51,304 nucleotides of DNA from Clostridiaceae bacterium (GTDB lineage: Bacteria > Bacillota > Clostridia > Acetivibrionales > DUMB01), in contig DULF01000207.1 of NCBI GenBank assembly GCA_012840535.1, positions 1-51,304 of the forward strand, in the 5' to 3' direction. Below the pieces are notes generated by a model. It searched no databases, had not been told where the DNA came from, and worked only from the letters and a program-made list of their open reading frames with translations. Below, piece by piece: positions 1 to 51,304 of the stretch (positions are counted from its first letter, which is position 1; every line of letters starts with the position of its first letter). A program made the translations under genes and the position numbers.

Positions 1-2
1 AT

Positions 3-1067
3 AATGAGAGTGAAAAAGTAAAAAACCACATTTTAAAGAATTGGGACGCAATAGTTGAAATCAGGGAGCCGGCTAAAAATGAGCAATATCCGATTTTGCT
101 TAAAAATAACAAGTTTGTCAAACCTTTTGAGCTTGTTACGGAATTATTCAGCTTGCCCAATTCCAGTGAAATTGATCCTAACGCATTTATGGCTCCGTTT
201 TTCTTTTTCTTCTTCGGCCTTATGGTTGGTGATGCAGGATATGGTTTGCTGATGGTGATTGGAACAAGTATTATTTTAAGAAAATTCAAATTTGAAGGTA
301 CCATTGGCAAATTAATCAAACTTCTCTTCTACTGTGGAATATCCACCTTTATATGGGGCGCGCTGCTTGGCGGATGGTTTGGTGACGTCGTTTCGGCAGT
401 GACCGGCGGCGCATATGCGATAAAACCTATATGGTTCAATCCTCTTGAAGACCCCATGAAGCTTCTGATATGGTCATTTGTTTTCGGAGTAATCCATTTG
501 TTTACCGGAATGGGGCTTAATGCATACAAACAAATAAGGGAAGGCAAGATTATTGACGCGATATTTGACACAGGTTTCTGGTACATATTCCTTATCGGGC
601 TTATGTTATTGCTTGTCGGAGGGACATTTGCAAGTATAGGCAAATACATGGCAGGTATTGGCGCCGTACTGCTGGTTATAACACAAGGAAGATCGGAGAA
701 AAATATATTTAAGAAATTTACCAAAGGGTTACTTAGCCTTTATAATTCCGTTGGATTTTTCAGTGATGTATTATCATATTCCAGACTTCTGGCATTAGGC
801 CTTTCCACAGGAGTGGTCGCCTCAGTTATAAACACCATTGGTACATTATTCGGTTTTGGACCGTTTGGCATAATAGTGTTTATCGTAGCGTTTGTTATTG
901 GCAGCTTGTTTAACATGCTTATAAATGTTCTTGGAGCATATGTCCATTCCAGCCGTTTGCAGTATGTTGAGTTTTTCGGTAAGTTTTACGAGGGCGGAGG
1001 TAAAGCTTTTGAGCCCTTTAAAATAAAAACAAAATATACTAAATTAGATGACAGGAGGACTGAATAA
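3..1067 (+). CDS. ntpI: V-type ATP synthase subunit I (5' partial)
   Basis: Frame 3 is open from the window start (NESEKVKNHILKNWDAIVEIREPAKNEQYP...) into the listed ORF; GLMVGDAGYGLLM and the multi-TM C-terminal domain are typical of subunit I/a; first gene of the operon in this window. Confidence 0.93.
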   Translation, partial: NESEKVKNHILKNWDAIVEIREPAKNEQYPILLKNNKFVKPFELVTELFSLPNSSEIDPNAFMAPFFFFFFGLMVGDAGYGLLMVIGTSIILRKFKFEGTIGKLIKLLFYCGISTFIWGALLGGWFGDVVSAVTGGAYAIKPIWFNPLEDPMKLLIWSFVFGVIHLFTGMGLNAYKQIREGKIIDAIFDTGFWYIFLIGLMLLLVGGTFASIGKYMAGIGAVLLVITQGRSEKNIFKKFTKGLLSLYNSVGFFSDVLSYSRLLALGLSTGVVASVINTIGTLFGFGPFGIIVFIVAFVIGSLFNMLINVLGAYVHSSRLQYVEFFGKFYEGGGKAFEPFKIKTKYTKLDDRRTE

Positions 1068-1070
1068 CTT

Positions 1071-1562
1071 ATGAAATGGTATGAGTTTTTAATAAGCGGA
1101 AACTTTTTGGCATTGCTTGGCGCCTCGTTAGCTGTTATTATTGCAGGTTTGGGTTCCGCAAAGGCGGTAGGAATGGTTGGTGAAGCTGCCGCAGGTGTTG
1201 TAACAGAGGATCCTGACAGGTTTGGACAAACATTGCTGCTACAGGCTCTGCCAGGTACGCAGGGTATATATGGTTTGCTTACTGCATTCGTTATTTTAAA
1301 TAAAATAGGCATTGTCGGTGGTACACCAAAGGTACTTACAAGTGAACAGGGTATATTGTTGCTTGCAGCTGCCCTTCCTATAGCAATTGTTGGTTATTTC
1401 TCAGCAATAGCACAGGGAAGAGCTGCAACCGCAGGTGTCGCTATTGTGGCAAAAAGGCCCCAGGAGCTTGCAAAGGCCATTACATACGCTGCAATGGTTG
1501 AGACATATGCTGTGCTTGCACTTTTGGGCTCAATTTTAATGATTTTTGGAATCAAAGTATAA
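1071..1562 (+). CDS. ntpK: V-type ATP synthase subunit K (proteolipid)
   Basis: 163 aa, four TM segments, LPGTQG and AMVETYA motifs of NtpK-type proteolipids. Confidence 0.95.
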   Translation: MKWYEFLISGNFLALLGASLAVIIAGLGSAKAVGMVGEAAAGVVTEDPDRFGQTLLLQALPGTQGIYGLLTAFVILNKIGIVGGTPKVLTSEQGILLLAAALPIAIVGYFSAIAQGRAATAGVAIVAKRPQELAKAITYAAMVETYAVLALLGSILMIFGIKV

Positions 1563-1580
1563 ACAAGGGAGTGTCTTTTA

Positions 1581-2183
1581 ATGGCAGGAGCGGAAAAGTT
1601 AATAGAGAGAATACTGGATGAAGCCCGCCGGCAGGCACAGGCCAATGTGGAAAAGGCCGAGAAGGAAGCAGAGGCTATACTACGGGCTGCTAAAGAGAAA
1701 GCGGAAGAAAAGGAAAGAATCGCCTTAGAAAAAGCCCGTATAAACGCAGACGAAAAAAAGAGAAGAATGATCGCTTCTGCTGAGCTTGATGCTAAAAAAG
1801 AGAGACTGAAGGCTAAACAGGAAATCATAGAAAGTGCTTTTAACATGGCAATAGAGAAGTTAAATTCTCTACCGGAAGATCAGTATTTTGATATTCTGGC
1901 AGATATGATGGCCGGTATTGTCAAGGGAGAAAGCTGTGAAATAATACTTTCCGGCAGAGATAAGGAAAGGCTTAATGCAGCTTATTTAAATAACATAAGA
2001 AACCGCCTTAAGGAAAAGGGCTATGCCGGTAATGTCGATGTATCTTCTGAAACAAGGGATATTAAAGGCGGATTTATTTTGAAGATGGGAGATATTGAAA
2101 TAAACAACTCCTTTGATGCGATATTGAGAATGAAGCGCGACGAGTTGGAGCCGGAAGTGGTAAAAATACTGTTCCAAAGTTAA
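1581..2183 (+). CDS. ntpE: V-type ATP synthase subunit E
   Basis: Charged, alanine-rich N-terminal coiled coil, typical E subunit; operon position K-E-C. Confidence 0.9.
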   Translation: MAGAEKLIERILDEARRQAQANVEKAEKEAEAILRAAKEKAEEKERIALEKARINADEKKRRMIASAELDAKKERLKAKQEIIESAFNMAIEKLNSLPEDQYFDILADMMAGIVKGESCEIILSGRDKERLNAAYLNNIRNRLKEKGYAGNVDVSSETRDIKGGFILKMGDIEINNSFDAILRMKRDELEPEVVKILFQS

Positions 2184-2218
2184 CGCCAGCGGTTTGGGGC
2201 AAAAGGAGGGAAAGTATA

Positions 2219-3223
2219 TTGACAGCCGAAACTGAATATGTTTATGCGGTTGGAAGAATACGTGCCATTGAGAAAAAACTCCTGGATAAGAGCGGAATTG
2301 AAAGGATGCTTGATGCCAAGTCACCGGAGGAAGCATTGAAGGTTCTTGTTGATGCGGGATATGGCAGTAATGTGGGCGATGCGTCAAATCCTTTTCATTA
2401 TGAAAACCTTTTAAAAGAAGAGCAAAAAAAAGTTTTTAAGCTTCTTAAGGAAATTGCACCCGAACCAGAGGTGTTTGACCTGTTTTTGCTGCGCAATGAT
2501 TACCATAACATAAAGACGGTTTTAAAAGCCGAATTTCTTGGCCAGGACAGCAGCGATATACTTGTGGATTCCGGCTCTATTGAAGTCAATAAGCTTAAGG
2601 CTATGATACGCGACAGGAATTTTAAAGAGATACCTGAAATAATGAAAGAGGCAATTGAAGAATGTATGGATTTATTCAACAGGACCGGTGATCCCCAGGT
2701 TATTGACGTAATTCTGGACAAGGCTAATTTCCGGCAGATGAAGGAAAAAGCGGAAGAATCAAAATACAGCTTTTTAATAAATATTGTAGAAAACATGATT
2801 GACCTCACTAACATAAAAATATTTTTAAGAACGAGAAATGTAGGAAAATCATGGGATGCAATACAAAAAATGCTGCTTCCGGGAGGGACTGTTGAAAACA
2901 GCCTGTTTTTTGAAAGCATGAACGATTCCCTCGAAGACTTTATTAAGAAATTGAAACAAAAGCCTTATGGTGCGATATGCGAAGAAGGGATTGAAAGCTT
3001 TAAAAACACAGGTAGCTTTACCGGATTTGAAAAGCTTGTCGACAACTATATGATTTCCTTGGTCAAGAAGGCTAAATATAAGGCTTTTGGTATTGAGCCG
3101 CTCATTGGTTATCTTATAGCCAAGGAAAATGAAATAAAGAACGCGCGTATTGTAATGGTAGGAAAAATAAATAACATACCTAATGAGGTAATTAAGGAAA
3201 GGCTGAGGGAGACTTATGTATAA
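2219..3223 (+). CDS. ntpC: V-type ATP synthase subunit C
   Basis: V-ATPase C/d-like sequence (YVYAVGRIRAIEKKLL...LLRNDYHNIKTVLKA); TTG start with upstream AGGAGGG. Confidence 0.9.
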   Translation: MTAETEYVYAVGRIRAIEKKLLDKSGIERMLDAKSPEEALKVLVDAGYGSNVGDASNPFHYENLLKEEQKKVFKLLKEIAPEPEVFDLFLLRNDYHNIKTVLKAEFLGQDSSDILVDSGSIEVNKLKAMIRDRNFKEIPEIMKEAIEECMDLFNRTGDPQVIDVILDKANFRQMKEKAEESKYSFLINIVENMIDLTNIKIFLRTRNVGKSWDAIQKMLLPGGTVENSLFFESMNDSLEDFIKKLKQKPYGAICEEGIESFKNTGSFTGFEKLVDNYMISLVKKAKYKAFGIEPLIGYLIAKENEIKNARIVMVGKINNIPNEVIKERLRETYV

Positions 3224-3533
3224 GATTGGGGTAATAGGAGACAAGGATAGTGTCCTTGGTTTTAAAGCAGTCGGGCTGTCGGTATTTCCGGTTACCCGGT
3301 CCCAGGAAGCCGAAGAAATTCTGCATAAGCTCGCAGAAGAACAATATGCTGTGATATATATTACAGAGCAAATTGCAAAGGATATTATTTCAAGCATAGA
3401 TTCATACAAGGACAAAAGGTTTCCTGCAATAATTCCCATTCCGGGAAATCAGGGAAGCCTGGGAATAGGTATGGAATGCATTAAGAAGTCTGTTGAACGT
3501 GCAGTAGGAGCAGATATATTATTCAAGGAATAG
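3216..3533 (+). CDS. ntpF: V-type ATP synthase subunit F
   Basis: MYKIGVIGDKDSVLGFKAVGLSVFPV is a characteristic subunit F N-terminus; overlaps the ntpC end. Confidence 0.93.
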   Translation: MYKIGVIGDKDSVLGFKAVGLSVFPVTRSQEAEEILHKLAEEQYAVIYITEQIAKDIISSIDSYKDKRFPAIIPIPGNQGSLGIGMECIKKSVERAVGADILFKE

Positions 3534-3539
3534 GGCAAT

Positions 3540-3680
3540 TAGGTAAGAGGTGAGAGGTTGGAGGTTAGAAATAGGAGATAGAAGTCAAATCTTACAACAA
3601 CCCCTAACCTCTGACCTATAACCTTTATCCCGTTACCGTAAGGTAATACCTCTAACCTATTACCTCTAACCTATAACCTG
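3540..3680. repeat. Intergenic inverted heptamer repeat (AGGTTAG-like units, then CTAACCT-like units)
   Basis: 3541-3568 reads AGGTAAG|AGGTGAG|AGGTTGG|AGGTTAG; 3604-3624 reads CTAACCT|CTGACCT|ATAACCT; further CTAACCT/ATTACCT/CTAACCT/ATAACCT units to about 3678; internal TTACC-GTAA-GGTAA mini-hairpin. Confidence 0.85.
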
Positions 3681-3721
3681 CACTTATTGTGTGTAATAAA
3701 CTGCGAAAGAAGGGATGATAT

Positions 3722-5491
3722 TTGGTTCAGGGAACGATCGTTAAGGTATCCGGCCCTCTTGTCATTGCTGAAGGAATGAGAGAGGCGAATATGTTTGACG
3801 TGGTACGTGTCAGTGAACATCGCCTCATCGGAGAAATAATAGAAATGCATGGAGACAGGGCATCAATACAGGTGTATGAGGAAACCGCCGGACTAGGGCC
3901 TGGTGAGCCGGTGTATTCTACGGGTGCGCCTCTTAGTGTTGAACTTGGACCCGGAATGATTGGAAAAATTTATGACGGAATTCAAAGACCATTGGAAAAG
4001 ATAAGAGAAATGGTTGGAAGCAATATTACAAGGGGTATTGATGTGGCTTCTATTGACAGAAACAAAAAATGGATGTTTAAACCGGCTGTTGAAAAGGGTG
4101 CCAGAGTTGTATCCGGTGATATAATCGGAACTGTCCAGGAAACAGTTATCGTGGAGCACAGGATTATGGTTCCATATGGCGTTGAAGGGACGGTAGAAGA
4201 AGTATTTGAGGGAGAATTCACGATTGAAGATACTGTTGCAAGAGTAAAAAAGGACAACGGGGAAATTGTTGATTTAAAGATGCTGCAAAAATGGCCTGTC
4301 AGAGTTGGAAGGCCGTATAAAGAAAAGCTTCCGCCTGAATCGCCCATGATTACAGGGCAGAGGGTTATTGATACATTGTTTCCGTTGGCAAAAGGTGGTG
4401 TGGCAGCAGTGCCGGGACCGTTCGGAAGCGGAAAGACCGTGGTGCAGCATCAGCTTGCAAAATGGGCTGACGCTGATATTGTTGTATATATTGGATGCGG
4501 TGAACGTGGGAATGAGATGACAGATGTTCTGATGGAGTTTCCTGAACTGAAAGACCCACGGACAGGCGAATCGATCATGATGAGAACCGTGCTTATTGCC
4601 AACACGTCGGACATGCCTGTTGCTGCGCGTGAAGCTTCTATATACACCGGCATAACTATTGCGGAATATTTCAGGGATATGGGATACAATGTCGCCCTTA
4701 TGGCGGATTCCACATCGCGCTGGGCAGAAGCTCTTAGAGAAATGTCCGGGCGTTTGGAGGAAATGCCCGGTGAAGAAGGATACCCTGCGTATTTAGGTTC
4801 CAGGATAGCTCAGTTCTATGAGAGGGCTGGAAGAGTTATAAGCCTTGGGACAAATGGCAGAGAAGGTTCGATATCTGCAATAGGCGCTGTATCGCCTCCC
4901 GGCGGTGACCTTTCAGAACCGGTTACGCAGGCAACATTAAGAATTGTCAAGGTATTCTGGGGTCTTGATGCCTCTCTTGCGTACAGGCGGCATTTTCCGG
5001 CGATAAATTGGCTTTTAAGCTATTCATTGTATTCGGATATGTTGGATGAGTGGATGAACCGGAATATCGCCAGAGACTGGAGTGTCTTGAAAGCTGACGC
5101 AATGAGGCTTTTGCAGGAAGAAGCCGAACTTGAGGAAATAGTAAGGCTTGTAGGTGTAGATGCATTATCTCCTGCCGACAGGCTGACTCTGGAAGCTGCC
5201 AAGTCAATCCGTGAAGATTATCTTCACCAGAATGCTTTCCATGATGTAGACACTTATACTTCAATGCATAAACAATACAGGATGCTCAAGCTTATAATGA
5301 ATTACTACTACAAGGGCAAAAAAGCTATAGAGACAGGAGCGGATATTAAAGAGCTGTTCGCGCTTCCGGTAAGGGAGAGAATAGGAAGGGCGAAATATAC
5401 AAGAGAAGATCAGGTGGATGCTGTCTTTGACGATATTGAGCTTGAGCTTAACCAGCAGATGGATGCACTGAGGTCAAAGGAGGTTGTCTAG
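3722..5491 (+). CDS. ntpA: V-type ATP synthase subunit A (catalytic)
   Basis: Walker [27 protein letters not shown]; 589 aa; TTG start. Confidence 0.97.
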
Positions 5492-6868
5492 ATGCTTAAG
5501 GAGTACAGAACTATAAACGAAGTTGCCGGTCCTTTGATGCTCGTCAGACAAGTTGAAGGAGTCAAATATGGAGAACTGGGCGAGATAGAGCTTAAAAACG
5601 GCGAAACACGCAGGTGCAGGGTGCTGGAGGTAGATGGAGATAATGCCCTTGTACAGCTGTTTGAAAGCTCGGCAGGAATAAACATTGCCGAGAGTAAAGT
5701 GAGATTTTTGGGCAGGGGAATAGAACTTCCCGTATCTATTGACATGCTTGGAAGAGTGTTTGACGGATTAGGAAGGCCAATTGACGGAGGGCCGAATATT
5801 ATACCGGATGCCAGACTTGATATAAACGGTGTTCCTATTAACCCTGCAGCAAGGAATTATCCGTCCGAATTTATTCAAACAGGGATATCTGCCATAGATG
5901 GATTGAATACGCTTGTAAGAGGACAGAAGCTTCCGATATTTTCAGGCTCTGGTTTGCCCCATGCCCAGCTTGCAGCGCAGATAGCAAGGCAGGCAAAAGT
6001 GCTTGGCACGGACAGCAAATTTGCGGTTGTGTTCGCTGCAATAGGTATTACTTTTGAAGAGGCAAACTTCTTTATAACGGACTTTAAAAGGACAGGAGCT
6101 ATTGACCGTGCTGTATTATTCATGAACCTGGCTAATGACCCGGCAATTGAGCGTATATCCACTCCTCGTATGGCTCTTACCGCGGCTGAGTACCTTGCCT
6201 TTGAAAAGGATATGCATGTACTGGTTATCCTTACGGATATAACAAATTATGCCGAGGCTCTGCGCGAGGTATCGGCAGCAAGAAAGGAAGTGCCCGGAAG
6301 AAGGGGATATCCAGGCTACCTTTATACGGACCTTGCGACTATATATGAAAGGGCAGGAAGGAAAAAGGATAAGGAAGGCAGCATAACGCTCATACCTATC
6401 CTTACAATGCCGGAAGATGACAAAACTCATCCTATTCCCGACCTTACCGGTTATATAACCGAGGGACAGATAATTTTAAGCAGGGAACTTCACAGGAAAG
6501 GAATAACTCCGCCTATAGACGTTCTTCCATCACTTTCGCGTCTGAAGGATAAAGGTATAGGAGCAGGTAAAACGAGGGAAGACCACGCAGATACAATGAA
6601 CCAGCTGTTTGCTGCATATGCAAGAGGAAAAGAAGCAAAAGAACTGGCGGTCATATTAGGAGAGGCTGCACTGACTGATACTGACAAACTGTATGCAAAA
6701 TTTGCTGATGAATTTGAAAAAGAATACGTTTCACAGGGATTTGACGAAGACAGGCCTATAGAGAAGACCCTGGAAATAGGGTGGAAGCTTCTTTCAATCT
6801 TGCCGGTAAGCGAACTTAAGCGTATAAGGGATGAATATATAGATAAGTATTATCCGTGTAATAGGTAA
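5492..6868 (+). CDS. ntpB: V-type ATP synthase subunit B
   Basis: [18 protein letters not shown]...[18 protein letters not shown]; 458 aa. Confidence 0.97.
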
Positions 6869-7060
6869 GAGGTGAGAGGTACGAGGTAAGAGGTTAGGAT
6901 TGCTTTTAGGCAATTCAGAGGTTGGATGTTGGAGGTTAGAAGTGACTTACAGCAAGCTTTGGGTAAGGGGTAATAGTGGAAGTTCCTTAACCGAATATAA
7001 AGAGAATTTATAGAAACCTCTAACCCATAACCTATAACCCGTTATCATAAGGTAAGATGT
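6862..7060. repeat. Second copy of the inverted heptamer repeat; overlaps the ntpB stop codon
   Basis: TAGGTAAGAGGTGAGAGGT (6862-6880) is identical to 3540-3558; later AACCTCTAACCCATAACCTATAACCCGTTATCATAAGGTAAG resembles 3604-3650. Confidence 0.85.
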
Positions 7061-7146
7061 AGGGGATTGATTTATCTATCCTGATAAAGCAGAAGATAAA
7101 AATCGGAGAACAGAAGTGAGAGAAAAGATTAAGGAGCGATAAAATT

Positions 7147-7818
7147 ATGGCAATTATGCGTGTAAATCCGACCCGTATGGAGCTTACGCGCCTTAAGAAG
7201 CGGCTTCAGGTGGCACGCAGGGGACATAAACTGTTAAAAGATAAAAGAGACGAACTTATGAAGAAGTTCCTTGAACTTGTAAGAAGGAACAAGGAACTTC
7301 GTGAAAGAGTTGAAAATATGCTAATGAAAGTGCACTCGAATTTTTTGATTGCAAGGGCAGTTATGTCTTCGGAAGTGCTGGAGGAATCCCTTATGTTTCC
7401 GAAGCAAAGTGTATCCCTTGAAGTTTCAACAAAAAACGTTATGAGTGTAAACATACCGGTATTCAATTTCAAAACAGCCAGTATGGATGAGAGCAACATC
7501 TTTCCATATGGCTTTGCATCCACTTCGGCTGAGCTTGACGGGGCAATACGCACGCTATCGGATGTTTTGCCGTACATGCTTGAATTAGCTGAGATGGAAA
7601 AATCCGCACAGCTTATGGCAGAAGAAATAGAGAAAACTAGAAGAAGAGTAAATGCGCTTGAGTATGTTTTGATACCGCAGCTTGATGAAACAATAAGATA
7701 CATTACCATGAAACTGGATGAAAATGAAAGAGGAAACCTGACAAGATTGATGAAGGTCAAGGACATGATGCTGGAACAGGCCCATCAGTACAAGGCCAGG
7801 CAAAAAGCAGCGGATTAG
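7147..7818 (+). CDS. ntpD: V-type ATP synthase subunit D
   Basis: [35 protein letters not shown] is diagnostic of subunit D. Confidence 0.96.
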
Positions 7819-7853
7819 TGTTTATAATAAAACAAGAAGGTTTATAAAACAGA

Positions 7854-7891
7854 AAGGGAGCAGGTTTTGAATACCGCTCCCTTGAATTTTT
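7854..7891 (+). terminator. Probable intrinsic terminator of the V-ATPase operon
   Basis: AAGGGAGC-a-GGT ... ACC-GCTCCCTT stem followed by GAATTTTTCT. Confidence 0.65.
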
Positions 7892-7910
7892 CTTCCAAAT
7901 CCCCTTTAAC

Positions 7911-8264
7911 TTATCTTCCAAATCTTCTTTTTGCCCTGGGCTTTCCCAGAATTTCTGATAAAATGATTCCCTTGAGCAAACTTTCTTTATTTAAATCCAA
8001 GAAAACATATTTGTTCTCCATTGCTCCATGAGAATATAAATCATCTTCTTTTTGCAATTCTGACTCCATTGCTTCTAGACCGGATGAAGCTGGCTGGTCA
8101 TTATCCTGCTCTTCATTTTCATCAGGAGCCTGGTCATTCTTTTTAGATAGATTGCCGGCAAATTGACCGGTATAAACCGGATTTCTGTACAAATTCTTAT
8201 AAATCAAATCCAAATTCTCATCCAGCAAAAATTTTGCATTCTTATTCAGGATAAATCTTGCCAT
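7911..8264 (-). CDS. Hypothetical protein downstream of floA
   Basis: 117 aa ORF (MARFILNKNAKFLLDEN...KPRAKRRFGR), RBS AAAGGGG, 14 nt after floA; no family recognised. Confidence 0.6.
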   Translation of the reverse strand: MARFILNKNAKFLLDENLDLIYKNLYRNPVYTGQFAGNLSKKNDQAPDENEEQDNDQPASSGLEAMESELQKEDDLYSHGAMENKYVFLDLNKESLLKGIILSEILGKPRAKRRFGR

Positions 8265-8278
8265 CAATAACAGCCCCT

Positions 8279-9271
8279 TTATTTTTTATCGCCTGTATCG
8301 GGTAATTCGGGCTTTGCAATGGAAGATATGGCATTTCGCATCTGTGTATCGGATATAATATTTTGCAAGTTGTAATAATCCAAAACCCCCAGCTTGCCCT
8401 CACGAAGAGCGGCAGCCAATGCTTTTGGAACTTCGGCCTCAGCTTCAACAACCTTTGCTCTCATTTCCTGTACGGCAGCCTTCATTTCCTGTTCTTTTGC
8501 CACAGCCATTGCCCTTCTCTCTTCCGCCTTAGCCTGGGCTATCCGCTTGTCGGCTTCAGCCTGGTCGGTTTGCAACTGGGCGCCGATATTTCTTCCGACA
8601 TCAACATCGGCTATATCAATTGATAATATTTCAAAGGCGGTACCGGCATCTAATCCTTTTGCAAGTACAGTCCTTGATATCAAATCCGGATTTTCCAAAA
8701 CTTCTTTATGCGTTTCTGATGATCCTACCGTAGTAACGATACCTTCTCCGACGCGGGCAATAATGGTTTGCTCTCCTGCACCTCCCACAAGCCGGTCAAT
8801 ATTTGCACGGACTGTTACCCTTGCTTTTGCCTTTAATTCGATACCGTCCTTGGCAATAGCTGCAACTATAGGAGTTTCTATTACCCTAGGATTAACGCTC
8901 ATTTGAACTGCCTCAAGGACATCACGTCCGGCAAGGTCAATAGCAGCAGCCCTTTCAAACTCAAGAGGTATATTTGCTCTTTGTGCAGCTATCAGTGCAT
9001 TTACAACCCTGTCTACATTGCCGCCTGCAAGATAATGAGCTTCCAGTTTGTTGATGGATAAGTCCAGGCCTGCCTTTACCGCTTTAATAAGGGGATTTAC
9101 AACTCTTGACGGAACAACCCTCCTTAGCCTCATCCCAACCAAGGTAAAGATTCCTATTTTTACGCCTGCTGCAAAAGCTGAAATCCATAATCCAAGCGGA
9201 ACAAAACTGAAAAAGATTGATAGAAATATGATTATTGCAATAATAATAATAAAAATAAACACGAGTTCCAC
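8279..9271 (-). CDS. floA: Flotillin-like protein FloA
   Basis: N-terminal hydrophobic anchor, SPFH-type sequence with [54 protein letters not shown]. Confidence 0.93.
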
Positions 9272-9320
9272 GAATACAATCTCCTTTCATTTAAAAATGA
9301 TATTTGCAATTCACGCATTT

Positions 9321-9821
9321 TTATTTTATCTCCCTTACAACAATACGCCTGCCCGAAACTGAAATGATTTTAACCCGCGTGTTTGCAGGAATAAATTCTC
9401 CTTCTGTAACGACGTCAAGCTTAACCCCGTCAAAAATAGCTATTCCGGCAGGTCGAAGAGGAGTAATAGACTCTCCTTCTTTTCCGAGGTATTCTTTTAA
9501 ATCGTCAGTTCCGCTAAAGCCTGATTTTGCATCCAGTGCTTCCGAAAGTATCAGTGTTCTGGAAAGACGGCCTTTTGAAGCGGAATGATAAACCAGAAAA
9601 AGCGCTATACCAAGAAGCACAAGTATTATTATTACCATAATAAGGGCTTCAAATGCGTTTTTAGCAGTAAGTACCACACCGGCTGCAAGCAAAATTAAGC
9701 CTATAATTCCCGGGGCTCCAAAGCCCGGGTAAAAAAATTCCAGTATAACCAATCCAAGTCCAATGATAAAGCAGAGAGCTTGAATTATGCCAATGCTGGA
9801 AACAAAGCTAAAAATCGGCAA
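9321..9821 (-). CDS. NfeD family membrane protein
   Basis: Hydrophobic N-terminal half, C-terminal OB-fold-like region (FIPANTRVKIISVSGRRIVVREI), directly upstream of floA. Confidence 0.85.
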   Translation of the reverse strand: MPIFSFVSSIGIIQALCFIIGLGLVILEFFYPGFGAPGIIGLILLAAGVVLTAKNAFEALIMVIIILVLLGIALFLVYHSASKGRLSRTLILSEALDAKSGFSGTDDLKEYLGKEGESITPLRPAGIAIFDGVKLDVVTEGEFIPANTRVKIISVSGRRIVVREIK

Positions 9822-10114
9822 TTAGAGTCACCCCCAAAATAAAAAACTTTTACTTGCTAATCCATCTGTAATTAGTGGGACATAATGAGTAACATACAGT
9901 ATTAATTTGAAATCCAGTATATTTAGTATATTTTTTAACTGTTATATATAAATTATACACTTATAAATTCACTTTGTGAACAACATTTATTTGATGACAC
10001 TTGAGTTATAAAGTGCTATTATATAATTAAAAGTGAAATTTTTGAAATGTGCTTGGCGTTAAATAAGTTTTACGCTAATTTGCAATTAAAACTTTTTGGT
10101 TTTGGGAGGTAAAT

Positions 10115-10918
10115 ATGAAGATAGCGTTTTCAACACTGGGATGCCCCGACTGGTCGTGGGATGAAATACTTGCTACCGCTAAAGACCTCGGGTTTGACGG
10201 GGTCGAATTAAGAGGCATTGAAAATGAGATTTATGTACCTAAGGCAAAACCTTTTAATGCGGCAAATATAAAAGCTACGATTGAACGGCTTAACAAATTG
10301 AAGTTGGAGATACCGTGCATTACTTCATCGTGCTTCTTATTTGACAAGGAAAATATAGATTTTTACTTGAACGAAGGAAAGGATTACATTGACCTTGCTG
10401 AGAAGCTTGGAGTTAAGTACGTAAGAGTGCTTGGAGATGCAAACCCTGAACCTTCCGATAATATAGACGATGATTTTGTAGCGGGTAATCTTTCAACTTT
10501 AGCGGAATATGCAAGTGGAAAAAATGTAAAGGTTTTAATTGAAACCAACGGAGTTTTTGCCGATTCAAACAGGACGTTGGAGCTTATTAGAAAAGTTAAC
10601 AGTCCAGGTGTCGGCGTGCTCTGGGATGTGCACCATCCATACCGTTTTATGGGAGAAACTGTTGAAAAAACTTATTATGCATTAAGAGAGTACATAATGT
10701 TTGTGCATGTTAAAGATTCAAAGGTTGTTGACGGAAAAATAAAATATAAAATGATGGGATACGGGGACGTGCCTGTGAAAGAAGCTTTACAACTACTAAA
10801 AGAAAATGATTATAAGGGTTTTGTTTCCCTTGAATGGGTAAAGCGCTGGTGTAAGGATCTTGAAGAGCCTGGTGTAGTTTTTTCACATTATATAAATTAT
10901 GTCAGAAGGATAATTTAA
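10115..10918 (+). CDS. Sugar phosphate isomerase/epimerase (xylose isomerase-like TIM barrel)
   Basis: MKIAFSTLGCPDWSWDEILATAKDLGFDGVELRG; LWDVHHPYRF; VHVKDSK. Confidence 0.88.
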   Translation: MKIAFSTLGCPDWSWDEILATAKDLGFDGVELRGIENEIYVPKAKPFNAANIKATIERLNKLKLEIPCITSSCFLFDKENIDFYLNEGKDYIDLAEKLGVKYVRVLGDANPEPSDNIDDDFVAGNLSTLAEYASGKNVKVLIETNGVFADSNRTLELIRKVNSPGVGVLWDVHHPYRFMGETVEKTYYALREYIMFVHVKDSKVVDGKIKYKMMGYGDVPVKEALQLLKENDYKGFVSLEWVKRWCKDLEEPGVVFSHYINYVRRII

Positions 10919-10954
10919 TGAGAGTTTAACAGCTGATTCATTGCGAAATGCTGT

Positions 10955-10980
10955 AAAAAACGGCGTATGAGCCGTTTTTT
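10955..10980 (+). terminator. Intrinsic terminator
   Basis: AAAAAACGGC-GTATGA-GCCGTTTTTT perfect stem with T tract. Confidence 0.85.
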
Positions 10981-11065
10981 ATTTCCCGGAAATGTTTGAG
11001 ACTTAAAAGTTCGTATGATAGTATTTACCAGGAGGATAATAATGTAAAATTTGGAGGAATTTTTA

Positions 11066-11866
11066 ATGAAACTCCGTTTATACCTTCTGGTATTAATATT
11101 ATTTTTGGTTGTCATGTCCGGATGCTCCGTCAGCACTAACTTTGCGCCCAAGAAAGTTGCTTCGGCGTACAGCGAAGAATGCATTGAGGTTGAATATCCT
11201 CTCTATATCGATATTTCCAGTGATTCCGGTAATATTAATATATTTTCCTGGAACAGGGATGAAGTTAAATTTGAAATAACAAAGAAGATCAGGGGAATTC
11301 AGTCAAAAGAGGAATTAACCAAAATGCTGGAGAATTTTAATATAATAACTGAAAAGAACGGAAAAAGAGTTGTATTTAGTTCAGTATACCAAGGCAGTGC
11401 AAAAAATCCGTCAGACAAAAGCGTTGACGTGAGGGTATATATCCCAAAAAAGGTTGACTCTATTGATATAAAGCTGGATACAGGAACAATAAAGTTTTTT
11501 GATGATATAAGGAGTGAAGTTAACTTAAATGTTGACTCAGTGAATGTTGATATCAATAAATTGATTGGAAAAGTAATATTAGTAGCTGATATGGGAAACT
11601 TAAGGATTTCCGGAGGAAAGCTGGAAAGCGGGTCGTCAGTAAAAACGAATTTTGGGAATATAAGTGTTAAAGCCGAGCTGGAAGAGTCAGGGGAGTATTA
11701 TTTTGGGACAAATATAGGAAGCATAGATTTAAGTCTCCCGGAAGGTACTGAACTGGAAGTGGAGGCTAAAGGAAGTATCAGGTCCAATGAATTCGAACAA
11801 TGTTTCAGCGGGGCTAAGATAAAGCTGGAAAGCAAAATGGGGGATATTAGCTTGATGAGATATTGA
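11066..11866 (+). CDS. DUF4097-like putative lipoprotein
   Basis: ATG 11066 follows GGAGG; signal peptide with lipobox VMSGC; repetitive beta-strand pattern typical of DUF4097. Confidence 0.75.
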   Translation: MKLRLYLLVLILFLVVMSGCSVSTNFAPKKVASAYSEECIEVEYPLYIDISSDSGNINIFSWNRDEVKFEITKKIRGIQSKEELTKMLENFNIITEKNGKRVVFSSVYQGSAKNPSDKSVDVRVYIPKKVDSIDIKLDTGTIKFFDDIRSEVNLNVDSVNVDINKLIGKVILVADMGNLRISGGKLESGSSVKTNFGNISVKAELEESGEYYFGTNIGSIDLSLPEGTELEVEAKGSIRSNEFEQCFSGAKIKLESKMGDISLMRY

Positions 11867-11946
11867 CCTGTTCTGTCAATCAGTGATGTTTTTTTTCACA
11901 ACTTATGGTAGAATAATGTAGATAAATAAAATTATCGGGGAGTTTT

Positions 11947-13230
11947 ATGAAGTCAAGGATTTTTTTTATTTTAATATTAATATTATTAATACTGCTTTCA
12001 GCGTTTTGCGGCTTAAAGCTGGTACAGTATACTTATGGCAGAAGAGTGGAAAGCATTCTTTCGGCGGATTCTCAAAATGTTGAAAGCAATGCGGAATCTC
12101 TGTCAACCGGAAATAATGAAAACAAATCTTTTGAAAATCATGACAACAGTTCTGAAGATGTTTTGGAAGAAGACCGCACTGTTGAAAACATGGATGAATC
12201 AGAAAGCAAGACGGATGAACCAGAAAGCAAGACATTGCGAATAACGGCGGTAGGAGATATCATGCTTGGCAGGGGAGTTGGCAGCAGGCTTGAAAAGGAA
12301 GGCAAAGGATATATTTATGCATTTGAAAAGGTAGCGGACATATTAAAAGAAGGCGATATTGTCTTTGGAAACCTGGAAGGGCCAATAACAGACAGGACCC
12401 ACAGCCTCACTGCTATATCAAAGGAAAACAAGGTGGGCAAATATGTCCTTAAGAATAAGGTGGCAGCTTTTGAAGCTATCAAATATGCAGGCTTTAACCT
12501 GTTGAGCCTTGCTAACAACCATATTTTGGACTATTATGATAAAGGACTGTTTGATACTTTTGAAATTCTGGATCAAAACGGCATAGCATATTCCGGGGCA
12601 GGAAGAAACCTTGAAGAGGCGAGGGAAGCGGCAATAGTAGAGAAAAACGGTATTAAAATCGGCTTGCTGTCGTATACGGACATGGCCGAGGTAGTTTACA
12701 GCGGAAACCCTTCAATAAGTTTTATTGCAGGAGAAAATAAAGCGGGGGTGGCTCCGAGGAAAATTGAATATATTCGTGAGGATATAGGCAAAGTAAGGAA
12801 TAATGTTGACTTACTTATAATTTCGCTCCACTGGGGCATAGAAGAGAGCTTTAAAGTATCGCCGGAACAGGTTGAGTTTGCTCATGAACTTATTGATTTA
12901 GGAGCTGATGTTATTCTTGGACACCATCCTCATCAATTCCAGGGTATTGAAATCTATAATGGCAAACCGATTATGTACAGTCTGGGCAACTTCATATTTG
13001 ACCAGAATGACCCTGAAAACCAGGAAGCGTTCATTGTAAACTTGGACTATAAAGATAATGAACTTGTCGGTATAACTGCCATTCCTGTCAGAACGGTTGA
13101 GAAGACCCAGGTTGTACCACTGACGGATGTTGATGCTGAAGCCCTTCTCAGAAGAGAAATTGAGCTGTCAACAGCACTAAATACCAGGTGCGTAATAGAA
13201 GGCGGCAAATTGGTGTTTGAGTTAAAGTGA
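11947..13230 (+). CDS. CapA family protein (poly-gamma-glutamate capsule synthesis-like)
   Basis: ITAVGDIMLGRGVG, FGNLEGPIT, LSLANNHILDY, LHWGIE, ILGHHPHQFQGIE, YSLGNFIFD motifs; N-terminal anchor. Confidence 0.92.
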   Translation: MKSRIFFILILILLILLSAFCGLKLVQYTYGRRVESILSADSQNVESNAESLSTGNNENKSFENHDNSSEDVLEEDRTVENMDESESKTDEPESKTLRITAVGDIMLGRGVGSRLEKEGKGYIYAFEKVADILKEGDIVFGNLEGPITDRTHSLTAISKENKVGKYVLKNKVAAFEAIKYAGFNLLSLANNHILDYYDKGLFDTFEILDQNGIAYSGAGRNLEEAREAAIVEKNGIKIGLLSYTDMAEVVYSGNPSISFIAGENKAGVAPRKIEYIREDIGKVRNNVDLLIISLHWGIEESFKVSPEQVEFAHELIDLGADVILGHHPHQFQGIEIYNGKPIMYSLGNFIFDQNDPENQEAFIVNLDYKDNELVGITAIPVRTVEKTQVVPLTDVDAEALLRREIELSTALNTRCVIEGGKLVFELK

Positions 13231-13255
13231 AGATTACATGCTTCCTCCTGTCCAT

Positions 13256-13825
13256 CTATTTTGCTAAATGACCTAGCAGCCCTGCATTTCTTAAAACCGG
13301 CAATATCTTGTACGTGACGGCAGCTACAATAATGTAAAGCACAAGGTCTTTTATGAAGAACAGGATGGAACTGACCGCAATATACCAAAGAGTTGTGGAC
13401 TGGTTGCCAAGGTAAAACCTCGAAATTAGATAAGAATATGGCACACCTGCAAGGTATATGGCAAAAAGACCGCAGACGAGTGAAATAAGTATATTGTGAA
13501 ATTTCATTGCATTTAATTTTTCACACATTTTGCCTATTACATAAGCTGCAGTTATAAATCCTATCAAGTATCCAAAGCTGGGTTTCAGAACATACAAAGG
13601 GCCGCTTCCCTGAGTAAATACAGGGATACCGGCAAGTCCGGCTGCCACATAGATTACTTGAGAAAGAGTTCCAAGTTTCGGACCTAATATTAGTCCCGCC
13701 AGTGCACAGAAGAAAGGTTGAAAAGTAAGGGGTACATAGGGAAAAGGAATCCTTACAAATGCTCCTACCGTCATTAGTGCTGTAAAAAGGGCAACAAGTA
13801 TTATATCACGTGTTTTGATGTTCAT
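13256..13825 (-). CDS. bioY: Biotin transporter BioY
   Basis: FVRIPFPYVPLTFQPFFCALAGLILGPKLGTLSQVIYVAAGLAGIPVF...GYLIGF typical BioY. Confidence 0.94.
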   Translation of the reverse strand: MNIKTRDIILVALFTALMTVGAFVRIPFPYVPLTFQPFFCALAGLILGPKLGTLSQVIYVAAGLAGIPVFTQGSGPLYVLKPSFGYLIGFITAAYVIGKMCEKLNAMKFHNILISLVCGLFAIYLAGVPYSYLISRFYLGNQSTTLWYIAVSSILFFIKDLVLYIIVAAVTYKILPVLRNAGLLGHLAK

Positions 13826-13891
13826 TTTATTTTCCTCCGTTAATCTTGAATTGCATATAAATCACTTTTTTAATATATATTACAAATATAT

Positions 13892-13927
13892 AATTGTCAA
13901 CTAAAATTTTATAATAGGTTGACAATT
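13892..13927 (-). promoter_or_regulatory. BirA-type operator overlapping the bioY promoter
   Basis: AATTGTCAAC-N16-GTTGACAATT perfect dyad; on the minus strand TTGACA-N17-TATATT starts in the distal arm. Confidence 0.85.
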
Positions 13928-14065
13928 GTATGATATTTTTCAACTTAAAAAATTTAAATTTTAAAGGGAAATAGAGTCATATGTTGAATATTATAGTTGA
14001 GAAATTTTTCATATGAGATTTTTGAGGTTAAAAACGGTGGTGGGATTTGTTGTTTCATAAACGCA

Positions 14066-14578
14066 ATGAATGATAAAATTTATTTAAAAAACATTACTGA
14101 TTCAGATTTTGCGGATGTGCTTAAATGGTACAATATGACGGATAAATTTAAATTTGCCACCGGCGTAGACAAGCCGATAACCATGGACACATTGGTTAAA
14201 AGGTATATTGAAACTATAGCCTGCGGCAATGAGTTTTTTTTAGGAATATATTTGCGGAATGAAGGAATAATAATTGGAATTTTGAAAGGAATGCTTGAAA
14301 ATGAAAAAGGAGGTATAGCCTGGATAAAATCGTTGGTAATAGATCCTTCATACCAGAGAATGGGCTATGGGAGCAGTGCGGTAGGTCTGTTCCTTGATTT
14401 CCTGGAAAAAAATACAAAAATAAGGGATGTTTATCTTACGGTAGTTGAAGAGAATACAAGTGGGATAAATTTTTGGAGGAAACAGCAATTCCGCGAATTA
14501 AGAAGGATAAAAAACTGCGCTGCCTTTAATGGCGGTATTTGCAGCATTTTGATAATGCACAGATTTATAATTGTTTGA
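14066..14578 (+). CDS. GNAT family N-acetyltransferase
   Basis: MNDKIYLKNITDSDFADVLKWY...WIKSLVIDPSYQRMGYGSSAVGLFLDFL (acetyl-CoA binding motif); start uncertain (listed ORF begins at TTG 13997). Confidence 0.85.
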   Translation: MNDKIYLKNITDSDFADVLKWYNMTDKFKFATGVDKPITMDTLVKRYIETIACGNEFFLGIYLRNEGIIIGILKGMLENEKGGIAWIKSLVIDPSYQRMGYGSSAVGLFLDFLEKNTKIRDVYLTVVEENTSGINFWRKQQFRELRRIKNCAAFNGGICSILIMHRFIIV

Positions 14579-14617
14579 CAAACTGTAGCAGGAAATGTAT
14601 AATATTCGTTGAATGGT

Positions 14618-14752
14618 AAAACTTAATAATGCTGAATGCTCTTTTTTAAAGAAGAGCTACGGAGGAACCATCTTTTTCGAGGGGTTAATCCATATTGAAA
14701 AATATGGTAGGGTATTCCTATTTACCGAACCCGGCAGCTAACTCCGGAAGCA
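14618..14752 (+). ncRNA. c-di-AMP riboswitch (ydaO/yuaA)
   Basis: GCTACGGAGGAACC ... GAGGGGTTAATCC ... GGTAGGG ... ACCGAACCCGGCAGCTAACTCCGGAAGC matches the ydaO consensus; upstream of a cell-wall hydrolase. Confidence 0.92.
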
Positions 14753-14768
14753 TAAATAGGAGGATAAA

Positions 14769-15686
14769 ATGTTTACTAAGAAGAAAATTTTAATAGTATT
14801 TCCCATCTTAATCGCAGTTATCTTTTCCTTTTCTTCTTTAGCGTTTGCGAATGGAGATAAGGAAGCAAAAGTCATTGGGGACAACCTTAATGTTCGCATA
14901 TCGCCAAATTTATCTGCTGAAATTCTGACCAAGTTGCCAAAAGGCATAAAAGTAAAAGTGTTAGGTGAATCAGGCGATTGGTACAATATTAGTTATGAAG
15001 AAATAACTGGCTGGGTTTTTGGTCAATATCTATCTTTCGAGGACAAGCCTATCGGTGTGGGAATAATAAATGGCAGTAATGTAAATGTAAGATCTACCCC
15101 GGAAATATCATCCGGTAATATAATTACTCAAGCTAACAGAGGAGATACCTTTGATGTGTATGAATGTTCTGGAGACTGGTACAGGATTCAACTTTCCGGA
15201 CAGAAATTCGGATGGGTATTTAAAGATTACATAATTGTGAGGGACTCTGTTTCTTCCAGAGGTTCAGGTGGACAAGCAGACAGAGATTCAGGCAGCGGTT
15301 CAACAAAAGGACAGCAAATAGTAGAGTACGCAAAACGGTTTTTGGGTGTAAAATATAGATATGGGAAAGCTTCACCCAGTGAGGGGTTTGATTGTTCCGG
15401 CTTTGTCTATTATGTATTTAAGCATTTTGGAATAAACCTTCAGCGCTCATCGAAAGACCAGGCCAAATATGGAGTGCGTGTAGATAAGAAGGACTTAAAG
15501 GCGGGGGATTTGGTATTCTTTGATACGAACGGAGGGCTTAACGCTGTTAATCATGTAGGAATATACATAGGCAACGGCAAGTTCATACATGCATCCTCAG
15601 GAAGCAGTGCAAAAAAAGTTGTAATAAGCGACATGAGCAGTGGCTTTTACGCTAAATGCTATATGACGGCAAGAAGGTATATTTAA
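14769..15686 (+). CDS. SH3 domain / NlpC-P60 cell-wall hydrolase
   Basis: Signal peptide, two SH3b repeats (LNVRISPNLSAEIL, VNVRSTPEISSGNI), NlpC/P60 core FDCSGFVYYVF ... NHVGIYIGNGKFIHA. Confidence 0.94.
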   Translation: MFTKKKILIVFPILIAVIFSFSSLAFANGDKEAKVIGDNLNVRISPNLSAEILTKLPKGIKVKVLGESGDWYNISYEEITGWVFGQYLSFEDKPIGVGIINGSNVNVRSTPEISSGNIITQANRGDTFDVYECSGDWYRIQLSGQKFGWVFKDYIIVRDSVSSRGSGGQADRDSGSGSTKGQQIVEYAKRFLGVKYRYGKASPSEGFDCSGFVYYVFKHFGINLQRSSKDQAKYGVRVDKKDLKAGDLVFFDTNGGLNAVNHVGIYIGNGKFIHASSGSSAKKVVISDMSSGFYAKCYMTARRYI

Positions 15687-15718
15687 ATAGAAATGACCAT
15701 TTTGACAGTAATCCGCAC

Positions 15719-15750
15719 AAACCTCCTTAAGAGAATTAAGGAGGTTTTTT
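15719..15750 (+). terminator. Intrinsic terminator
   Basis: AACCTCCTTAA-gagaa-TTAAGGAGGTTTTTT. Confidence 0.88.
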
Positions 15751-15836
15751 AATTCTTAAGCAGTTTTTTGTTTCAAAAATGGTATTCACTGGAAATAGAA
15801 AATATTGTATAATTATGTAAAAACATGGAGGACGAA

Positions 15837-18188
15837 ATGAAACGGCCGCTTCTTCTATTCTCAGTTTCATTTATTATTGGTGTATTGACTGCAAGGATAA
15901 CAAATTCCCATTTTTTTATTATAGCATCTGTATTTTTAATATTTTCAACAATAATCTTATTGCTGCCAGGGCGTTCCGGATCATTGTGCATTGCGTTTAT
16001 AATGCTTCTTTTTTATTCCTTTGGAGCTCTTGAATTCCTGATAATTGATAATATAAACAAAAACAGGTTTAAGGAGTTTGAAAACGAAAATGTCACTGTC
16101 TGCGGCGTTATCAGCTCACATCCAAATTTGAAAGATACGAGGGTTTCTTATACCGTAAGCGTAAAAGAAATTATTTCAGGTGGATCAAAAGTAAAAAAAG
16201 GGGGAAAGATTCTTTTTACCACGTTATTAGGAGATGACTGGCAAGTTTATGAGCATGGGAGGGAAATACGCATTTCCGGAAAGCTTAACCTCCCGGCCGG
16301 CAGGAGAAATCCGGGCGGATTTGATTACAGGGAATATCTCGCACAGTCAGGAGTATCCGCTACAATATTTGCAAGAAAAGAAAATGTGGAAGTTGGTGAA
16401 AGAAGAAAAACCAATGTTCTTGTAAGTTTGGGACTTTTTTTAAGGAACAGGATTGTGTCGGTTATTGACAAAAGCCTTCCTGAGCAGCAGGCAGGGCTTT
16501 TGAACGGTATGCTCATAGGCAGCAGGGAAGGGTTGACTAAAGAGGTACAGCAGGTATTCAGCGATTCAGGCCTGAGTCACATTATGGCGGTTTCAGGGGC
16601 TAATATCGCGTTCATTGTGTTTCCTTTGTTATTTTTGCTTCGTAAGCTTCTTCATTTAAAGCGGATTATTGCTAATATAGCAACAATACTCGTATTGATT
16701 GTATTTGTTTCTATTACAGGTTTTGAACCTTCAGTACTGAGAGCGGCAATAATGGCTATAGTGATTCTGGCAGGACAAATACTACACAGGGAGAGCGATG
16801 CACTGACAAGCATATCATTTGCCGCATTAGCCCTTCTTTTATACAACCCATATAACCTTTTTAACATAGGATTCCAATTATCGTTTGCTGCAACGATTTC
16901 ACTGGTTTTGTTTTATAAGAATATTAAAAATATTTTAAGCCCTAGATTTATTCCTAAAGGAGTAACTGATGTGTTGTCAGTGACGTTGGCAGCTCAAATC
17001 GGGGTGTTGCCAATAACATTATATTATTTTAACAAATTCTCATTGGTATCCATTATATCCAACCTGCTAGTTGCCCCAGTGATTGAGGCAATTACCATAC
17101 TGGGCTCAATAATGGCCATTATCGGGCAAGTCAGTATTATGATGTCAAGGCTTATAGGTTATGTGAATTGTGCATTCCTTTCTTTTGTGCTTTTTATTTC
17201 AAAAATAACTGCAAGCCTGCCCTTTGCGGTAATCCGTACAATTACACCCCATTTTTTGCTAATAGTGCTTTACTACATTGCTGTGTGGTTTTTCTTTTGG
17301 TATAAACCCATGAAAAATATAAGAATTGAATTTAAGTATTATATATTGGCCTTTGCAGTATTAACAGCAAGCTTTTGTGTTCCTATGCTGGCTCCTAAGG
17401 GGTTGGAAGTCGTGTTCATTGATGTGGGGCAGGGCGATTCAATATTTGTAAGGACTCACGCCGGCACAACCGTATTGATTGACGGAGGAGGAAACAGTAG
17501 CATGGAATCTTCATATAACATAGGTGATTCTGTTGTAATACCCTTCTTATTGGATTATGGTGTAACCAAACTGGATCTTGTTATTGCGACCCATGGCCAT
17601 GACGACCATATTCAAGGGTTGATACCAGTGTTAAAAGATTTTCGGGTGGATAATTTTGTTTTTCCTGAATGTGCGGAAAAAGAAGAGTTTCATGAGTTGC
17701 TGGAGGTGTCAAGGCTTAGGACGATAAACGTATTTTCTCTCAAGAAAGGTGACAGGATAAGGCTGGATGGGGATACGTATTTTTATGTATTAAACCCTAA
17801 TAGAAATTTCAATGGCGAAAAACAATCTTTAAATAACAGCTCCTTAGTGTTAAAATTGCATTATAAGAATGTCAGCATGTTATTTACGGGAGATATTGAA
17901 AAGGAAATTGAGAGCAAGCTTGTACAGGATAAGGACGACATTAGCGCAGATATCCTGAAAGCGGCCCACCATGGCTCAGATACATCAACAACACAGGACT
18001 TTTTGGAGGAAGTTTCTCCTAAAGTTGTTGTAATAAGTGTCGGGAAAAATAATTTTGGCCACCCGTCGCAGGAAGTGATAGAAAGACTGGAAGAGAAAAG
18101 AATACCTGTTCTGCGGACTGACAAGCATGGCGCGGTAATTGTAAAATCAAACGGGAGACAGGTAACTGTCAGAACAATGTTAAGTTAA
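15837..18188 (+). CDS. comEC: ComEC/Rec2 family DNA internalization protein
   Basis: GLLNGMLIGSREGL, SHIMAVSGANIAF, C-terminal MBL domain DVGQGDSIFV...ATHGHDDHIQGL...LKAAHHGSDTS; ATG 15837 follows GGAGG. Confidence 0.93.
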   Translation: MKRPLLLFSVSFIIGVLTARITNSHFFIIASVFLIFSTIILLLPGRSGSLCIAFIMLLFYSFGALEFLIIDNINKNRFKEFENENVTVCGVISSHPNLKDTRVSYTVSVKEIISGGSKVKKGGKILFTTLLGDDWQVYEHGREIRISGKLNLPAGRRNPGGFDYREYLAQSGVSATIFARKENVEVGERRKTNVLVSLGLFLRNRIVSVIDKSLPEQQAGLLNGMLIGSREGLTKEVQQVFSDSGLSHIMAVSGANIAFIVFPLLFLLRKLLHLKRIIANIATILVLIVFVSITGFEPSVLRAAIMAIVILAGQILHRESDALTSISFAALALLLYNPYNLFNIGFQLSFAATISLVLFYKNIKNILSPRFIPKGVTDVLSVTLAAQIGVLPITLYYFNKFSLVSIISNLLVAPVIEAITILGSIMAIIGQVSIMMSRLIGYVNCAFLSFVLFISKITASLPFAVIRTITPHFLLIVLYYIAVWFFFWYKPMKNIRIEFKYYILAFAVLTASFCVPMLAPKGLEVVFIDVGQGDSIFVRTHAGTTVLIDGGGNSSMESSYNIGDSVVIPFLLDYGVTKLDLVIATHGHDDHIQGLIPVLKDFRVDNFVFPECAEKEEFHELLEVSRLRTINVFSLKKGDRIRLDGDTYFYVLNPNRNFNGEKQSLNNSSLVLKLHYKNVSMLFTGDIEKEIESKLVQDKDDISADILKAAHHGSDTSTTQDFLEEVSPKVVVISVGKNNFGHPSQEVIERLEEKRIPVLRTDKHGAVIVKSNGRQVTVRTMLS

Positions 18189-18223
18189 AATAATGACTGC
18201 ATGAAGAGGAGAAAACAGGTCTT

Positions 18224-19249
18224 ATGAGTATAAGTGCTTTAAAGCAGGATATAAAAAGCAAAAAGTTCAGAAGACTTTATCTTTTTTACGGTCCTGAGGA
18301 GTACCTTAAAAAACATTATCTACAATGCATAGAGGACTGCCTGGTTGATGACAGTCTGAAGATGCTGAACAGGGCAGTATTGGAAGGGAAGGTTGATGTA
18401 ACTGAAATATTGGATAATTGCGAGACCATGCCTGTGTTTTCTGATAGGAGACTGGTGATAGTAAAGAATTCAGGACTGTTTAAAAGAAAAGATAAGCAGG
18501 AGGACGAAACAAAGGAGAAAAGCTCAAAGGACAATGAACTTATACGGTGCTTGAAAAACATCCCTGAATATACCTGCCTGATTTTCTATGAGGAAGATAT
18601 TAATAAAAATTTAAAGGCTGTTAAGTTTGTAGCGGAAAATGGGCTTTTGGTTGAATTTTCTTATCAAAAACGTGATGATCTAATCAAATGGGTAATAAAA
18701 CACTTTAAATTACATAATAAAAGCATTGATCCTCTGTTGGCTTCCCAGCTGATAGAAAACTGTGACCAGGGAATGACTGAAATACTGAATGAAATAAACA
18801 AGGTCATAATGTATATGGGCGACAGGAGGGAAGCAACTTCCGGAGACATTGAAGCAGTGTGTTCCCGGTCAATAAAGAGCAGAATATTTGACCTTACGGA
18901 TGCAATGGCGGAAAAGAATTGCGGAAAAGCTTTAAGAGCGTTAAATGACATGATAATTATGAAGGAACCTCTGCCGCTGATATTATTCATGATTACAAGA
19001 CAGTTCCGTCAAATACTTGAAATGAAATTGCATATATCTGAAGGGTTGAACCTTATGGAAGCAGCGTCAAAAATGGGGATAAGTAATCCTTACGTAGCAA
19101 AAAAAATTGAAAAACAGATTAAAAGATTTTCAATAGAGGAGCTAAAAAGAGCCATTAACCGGTGTATGGAGACTGACGTGGCTATAAAAAACGGCTTGAT
19201 GAATGACAGAATTGCCTTGGAACTATTGATAGCTGAGTTTTCAAGGTAA
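18224..19249 (+). CDS. holA: DNA polymerase III subunit delta
   Basis: LYLFYGPEEYLKKHYL, RRLVIVKNSG, ...PLPLILFMITRQFRQILEMK; downstream of comEC as in many Firmicutes. Confidence 0.92.
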   Translation: MSISALKQDIKSKKFRRLYLFYGPEEYLKKHYLQCIEDCLVDDSLKMLNRAVLEGKVDVTEILDNCETMPVFSDRRLVIVKNSGLFKRKDKQEDETKEKSSKDNELIRCLKNIPEYTCLIFYEEDINKNLKAVKFVAENGLLVEFSYQKRDDLIKWVIKHFKLHNKSIDPLLASQLIENCDQGMTEILNEINKVIMYMGDRREATSGDIEAVCSRSIKSRIFDLTDAMAEKNCGKALRALNDMIIMKEPLPLILFMITRQFRQILEMKLHISEGLNLMEAASKMGISNPYVAKKIEKQIKRFSIEELKRAINRCMETDVAIKNGLMNDRIALELLIAEFSR

Positions 19250-19318
19250 ATGATATTGCATTTAATATTTTGATAAAGTAAAATGGAGCTATACATAAGT
19301 AATAAAGGAAGTATTGAA

Positions 19319-19747
19319 ATGGCCAATAAACTGTGCGATGAAAACATACTTGCCAAAAAGGGTTGTAAGAATACAAAATCCAGGAAAGCTGTGCTTGATA
19401 TAATGGAAAAAGCTGATACTGCTCTGTCTGCAGAAGATATTTTTATTCGTGTAAAGGAATCCGGAAACTCAGTAAATTTGTCAACAGTCTACAGGACACT
19501 TGAACTTATGGAAAAGATAGGCCTTGCAGAAAAAACGGTAATGAGCGACGGCAAAGCCAGGTATACGCTTTCAGGAGACGGACACAAGCATCATATAATA
19601 TGCACAAGCTGCCACAAGACCGTGGAGATTAATTCATGCCCTCTGGGGACATTGGAAAAGGATGTAATGAAAGAGACAAGTTTTGATATAACAGGCCATA
19701 AACTTGAAATATACGGTTTGTGTCCTGAATGCAAAATTATTGATTAA
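19319..19747 (+). CDS. Fur family transcriptional regulator
   Basis: VNLSTVYRTLELMEKIGLAEK, HKHHIICTSCHKTVE, CPEC: Fur/Zur/PerR architecture; ATG 19319 after AAAGGAA (ORF track starts at 19283). Confidence 0.9.
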   Translation: MANKLCDENILAKKGCKNTKSRKAVLDIMEKADTALSAEDIFIRVKESGNSVNLSTVYRTLELMEKIGLAEKTVMSDGKARYTLSGDGHKHHIICTSCHKTVEINSCPLGTLEKDVMKETSFDITGHKLEIYGLCPECKIID

Positions 19748-19832
19748 TTAAATTCACATAGAAAACTCATAAATTCCCAAGTTTTCAAATCAAAATGGAC
19801 ATAAAATGCCAAGGCAGATTTATAGAAACTTG

Positions 19833-19859
19833 TTAGCACTCTAATCATGAGAGTGCTAA
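19833..19859. promoter_or_regulatory. CIRCE element (HrcA operator)
   Basis: TTAGCACTC-TAATCATGA-GAGTGCTAA, perfect 9-9-9 match; immediately upstream of TTGACA (19867) -N18- TAAGAT (19891). Confidence 0.95.
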
Positions 19860-19952
19860 AACTGCCTTGACAATTATTTCACACTGGTAGTAAGATAGTT
19901 AATAAGCGAGTTTTTTCAGAGTACAATGATTAAATGGCAGAGGAGGATTGGG

Positions 19953-21857
19953 ATGGCTAACGAACGAGGTAGTATTTCTGTCAATACTGAAAATGTATTA
20001 CCTATAATTAAGAAATGGTTATACTCAGATAAAGATATTTTCGTCAGGGAACTTGTATCAAACGGAAATGACGCAATAACCAAGTTTAAAAGGCTTGTAT
20101 CCATCGGCGAGGCACAGGCTGACAGCGATACCAGGTATTATATAAAAGTAGTGGTGGATAAGGATAAAAAAACCATTAAGGTAATTGATAACGGTATTGG
20201 AATGACTGCTGAAGAAGTAAAAAAATATATCAACCAGATAGCATTTTCCGGAGCAAAGGATTTCCTGGAAAAGTACATGGATAAAGCAGATGAAGGAAGC
20301 CAGATAATAGGGCACTTTGGACTTGGTTTCTATTCTGCCTTTATGGTAGCTGACCGTGTGCAGATTGATACTTTGTCTTACCAGGAAGGGGCTGAGGCGG
20401 TCAGATGGATAAGCTCCGGCGGAACTGATTATGAGATGGGTGATTCCGACCGTACTGAACGGGGTACAACAGTTACGTTATACATGTCTGAAGACAGCCT
20501 GGAATTCCTTGATGGATACAGGATGAGGGAGATTCTTGTAAAGTATTGCTCTTTCCTGCCTTATGAGGTATATCTTGAAGACTTGTCGAAAAAGAAAGAC
20601 GAAAAGGATGATAAAGGAGATAAGAAAGAAGAGCTGAAACCTATAAACGATACAAATCCGCTTTGGCTGAAAAACCCGAAAGACTGCACTGAAGAAGAGT
20701 ACAAGGAATTTTATAAAAAAGTGTTCAGGGATTTTGAGGATCCTCTTTTCTGGATTCATCTCAATATGGATTATCCCTTTAATCTCAAGGGAATCCTGTA
20801 CTTCCCGAGACTGAAAAACGAGTTCGGAGCAATAGAAGGCCAGATTAAACTATATTACAACCAGGTCTTTGTAGCAGATAATATAAAAGAAGTTATCCCT
20901 GAATTCCTTATGCTTCTGAAAGGAACAATTGATTGCCCTGATTTGCCGCTCAATGTATCAAGAAGTTTTCTGCAAAACGATGGTTACGTGAAAAAACTGT
21001 CCGCCCATATAACTAAAAAGGTTGCAGACAAGCTTACTTCGCTGTATGAAACCGAAAGGGAAAACTACAACAAGTACTGGGATGATATAAATCCGTTTGT
21101 AAAGTTCGGCTGCATACGGGAACAAAAATTTTATGACAGAGTCAAGGATATTATCATTTTCAAGACAACAAACGGTGATTACGTCACACTAAAGGATTAT
21201 CTTGACAGAAATAAGGAAAAACATAAGAACAAGGTCTTCTATGTCACAGATGAGAGGCAGCAAGCTCAATACATCAAGTTATTCAAAGAACAGGGCATGG
21301 AAGCTGTTTTACTGACAAATATAATTGACACCCATTTTGTTCAATTCCTTGAAATGCAGGAAAGCGGAGTGAAATTCCTGCGTATCGATGCTGATTTGTC
21401 TGAAAACCTTAAAGAAACAAGCAGCGCCGAGGATGAAGATAAAGTAAAGGAAAAAACCGAGATTATCGAAAAACTTTTTAAGGAAGCCATTGGGGACGAA
21501 AAGCTGAAAATAAAGGTTGAAAACTTAAAAGCGGCTTCAACTCCCGGCATGATCCTTCTTTCAGAAGATTCAAGAAGGTTACAGGATATGGGAAGAATGT
21601 TCGGAAGAACAGATATGGAGCATTTGTTCCCTAAAGATGAAACTCTTGTGCTAAACAGCGGCAACAACCTGATAAAGGCTGTACTCAAGCTCAGAGAAAA
21701 GGAAGACAAAAAAGAAGACGTGCTGCTTATTTGCAGGCATATTTATGACCTTGCGATGATGAGCAACAGGCAGCTTGACCCAGAGATGATGACAAATTTT
21801 ATAGAAAGAAGCAATAGGATATTAGAAAAACTAGCCCGGTTGGAAGCTGCGGGTTAA
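19953..21857 (+). CDS. htpG: Molecular chaperone HtpG (Hsp90)
   Basis: RELVSNGNDAITKFKRL, DNGIGMTAEEV, IGHFGLGFYSAFMVAD, GTTVTLYM; ATG 19953 after GAGGAGG. Confidence 0.97.
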   Translation: MANERGSISVNTENVLPIIKKWLYSDKDIFVRELVSNGNDAITKFKRLVSIGEAQADSDTRYYIKVVVDKDKKTIKVIDNGIGMTAEEVKKYINQIAFSGAKDFLEKYMDKADEGSQIIGHFGLGFYSAFMVADRVQIDTLSYQEGAEAVRWISSGGTDYEMGDSDRTERGTTVTLYMSEDSLEFLDGYRMREILVKYCSFLPYEVYLEDLSKKKDEKDDKGDKKEELKPINDTNPLWLKNPKDCTEEEYKEFYKKVFRDFEDPLFWIHLNMDYPFNLKGILYFPRLKNEFGAIEGQIKLYYNQVFVADNIKEVIPEFLMLLKGTIDCPDLPLNVSRSFLQNDGYVKKLSAHITKKVADKLTSLYETERENYNKYWDDINPFVKFGCIREQKFYDRVKDIIIFKTTNGDYVTLKDYLDRNKEKHKNKVFYVTDERQQAQYIKLFKEQGMEAVLLTNIIDTHFVQFLEMQESGVKFLRIDADLSENLKETSSAEDEDKVKEKTEIIEKLFKEAIGDEKLKIKVENLKAASTPGMILLSEDSRRLQDMGRMFGRTDMEHLFPKDETLVLNSGNNLIKAVLKLREKEDKKEDVLLICRHIYDLAMMSNRQLDPEMMTNFIERSNRILEKLARLEAAG

Positions 21858-21866
21858 TGCTGAGTA

Positions 21867-21905
21867 AAGCGCAGCGTGGATGGCATGTCATCCACGCTTG
21901 CGCTT
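21867..21905. terminator. Long GC-rich hairpin between convergent genes (terminator-like, no strong T tract)
   Basis: AAGCGCA-GCGTGGATG-GCATGT-CATCCACGC-T-TGCGCTT, 16 bp with one bulge. Confidence 0.6.
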
Positions 21906-21941
21906 AAAGGACAGAGTTTGGGAAAAGTGGTCATGGCTGTT

Positions 21942-23609
21942 TTATTTCTTGTTTTTATCCTGTTCCCTTATTTCCACTCTTCTTATTTTTCCGCTTATAG
22001 TTTTTGGAAGCTCGTCCACAAATTCAATAATCCTTGGATATTTGTAGGGAGCGGTTACACTTTTGACGTGATTCTGCAGTTCTACTACAAGTTCATCACT
22101 TGGAGTATATCCTTTGGTCAAAACCACAGTGGCCTTGACAATCTGGCCCCTTATCGGATCAGGAACTGCAGTTATTGCGCACTCCAATACAGCCGGGTGT
22201 TCAAGCAGCGCGCTTTCAACTTCGAAAGGCCCGATTCTGTACCCAGAACTCTTTATTACGTCGTCAGCTCTTCCAACAAACCAGAAATATCCGTCTTCGT
22301 CCCTCCATGCCATGTCACCGGTGTAGTATATACCATCATGCCAAACCTTTTCTGTAAGTTCCTTATCCCTGTAATATCCTTCAAACATTCCAACTGGCTT
22401 CTTTTTGTCGGTTCTGATAACAATTTGTCCTTCTTCTCCCACTTCACATGAGTTGCCGTTTTCATCCACTATGTCAATATCATAGCCGGGTGCTGGTTTG
22501 CCCATTGATCCCGGTTTTGGTTCCATCCATGGGAATGTGCCTATGGTTACGGTTAATTCTGTTTGACCATAAGCTTCTTTAACCTTCTTGCCCGTAGCTT
22601 TCAAAAATTGGTAGTAAACTTCCGGATTCAATGGTTCCCCTGCGATTGAGCAATGTTTTAGGTTGCTCAAATCATATTTTTTAAGGTCCTCCTTAATAAG
22701 AAACCTGTAGATTGTTGGAGGCGCGCAGAAAGTATTAACTTTATACTTGACTATCACATCAAGGAGTTCTTTAGGTATAAATTTGTCATAATCATATACA
22801 AATATAGCGCTCCCGCATATCCATTGGCCATAAATTTTACCCCATACAGCTTTCGCCCAACCCGTATCTGCGACTGTCAGATGCAGGCCGCCGTCGATAA
22901 CTTCATGCCAGTACTTTGCAGTAACAATGTGCCCAAGAGGGTATACAAAGTTATGTTGTACCATTTTAGGCATTCCAGTTGTGCCTGAAGTAAAGTACAA
23001 TAATGAAATATCGTTGTTGCAGGTGGCATCTGGACCTGTCGGGCGGTTAAAAATGCCGGAAGCTTTTTCAAGTTCTTCAGTTAAGTTGTACCAACCTTCA
23101 CGATTGCAACCAATAAGAGCTTTATACTTAAGTGTTGGTGATTTTGGAATTGAATCCTCAACATGCCTGATTACTTCGTCTTCGGCTACACATACTATCA
23201 TTTTGATATCTGCCGCGTTATTTCTGTATATAATGTCCTTTGCCGTAAGTAGATGTGTCGCAGGGATACATATAGCCCCTATTTTATGAAGCGCCAGGAG
23301 GCAAAACCAGAATTCATAGCGCCTCTTTAATATGAGCATAACAGGGTCGCCTTTTTTTATGCCGATGCTTTTAAAAAAATTGGCCGCCTTGTTGCTGTAT
23401 TCTTTAAGCTGTCCAAATGTAAAAAATGCTTCTTCACCTTTGTCATTACACCATACAATGGCTACTTTATCAGGCTCTTTTTCTGCTATTTCATCGACGA
23501 CATCAAATGCGAAATTAAAATTTTCAGGAATATTTATCTTAAAATTTTTATAAAAATCTTCGTATGAATCAAATTCCTTTCTAGGTAAAAATTTGTCCAG
23601 CAAGTCCAT
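21942..23609 (-). CDS. AMP-forming acyl-CoA synthetase
   Basis: [73 protein letters not shown]. Confidence 0.93.
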
Positions 23610-23630
23610 AGTGTTAATCCCATTCCCTTC

Positions 23631-24185
23631 TTAAAATATTACTGCAAGAAATTTAGCCTGTTTTCCGTTCATGGCCTTCATACCATGCTTGTAACCTGAG
23701 TCGAAATATATGGAATCTCCTTCATTGAGAATAAGCTCATGCCCGTCTATTATTATTTTAAGCGTACCTTCAAGGACATAGTTGAACTCCTGTCCCGGAT
23801 GGAAATTGAAGCTGACCGGAGAGTCCTCAGGATCAGGGTCTACTACAACCAAAAAAGGTTCAGCCTTTTTATTAATGAAGTTGTAGGCAAGGCTCTGGTA
23901 CTTATACTCTTTCCGCCTTTCTACACTTACACCTTTTCCTTTTCTTACAAGGGCATAAGTACGAAGCTTTGGCTCTTCGCCTGTAAGAATAGCGGTTAAC
24001 GTAACTTTAAACTTATTGGCAATTGCATAGAGGAAACTGACAGGAATATCAGCATTACCGCTTTCGTACTCTTTGTATACCTCTACAGGAATATTAAATT
24101 CCCTGGCAAGTTCTTCGGCGGAAATGCCTGATATTTCTCTCAATTCCTTTATCCTTGCGGCTATCTGCCTTATCTGTTCCGACAT
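23631..24185 (-). CDS. XRE family transcriptional regulator with cupin domain
   Basis: N-terminal HTH (IKELREISGISAEELAREFNI), C-terminal cupin (FNFHPGQEFNYVLEGTLKIIIDGHELILNEGDSIYFDSGYKHGMKA). Confidence 0.93.
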   Translation of the reverse strand: MSEQIRQIAARIKELREISGISAEELAREFNIPVEVYKEYESGNADIPVSFLYAIANKFKVTLTAILTGEEPKLRTYALVRKGKGVSVERRKEYKYQSLAYNFINKKAEPFLVVVDPDPEDSPVSFNFHPGQEFNYVLEGTLKIIIDGHELILNEGDSIYFDSGYKHGMKAMNGKQAKFLAVIF

Positions 24186-24574
24186 ATAACCATCCCTTTC
24201 TTAAATACAAAACTCGAATAAAAAATAATTAATTACTGTCCGTTTTATTCTTGAAACTAATACTAAAGATAGTTTCATAACAAAAAATATATGTATTTAA
24301 AATAGTACAATTATCATAACATACCAAGAGCCTAAAATAAAGGAAATGGAATATACATAGAAAAACAAAGCAAAAAAACGTAAAAAAAATTAATGAAAAC
24401 TATTTCAAATAGCAGACATATTTTTTATTTCCAAAACAAAAAAATTGTCGCTTAAAGGTACAATTATAATAAATATCATGTTATAATTAGCGTGTCCGTT
24501 CAAAATATACAGGGTGTTGAAAAAAACGCATTTATTATCATGTTGACATATTGGAACAGGAGTGGGTAAATGAA

Positions 24575-27500
24575 ATGAAAAGCAATGTTAGGCGGGTTTT
24601 TGTTGAAAAGAAAAAAGGTTTTGATATAGAAGCTCAGGGATTATATAGGGATTTAAAAACAAATCTCGGCATCAGAGGGTTAAAATCCGTCCGTGTGATC
24701 AACAGGTATGATGTTGAAGGAATTACTGACGAGGAATACATTAAATCCCGGAATACCATTTTTTCTGAACCACCTGTTGACATGGTGTTTGATGAAAAGA
24801 TTGATATAGATGCGAATGCAAAGGTTATTGCCGTAGAATATCTTCCGGGGCAGTTCGACCAGAGGGCGGACTCTGCATCCCAGTGCATACAGATTCTTAC
24901 CTGCGGAGACAGGCCGAAAGTCAAGGCAGCGAAATTGATTGTGCTTGAGGGTGAGATTTCCTGGGAAGAGTATGATAAAGTAAAGAGATATTGCATAAAC
25001 CCGGTGGAATCCCAGGAAGCTTCGATGGAAAAACCATCCAGCCTGGAAGTGGAAGTGGATATGCCAAAAGACGTGGAAGAGCTTACCGGTTTTTGCAAAA
25101 TGACAGATGCTGAGCTTGAGGCCTTTTTGGTGGATATGGGCTTTGCCATGTCTTTTGAAGATCTGAAATTCTGCCAGGAATATTTCAGGGATACGGAAAA
25201 AAGAGACCCGACGATTACGGAAATGAGGGTTATAGATACCTATTGGTCTGACCACTGCCGCCATACAACATTTTTGACCAATATTGAGAATGTTGAGTTT
25301 GAGGAGGGCAAGTATACAGGCGTAATTAAGGAAGCATATGAAGGTTATCTTGCGTCCCGGAAGTTTGTGTACCAGGAAAAACCCAAGGATATGTGCCTTA
25401 TGGATATTGCAACTATTGCAATGAAGGAGCTTAAAAAAAGAGGCGTGCTTGATAACCTTGACGAGTCTGAGGAAATCAATGCCTGCAGCATAGTCGTGGA
25501 AGTTGACGTGGACGGCAGAAAAGAAGAATGGCTTGTGATGTTCAAGAACGAAACCCATAACCATCCTACGGAAATTGAGCCTTTTGGAGGCGCTGCAACA
25601 TGTCTTGGAGGGGCAATAAGAGATCCGCTCTCAGGAAGGGCTTATGTGTACCAGGCTATGAGAGTGACAGGGAGCGGTGACCCGAGGGCAAGAATAGAAG
25701 ACACTTTACCGGGTAAACTTCCCCAGAGGAAAATAACCACAGGAGCTGCAGCAGGTTACAGCTCTTATGGAAACCAGATCGGCCTTGCCACCGGGCAGGT
25801 AGCTGAGATATACGATGAGGGGTTTGTGGCTAAGAGGATGGAAATTGGGGCTGTTATCGGCGCCGCGCCAAGAGAGAATGTTATAAGGAAGAGGCCTGAG
25901 CCGGGAGATGTTGTGATTTTGCTTGGCGGCAGAACCGGACGTGACGGTTGCGGAGGGGCGACCGGTTCCTCAAAGGAGCATGACGAGAAATCGCTTTATA
26001 CATGTGGCGCTGAAGTGCAAAAAGGTAATCCGCCTACGGAGAGAAAAATCCAGAGGCTTTTCAGGAATCCTGAAGTAAGCCGTATGATTAAGAAGTGCAA
26101 TGATTTCGGAGCCGGAGGAGTATCTGTAGCAATAGGTGAGCTCGCAGACGGGCTAAATATAAACCTTGACGCGGTTCCAAAGAAATATGAGGGATTGGAC
26201 GGTACGGAGCTTGCAATATCCGAATCCCAGGAGCGAATGGCTGTTGTGGTGTCCAGGGAAGACGTACGGTCTTTTATTTCCGCTGCTGAAGAAGAAAACC
26301 TGGAAGCCACGCCTGTAGCGGAAGTAACTGGCAACAACAGGCTGAAGATGCAATGGAGAGGCAAAACCATTGTTGACATAAGCAGGGACTTCCTTAATAC
26401 AAACGGCGTTAAGCAATATGCCTCTGTTTATGTAAAAGCTCCGGACAAGGACAGGAGTTTCTTCAATGTGCTTCCTAAGGAAATAGAAGATAATATTAAT
26501 GATATAAAAGCTGCATGGCTGGCAAATCTTCAGAGGCTGAATGTATGCAGCCAAAAAGGCCTTGTTGAACGGTTTGACAGCACTATAGGGGCAGGCACGG
26601 TGCTTATGCCCTTTGGAGGGAAATACCAGTTAAGCCCTGCAGAGGGTATGGTGGCTAAAATACCGGTAATGAGCGGGGAAACAGAGACATGCACAATAAT
26701 GACTTATGGGTATAATCCCTTGATCGGAAAATGGAGCCCTTTCCACGGTTCGCTTTATGCAATTGTGGAAGCAGTCGCAAAAATAGTTGCTTTAGGCGGA
26801 GATTACAGGAAAGTAAGGCTGACTCTGCAGGAGTATTTTGAAAAACTTGGAAAGGACCCTGAAAAATGGGGAAAACCTTTCAGCAGCCTTCTTGGAGCAT
26901 ACTATGCTCAAATGAAACTCGGAATTCCGGCAATAGGCGGCAAGGACAGCATGTCCGGAACATTCAAGGATATGACTGTGCCTCCTACACTTGTAGCCTT
27001 TGCAGTTGGAATGGGGAATGTTAAAAACATTGTATCAACTGAATTCAAGAAAGCCGGAAGCAAGGTTGCTGTAGTACCTTTAAGGCGGGATGAAAAGGGG
27101 ATACCTGATTTTGAGCAATTGCACAAGAATTATGCCAAAATACATGAGAATATATGCGATGGAAATGTGCTGGCGGCTTGCACCATAAAAACTGGCGGAT
27201 TGGCGGAAGCAATAAGCAAGATGTGTTTTGGAAACAGAATCGGCTTTAGGTTTAATGAATATATTGAGGCATCAAGACTTTTTGATGCCGAATACGGATC
27301 CATAGTCCTTGAGATTCCTGAAGAGGTGGATATTGATTCGGCTTTTGAAGGAATCGAGTTCAATATAATAGGAAAAACCCAGGAAGCCACGAGTATTGTT
27401 GTAAATTCTACAGAGATAAGCATAGATGAAGCTCTGGGGAAATGGGAGGAACCTCTTGAAAAAATCTTCCCGACCAGGGTGGAAGCACATGAAAAAGCAA

Positions 27501-28387
27501 TTGGACATGTTCCGATAGAACTGAAACCTGAAACCATTCATAAATCTGCCGGTGCAAAGAGTGTACCGGGCGTGCGGCCTCGCATTGCAAGGCCGAGGAT
27601 ATTCATGCCTGTATTCCCGGGAACCAACTGTGAGTATGATACGGCAAGGGCATTTGAAAAAGCAGGAGGTATTGTAGATACCTTTGTTATAAAGAATCTG
27701 ACATCAAGGGATATTGAACAGTCAATAGAAATCATGGCAAGAAAGATTGACAATTCACAAATTATTATGTTGCCCGGAGGGTTCAGCGGCGGGGATGAGC
27801 CAGACGGTTCAGGCAAGTTTATTGCCACAGCCTTCAGGAATCCATATGTGAGTGAAGCTGTAATGCGCCTGCTGAAATGCAGGGATGGGCTTATACTGGG
27901 AATCTGCAACGGTTTCCAGGCTTTGATAAAGCTGGGGCTTGTACCATACGGCGAGATAAGGGATTTAACCGGCGACAGTCCGACTCTTACCTTTAATACT
28001 ATTGGCCGCCATGTTTCATGCATGGTGATGACAAGGATTGTATCAAACAAATCTCCATGGCTGGCAAACGTTAAACCCGGTGATATTCACACAATAGCTG
28101 TTTCCCACGGCGAAGGAAGGTTTACGGCCAGGGAGGAGGATATAAGGTGGATGGCTGGAAACGGCCAGATAGCAACCCAATATGTGGACTTTGACGGTAA
28201 TCCAACTTATGATATCAGGTTTAATCCTAACGGTTCCGTAGAAGCCATAGAAGGAATTACCAGCCCGGATGGGAGAGTGTTTGGAAAAATGGGACATTCC
28301 GAAAGGATTGGATCTTATGTAGCCAAGAATGTACCTGGTGAGAAGGATCAAAAAATATTTGAGGCAGGAGTAATGTATTTTGCATAA
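24575..28387 (+). CDS. purL: Phosphoribosylformylglycinamidine synthase, single-chain (PurL with glutaminase domain)
   Basis: DTYWSDHCRHTTFLT, FKNETHNHPTEIEPFGGAATCLGGAIRDPLSGRAY, C-terminal FPGTNCEYDTA ... GICNGFQALIKLGL; in-frame ATG 24575 (track starts at TTG 24551). Confidence 0.96.
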   Translation: MKSNVRRVFVEKKKGFDIEAQGLYRDLKTNLGIRGLKSVRVINRYDVEGITDEEYIKSRNTIFSEPPVDMVFDEKIDIDANAKVIAVEYLPGQFDQRADSASQCIQILTCGDRPKVKAAKLIVLEGEISWEEYDKVKRYCINPVESQEASMEKPSSLEVEVDMPKDVEELTGFCKMTDAELEAFLVDMGFAMSFEDLKFCQEYFRDTEKRDPTITEMRVIDTYWSDHCRHTTFLTNIENVEFEEGKYTGVIKEAYEGYLASRKFVYQEKPKDMCLMDIATIAMKELKKRGVLDNLDESEEINACSIVVEVDVDGRKEEWLVMFKNETHNHPTEIEPFGGAATCLGGAIRDPLSGRAYVYQAMRVTGSGDPRARIEDTLPGKLPQRKITTGAAAGYSSYGNQIGLATGQVAEIYDEGFVAKRMEIGAVIGAAPRENVIRKRPEPGDVVILLGGRTGRDGCGGATGSSKEHDEKSLYTCGAEVQKGNPPTERKIQRLFRNPEVSRMIKKCNDFGAGGVSVAIGELADGLNINLDAVPKKYEGLDGTELAISESQERMAVVVSREDVRSFISAAEEENLEATPVAEVTGNNRLKMQWRGKTIVDISRDFLNTNGVKQYASVYVKAPDKDRSFFNVLPKEIEDNINDIKAAWLANLQRLNVCSQKGLVERFDSTIGAGTVLMPFGGKYQLSPAEGMVAKIPVMSGETETCTIMTYGYNPLIGKWSPFHGSLYAIVEAVAKIVALGGDYRKVRLTLQEYFEKLGKDPEKWGKPFSSLLGAYYAQMKLGIPAIGGKDSMSGTFKDMTVPPTLVAFAVGMGNVKNIVSTEFKKAGSKVAVVPLRRDEKGIPDFEQLHKNYAKIHENICDGNVLAACTIKTGGLAEAISKMCFGNRIGFRFNEYIEASRLFDAEYGSIVLEIPEEVDIDSAFEGIEFNIIGKTQEATSIVVNSTEISIDEALGKWEEPLEKIFPTRVEAHEKAIGHVPIELKPETIHKSAGAKSVPGVRPRIARPRIFMPVFPGTNCEYDTARAFEKAGGIVDTFVIKNLTSRDIEQSIEIMARKIDNSQIIMLPGGFSGGDEPDGSGKFIATAFRNPYVSEAVMRLLKCRDGLILGICNGFQALIKLGLVPYGEIRDLTGDSPTLTFNTIGRHVSCMVMTRIVSNKSPWLANVKPGDIHTIAVSHGEGRFTAREEDIRWMAGNGQIATQYVDFDGNPTYDIRFNPNGSVEAIEGITSPDGRVFGKMGHSERIGSYVAKNVPGEKDQKIFEAGVMYFA

Positions 28388-28408
28388 GGCCGTGGCTCAC
28401 GGCCTTTT
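28386..28408. terminator. Bidirectional terminator between purL and znuA-like gene
   Basis: AAGGCCGTG-GCT-CACGGCCTT followed by TT, fills the short convergent gap. Confidence 0.75.
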
Positions 28409-29327
28409 ACTCTGCGGCTTCTAAAAATGCGTTTGCCATTTTTCTTAAGTTATTGATGTAATCCGCTGAAAGGGGTTCAAGCATTTGAACCTTACCTCCA
28501 ATTTCCTCGGCAAGGGTTCTGGCTTGCTTGCTGTCTGTTTCTGCCTGATAGAACACGACTTTTATACCCTCGCTTCTTGCGATGTCGATTACATTCTGTA
28601 AATCTTTGGCGGTTGCTTCCTTGCCTTCGCTCTCTATGGCAACCATGTTGAGGCCGTAGTCATCTGCAAAATATCCGAATGCAGGATGGTAAACTATAAA
28701 AGTTCTGTTTTTAATATCTCTTAGAATTGTCTTTATTTCATTGTTCAAGTCTTCAAGTTTTGCTATGTAGTCCTGGGCGTTTTTTTCATAAAAGGCCTCG
28801 TTTCGGGGATCAAAAAAGGATAGTTCCTGGGCGATTACATCAATCATTACCATTACCCTCTTTGGGGAAAGCCATATGTGGGGGTCGCGACCTTCATGAC
28901 GATGGTTGTCTTCACCGTTGCCAGAGCCATGTTCTTCCTTCTCATCAAAATAACGGTGTGGGTATACTTCACCAACCCTGGCGGCAAGGTCCACTATTTT
29001 GATTTTGCTGTTAAAATCCTTTGCTTTTGGCAAAATACTTGCCTCTTCGGCAGGAACTCCAATTGAAAAATACAGATCCGCCCTGCTGAAAGCTTCCATT
29101 TCCCGGGGAGTGGGTGAATAGCTTTCCGGACTTTTGCCGGGAGGTATCATTGTTACAATTTCCGCTTTATCACCTGCGACTGCCCTTACAAAGGTCTCTT
29201 GAGGTACAATTGACACCGCAATGGTTATTTTATCATCAGATAGGCTGCTTTTTCCTGTACAGCCTGAAAATGCAAATAAAATAGCAGTTATTATCAGGAA
29301 AGTGATAATTCTTGAGTTTTTACCCAT
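28407..29327 (-). CDS. Metal ABC transporter substrate-binding lipoprotein (ZnuA-like)
   Basis: Lipobox AFSGC, His-rich loop HRYFDEKEEHGSGNGEDNHRHEGRDPHIWLSPK, VYHPAFGYFADDYGL; ATG 29327 after GGAGG. Confidence 0.93.
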   Translation of the reverse strand: MGKNSRIITFLIITAILFAFSGCTGKSSLSDDKITIAVSIVPQETFVRAVAGDKAEIVTMIPPGKSPESYSPTPREMEAFSRADLYFSIGVPAEEASILPKAKDFNSKIKIVDLAARVGEVYPHRYFDEKEEHGSGNGEDNHRHEGRDPHIWLSPKRVMVMIDVIAQELSFFDPRNEAFYEKNAQDYIAKLEDLNNEIKTILRDIKNRTFIVYHPAFGYFADDYGLNMVAIESEGKEATAKDLQNVIDIARSEGIKVVFYQAETDSKQARTLAEEIGGKVQMLEPLSADYINNLRKMANAFLEAAE

Positions 29328-29350
29328 ATAAACCTCCACAAGCAAAAATA

Positions 29351-29379
29351 ATGCAAATGCAAATAATTTGCATTTGCAT
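29351..29379 (-). promoter_or_regulatory. Fur/Zur-type operator upstream of the znuA-like gene
   Basis: ATGCAAATGCAAA-TAA-TTTGCATTTGCAT perfect dyad with core 7-1-7 TGCAAAT-A-ATTTGCA; directly downstream of TTGACA-N17-TATTAT on the minus strand (29382-29410). Confidence 0.8.
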
Positions 29380-29422
29380 AAATAATAAACTTTTGCCTTT
29401 TTAATGTCAAGGCCTTCGCAGT

Positions 29423-32110
29423 TTATTTGGCCTTAGCTTTAACACGGCTGCGAAGGGTCCATGCAAGCTTTACTATTTCTACTATTGGTATAATCAGCAA
29501 TGAGGCTCCGGCTACAATAAGCCACTGAACCGGATTCAGGGGTACAACTTTGAAAATCTTGCTAAGTTGAGGTACAATTATAACTATAAGTTGCAGCAAA
29601 GCAGATATGATTACAGCTCCAATCTGGTACTTGTTTGAAAACAGCCCAATCTCAAATATTGATTTTCTGTCCGACCTTACATTAAACGAATGGGCCAGTT
29701 GTATGAGACCCAGGGTAGCAAAGGCCATTGTAACCGCAACTTCATAGGAGAACAGACTTAACCCTGTGTAATAGGTTCCAAGGGTTATTAGTCCTTCAAT
29801 GATACCCTGGTAGATTATTGATATTCCGAGTCCGTCTGCAAAGAAGTTTCCTTGCGATTTCCTGGGTTTTCTCTTCATAACGTCTTTTTCCGGTTTTTCA
29901 ACACCCAGCGCAATAGCAGGTAAAGCGTCTGTCACCAGGTTTATCCATAAAATGTGAATTGGCAGCAGTATATTCCAATTGAGCAAAGTCGCTATAAAAA
30001 GAGTGAGTACTTCGCCCATATTGGCGGAAAGTAAAAACTGAATGGATTTTCTTATATTGCTGTAAATTGTCCTGCCCTCTTTTACCGCTTCTACTATTGT
30101 TGCAAAGTTATCATCGGCAAGGACCATATCTGATACACCCTTTGCTACATCTGTCCCTGTTATGCCCATTCCGACTCCGATATCGGAAACTTTTAACGCA
30201 GGAGCGTCATTTACGCCGTCTCCTGTCATTGCCACCACTTTTCCGTTTGCCTTCCAGGCTTTTACTATTTTAACCTTATGTTCAGGGGATACTCTTGCAT
30301 ATACAGAATATTTGTCAACCAGGCCAATAAATTCCTCATCGCTTATTTTATCCAGTTCGGCTCCTGTTATTGCCTCACTTTCGTCATTTATCATATCAAG
30401 CTCCTTTGCAATGGCGGCGGCAGTGTCTCTATGGTCTCCTGTAATCATTATCGGCCTGATACCGGCGGTTTTACACGTCTTAATGGCATCTTTGACCTCC
30501 TCCCTGGGAGGGTCTATCATTCCAACAAGACCGGCGAATATCAATTGCTTTTCCAAGGTTTCAGGGGTAACTTTTTCAGGGATTTCACCTATTTCTTTAT
30601 ACGCAAGGGCCAGAACTCTCAAAGCTTTGCAGGCCATTTCCGAGTTGGCGGCTTTAATTTCTTCCTTGAGTTCATTATTTAAATATACGATATTTCCATC
30701 TGTCAAAATCCGGTCGCACTTTTCAAGAAGTATGTCAGGGGCGCCTTTAGTCATGCAGATAAGTTTTCCTTTAATTTCGTTTACTGTAGTCATCAGCTTT
30801 CTCTCAGAGTCAAAAGGTATTTCAGCCCTTCTTGGGAATTCCTGTTCCGCTTTGTCCTTGTAAAAACATGTCTTTGCTGCAAAGCTGATGAGGGCAGTTT
30901 CTGTCGGATCACCTATTGTTTCTATGTTTTGATTGTCAATTCTTCGCATTTTGGAATCGTTACAGAGGGTCATAATTTGAATTGCTTTCTCAAGTCCGTC
31001 CGAATTGGAGATCGCCTCATTGTCGCTTATCAAAGTCTTGTTGAAGTAAAGCTGTTTTACAGTCATTTTGTTTTGGGTGAGAGTTCCTGTCTTATCAGAG
31101 CATATTATCTCAGTACTTCCAAGGGTTTCAACTGCGGGCAGCTTTCTTATGATTGCGTTTCTCTTTACCATCTTCTGTACGCCTAATGCAAGCACAATTG
31201 TAACAATTGCGGGTAAACCTTCAGGTATGGCTGCAACCGCAAGACTGACTGAAATGAGGAACATATTGAAATAATTCCTGCCTTGCAGTATTCCGGTGAC
31301 GAAAATAACAGCGGCTATTGCCAAAACGGCTGCACTTAAGTATTTGCTCATTTCAGCCATTTTTTTCTGGAGAGGGGTTTCATCAGTATCTGCTGTGGAT
31401 AAGTAACCGGCAATTTTTCCAACCTCTGTTTTCATACCTGTTGCAGTGACAACTCCCATACCTCTCCCATAAGTTACGCTGCTGCCAAGATATGCCATGT
31501 TTTTTCTGTCACCGATAACCAGGTCGCTTTTTTCCAACTTGTCTACCGTCTTTTCAACAGGCACGGATTCCCCTGTAAGAGCAGCTTCTTCAATTTTCAG
31601 GCTTGCTGACTCTATTAGCCTCATGTCTGCCGGCACATAATCTCCTGCCTCTATATATACTATGTCTCCCGGGACGATTTCTTCGGATTTTATATGTACA
31701 ACTTCACCATTGCGTTTTATCTTGGCATAAGGTTTAGACATTTTTTTCAGCGCTTCCAATGCCTTTTCCGCTTTACTCTCCTGTACCACGCCAAGAACCG
31801 CGTTCAGTAACACAATAGCAAAAATTATGGCCATATCAGTTATTTCGCCGATAAAACCGGAGATTATGGCGGCAACTATTAGGATTATAATCATCACGTT
31901 CTTGAATTGTTCAATGAACATGCCGAGAATAGTTCTGCGTCTTTCTTCTGCAAGCGCATTCAGCCCGAATATGCTTCTGCGCTCAAGCACTTGTTCTTCA
32001 TTGAGTCCGTTTTTATCAGTCTGCATCAGGCTTATAGCTTCCTCAGCAGACAGGGTGTGAAAGTGAATGTTTTCATTTAAAATCCTGCCAAGCTCGCTCA
32101 TCCTTCTCAA
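29423..32110 (-). CDS. P-type cation-transporting ATPase (calcium-type, class II)
   Basis: TGESVPVEK, CSDKTGTLTQNKM, MITGDHRDTA, MTGDGVNDAPALK; N-terminal cation ATPase domain; start may be ATG 32101. Confidence 0.94.
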   Translation of the reverse strand: MRRMSELGRILNENIHFHTLSAEEAISLMQTDKNGLNEEQVLERRSIFGLNALAEERRRTILGMFIEQFKNVMIIILIVAAIISGFIGEITDMAIIFAIVLLNAVLGVVQESKAEKALEALKKMSKPYAKIKRNGEVVHIKSEEIVPGDIVYIEAGDYVPADMRLIESASLKIEEAALTGESVPVEKTVDKLEKSDLVIGDRKNMAYLGSSVTYGRGMGVVTATGMKTEVGKIAGYLSTADTDETPLQKKMAEMSKYLSAAVLAIAAVIFVTGILQGRNYFNMFLISVSLAVAAIPEGLPAIVTIVLALGVQKMVKRNAIIRKLPAVETLGSTEIICSDKTGTLTQNKMTVKQLYFNKTLISDNEAISNSDGLEKAIQIMTLCNDSKMRRIDNQNIETIGDPTETALISFAAKTCFYKDKAEQEFPRRAEIPFDSERKLMTTVNEIKGKLICMTKGAPDILLEKCDRILTDGNIVYLNNELKEEIKAANSEMACKALRVLALAYKEIGEIPEKVTPETLEKQLIFAGLVGMIDPPREEVKDAIKTCKTAGIRPIMITGDHRDTAAAIAKELDMINDESEAITGAELDKISDEEFIGLVDKYSVYARVSPEHKVKIVKAWKANGKVVAMTGDGVNDAPALKVSDIGVGMGITGTDVAKGVSDMVLADDNFATIVEAVKEGRTIYSNIRKSIQFLLSANMGEVLTLFIATLLNWNILLPIHILWINLVTDALPAIALGVEKPEKDVMKRKPRKSQGNFFADGLGISIIYQGIIEGLITLGTYYTGLSLFSYEVAVTMAFATLGLIQLAHSFNVRSDRKSIFEIGLFSNKYQIGAVIISALLQLIVIIVPQLSKIFKVVPLNPVQWLIVAGASLLIIPIVEIVKLAWTLRSRVKAKAK

Positions 32111-32138
32111 CTCCTCCGAATAACTTCAAATAGTAAAT

Positions 32139-32201
32139 AAAAAAGACTTTTAACATAATTCTTACACAATTCTCATATTGCGGAACTATGTTAAAAGTCT
32201 T
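32139..32201 (-). terminator. Riboswitch-controlled intrinsic terminator
   Basis: Minus strand AAGACTTTTAACATA - 29 nt - TATGTTAAAAGTCTT + T tract, 15 bp perfect stem; 5' arm overlaps the aptamer 3' end AAGCAAGACTT. Confidence 0.88.
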
Positions 32202-32283
32202 GCTTTCCCTAAGAGGGATTATCAAGCCAGGCATATAATATGCCGAGTGTTGGCTTCATAACGTTGAAGCTACTCCCTTTTAA
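32197..32283 (-). ncRNA. yybP-ykoY (Mn2+) riboswitch
   Basis: Minus strand AAAGGGAGTAGCTTC...CCAACACTCGGC...GCCTGGCTTGATAATCCCTCTTAGGGAAAGCAAGACTT matches yybP-ykoY conserved blocks; precedes a P-type ATPase. Confidence 0.87.
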
Positions 32284-32327
32284 CAATTCAAATTTATCAT
32301 AAAAACTGGAATCTGTCAATTGGGATG

Positions 32328-34895
32328 CTATTGCACGGCCCACCTTATTAGCCCCATTTCAAAAGGACTAATTAGTTCGGGATGGTATGGTATAACCCTG
32401 AAGGTGTAGCCGTATTCTCCTCCCTCGGTGAAAATGATATCAGCCGAATAACGATATACGCCGGATTCTTGTTTTTCTATCAGTTTCATTTCCGCAATAT
32501 TAGGATTTTCTATTATATTGTTTTCCCCGACAGTGCCATAATACACCTGCACCTTGACGTTTGACGGGTCAATATTCCCGAGTTGCACAGTGGTGGTAAG
32601 CTTTACAGGGACTCCGGAAATTGACTTGTATTCTTTTAACTCATTCATGGTTTTTTCGGAAATTATTTGTACCTGAGACCAGTTTTTCTCAATAAACTGC
32701 TTCCATTCCGAAAGCTCCTCTGCGTATGAATAATTGCTTGAAATCATCTTATCTACTTTTTCCATGGACGGTACATACATTTTATTTGTATATTCCTTCA
32801 CCATTCTATTGGTGTTGAAATAATAGGATACTGATTTTATAGATTCTTTCATTATTGAAACCCATTTTTCAGGAACATTCCTTTCATTACGATCGTAATA
32901 AAGGGGTATTATCTGCTTTTCAAGTATGTCGTAAATTGATTCGCTGTCATCATTATCCTGAAGATAATCGTTTTCGTAAAAGAAATCACTTCCTATTGTC
33001 CAGCCGTTATTTCCGTTATAACCTTCACACCACCAACCGTCGAGGACGCTGAAGTTGATGATTCCGTTTATGCAAACTTTTTGACCGCTTGTGCCGCTTG
33101 CTTCCAAAGGCCTTCTGGGATTGTTGAGCCATATGTCGACACCTTGCACCAGGTAGCGCGAGAGTGTTATATTATAGTTTTCTATCAGGACCACTTTGCC
33201 GGCAAACCCTTCTTGTTGCGAAATGTCGCTAATATTCTTTATTATTTCATGCGCAGGCCTGTCGGCAGGATGGGCTTTCCCGGCAAAAATTATCTGAACT
33301 GGCATGTCAGGGTTGTTTATTATTTTTCGTATTCGCTCAATATTTCGAAATATAAGGTTTGCTCTTTTATATGTTGCAAACCTGCGGGCAAATCCTATGG
33401 TTAAAGCATGAGGATCCAGCAGGTTGTCTACCTCGTTAATTCTTTCAATAGGTTTCCCGTTTGATTTTCTTTGCTTTTTTAATTTTGCCCTCACATAATT
33501 GATCATTCTTTCCTTCAGCAGGCAGTGCGCATTCCATATCTCTTCATCAGGGATGTTATCAACTTTTTCCCAGGTTTCTTTTTTGCAAATATAGTTTTCC
33601 CATCCCTCGTCAAAGTATTTGTTATATAGTTTTCTGAACTCCGGCGACAGCCATGTGAAAGTATGGATTCCATTAGTTATATGGGTTACAGGTACTTCGT
33701 CTTCAGGTATTCCCGGCCAGAGTTCGTTAAAAATGTTCCTTGTTACTGCTCCATGCAATTCACTCACACCGTTTTTCCTTCCTGAGAGCGTTAAAGCAAG
33801 CACGGTCATATTGAAATTCTGGTTGTCGCCAACCTTTAAGCCAAGATCAAGAAACTCATGCCTGCTTATGCCGAGCAATCCCCAGAAGTTGCTGAAATAC
33901 TTGTCTATCATATGCAGAGGAAATACATCGTTGCCGGCGGGTACGGGAGTATGGGTTGTAAAGATTGTTGAAAAAGATGCCGCTTGTTTTGCAGCTTTGA
34001 ATGACAGCCCTTTTTCCTGGACCAACTTTCTGATCAGTTCCAGTCCCATAAATGCAGAATGGCCTTCATTCATATGGTATATGGTTGGTTTGATATTTAG
34101 AATATCCAGTACTTTCATTCCGCCTATGCCAAGAAAAATTTCCTGTTGGATTCTTGTTTCCTGATCTCCTCCATACAGCCTTGCAGTGAGCCATCTGTCC
34201 CTATCACTGTTTTTTTCAGTATCAGTATCCATTAGATATATGGATATGCGTCCTACTTTTACTTCCCATATTAAAGCTTGTACTACTCTCCCGGGCAGTT
34301 CTATGCTTATGTACAGCTGTTCGCCGTTTTCTCCCAAAACCGGCCGTATTGGAAGTTGGGAAACGTTTAAATTGAAATAGGATGTTTCCTGCCACCCTTC
34401 GCGATTAATTCTTTGGCTGAAGTATCCCTGCTTGTATAAAAGGCCAATGGCGGTGAAAGGAATTCCCAGATCGCTTGCAGATTTGCAGTGGTCGCCGGAC
34501 AGTATGCCAAGGCCGCCTGAGTATATGGGGAGCACTTCATTCAGGCCGTATTCAGCAGAAAAATATGCCACCATGTGGTGCTTTTTATCCGGAAAGTTTT
34601 TATTGAACCAGGTATTTTCATTCGCAAGGTATGAATCAAATTTGTTAACAACTGAATTGTACCTGTCCATAAACTGAGAATCACGCATCTTTAATTCCAG
34701 TTTGTTCTGGTCTATTTCCTGAATGAAACGGACAGGGTTTTTTCCGGTTTTTTCCCACAGTTCGGAATCAATTTCCTTAAATATATCTATTGCTTCAGGA
34801 TTCCATGACCACCAAAAGTTGTATGCTATATCCTCAAGCCTTTTAAATTTTTCCGGCAGTACGGCTTTAATCCTGATTTTGCCTAAAAGGTACAT
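32328..34895 (-). CDS. glgP: Alpha-glucan (glycogen/starch) phosphorylase
   Basis: LEDIAYNFWWSWNPEA, VAYFSAEYGLNEVLPIYSGGLGILSGDH, HMNEGHSAFMGLELIR, THTPVPAGND, GRFATYKRA-like region, EASGTSGQKVCINGIINFSVLDGWW; GGAGG before ATG 34895. Confidence 0.95.
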   Translation of the reverse strand: MYLLGKIRIKAVLPEKFKRLEDIAYNFWWSWNPEAIDIFKEIDSELWEKTGKNPVRFIQEIDQNKLELKMRDSQFMDRYNSVVNKFDSYLANENTWFNKNFPDKKHHMVAYFSAEYGLNEVLPIYSGGLGILSGDHCKSASDLGIPFTAIGLLYKQGYFSQRINREGWQETSYFNLNVSQLPIRPVLGENGEQLYISIELPGRVVQALIWEVKVGRISIYLMDTDTEKNSDRDRWLTARLYGGDQETRIQQEIFLGIGGMKVLDILNIKPTIYHMNEGHSAFMGLELIRKLVQEKGLSFKAAKQAASFSTIFTTHTPVPAGNDVFPLHMIDKYFSNFWGLLGISRHEFLDLGLKVGDNQNFNMTVLALTLSGRKNGVSELHGAVTRNIFNELWPGIPEDEVPVTHITNGIHTFTWLSPEFRKLYNKYFDEGWENYICKKETWEKVDNIPDEEIWNAHCLLKERMINYVRAKLKKQRKSNGKPIERINEVDNLLDPHALTIGFARRFATYKRANLIFRNIERIRKIINNPDMPVQIIFAGKAHPADRPAHEIIKNISDISQQEGFAGKVVLIENYNITLSRYLVQGVDIWLNNPRRPLEASGTSGQKVCINGIINFSVLDGWWCEGYNGNNGWTIGSDFFYENDYLQDNDDSESIYDILEKQIIPLYYDRNERNVPEKWVSIMKESIKSVSYYFNTNRMVKEYTNKMYVPSMEKVDKMISSNYSYAEELSEWKQFIEKNWSQVQIISEKTMNELKEYKSISGVPVKLTTTVQLGNIDPSNVKVQVYYGTVGENNIIENPNIAEMKLIEKQESGVYRYSADIIFTEGGEYGYTFRVIPYHPELISPFEMGLIRWAVQ

Positions 34896-35031
34896 ACAAA
34901 CCTCCGTTAATATATACTGTTTCACTATACTTCTAATTAGTATTAACAATTTTCCTGCCATTTTATTTATATTGCATAAAAACATTTAACTTTTTTTAAA
35001 AATCAATTATCATAGTAATAAGGTGGGAACC

Positions 35032-36003
35032 ATGAAATTGAAAAGCGTATGTATTTTTTTGGCTTTTGAGCTTTTGTTTACTCTCATAACGGCACCGTTT
35101 ATCATATTTTACGGGCCTTTTGAAAATATTAAAAGGACAGTTGTAGGCGCTTCATGGAATACTCTGCGCCATCAATATATTGCGAAGTTTTTTCTGTCTG
35201 AAAAAGCAATAGACAGAATACTCAGGTCAAGTTATGCCGTTGACCCGACCGCAAACGGCGAAGTTGTTGAAATGCTTAACTTTGGTGATAACAATGATGA
35301 TAGGATTGAAATATATAATATTGAAAGCGCTTATTTTAAAGGAAAACTAATGGTAGTCTCTGATCCGGCACGTATTGTGGTTGGCTACTCTGATAAAATG
35401 CCTGAAACCGGTGAGACCACAAGCGCGATAGCAAAAAGAAACGGGGCTGTTGCGGCAATTAACGCCGGCGGATTTATGGACCAGGGTTGGGTTGGAACAG
35501 GCGGCGCTCCCATGGGGTTTATAATACATGAGGGCAAGGTTGTTTATAATCAGTTTGAGGACGAAACTATAAGACAGGATACAGTTGCATTTACGGATAA
35601 GGGCATGCTCATTGTAGGTTGCCACTCAATTGAAAGGCTAAAAGAGCTGGGGGTTAAGGAAGGAGTCAGTTTTGGGCCTCCTTTGATAGTGAACGGGAAA
35701 CCGACTATTACAAAGGGGGACGGTGGCTGGGGAATAGCACCTCGCACAGCCATCGGCCAGAGAAGAAACGGCGAAGTGCTGCTCCTTGTCATTGACGGAA
35801 GAAACTTGAATTCTTTTGGAGCAACTCTCAAAGAGGTACAGGACATTTTACTTGAATATGGTGCGGTAAACGCGGCCAACCTGGATGGAGGCTCATCGAC
35901 TACCATGTATTTTAACGGTAGGGTAATAAACAGCCCTTCCGATAAGCTTGGGGAAAGGGCTGTGCCGACAGTTTTCATGGTTGTTCCGCGTGAAGAAAGG
36001 TGA
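35032..36003 (+). CDS. Phosphodiester glycosidase family protein (NAGPA-like, exopolysaccharide-associated)
   Basis: AAINAGGFMDQGWVGTGGAPMGFIIHEGKV, APRTAIGQRRNGEVLLLVIDGR, AANLDGGSSTTMYFNGRVINSPS. Confidence 0.88.
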   Translation: MKLKSVCIFLAFELLFTLITAPFIIFYGPFENIKRTVVGASWNTLRHQYIAKFFLSEKAIDRILRSSYAVDPTANGEVVEMLNFGDNNDDRIEIYNIESAYFKGKLMVVSDPARIVVGYSDKMPETGETTSAIAKRNGAVAAINAGGFMDQGWVGTGGAPMGFIIHEGKVVYNQFEDETIRQDTVAFTDKGMLIVGCHSIERLKELGVKEGVSFGPPLIVNGKPTITKGDGGWGIAPRTAIGQRRNGEVLLLVIDGRNLNSFGATLKEVQDILLEYGAVNAANLDGGSSTTMYFNGRVINSPSDKLGERAVPTVFMVVPREER

Positions 36004-37041
36004 TTGGTTATTAGGACAGTGAAGCGGATTTTTAAGTGGGCGATTATTTCAATAACTGTTCAGGCAGTGATTTTTGCCTATTTCAATTATATTTATCTGC
36101 CGGGGACAAGGCATGTAAAAACTACTATATATAAACATGATGAATCATCAATAAGCTCCTGGAGCTTGAAGATTCCGGAAGATGCATTATTTATAAAGAC
36201 TTCCTATAATGGCAGGTACGTTGGATATATGAAAGAAGGGGAGCTTGTTGTAATGGACTCTGCTAATGGCAGTAAAAAGAGCGCGGTTGGGCGCGGTGAG
36301 GGAAAGTTATCGTATTTTAAGTGGCTGCCGGACAGGGAAATGATAATCTACTCTTTAAGTTTACCGCAAGACGGATACTGCGATGTACAGATTGCCACGT
36401 ATAGTGCAGAATCAGGCGAAAAGCGCGTGTATCCTGAAATAAGTGGACTTCCTGAAGGAAGTGAAGTAGATGATATTAAGCTTTCCATCTTGACAAATAC
36501 CGTTTATGTTAAAGTTAAGACCGGAAACTCCAGTTCACGGGTGTACAGGTTTGATATAATGGATAACTGCAGGCTGGTTTTGACTTCGGATGATGGTATA
36601 AAAATCCAGCAAACCATGCGTGATGACAACCTGTTATATGAGAATAGCGGCTGTATATATGTTATAAACGGCAACAACGATACTGAGAAACAGTTAGAGT
36701 TCGGAAGTATTGCCGTATTGCTTGGAATTGACCCGGCAGACAGGGTGTTTGTCGGAGAACAGGATGAAAGCGGAAGAATCATCGGCATATATTACGGAAA
36801 GATTGATGATGAAGAAATAAAAGAAACATGGGAATCAATAGCGTTAAATAAACCTGTGCCGCGTGAGAACATAATTATTACAGAAAGCGGCACTGTCTAT
36901 GAACTTGCAGAGGAGGAAAAATGCGTACGCCAAATAGACGGTTCGTCGAAAATTGATTTTGAGGGCGAATTTATAGAAATGACTGATGGTTATATCATAA
37001 CAAGGAATAGGAACCTGCTGAAACTGGATGTATTGCATTGA
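36004..37041 (+). CDS. Hypothetical membrane-anchored protein, possibly beta-propeller-like
   Basis: N-terminal TM segment then YVGYMKEGELVVMD / FKWLPDREMIIYSL repeats; abuts the upstream gene. Confidence 0.65.
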   Translation: MVIRTVKRIFKWAIISITVQAVIFAYFNYIYLPGTRHVKTTIYKHDESSISSWSLKIPEDALFIKTSYNGRYVGYMKEGELVVMDSANGSKKSAVGRGEGKLSYFKWLPDREMIIYSLSLPQDGYCDVQIATYSAESGEKRVYPEISGLPEGSEVDDIKLSILTNTVYVKVKTGNSSSRVYRFDIMDNCRLVLTSDDGIKIQQTMRDDNLLYENSGCIYVINGNNDTEKQLEFGSIAVLLGIDPADRVFVGEQDESGRIIGIYYGKIDDEEIKETWESIALNKPVPRENIIITESGTVYELAEEEKCVRQIDGSSKIDFEGEFIEMTDGYIITRNRNLLKLDVLH

Positions 37042-37118
37042 AAAAATGTGCAGGAAGTTTTACGAGAATTTTATCCAGTTTCAATTATATGAAATGTTTT
37101 CCATTAGGAGGGTTTTTG

Positions 37119-37415
37119 ATGGAGAATGCGGGCACCGAAAAAAGCAATGAGAGTAAACAGGACATTGTTAAAAGGCTCAGAAAAATTGAAGGACAGGTTA
37201 AAGGTATACAGAAAATGATTGAGGAAGAAAAGCCTTGTTCCGAAATCCTGACCCAGATTGCTGCAATACGTGCAGCCATTAACAAAGTTGGGGGGATCAT
37301 TCTGGCAAAATATTCAAGGACTTGTATCGAGAATGCTCTTTTGTCAGAGGACAGGGAGCGGGATATTGAGGAACTTATGAAAACTATTCAAAAGTTCCTG
37401 AGATTTGTTGATTGA
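37119..37415 (+). CDS. CsoR/FrmR/CstR family metal- or sulfur-sensing repressor
   Basis: DIVKRLRKIEGQVKGIQKMIEEEKPCSEILTQIAAIRAAINKVGGIILAKYSRTCIENAL; AGGAGG upstream of ATG 37119. Confidence 0.92.
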   Translation: MENAGTEKSNESKQDIVKRLRKIEGQVKGIQKMIEEEKPCSEILTQIAAIRAAINKVGGIILAKYSRTCIENALLSEDRERDIEELMKTIQKFLRFVD

Positions 37416-37594
37416 AAATGTTTTGTTTAATTTTTTCAGTTTTAATATATATTAATTTTTATTATTTATTGTTTTATATTACATGAAAAGGGTAAAATAT
37501 TACTCAAAGATAACGAACAAATACTTGCGAATTATTTCATGCGGAACAAAAAATTAGTTTTAAGCATTAACTAAATTTCAAGGAGGTTAACAAT

Positions 37595-37924
37595 ATGGCA
37601 AGTGATAAAGTTATAACCTTGACCAAGGATAATTTCGAGCAGGAAGTACTAAAATCTGATATACCGGTTTTAGTAGATTTTTGGGCTTCATGGTGTGGCC
37701 CGTGCAGAGCGGTGGCACCTATAATTGATGAACTTTCAGTTGAGTTTGACGGTAGAGCTAAAGTTGGAAAGGTAAACGTGGATGAGCAGGGTGAGTTGGT
37801 AGAGAAATTCAGAATTATGAGCATACCTACAATTATACTTTTCAAGGGCGGCCAGATGGTGGATAAGATTATCGGAGCAAGGACAAAAGAAGAGTTTGCG
37901 AAAATGATTGAAAATAACATTTAG
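37595..37924 (+). CDS. trxA: Thioredoxin
   Basis: [32 protein letters not shown]. Confidence 0.96.
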
Positions 37925-37948
37925 CATAAAAATGTCAGATTTGTAGAG

Positions 37949-37986
37949 CAGGATTTTCAAATGCAATTTGAAGGTCCTGTTTTTTT
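37949..37986 (+). terminator. Intrinsic terminator downstream of trxA
   Basis: CAGGA-TT-TTCAAAT-GCA-ATTTGAA-GG-TCCTG followed by T7. Confidence 0.85.
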
Positions 37987-38080
37987 ATTATTTTTGTTTA
38001 TAAAGGAGGATTTTGTAAACATATATTGAATTATATATCATATATATATCGTATAGTTTACGCAATTGAGGGGGATGCAA

Positions 38081-38536
38081 ATGCCTGGGGAAAAAAGATT
38101 CGGAACTTCGCTTTTTGGTTTTAAAAAATCTGATGTAAACTACTATATCGAAAAACTGATAAAGGAATTTGAAGATAAATTAAAGGAAAAAGACAATGAA
38201 ATCGAAGCCTTGAAAAATCAAAGCAGGGAGATAAAGGCAGAGTACGAAACCCTTGCAAAGATGGCTGATCAAATAAAAGAGGACAGGGCCAAGATTGCGG
38301 ATGTGCTGATCAAGGCTCAGGAACAAGCTGATCTGATGCTGGAGGAAGCGCGGAAACAGGCAATGGAGGAAAAACGAAAGCTTGAGGAGATGGTTGAACA
38401 GGAGAGGGAAAAGCTTGTTGATATAAAAGAGGAACTAAAAGCATTGAAACAGGAAGCGGTCAATACGCTGAGAAAATATGAAATGCAGCTTACTAAAGTT
38501 ATTGAAAGCGATTTTTCAAATGAGGAGGCAGGCTGA
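38081..38536 (+). CDS. DivIVA domain-like protein
   Basis: FGTSLFGFKKSDVNYYIEKLIKEFEDKLKEKDNEIEAL then long coiled coil; start 38075 or 38081. Confidence 0.75.
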   Translation: MPGEKRFGTSLFGFKKSDVNYYIEKLIKEFEDKLKEKDNEIEALKNQSREIKAEYETLAKMADQIKEDRAKIADVLIKAQEQADLMLEEARKQAMEEKRKLEEMVEQEREKLVDIKEELKALKQEAVNTLRKYEMQLTKVIESDFSNEEAG

Positions 38537-38583
38537 TAGAAAGCAGGCTGATATTCAGCGAGGACCCAGGTTTTAAAACAGTA

Positions 38584-38617
38584 AAAAATACACACCAATA
38601 AACCGGTGTGTATTTTT
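38584..38617. terminator. Bidirectional intrinsic terminator
   Basis: AAAAATACACACC-AATAAACC-GGTGTGTATTTTT between convergent genes. Confidence 0.88.
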
Positions 38618-38641
38618 GGCATTACAGGTGGAGCAGCTTTG

Positions 38642-40060
38642 TTACAGCCTGAAATCCCGGCTTCCGTTGCTTATTTTTATCAGCTTTTCTCTCACAATGC
38701 TTCTCACTTTTTCACTGGGAATGTTTTCAATTTCCTTTTGAATCAGGGCTTCACCGATAGCTTTGGTTTCAGGTGAAGCGTAGTCTTCGAGGTATTCCTT
38801 GAGCGTCAGAAGGGCGTTGGGATGGCAGCAGTTCTGTATTTGCCCGGTTTTAGCAAGGCTCATAAACCTGTCACCGGTTCTACCTTCTCTGTAGCAGGCA
38901 GTGCAAAAGCTTGGAATATACCCTAGCTCCATAAGCCATTTTACAACTTCGTCAAGAGTTCTTCTGTCGTTAACATCAAATTGTGAAGTGTCCTCATCTT
39001 CCGGTTCAGGCTCACAATATCCTCCGACACTTGTTTTAGAACCTCCGCTTATTTGGGAAACACCCAGATGGAGTAAACGTTCCCTGCATTCCTTGCTTTC
39101 TCTTGTGGAAACAATCATTCCTGTATATGGTACGGCAATGCGAATGCATGCCACAATTTTGGCGAAGGTGTCGTCATCCACAGCGTTTAGAAATTTTGAC
39201 GGATCAATGTCATCAGCGGGACGGACCCTTGGAACGCTTATTGTATGGGGACCTACGCCGAACACTGCTTCAAGGTGCTCTGCATGCATCAACAGTGCGG
39301 TAAATTCATAACGGTATGACTCAAGCCCAAACAGTACACCCAGCCCGACATCATCTATACCGGCAAGCATTGCCCTGTCCATTGCCTCGGTATGAAAGGC
39401 GTAATTGTGTTTTGGACCTGTTGGATGCAACTTTTCATAGGTTTCCTTATTGTATGTTTCCTGAAAGAGAACATAAGTACCAATGCCGGCATCCTTAAGT
39501 TTCCTGTAATTTTCCACTGTTGTTGCGGCAATGTTGACATTAACACGGCGTATAGCCCCGTTTTTATGCTTGATGCTGTAAATTGTATTAATGCATTCAA
39601 GAATATATTCAATAGGATTATTAACAGGGTCCTCACCTGATTCAATTGCAATCCTTTTATGTCCCATATCCTGCAACGCAATGACTTCTCTGCGCACATC
39701 GTCCTGCGTCATTTTTTTTCTCGGAATATGTTTGTTTTGGTAATGGTACGGGCAATATACACAGCCGTTTACGCAGTAATTGGACAGATACAGCGGAGCA
39801 AACAGAACAATGCGGTTGCCGTAAATATCCTTTTTAATTTGTTCCGCCAGTTTAAAAATTTCCTTGTTTTTTTCTTCGATTTCGCAGTCAAGCAAAACTG
39901 CTGCCTCCCTGTGGGAAAGCCCTTTGCGGAGTTTTGCTTTTTCAATGATACCGTCGACAAGTTCAATATTATTCTTGTTTTTTTCCGCATACTCAAGTGT
40001 TTCAAGGATTTCCTCATGGGAAATAAACTCTTCTGCTTTTGAAGATTTTGGATTATACAT
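38642..40060 (-). CDS. hydG: [FeFe]-hydrogenase H-cluster radical SAM maturase HydG
   Basis: LSNYCVNGCVYCPYHYQNKHIPRKKMTQDDVRREV, YVLFQETYNKETYEKLHPTGPKHNYAFHTEAMDRA, C-terminal CTACYREGRTGDRFM...CCHPNALLTLKEYL. Confidence 0.95.
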   Translation of the reverse strand: MYNPKSSKAEEFISHEEILETLEYAEKNKNNIELVDGIIEKAKLRKGLSHREAAVLLDCEIEEKNKEIFKLAEQIKKDIYGNRIVLFAPLYLSNYCVNGCVYCPYHYQNKHIPRKKMTQDDVRREVIALQDMGHKRIAIESGEDPVNNPIEYILECINTIYSIKHKNGAIRRVNVNIAATTVENYRKLKDAGIGTYVLFQETYNKETYEKLHPTGPKHNYAFHTEAMDRAMLAGIDDVGLGVLFGLESYRYEFTALLMHAEHLEAVFGVGPHTISVPRVRPADDIDPSKFLNAVDDDTFAKIVACIRIAVPYTGMIVSTRESKECRERLLHLGVSQISGGSKTSVGGYCEPEPEDEDTSQFDVNDRRTLDEVVKWLMELGYIPSFCTACYREGRTGDRFMSLAKTGQIQNCCHPNALLTLKEYLEDYASPETKAIGEALIQKEIENIPSEKVRSIVREKLIKISNGSRDFRL

Positions 40061-40116
40061 AGTGATCATCCTTTCTTATTCGGGTCAGAAATATCTTCCC
40101 CTTCAGTAATAAATAC

Positions 40117-41169
40117 TTATTGTTTTAAAGCAATGGATTTATGGTCTCCACGAGAGGCAGATATACGGTAGCCGATGCTTTCAATCCGCTTTTGCAAGCA
40201 GCGCAGGCATTCCGCAGCCTCATCTCCCGTGCAAATCTTGTTATCATACAGTAAATATTTGTTCCTGACACTTTTCGGCGAAAGGTTTGGCATTACCACG
40301 TTAGCTCCGGCTAAAATGCCGAGCTCCCGTCCTTTAGGGTGGATTGTCCCTAAAGCGGTTGTAGCAGGTAGTAAAACCTGCGGCAGCATTAAGCGGATAA
40401 TCCCAAGCAAAAACAACGTCAACTCAAGGGTGCCAGCCTTCTCACCGGCAAATGGCGTGTCATGATGCGGTATATAGGGACCGATGCCAACCATATGCGG
40501 GTTTAGTTCATTTATAAACAACAAATCTTCCACCAGGCAATCAGTTGTTTGAAAAGGAGAACCCACCATAAACCCGCATCCAACCTGATACCCTATATCT
40601 TTCAGGTAATATAAGCACTGTTTTCGGTTTTCAAGGGACATGCTTTTAGGGTGCAGTTTTCCGTAATGCTCGGCATTTGCGGTTTCATGGCGCAACAGGT
40701 AGCGGTCCGCACCCGCATCAAAGAATGCTTTGTATGATTCGTAGCTCCTTTCGCCTATGGAGAGCGTGACGGCGCAGTCAGGGTATTTTCTTTTTATTGA
40801 ACTGACTATGTCAACTATTTTCTCATCTGTGAAATAGCCGTCTTCTCCCCCTTGAAGCACAAAGGTGCGAAAACCTAGGTCATACCCCATGGAGCAGCAC
40901 TCAAGGATCTGGTCCTTTGTCAGGCGGTACCGCTCGGCATTTTTATTGCTCCTGCGGATGCCGCAGTAGTAACAGTCGTTTTTGCAATAATTCGTAAACT
41001 CAATCAGGCCACGTATATACACATCATATCCGTAGTTTTCAATCCGGACTTCCCGTGCCTTTTCGAAAAGGTATTCTGAAAGCTCAGGATTCCGGTTATC
41101 AAGCAATTCTTTATATTCATCCGCTGTAAGAGCGGTTGTTTTATAAAGCTTATCAATCAGACTCTTCAT
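40117..41169 (-). CDS. hydE: [FeFe]-hydrogenase H-cluster radical SAM maturase HydE
   Basis: IEFTNYCKNDCYYCGIRRSNKNAERYRL, FVLQGGEDGYFTDEKIVDIV, GCGFMVGSPFQTTDCLVEDL, GIGPYIPHHDTPF. Confidence 0.95.
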   Translation of the reverse strand: MKSLIDKLYKTTALTADEYKELLDNRNPELSEYLFEKAREVRIENYGYDVYIRGLIEFTNYCKNDCYYCGIRRSNKNAERYRLTKDQILECCSMGYDLGFRTFVLQGGEDGYFTDEKIVDIVSSIKRKYPDCAVTLSIGERSYESYKAFFDAGADRYLLRHETANAEHYGKLHPKSMSLENRKQCLYYLKDIGYQVGCGFMVGSPFQTTDCLVEDLLFINELNPHMVGIGPYIPHHDTPFAGEKAGTLELTLFLLGIIRLMLPQVLLPATTALGTIHPKGRELGILAGANVVMPNLSPKSVRNKYLLYDNKICTGDEAAECLRCLQKRIESIGYRISASRGDHKSIALKQ

Positions 41170-41440
41170 CAGGCACCTCTTTTTTCGTTTTACCGCTTAT
41201 TTTGGAATATGCCGTTTTTGTGCTTACGCCGGGCAGTTTTCCCAGCTTTCCGGAAAGTGCGCTTATAATATCCTGCGGTGCGTCAATTGCAATGCTTATT
41301 ATATTTATTCCTTTTTCACGGTATGGCAAGCCCATTCTGCCGATAATGTATTTTCCATAGTCGTGTAAAATACTGTTAAGTTTTTCAACCGAATTATTGT
41401 TTTCAACAATTATTCCAATAATTGCAACTCTTGTATCCAT
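41153..41440 (-). CDS. TM1266-type iron-only hydrogenase system putative regulator
   Basis: MDTRVAIIGIIVENNNSVEKLNSILHDYGKYIIGRMGLPYREKGINIISIAIDAPQDIISALSGKLGKLPGV; overlaps hydE start. Confidence 0.88.
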   Translation of the reverse strand: MDTRVAIIGIIVENNNSVEKLNSILHDYGKYIIGRMGLPYREKGINIISIAIDAPQDIISALSGKLGKLPGVSTKTAYSKISGKTKKEVPDEESD

Positions 41441-41473
41441 GCAAACCCGGCTCCTGAAATCCATTAATAAACT

Positions 41474-41640
41474 AAAAAAGCGCCGCGAAAGGCGCAAAAA
41501 TTACAAAACCAATTTTAAATTCCGTAAACTGTTGTGCCTTTCGCCTCATAATCCTTTAAACTTATTCGGCGTCAGTAACAATTGTTGTTTTTTGCTTTGT
41601 CATAAGAGCATTCTTGTGACTCAGCAAAAGACACTTATTT
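41474..41640 (-). promoter_or_regulatory. Candidate structured 5' leader with terminator/antiterminator, upstream of TM1266-hydE-hydG
   Basis: Two hairpins (41590-41629; 41542-41571), terminator GCGCC-TTTCGC-GGCGC-T6 (minus), and GCGAAAGGC (plus 41536-41544 complement) able to pair with the terminator 5' arm; TTGACA promoter-like sites just upstream. Confidence 0.6.
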
Positions 41641-41790
41641 CTATTTATAGTTTATCAGATTGTCAAGAATTTGTCAATGTATGAGACTTTAATTCTCAAA
41701 ATTTATCTTGACAAATGGTATCTCTACTATTATTTTAGTATATAATAGATATTACGTTACATTGTTTTGAAAAGTTTAATAATTCAAAGG

Positions 41791-42094
41791 CAATGACGGA
41801 GAAGAGTACATACGGAAGTTTTTCAAGCGAGTTAGAGTTTGGTGGGAGTCTAATAAAACGACCGTATGGAAGGCAGCTCCTGAGTCTCTCCTTGAGAACT
41901 GGAAATTGCAAAAGTTATAGGGAGCGGCTGAACAAGCTTTTTGCAATTTCTAAAGTAGAGGAAGACGTTATCTCGCGTTATAGAGAAGCAGTATGTTTGT
42001 ACTGTGGCAAGAGAGGGCGCTTAAAATGCGCCAAATAGGGTGGTACCGCGGATTACTCCTTCGTCCCTTTGTGGATTGAAGGAGTTTATTTTTT
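41791..42094 (+). ncRNA. T-box riboswitch leader
   Basis: AATGACGGAGAAGAGTA start, AGCGAG...GGTGGGAG stem I distal motifs, AGGGTGGTACCGCGG antiterminator (42037-42051), terminator ACTCCTTC...GAAGGAGT + T tract. Confidence 0.96.
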
Positions 42095-42124
42095 AGTAAA
42101 AAAATTTGAAAGGAGAGTAGCAGT

Positions 42125-42604
42125 ATGGAAGAGTTGCTGGAAATACTGGAAAAGAACAGTAAGCTTAGCGAAGAGCAAATAGCTGTAATGCTCGGAAAAA
42201 GTGTGGAGGAAATTAAAAGCGCAATAAAAAAACTTGAGGATGAAGGTGTTATTTTAGGGTACACCACTCTTATAGACTGGGAAAAAACAAGCAAGGAACC
42301 TGTAACAGCCCTCATTGAGGTCAGGGTTACTCCTCAAAGAGGAGAGGGGTTTGACAAAGTGGCTGAAAGAATATACAGGTACCCTCAGGTAAAGGCGTGC
42401 TATTTAGTATCGGGGGGATTCGATCTTATGGTCGTTATAGAGGGCAAGAGCATGAAAGAGGTGGCTCTGTTTGTAGCTGAAAAACTTGCCCCGTTGGAAT
42501 CTGTGGTAAGTACCTCTACTCACTTTGTATTGAAAAAGTATAAGGACAAGGGCGTTATTTTTGAAAAAAGCAGACCGGACAACAGGGAGGTTATAATTCT
42601 ATGA
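42125..42604 (+). CDS. Lrp/AsnC family transcriptional regulator
   Basis: LLEILEKNSKLSEEQIAVMLGKSVEEIKSAIKKLEDEGVILGYTTLIDW; RAM-like C-terminal domain. Confidence 0.93.
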   Translation: MEELLEILEKNSKLSEEQIAVMLGKSVEEIKSAIKKLEDEGVILGYTTLIDWEKTSKEPVTALIEVRVTPQRGEGFDKVAERIYRYPQVKACYLVSGGFDLMVVIEGKSMKEVALFVAEKLAPLESVVSTSTHFVLKKYKDKGVIFEKSRPDNREVIIL

Positions 42605-43776
42605 ACATTGAAAAAATGATTTCACCTACAATCAGAAACATTCCTCCTTCCGGGATAAGGAAATATTTTGATCTTGTCAATGAAATGAAGGACGTAATTT
42701 CTCTTGGCATAGGGGAGCCTGATTTTGTGACGCCTTGGAATGTCAGGGAAGCCGGGATTTATTCCCTGGAAAAAGGGTATACCCATTATAGTTCAAACGC
42801 AGGTTTTATAGAGCTGCGCCGGGAAATTGCAGCGTATTTAAAGAGAAAATATTCACTTGATTATAGGCCTGAAGACCAAATTATTGTAACAGTCGGAGCC
42901 AGCGAGGGGATAGACATCGCATTAAGGGCGCTTATTGAGCCAGGCGATGAAGTCATTATACCTGAGCCGAGCTTTGTTGCATATAAAGGCTGTGCTGTTT
43001 TTGCCAGGGCGGTTCCGGTGATTATTGAGCTCAGAGAAGAAGATCAATTCAGGCTGACACCCGAATTGCTTGAACCTGCTATCACAGAGAAGACAAAGGT
43101 TTTAATTCTGCCTTACCCAAATAACCCAACCGGTGCAATTATGAATGAAGATGACCTGAGAAAGATTGTCGAGGTATTAAAGGATAAGGATATTATTGTG
43201 ATTTCCGATGAGATATACGGGGAACTGACTTATGAAGGAAAACATGTTTCCATAGCAAGTTTCCCGGAGATGAAGGACAGGACTATTCTTATCAATGGTT
43301 TTTCAAAGGCTTTTGCCATGACAGGTTGGAGGCTTGGTTATGCATGCGGGCATCCTGCGGTAATTGACGCAATGAAAAAGATACATCAATATGCCATAAT
43401 GTGTTCGCCGACTACAGCGCAACATGCTGCAATAGAAGCGCTGAGAAACAGCGATGATGATGTGCAGGCTATGGTAAGGGAATACAACGGAAGAAGAAGG
43501 ATAATGGTCGATGGGTTCAGAAAAGCCGGATTGGACTGCTTTGAACCTCTGGGCGCATTTTATACTTTCCCGAGTATAAAAAAGACAGGTTTGACTTCCG
43601 ATGAATTTTGCGAAAGGCTCCTCATGGAGGAAAGAGTATTGGTTGTACCCGGAACGGCATTTGGGGATTGCGGGGCAGGTTTTATAAGGGCGACCTATGC
43701 AAGCTCCATTGAGAACATATCAGAGGCATTAATCAGGATCCAGAGGTTTGTTGAAAGGTATTCCAATGCTAAATAA
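42601..43776 (+). CDS. Pyridoxal phosphate-dependent class I/II aminotransferase
   Basis: ISLGIGEPDFVTPWNVREA, PYPNNPTGAIM, ISDEIYGELTY, NGFSKAFAMTGWRLGYACG; overlaps the Lrp gene stop. Confidence 0.95.
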   Translation: MNIEKMISPTIRNIPPSGIRKYFDLVNEMKDVISLGIGEPDFVTPWNVREAGIYSLEKGYTHYSSNAGFIELRREIAAYLKRKYSLDYRPEDQIIVTVGASEGIDIALRALIEPGDEVIIPEPSFVAYKGCAVFARAVPVIIELREEDQFRLTPELLEPAITEKTKVLILPYPNNPTGAIMNEDDLRKIVEVLKDKDIIVISDEIYGELTYEGKHVSIASFPEMKDRTILINGFSKAFAMTGWRLGYACGHPAVIDAMKKIHQYAIMCSPTTAQHAAIEALRNSDDDVQAMVREYNGRRRIMVDGFRKAGLDCFEPLGAFYTFPSIKKTGLTSDEFCERLLMEERVLVVPGTAFGDCGAGFIRATYASSIENISEALIRIQRFVERYSNAK

Positions 43777-43852
43777 GCTGTGTTGACAATTTACTTTTTA
43801 CATCGGATAATAAGTATTGTTAAAACTGCGCAATAATGAAAGGGTGATTGGG

Positions 43853-44984
43853 ATGCTTGAATTGGAACAGCTTAAGCTTGAGATCGAAGCAATCAAAGAA
43901 GACCTTGATGAAATGGGGGCTTCACTTTGACATCCCAAAGCTGAGAAATGAAATTGAGGAACTGGAACAAAAGGCTGCAGAGCCGGGCTTTTGGGATGAT
44001 ATTGAGAAATCTCAGAAGGTTCTTCAAAGAACAAAGTCACTCAAAACAAAGCTTGAAAAATATCAGAAGCTTTGTGATGAGTGGAGCGATTTAATCACTT
44101 TGTGTGAGCTTGGCTTGGAAGAACAGGATGAGAGCGTGATACCTGAAGTTAATGAAGGGTTTAAAGAGCTGAAGAAAAATTTTGAGAAATTAAGACTGGA
44201 AACTCTCCTTACGGGACCATATGATAAAAATAATGCCATACTCACGCTTCATGCGGGCGCTGGCGGAACTGAAGCCCAGGACTGGGTGGAGATGCTTCTT
44301 AGAATGTATACCCGCTGGGCTGAACAAAGGGGCTATACCATAAAAACCCTTGATTTTCTTGCCGGTGAAGAAGCAGGCATAAAGAGTGTAACAATACAGG
44401 TAACCGGTGAAAACGCTTATGGATACTTGAAATCTGAGAAAGGCGTACACAGGCTGGTAAGGATTTCTCCCTTTGACGCTTCAGGGAGAAGACATACATC
44501 CTTTGCTTCGGTGGAAGTTTTACCGGAACTTGATGACACTATTGAGATTAATATTAACCCCGATGACTTGCGTATTGATACTTTCCGTTCAAGCGGAGCA
44601 GGGGGACAACATGTTAATAAGACAGATTCTGCTGTAAGGATAACCCATATTCCCACAGGCATTGTCGTATCCTGCCAAACTGAGCGTTCACAGCACCAGA
44701 ACAAGGAAACGGCAATGAAAATGCTTAAAGCCAAGCTCCTTGAACTGAAAGAACGTGAGCAAAAGGAGAAGATTGAAGACTTAAAGGGTGTTCAGATGGA
44801 AATTGCCTGGGGAAGCCAGATAAGGTCATATGTATTTTGTCCGTATACTCTTGTCAAGGATCACAGGACAAACTACGAAGAAGGAAATGTAAACTCTGTA
44901 ATGGACGGAGAAATTGACGGATTTATAAACGCATACCTTGTCGCGAACAGCAGTGTAAAAAATAATGAAGGAAGCCTGACCTAA
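43853..44984 (+). CDS. prfB: Peptide chain release factor 2, with programmed +1 frameshift
   Basis: Zero-frame MLELEQLKLEIEAIKEDLDEMGASL then CTT TGA C (TGA at 43928-43930), continuing +1 as DIPKLRNEIEELEQKAAEPGFWDD...; GAGGQHVNKTDSAVRITHIPTG. Confidence 0.96.
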
Positions 44985-45006
44985 TTAAGTGCCAGGCTCC
45001 TTCATT
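44964..45006 (+). terminator. Intrinsic terminator overlapping the prfB 3' end
   Basis: AATGAAGGA-a-GCCTG ... CAGGCTCCTTCATT then TTTCT; 5' arm lies in the last codons of prfB. Confidence 0.75.
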
Positions 45007-45187
45007 TTCTATATCAATTGAGGACGAGAGTTGTATAACTACTATTCTACTCACCCAATATAATAATACCAAATGAGGAAATGATGTACAACGAATGTTA
45101 AGGACTTGTAAAATAAGTGAAACATAATAGTTATATTTTATCTGATGCACGGGAAATAATATTTCAGCCAAAAGAAAATATAGCGCA

Positions 45188-46138
45188 ATGGAGGTAAAAG
45201 CAACGTTATACAATAAGTTTTCTGATTATTTGAAAAACAAATATGGCACAAAGGTGTACAAGCTTCCTGTCAACCTTCCCGTTTCGTGTCCCAACAGAGA
45301 CGGATGTTTAAGCGATAAAGGGTGCATATTCTGCGGCGAAGAAGGGGCGGGCTTTGAAAGCCTTCCCAATTATGTTCCGGTAAGTGAACAATTGCTCAGG
45401 AATGCGGCATATATAGGCAGAAACTATAGTGCGCATAAATTTATAGCCTATTTTCAAAATTATTCAAATACGTATCTTCCCTTTGAAGACTTCAAACGGT
45501 ATGTCACTAACGCATGCATGGAAAATGTCGTTGCAATATACATATCAACTCGTCCCGATTGCATTAATGACAGGTACCTTGAATTTTTAAACGAAACCTC
45601 AAAGACAATGCAAAAGGATATTGTTATTGAACTAGGAATTCAGACCGTAAACTATAAAACGCTGAAAATGCTCAATAGAGGACATACGCTTGCAGAATTC
45701 ATAGATGCGATGCTGAGGATTAAAAGATTCGGCATTGGTTCATGTGCCCACTGCATTGTAGATTTGCCTATGGACACAATGGATGATGTTGTGGAAACTT
45801 CGAAAGTTTTGTCTGCTTTAGGGGTTGACCAGGTTAAGTGCCATTCATTATACATTCTTAAAGACACCGTTTTGGGGGAAATGTACCTCAGGGGAGAAAT
45901 AAAGCCTGTAGAATTTGAAGAATATATTGAAAGAGTCATCAGTTTTTTAGAATATCTTGATCCTTCTATTGTAATTCAGAGATTGGCCGGGAGAGCTCCG
46001 GAGGAAAGGAGCCTGTTTTGCAATTGGGGCATGAGCTGGTGGAAGGTGCTTGACATGATTGAAGAAAAGATGAAAGCTGAAGGCAGGTACCAGGGAAGAA
46101 AATTTGGTTACTTGAACGGGGAAACCTGTATAAAGTAA
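45188..46138 (+). CDS. TIGR01212 family radical SAM protein (YhcC-like)
   Basis: VYKLPVNLPVSCPNRDGCLSDKGCIFCGEEGAGFESL, IELGIQTVNYKTLKMLNRGHTLAEF. Confidence 0.92.
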   Translation: MEVKATLYNKFSDYLKNKYGTKVYKLPVNLPVSCPNRDGCLSDKGCIFCGEEGAGFESLPNYVPVSEQLLRNAAYIGRNYSAHKFIAYFQNYSNTYLPFEDFKRYVTNACMENVVAIYISTRPDCINDRYLEFLNETSKTMQKDIVIELGIQTVNYKTLKMLNRGHTLAEFIDAMLRIKRFGIGSCAHCIVDLPMDTMDDVVETSKVLSALGVDQVKCHSLYILKDTVLGEMYLRGEIKPVEFEEYIERVISFLEYLDPSIVIQRLAGRAPEERSLFCNWGMSWWKVLDMIEEKMKAEGRYQGRKFGYLNGETCIK

Positions 46139-46196
46139 GCATATGGCATAAATTTTCTTTACAACACATCTTACTAATGCTACAATATAACTATAC

Positions 46197-46217
46197 TTTG
46201 TATAACATTTAAACAAA
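46197..46217. promoter_or_regulatory. Candidate ROK operator, copy 1
   Basis: TTTGTATAA-CAT-TTAAACAAA, 9-3-9 palindrome (one mismatch); identical arms at 47452-47472. Confidence 0.65.
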
Positions 46218-46240
46218 CCAGGTATTATACAGGACCTTTT

Positions 46241-47407
46241 ATGCGGAACACAATTTCAGATATACAAAATGTAAAACTGAATAATATGAAAATTGTCCTT
46301 GATGCCATCAGGAAAAGAGGAACAGTTTCAAGGGCCTCTATTGCCAGGATAACAGGTCTTACAAGGGCAACAGTTTCGTCGTTGGTTGATGAACTTCTTG
46401 AAAAAGGACTTGTTGAAGAGATAGGGGAAGGAAAGTCCAGCGGCGGACGAAAACCGATATTGTTGAAACTGAATGCAAACAGCTACCTTGCTGTGGGAAT
46501 AAACCTATCCGATGACAAAACCATAAGAGGGTATTTGTGCAACCTGGAAGCAGAAGTTGTTGCTATAGCGGAACAAAAGTACGAAAACAATTTTGACAGT
46601 ATACTATATGCAATTCTGAATATAGTATCGAATTTGCTTAAAGCAGTTCCTGAAAAAAGCAAGATAGCAGGTATTGGTATAGGCGCTGCGGGAATTGTCA
46701 ATCCTTCCAAAAAAGAAGTGTTGTTCAGTACAAATTTTGATATTTTAGGTGCCGGACTGGTCAAAAAGCTTATTGAAAAATATAGCCTTCCTGTGTATAT
46801 AGAAAATGAATCCAATGCTGCTGCATGGGCGGAGAAAGAGTACGGCAGCGGAAAAGGCTTTAACAATATACTATACCTTTCCAAAGGAAAGGGGATTGGT
46901 TCAGGTATTATAATTGACGGCAACATATATTATGGAAGTTTTTACGGTGCCGGCGAAATCGGGCATGTTATGGTAGACCCAAACGGAATGAGGTGCAGAT
47001 GTGGCGCAATAGGATGCCTTGAGACTTTTATCGGGCAAGAGAAGATACTAGCCCAAATAAAAGAGAAAACAGGAGAAGAGTTGAGCATTAATGACGCAAT
47101 AAAGCGTTATTCCAATGGAGACCCGGATATTAAAGAGGTTGTGAGCTGTGAAGCTTCTTACCTTGGAAAGGCGTTGGCAATTTCTTCGAGCTTGCTGAAT
47201 ATTGACCAGATAATACTTGGAGGCTATATAATCCAGTATGGCAGCAATTTTCTTGCACAGGTTGAGGAGTCTTTCCGCGAACACACAATGAGTTATTACC
47301 GTGACAGGATCAGTATTAAATTTGCAAAACTTGGAAGGGATGCCGTAGGAATTGGCGGAGCTTCGCTTGTGCTAAAAAGGGTATGGGACCTGGAAATTAT
47401 CAGGTAA
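46241..47407 (+). CDS. ROK family transcriptional regulator
   Basis: N-terminal HTH (GTVSRASIARITGLTRATVSSLVDELLEKGLVEEIG), ROK core GAGEIGHVMVDPNGMRCRCGAIGCLETF. Confidence 0.94.
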   Translation: MRNTISDIQNVKLNNMKIVLDAIRKRGTVSRASIARITGLTRATVSSLVDELLEKGLVEEIGEGKSSGGRKPILLKLNANSYLAVGINLSDDKTIRGYLCNLEAEVVAIAEQKYENNFDSILYAILNIVSNLLKAVPEKSKIAGIGIGAAGIVNPSKKEVLFSTNFDILGAGLVKKLIEKYSLPVYIENESNAAAWAEKEYGSGKGFNNILYLSKGKGIGSGIIIDGNIYYGSFYGAGEIGHVMVDPNGMRCRCGAIGCLETFIGQEKILAQIKEKTGEELSINDAIKRYSNGDPDIKEVVSCEASYLGKALAISSSLLNIDQIILGGYIIQYGSNFLAQVEESFREHTMSYYRDRISIKFAKLGRDAVGIGGASLVLKRVWDLEIIR

Positions 47408-47451
47408 ACTAAAAGCACATAGTTGTGCTCGTAATAATATATTTTTAAGAC

Positions 47452-47472
47452 TTTGTATAATAATTAAACAAA
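47452..47472. promoter_or_regulatory. Candidate ROK operator, copy 2
   Basis: TTTGTATAA-TAA-TTAAACAAA; arms identical to copy 1, contains a TATAAT. Confidence 0.65.
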
Positions 47473-47496
47473 TAAAATAACAGGAGGTTAATTTTT

Positions 47497-48855
47497 ATGG
47501 AAAGAATTAAGGAATGGATCAATGAGGCAAGGATAATAGGTGAAATTCTCAAGGATGCTCCGAACATTGACAGGGAATTCAGGGTATCTACAGAAGAGTT
47601 TAAAAGAAGGCAGCAGGCAGTGATAGATGCCCTTGAAAAAAACGGACTGCAGGCGGCAATAGTGTACTCGGATGAGCATTACAACGGCGATGTTCCATAC
47701 CTTGGGGGGAACACAAACATATCCATTGAGCCTGTCGCAGGGGTGATAGGGAAGAACGGGTTTCATATACTGGCAGGGCTTGAAGGAGGATATGTTGCGG
47801 AACAGCTTTCTCCGAGGTCCGGCGCAAAAGTACATAAGGTTGAAATGCTAAAGCTGGCTGATGAAGATTACCCAATTGATGCCGAGAGGGTAGAGGATGT
47901 AATTGAAGAAGCTGCTGGATGCAAACCGGAAAGAATAGGACTTCTGACGCCGAGAGCTGTTATACCTGTGGGCATATGTGAATTTCTTGCAAACTATCTT
48001 GGCGGGTTTGACAAAATAGTGGATGCCCAGGAGCTTTATTACAAGATAAAGTATGAGAAGTCCGACGAAGAAATGAGATTAATAGAAGAAGCAAGCAAAA
48101 TAGCAGATATCATGGTCAAGGGCATGCTCTATATCCTGAAACCGGGAATGTATGAAACCCAGGTAGCCCAATGGGGGTATGCTATTGGACTGGAACTTGG
48201 GGCTGAAGAAATGGGTTTTGACGTAATGGTGACTTCAGGGGAAGCAAACCGTACACTTATAGGAAAAGCCTTAAACAGGAGAATTAAGGAAGGAGACATC
48301 GTGCATATAGGTGTAGCGCCGAAACGCGACGGCCTTACAGCTTGTGAGAGAGTTTCGGTAGTTGCAGTGGATGACCCGTCTAAAGTTACCAGGGAGCAAA
48401 AATACTGGTTTGATTTTGTGGAGGAAGCATTTAGGGTAGGATATGAAGCATATGTAAAGGTTGCTGAAGAAAACTTGCCTGCAAAGCTACAGGAACAGGC
48501 TCTTGTAGATTATTTTGCGTCCAGGCAGGAGGAAGTATGCAGGAAAATAGGAAAAAGAATTGACTTGACCAAGCAAAAACCTTATACAGGAACTCACAAT
48601 GCAGGATATACAGAGTGCCAGGAATTCTACGGAGCAATAACCTTAAATTCCCATGAACCTCTTGGCAACCAGATAGTTACAATGTTGGATGTAGCCATAA
48701 GAGGTGTGGGCAACAAGTGGGATGAAATCGTAATTCCCGATCTGGACTATATAGTTGTTGAAAAAACCCTTGGCAAATATGGTAAAAAGGTAAGGATTCT
48801 TAACGATTTGCCCGTTAATGTGCAGGAGTTTGTGGGGAAAGGGTATAAGGTTTAA
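47497..48855 (+). CDS. M24 family metallopeptidase (Xaa-Pro peptidase-like)
   Basis: Creatinase-like N-terminal domain and pita-bread fold sequence KSDEEMRLIEEASKIADIMVKGM...GFDVMVTSGEANRTLIGKAL...TGHNAGY-like TGTHNAGYTE. Confidence 0.85.
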   Translation: MERIKEWINEARIIGEILKDAPNIDREFRVSTEEFKRRQQAVIDALEKNGLQAAIVYSDEHYNGDVPYLGGNTNISIEPVAGVIGKNGFHILAGLEGGYVAEQLSPRSGAKVHKVEMLKLADEDYPIDAERVEDVIEEAAGCKPERIGLLTPRAVIPVGICEFLANYLGGFDKIVDAQELYYKIKYEKSDEEMRLIEEASKIADIMVKGMLYILKPGMYETQVAQWGYAIGLELGAEEMGFDVMVTSGEANRTLIGKALNRRIKEGDIVHIGVAPKRDGLTACERVSVVAVDDPSKVTREQKYWFDFVEEAFRVGYEAYVKVAEENLPAKLQEQALVDYFASRQEEVCRKIGKRIDLTKQKPYTGTHNAGYTECQEFYGAITLNSHEPLGNQIVTMLDVAIRGVGNKWDEIVIPDLDYIVVEKTLGKYGKKVRILNDLPVNVQEFVGKGYKV

Positions 48856-48947
48856 TTTATAATTCTGTTGTAAAAAAAACTCATGTACAGCTTAAGCATG
48901 AATTCAGCATTTTAAAATGTTATTGTGAAAAGGACGGGTGAAAAAAG

Positions 48948-49799
48948 ATGAAGGATTCTATCAATTATATTGATATTGATGCAAGAAAGGTATCGGCAGA
49001 TATAAATACAATCTTTCCTGGATGGGACGGGAATAACGAGAAGGTGTGCGTGTTCAGCCCTCACGATGACGATGCTATAATAGGTGCCGGCTATGCCATT
49101 GAAGCTGCCATTGAAGCAGGCGCGGAAGTATATATATTTATATTCTGCTGCGGAGATGCAGGATACAGCTATTTGGAACAAAAAGATGAGATAGTTGAAA
49201 TAAGAAAAGCGGAAACGGTAAAAGCGTATCAAAAAATCGGCGTAAAGAAGGAGAACATAATAAGGTTTGAATACAGCGATTTCAGCGCATTGCAGAACAT
49301 AGGCTGGAAACTTGTTAATGGAAGTGAAGGCAGTTTTAAAAAAGTGATCACCAAATTGAGAGAATTAAAAATAACGCGCGTGCTGGTACCTAATCACAAT
49401 AGAGAACATATCGACCACCTGGCGGTAAACATAATCGGATCATATGATTCTCCGCAAGCAGGCGATCCGATCCTGGTTGACTGGGCTGAGCCAAATACTG
49501 TAAAGAGTGTGCTTGAATATTCCGTATGGGCTGATTTTTCTCCGGAGGATGCCCTCGTCTGCAACAGGAGCAGCAAGCTTAGAGCAAACAGGATAATCAA
49601 AGTTAACAAGGCTTTCGAGGAAAAAATACGCGAAGGAATAAAAGAATACAAGTCCCAGGGTGAAATTATCAAAGGTCTTATAGCATCAAGAGACGAAAGG
49701 CTTTCAAGTGATGGACAATACATTGAACTGTATATTTCATTTGATCCAAGGCCTAAGCTTGATTACAAACCATACTTGGAATTCCTGGAGAAAATTTAA
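48948..49799 (+). CDS. PIG-L family deacetylase
   Basis: VCVFSPHDDDAIIGAGYAIEAAIEAGAEVYIFIFCCGDAGY, VLVPNHNREHIDHLAV. Confidence 0.92.
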   Translation: MKDSINYIDIDARKVSADINTIFPGWDGNNEKVCVFSPHDDDAIIGAGYAIEAAIEAGAEVYIFIFCCGDAGYSYLEQKDEIVEIRKAETVKAYQKIGVKKENIIRFEYSDFSALQNIGWKLVNGSEGSFKKVITKLRELKITRVLVPNHNREHIDHLAVNIIGSYDSPQAGDPILVDWAEPNTVKSVLEYSVWADFSPEDALVCNRSSKLRANRIIKVNKAFEEKIREGIKEYKSQGEIIKGLIASRDERLSSDGQYIELYISFDPRPKLDYKPYLEFLEKI

Positions 49800-49849
49800 G
49801 GCTATACCATGTTTTGCTGTAATTTGGCATTAAGGAAACTTTTATAGAC

Positions 49850-49882
49850 GGACTACCCTGTAAGAAGGGTGGTCCTTTTTTT
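49850..49882 (+). terminator. Intrinsic terminator
   Basis: GGACTACCCT-GTAAGA-AGGGTGGTCC (one G-U) followed by T7. Confidence 0.88.
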
Positions 49883-49947
49883 ATCCATTTTTTATAGTAA
49901 TTTAGTATTAAATTTGGTAAAATAAATTTATGAAAGGAGTGCAAAAA

Positions 49948-50280
49948 ATGGAAGACAAAACATTTGAATTGATGACGAAAATGTACAGTGAGTTTACTGA
50001 ATTTAAGAAAGACATGTATGATTTTAAGAAGGACATGTATGAATTTAAGAAGGACATGTATGAATTCAAACAGGAGATGTATGAATTTAAGAAAGAAACG
50101 AAGAATGATATAATAAGGTTGGAAAATAAGCTGGATTCAACTTCCAAAGTTTTGTTCGACGGATACAAACAAACAGTTGAAAGACTTAGTGCCCTTGAGC
50201 AAAAAGTGGATGCTATTTCTGCAAAAGTTGAAAAACAGGATATTGAAATTAAAGTTATCAAAGGCGGAAAAACTATTTAA
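49948..50280 (+). CDS. Hypothetical heptad-repeat coiled-coil protein
   Basis: ATG after AAAGGAG; internal FKKDMYDFKKDMYEFKKDMYEFKQEMYEFKKE heptads. Confidence 0.75.
   Translation: MEDKTFELMTKMYSEFTEFKKDMYDFKKDMYEFKKDMYEFKQEMYEFKKETKNDIIRLENKLDSTSKVLFDGYKQTVERLSALEQKVDAISAKVEKQDIEIKVIKGGKTI
49999..50097 (+). repeat. 21-bp in-frame tandem repeat (about 4.7 copies)
   Basis: GAATTTAAGAARGACATGTAT units at 49999, 50020, 50041, 50062 and partial at 50083, encoding EFKKDMY. Confidence 0.93.
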
Positions 50281-50298
50281 GACAAAGGAGTTGTTAGC

Positions 50299-51304
50299 TT
50301 GAATAACGAACAGGTATTGGTACTGGATTTTGGCGGGCAATACAATCAACTGATAGCAAGAAGAGTTAGAGACGCAAATGTTTATTGCGAAGTGCTTCCC
50401 TATAATACACCAATAGAAAAAATAAAAGAAAAAAATCCAAAAGGTATAATATTTACGGGAGGGCCTGCTTCAGTCCTTGATGATAATGCTCCGTTCTGTG
50501 ATAAAGAGATCTTTGAGCTTGGAATTCCCATACTTGGCATATGTTACGGAATGCAGCTGATGGCCGTAATGCTCGGTGGAAGCGTAAAAAAGGCAGAACA
50601 AAGGGAGTATGGACGTGTTGATGTTAATCTGGTCAATGAAAGTACATTGTTTGAAACTGTTGAGGATTGTACCATATGCTGGATGAGCCATACATATTAT
50701 GTGGACAGACTGCCTGAAGGTTTTGTCCGCACTGCAAGCTCAGCCAATTGTCCCACAGTGGCTATGGAAGACCCGAAAAGGAAATTTTACGGAGTCCAAT
50801 TCCATCCGGAAGTTAACCATACACAAAGAGGGACTGATATTCTGAAAAATTTCTTATATAAGATATGTGGATGCAAGGGCGACTGGAAAATGTCCTCTTT
50901 CGTGGAACAGACAGTAAAAGAAATTAAGGAAAAGGTAGGAAACCGGAAAGCCCTCTGTGCATTGTCCGGAGGCGTGGATTCCTCTGTTGCCGCCGTGCTG
51001 ATGCAAAAAGCAATAGGAAAGCAACTTGTGTGCATATTTGTAGACCACGGGCTTTTGAGGAAGTATGAAGCGGAACAGGTGGAGCAGGTATTCAAGGAAC
51101 AGTTTGATATGAACCTGATAAAGGTAAATGCCCAGGACAGGTTTTTGGATAAGTTAAAAGGAGTAACCGATCCCGAAAGAAAAAGAAAGATTATCGGAGA
51201 AGAGTTTATAAGGGTATTTGAAGAGGAAGCAAAGAAAATAGGCGCAATAGATTTCCTGGTACAGGGAACTATTTATCCTGATGTAATTGAAAGCGGAAAA
51301 GGAG
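50299..51304 (+). CDS. guaA: GMP synthase (glutamine-hydrolyzing), 3' partial
   Basis: TTG 50299 after [82 protein letters not shown]; open to window end (absent from the ORF track because it is truncated). Confidence 0.96.

Follow-up and report, generated by a model that had tools for sequence, protein, structure and literature searches.

Tandem heptamer arrays in intergenic DNA are a described and widespread class of repeat (PMC4692102, PMC4679880, PMC6344855). In Xanthomonas and Nostoc, the sense strand of the repeats (GGGAATC and GGGGA(T/C)T, respectively) is found 0-50 bp from a stop codon or overlapping the stop, the antisense strand is found just upstream of the next ORF, and the formation of quadruplexes has been proposed (PMC4692102). 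Convergent close pairs have also been reported in Xanthomonas, with 70-75 cases per genome (PMC4692102). Other tandem intergenic heptamers include the cyanobacterial STRR heptamers and the long simple sequence repeats of prokaryotes (reviewed in PMC4679880, PMC4692102), and according to the authors of the SPADE survey, heptamers outnumber all other intergenic tandem repeats across a wide range of prokaryotes and have no known function (PMC6344855). The arrays described here are a new, G-quadruplex-free variant of the Xanthomonas-type class, as the same positional rules apply to the GGGAATC repeats. A sequence-only reading of this DNA could name no repeat family that would explain the heptamers. 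That no known class explains them is not supported, since the class is known and, in Xanthomonas, inverted pairs that converge near stop codons have been described (PMC4692102). A text search of the accessible literature for the sequence of the ARGTNAG family found no description of it.

The window (the whole 51,304-nucleotide stretch of Clostridiaceae DNA that was analysed) contains a V-ATPase (ntp) operon with two heptamer elements, the features of which are given in Table 1. The arrangement in the ntpF-ntpA gap, where four purine heptamers face heptamers of the reverse-complement type, was confirmed by direct reading and by Tandem Repeats Finder, which calls a period of 7 at both arms of the element. 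The strict 7-nt phase and the non-coding position reported from the sequence alone are likewise supported. Because the two arrays form a convergent pair, the RNA can fold into a hairpin; the fold of 3530-3720 has an energy of -53.6 kcal/mol (z -3.1), and none of 200 dinucleotide shuffles was equally stable. An intercistronic hairpin with an inner mini-hairpin is consequently possible, as had been proposed, but the partner originally assigned to the purine arm (3604-3617) is an alternative to that in the minimum-energy fold, where the outer pyrimidine array is the arm's main partner and the mini-hairpin forms inside. The RNA at ntpF-ntpA probably forms an imperfect hairpin of little regulatory consequence, and any effect on mRNA stability or cistron coupling would be modest at most. 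No Rfam 15 match above the gathering score was found at the arrays, the only matches in the window being a c-di-AMP riboswitch (14620-14767) and a T-box leader (41784-42071), both above the gathering score. No intrinsic terminator (a GC-rich hairpin with a T-run) was called in 3534-3721 or 6863-7146. Elsewhere in the window, a 21-nt tandem repeat at 49998-50093 (4.6 copies, 86% matches) is possibly an in-frame protein repeat.

Table 1. Features of the two heptamer elements in the ntp operon (window coordinates).
Feature	Position	Strand	Remarks
ntpF-ntpA gap	3534..3721	+	188 nt
Purine-strand heptamer array	3541..3568	+	4 units, AGGTAAG AGGTGAG AGGTTGG AGGTTAG; starts 7 nt past the ntpF stop codon
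Inner pyrimidine-strand (inverted) heptamer array	3604..3624	-	3 units, CTAACCT CTGACCT ATAACCT
Mini-hairpin TTACC-GTAA-GGTAA	3633..3646	+	GNRA-type loop; sits between the two pyrimidine arrays
Outer pyrimidine-strand array	3645..3679	-	5 units, AATACCT CTAACCT ATTACCT CTAACCT ATAACCT; main partner of 3541-3568
Element 2 purine-strand array	6863..6897	+	5 units; first unit supplies the ntpB stop TAA (6866-6868)
Element 2 further purine units	6919..6939	+	AGGTTGG ATGTTGG AGGTTAG
Element 2 spacer module of the dispersed element	6986..7020	-	common to C43, C155, C216 and C61
Element 2 pyrimidine-strand array	7013..7040	-	4 units, followed by GTTATCATAAGGTAAG hairpin

The second composite (6863-7046) fills the ntpB-ntpD gap and has a fold z of -2.5. 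The C-terminus of ntpB is of normal length despite the location of its stop codon inside the first heptamer. This element shares 68% identity across 259 bp with C43:31008-31266 and has the same order of parts (hairpin, purine units, spacer of ~40 nt, pyrimidine units) as the composites C43, C155, C216 and C61. The presence of both the arrays and the spacer in all five composites indicates that at least these have been copied as a unit. The ntpF-ntpA element has only its hairpin half in common with these composites (3599-3648 is 82% identical to C43; 3605-3664 is 83% identical to C155).

The sequence-only reading would have been refuted, in its own terms, by the absence of further copies in the genome together with a lack of conservation of the 7-nt periodicity; as further copies are present, this outcome did not arise. 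A search of the source genome assembly (G000; 3.19 Mb, 240 contigs) with the three-unit pattern AGGTNNGAGGTNNGAGGT, allowing at most one mismatch, returned 88 matches (39 + 49) vs 2 (0 + 2) for the reversed control, indicating that the pattern is not due to chance. Pattern and similarity searches place arrays at ~25 sites, mostly intergenic, and of 48 arrays none falls within a called ORF (ORFs called by length). The unit is RGGTNAG-like, with AGGTAAG (58 of 227 units), AGGTAAT (21), AGGTTAG (19) and GGGTAAG (17) as prominent forms. Several arrays contain higher-order repeats in multiples of 7, and periods of 28 or 49 nt can be read directly in C43 and C215. Furthermore, the array at C171:8035-8271 (L089:7637-7868) is built from unrelated RGAGRCC heptamers (AGAGGCC/AGAGACC/GGAGGCC) with periods of 14, 28, 35 and 49, suggesting that what stays constant is the 7-nt period and not the sequence. 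A stretch resembling the C171 array is found at C111:17375-17503. At C215:1868-2496 (L096), an ORF of ~135 aa is preceded by purine arrays (two runs with 11 units in all) and followed by pyrimidine arrays, which resembles an element that carries cargo.

To evaluate placement, the sense array closest behind each gene was taken and scored as anchored if it starts within -20 to +10 nt of the stop codon. By this measure, G000 has 13/22 sense (purine) arrays anchored, genome G070 10/12, G147 7/8 and the other genomes 5/7, while the numbers expected if arrays were placed uniformly within these gaps are 2.9, 2.2, 0.6 and 1.6, respectively (p 0.0004 or less each, for ORFs called by length, loci picked for holding arrays, and arrays that are not independent within a genome). 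The corresponding values for pyrimidine (antisense) arrays are 1/12, 0/9, 0/6 and 1/7. Because an array filled with stops ends any frame that enters it, the test was repeated using only stops located wholly before the array, which gave 16/41 sense vs 0/34 antisense arrays (Fisher p 2e-5; G183 was left out of this pool after its lack of anchoring had been seen). No anchoring at stop codons was detected in G183 (0/15 in the first test; 0/19 and 0/20 in the repeat). The G183 arrays (L258-L286) have 3-5 units and belong to a dispersed element whose flanks are shared: GCTGCTAG or CTATTAG precedes the array, and AAACGGTTTTT-like sequence follows it. The pattern matches ~190 times in the 2.4 Mb of this genome. 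Where arrays of opposite orientation are neighbours, 9 pairs converge and 0 diverge. The anchoring of the purine strand at stop codons, the convergence of opposite arrays and the pairing of a stop codon with GAGG in the commonest units are new here.

Read in the other phase, the commonest units consist of a stop codon joined to GAGG (TAAGAGG, TGAGAGG, TAGAGGT). With such units, growth of an array at a gene end is harmless in every frame, and a similar argument was made by MacGregor for the TAACTGA repeats (PMC4679880). Stop-bearing units in G000 number 126/153 on the sense vs 25/56 on the antisense strand. In G070 they are equally frequent on both strands (63/67 and 31/33), and the GGGAATC units of Xanthomonas occupy the same positions yet are free of stops; stop content is therefore not the whole reason for the placement. 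G000 thus gives a hint of selection for stops within the units, G070 gives none, and the Xanthomonas placement does not require it; such selection is consequently not established.

The orthologous gaps were compared in 20 relatives, among which the F-A gap is 17-209 nt, the B-D gap is 15-224 nt and A and B are closely coupled in every case (-8 to 2 nt). This array is absent from the F-A gaps of all 20, and the larger gaps hold other sequence, indicating a lineage-specific insertion rather than a conserved riboregulator. In the orthologous ntpF-ntpA gaps, whose comparison the initial reading had put forward, the hairpin is not conserved, and an ancestral role in controlling the V-ATPase operon is therefore disfavoured. 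One relative (L223, from G030) has a short array of its own that lies directly at the stop codon of ntpB (TGAGAGGTAGGAAGTGGGAAGTGAGAGGTTGG). More broadly, triple arrays of ARGTDAG are present in 31 of 289 genomes of the taxonomic class with a patchy distribution (193 in G183, 100 in G070, 48 in G147 and 46 in G000) and are nearly absent for the reversed control; G106, a congener of G070, has 0. In the ntp operons of the relatives L214 and L220, hairpins of the type GGGGACATTCCTTAA...GGTGTGTCCCC occur in the B-D or F-A gap, suggesting that these two gaps repeatedly accommodate lineage-specific intergenic repeats. Exact AGGTAAGx3 arrays were also observed in four IMG/VR contigs classed as viral (L319-L322), with the short array in L322 standing alone in non-coding-looking DNA. 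There is no sign of a virus origin, given only these four contigs.

The ntpF-ntpA array is probably one site of an RGGTNAG family that has grown by slippage, has been copied in part and is tolerated at gene ends, where it forms an imperfect hairpin. Arrays would grow by 7-nt slippage or unequal exchange, would occasionally be duplicated, inverted or copied, and may survive where they are least harmful, directly behind a gene, where they are possibly favoured. Survival would be aided by stop-bearing units (TAA, TGA or TAG beside GAGG) that soon close an entering frame, and opposite arrays that face each other nearby can pair into an imperfect intercistronic RNA hairpin. Tolerated, slippage-grown repeats are the best-supported account because stops are not established as selected, no quadruplex is predicted and the placement is that of the Xanthomonas repeats. 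An unlikely alternative is that the composites are a functional intercistronic RNA element bracketing ntpA-ntpB, in which the hairpins adjust the stability or processing of the A-B mRNA, as each complex requires three copies of the ntpA and ntpB products and one of those of F and D. The exact location of the elements at F|A and B|D, the z-scores of both folds and the constant coupling of A to B agree with such a role; however, the F-A gaps of the 20 relatives contain no such array, F-A and B-D gaps of 15-224 nt hold unrelated sequence or none, and the same family is found at ~23 other, unrelated gene borders. It is similarly improbable that the arrays are the arms of a non-autonomous mobile element (MITE- or REP-like) with a transposase encoded elsewhere. 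The arms of the composites are convergent, element 2 and its four relatives have arms, spacer and hairpin in common, the genome contains three matches to Y1 transposase (PF01797), and the G183 arrays have shared flanks. Most sites, however, share only heptamers, with ragged ends and identities of 65-78%; no target-site duplication was seen by eye in the five related composites of this single genome, and the partial resemblance of the ntpF-ntpA element, limited to its hairpin half, also speaks against a mobile unit.

Rho prefers C-rich, G-poor RNA, and the pyrimidine strand could be imagined as a Rho loading site, with the array keeping antisense transcription out of the gene that precedes it. 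The (CTNACCT)n composition is C-rich and almost free of G, with a CC every 7 nt, the anchoring at gene ends is strand-specific, and the genome encodes a Rho RNA-binding domain. This proposal is nevertheless speculative and very unlikely to be correct, as the second arm in tandem operons puts the C-rich strand into the sense RNA before ntpA and cyanobacteria that have heptamer arrays lack Rho (PMC13289151). Lastly, the period and positions of the arrays equal those of the GGGAATC repeats (PMC4692102), which would fit a G-quadruplex-forming repeat of the kind suggested for Xanthomonas and Nostoc. Such a structure is highly implausible here, as the units contain only GG doublets with 5-nt loops and ViennaRNA with quadruplexes enabled predicts none, giving 0.0 kcal/mol for three purine arrays vs -8.4 for 4x GGGAATC. 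The arrays are therefore classed as a variant of the heptamer class and not as a quadruplex repeat.

The occurrence of stop anchoring, strand asymmetry and convergence with units for which no quadruplex is predicted argues against the mechanism proposed for Xanthomonas. It is conceivable, if rather doubtful, that a sequence-independent positional grammar is common to Xanthomonas and several families of the class with unrelated units, in which a repeat of 7-nt period has a G-rich sense strand starting at the stop codon and a convergent partner before the next gene. If so, one general process at gene 3' ends, such as repeat growth coupled to the termination of transcription or translation, or alternatively selection for end-of-gene hairpins, would account for these repeats rather than G-quadruplexes. 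In many prokaryotes, no tandem repeat between genes is described as commoner than heptamer arrays. These findings yield testable predictions on the origin and role of such arrays.

Comparison with the TAACTGA repeats of Beggiatoaceae, some Cyanobacteria and Bacteroidetes (PMC4679880) reveals similarities, as these are also 7-nt, intergenic and patchy, with stops in all three forward frames and some sets that overlap the upstream stop. In contrast to the arrays described here, the TAACTGA repeats are mostly located just upstream of start codons, have a near-invariant unit and almost lack inverted sets (PMC4679880). Identity with the TAACTGA repeats was rejected on the basis of unit and position. 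The arrays differ from those of Xanthomonas and Nostoc in sequence, lineage, the presence of GG rather than GGG, and the lack of a predicted quadruplex; their units are also more variable, most contain a stop codon, and they occur in composites that have a spacer in common and hairpins with a GTAA loop. Like the Xanthomonas and Nostoc heptamers, they are 7-nt tandem units found at many intergenic sites per genome, with sense placement near the upstream stop (in G000, G070, G147 and others, but not G183) and convergent pairs. Arrays of four units are the commonest in Xanthomonas and Nostoc, and likewise in G000 when arrays with at least 3 units are considered.
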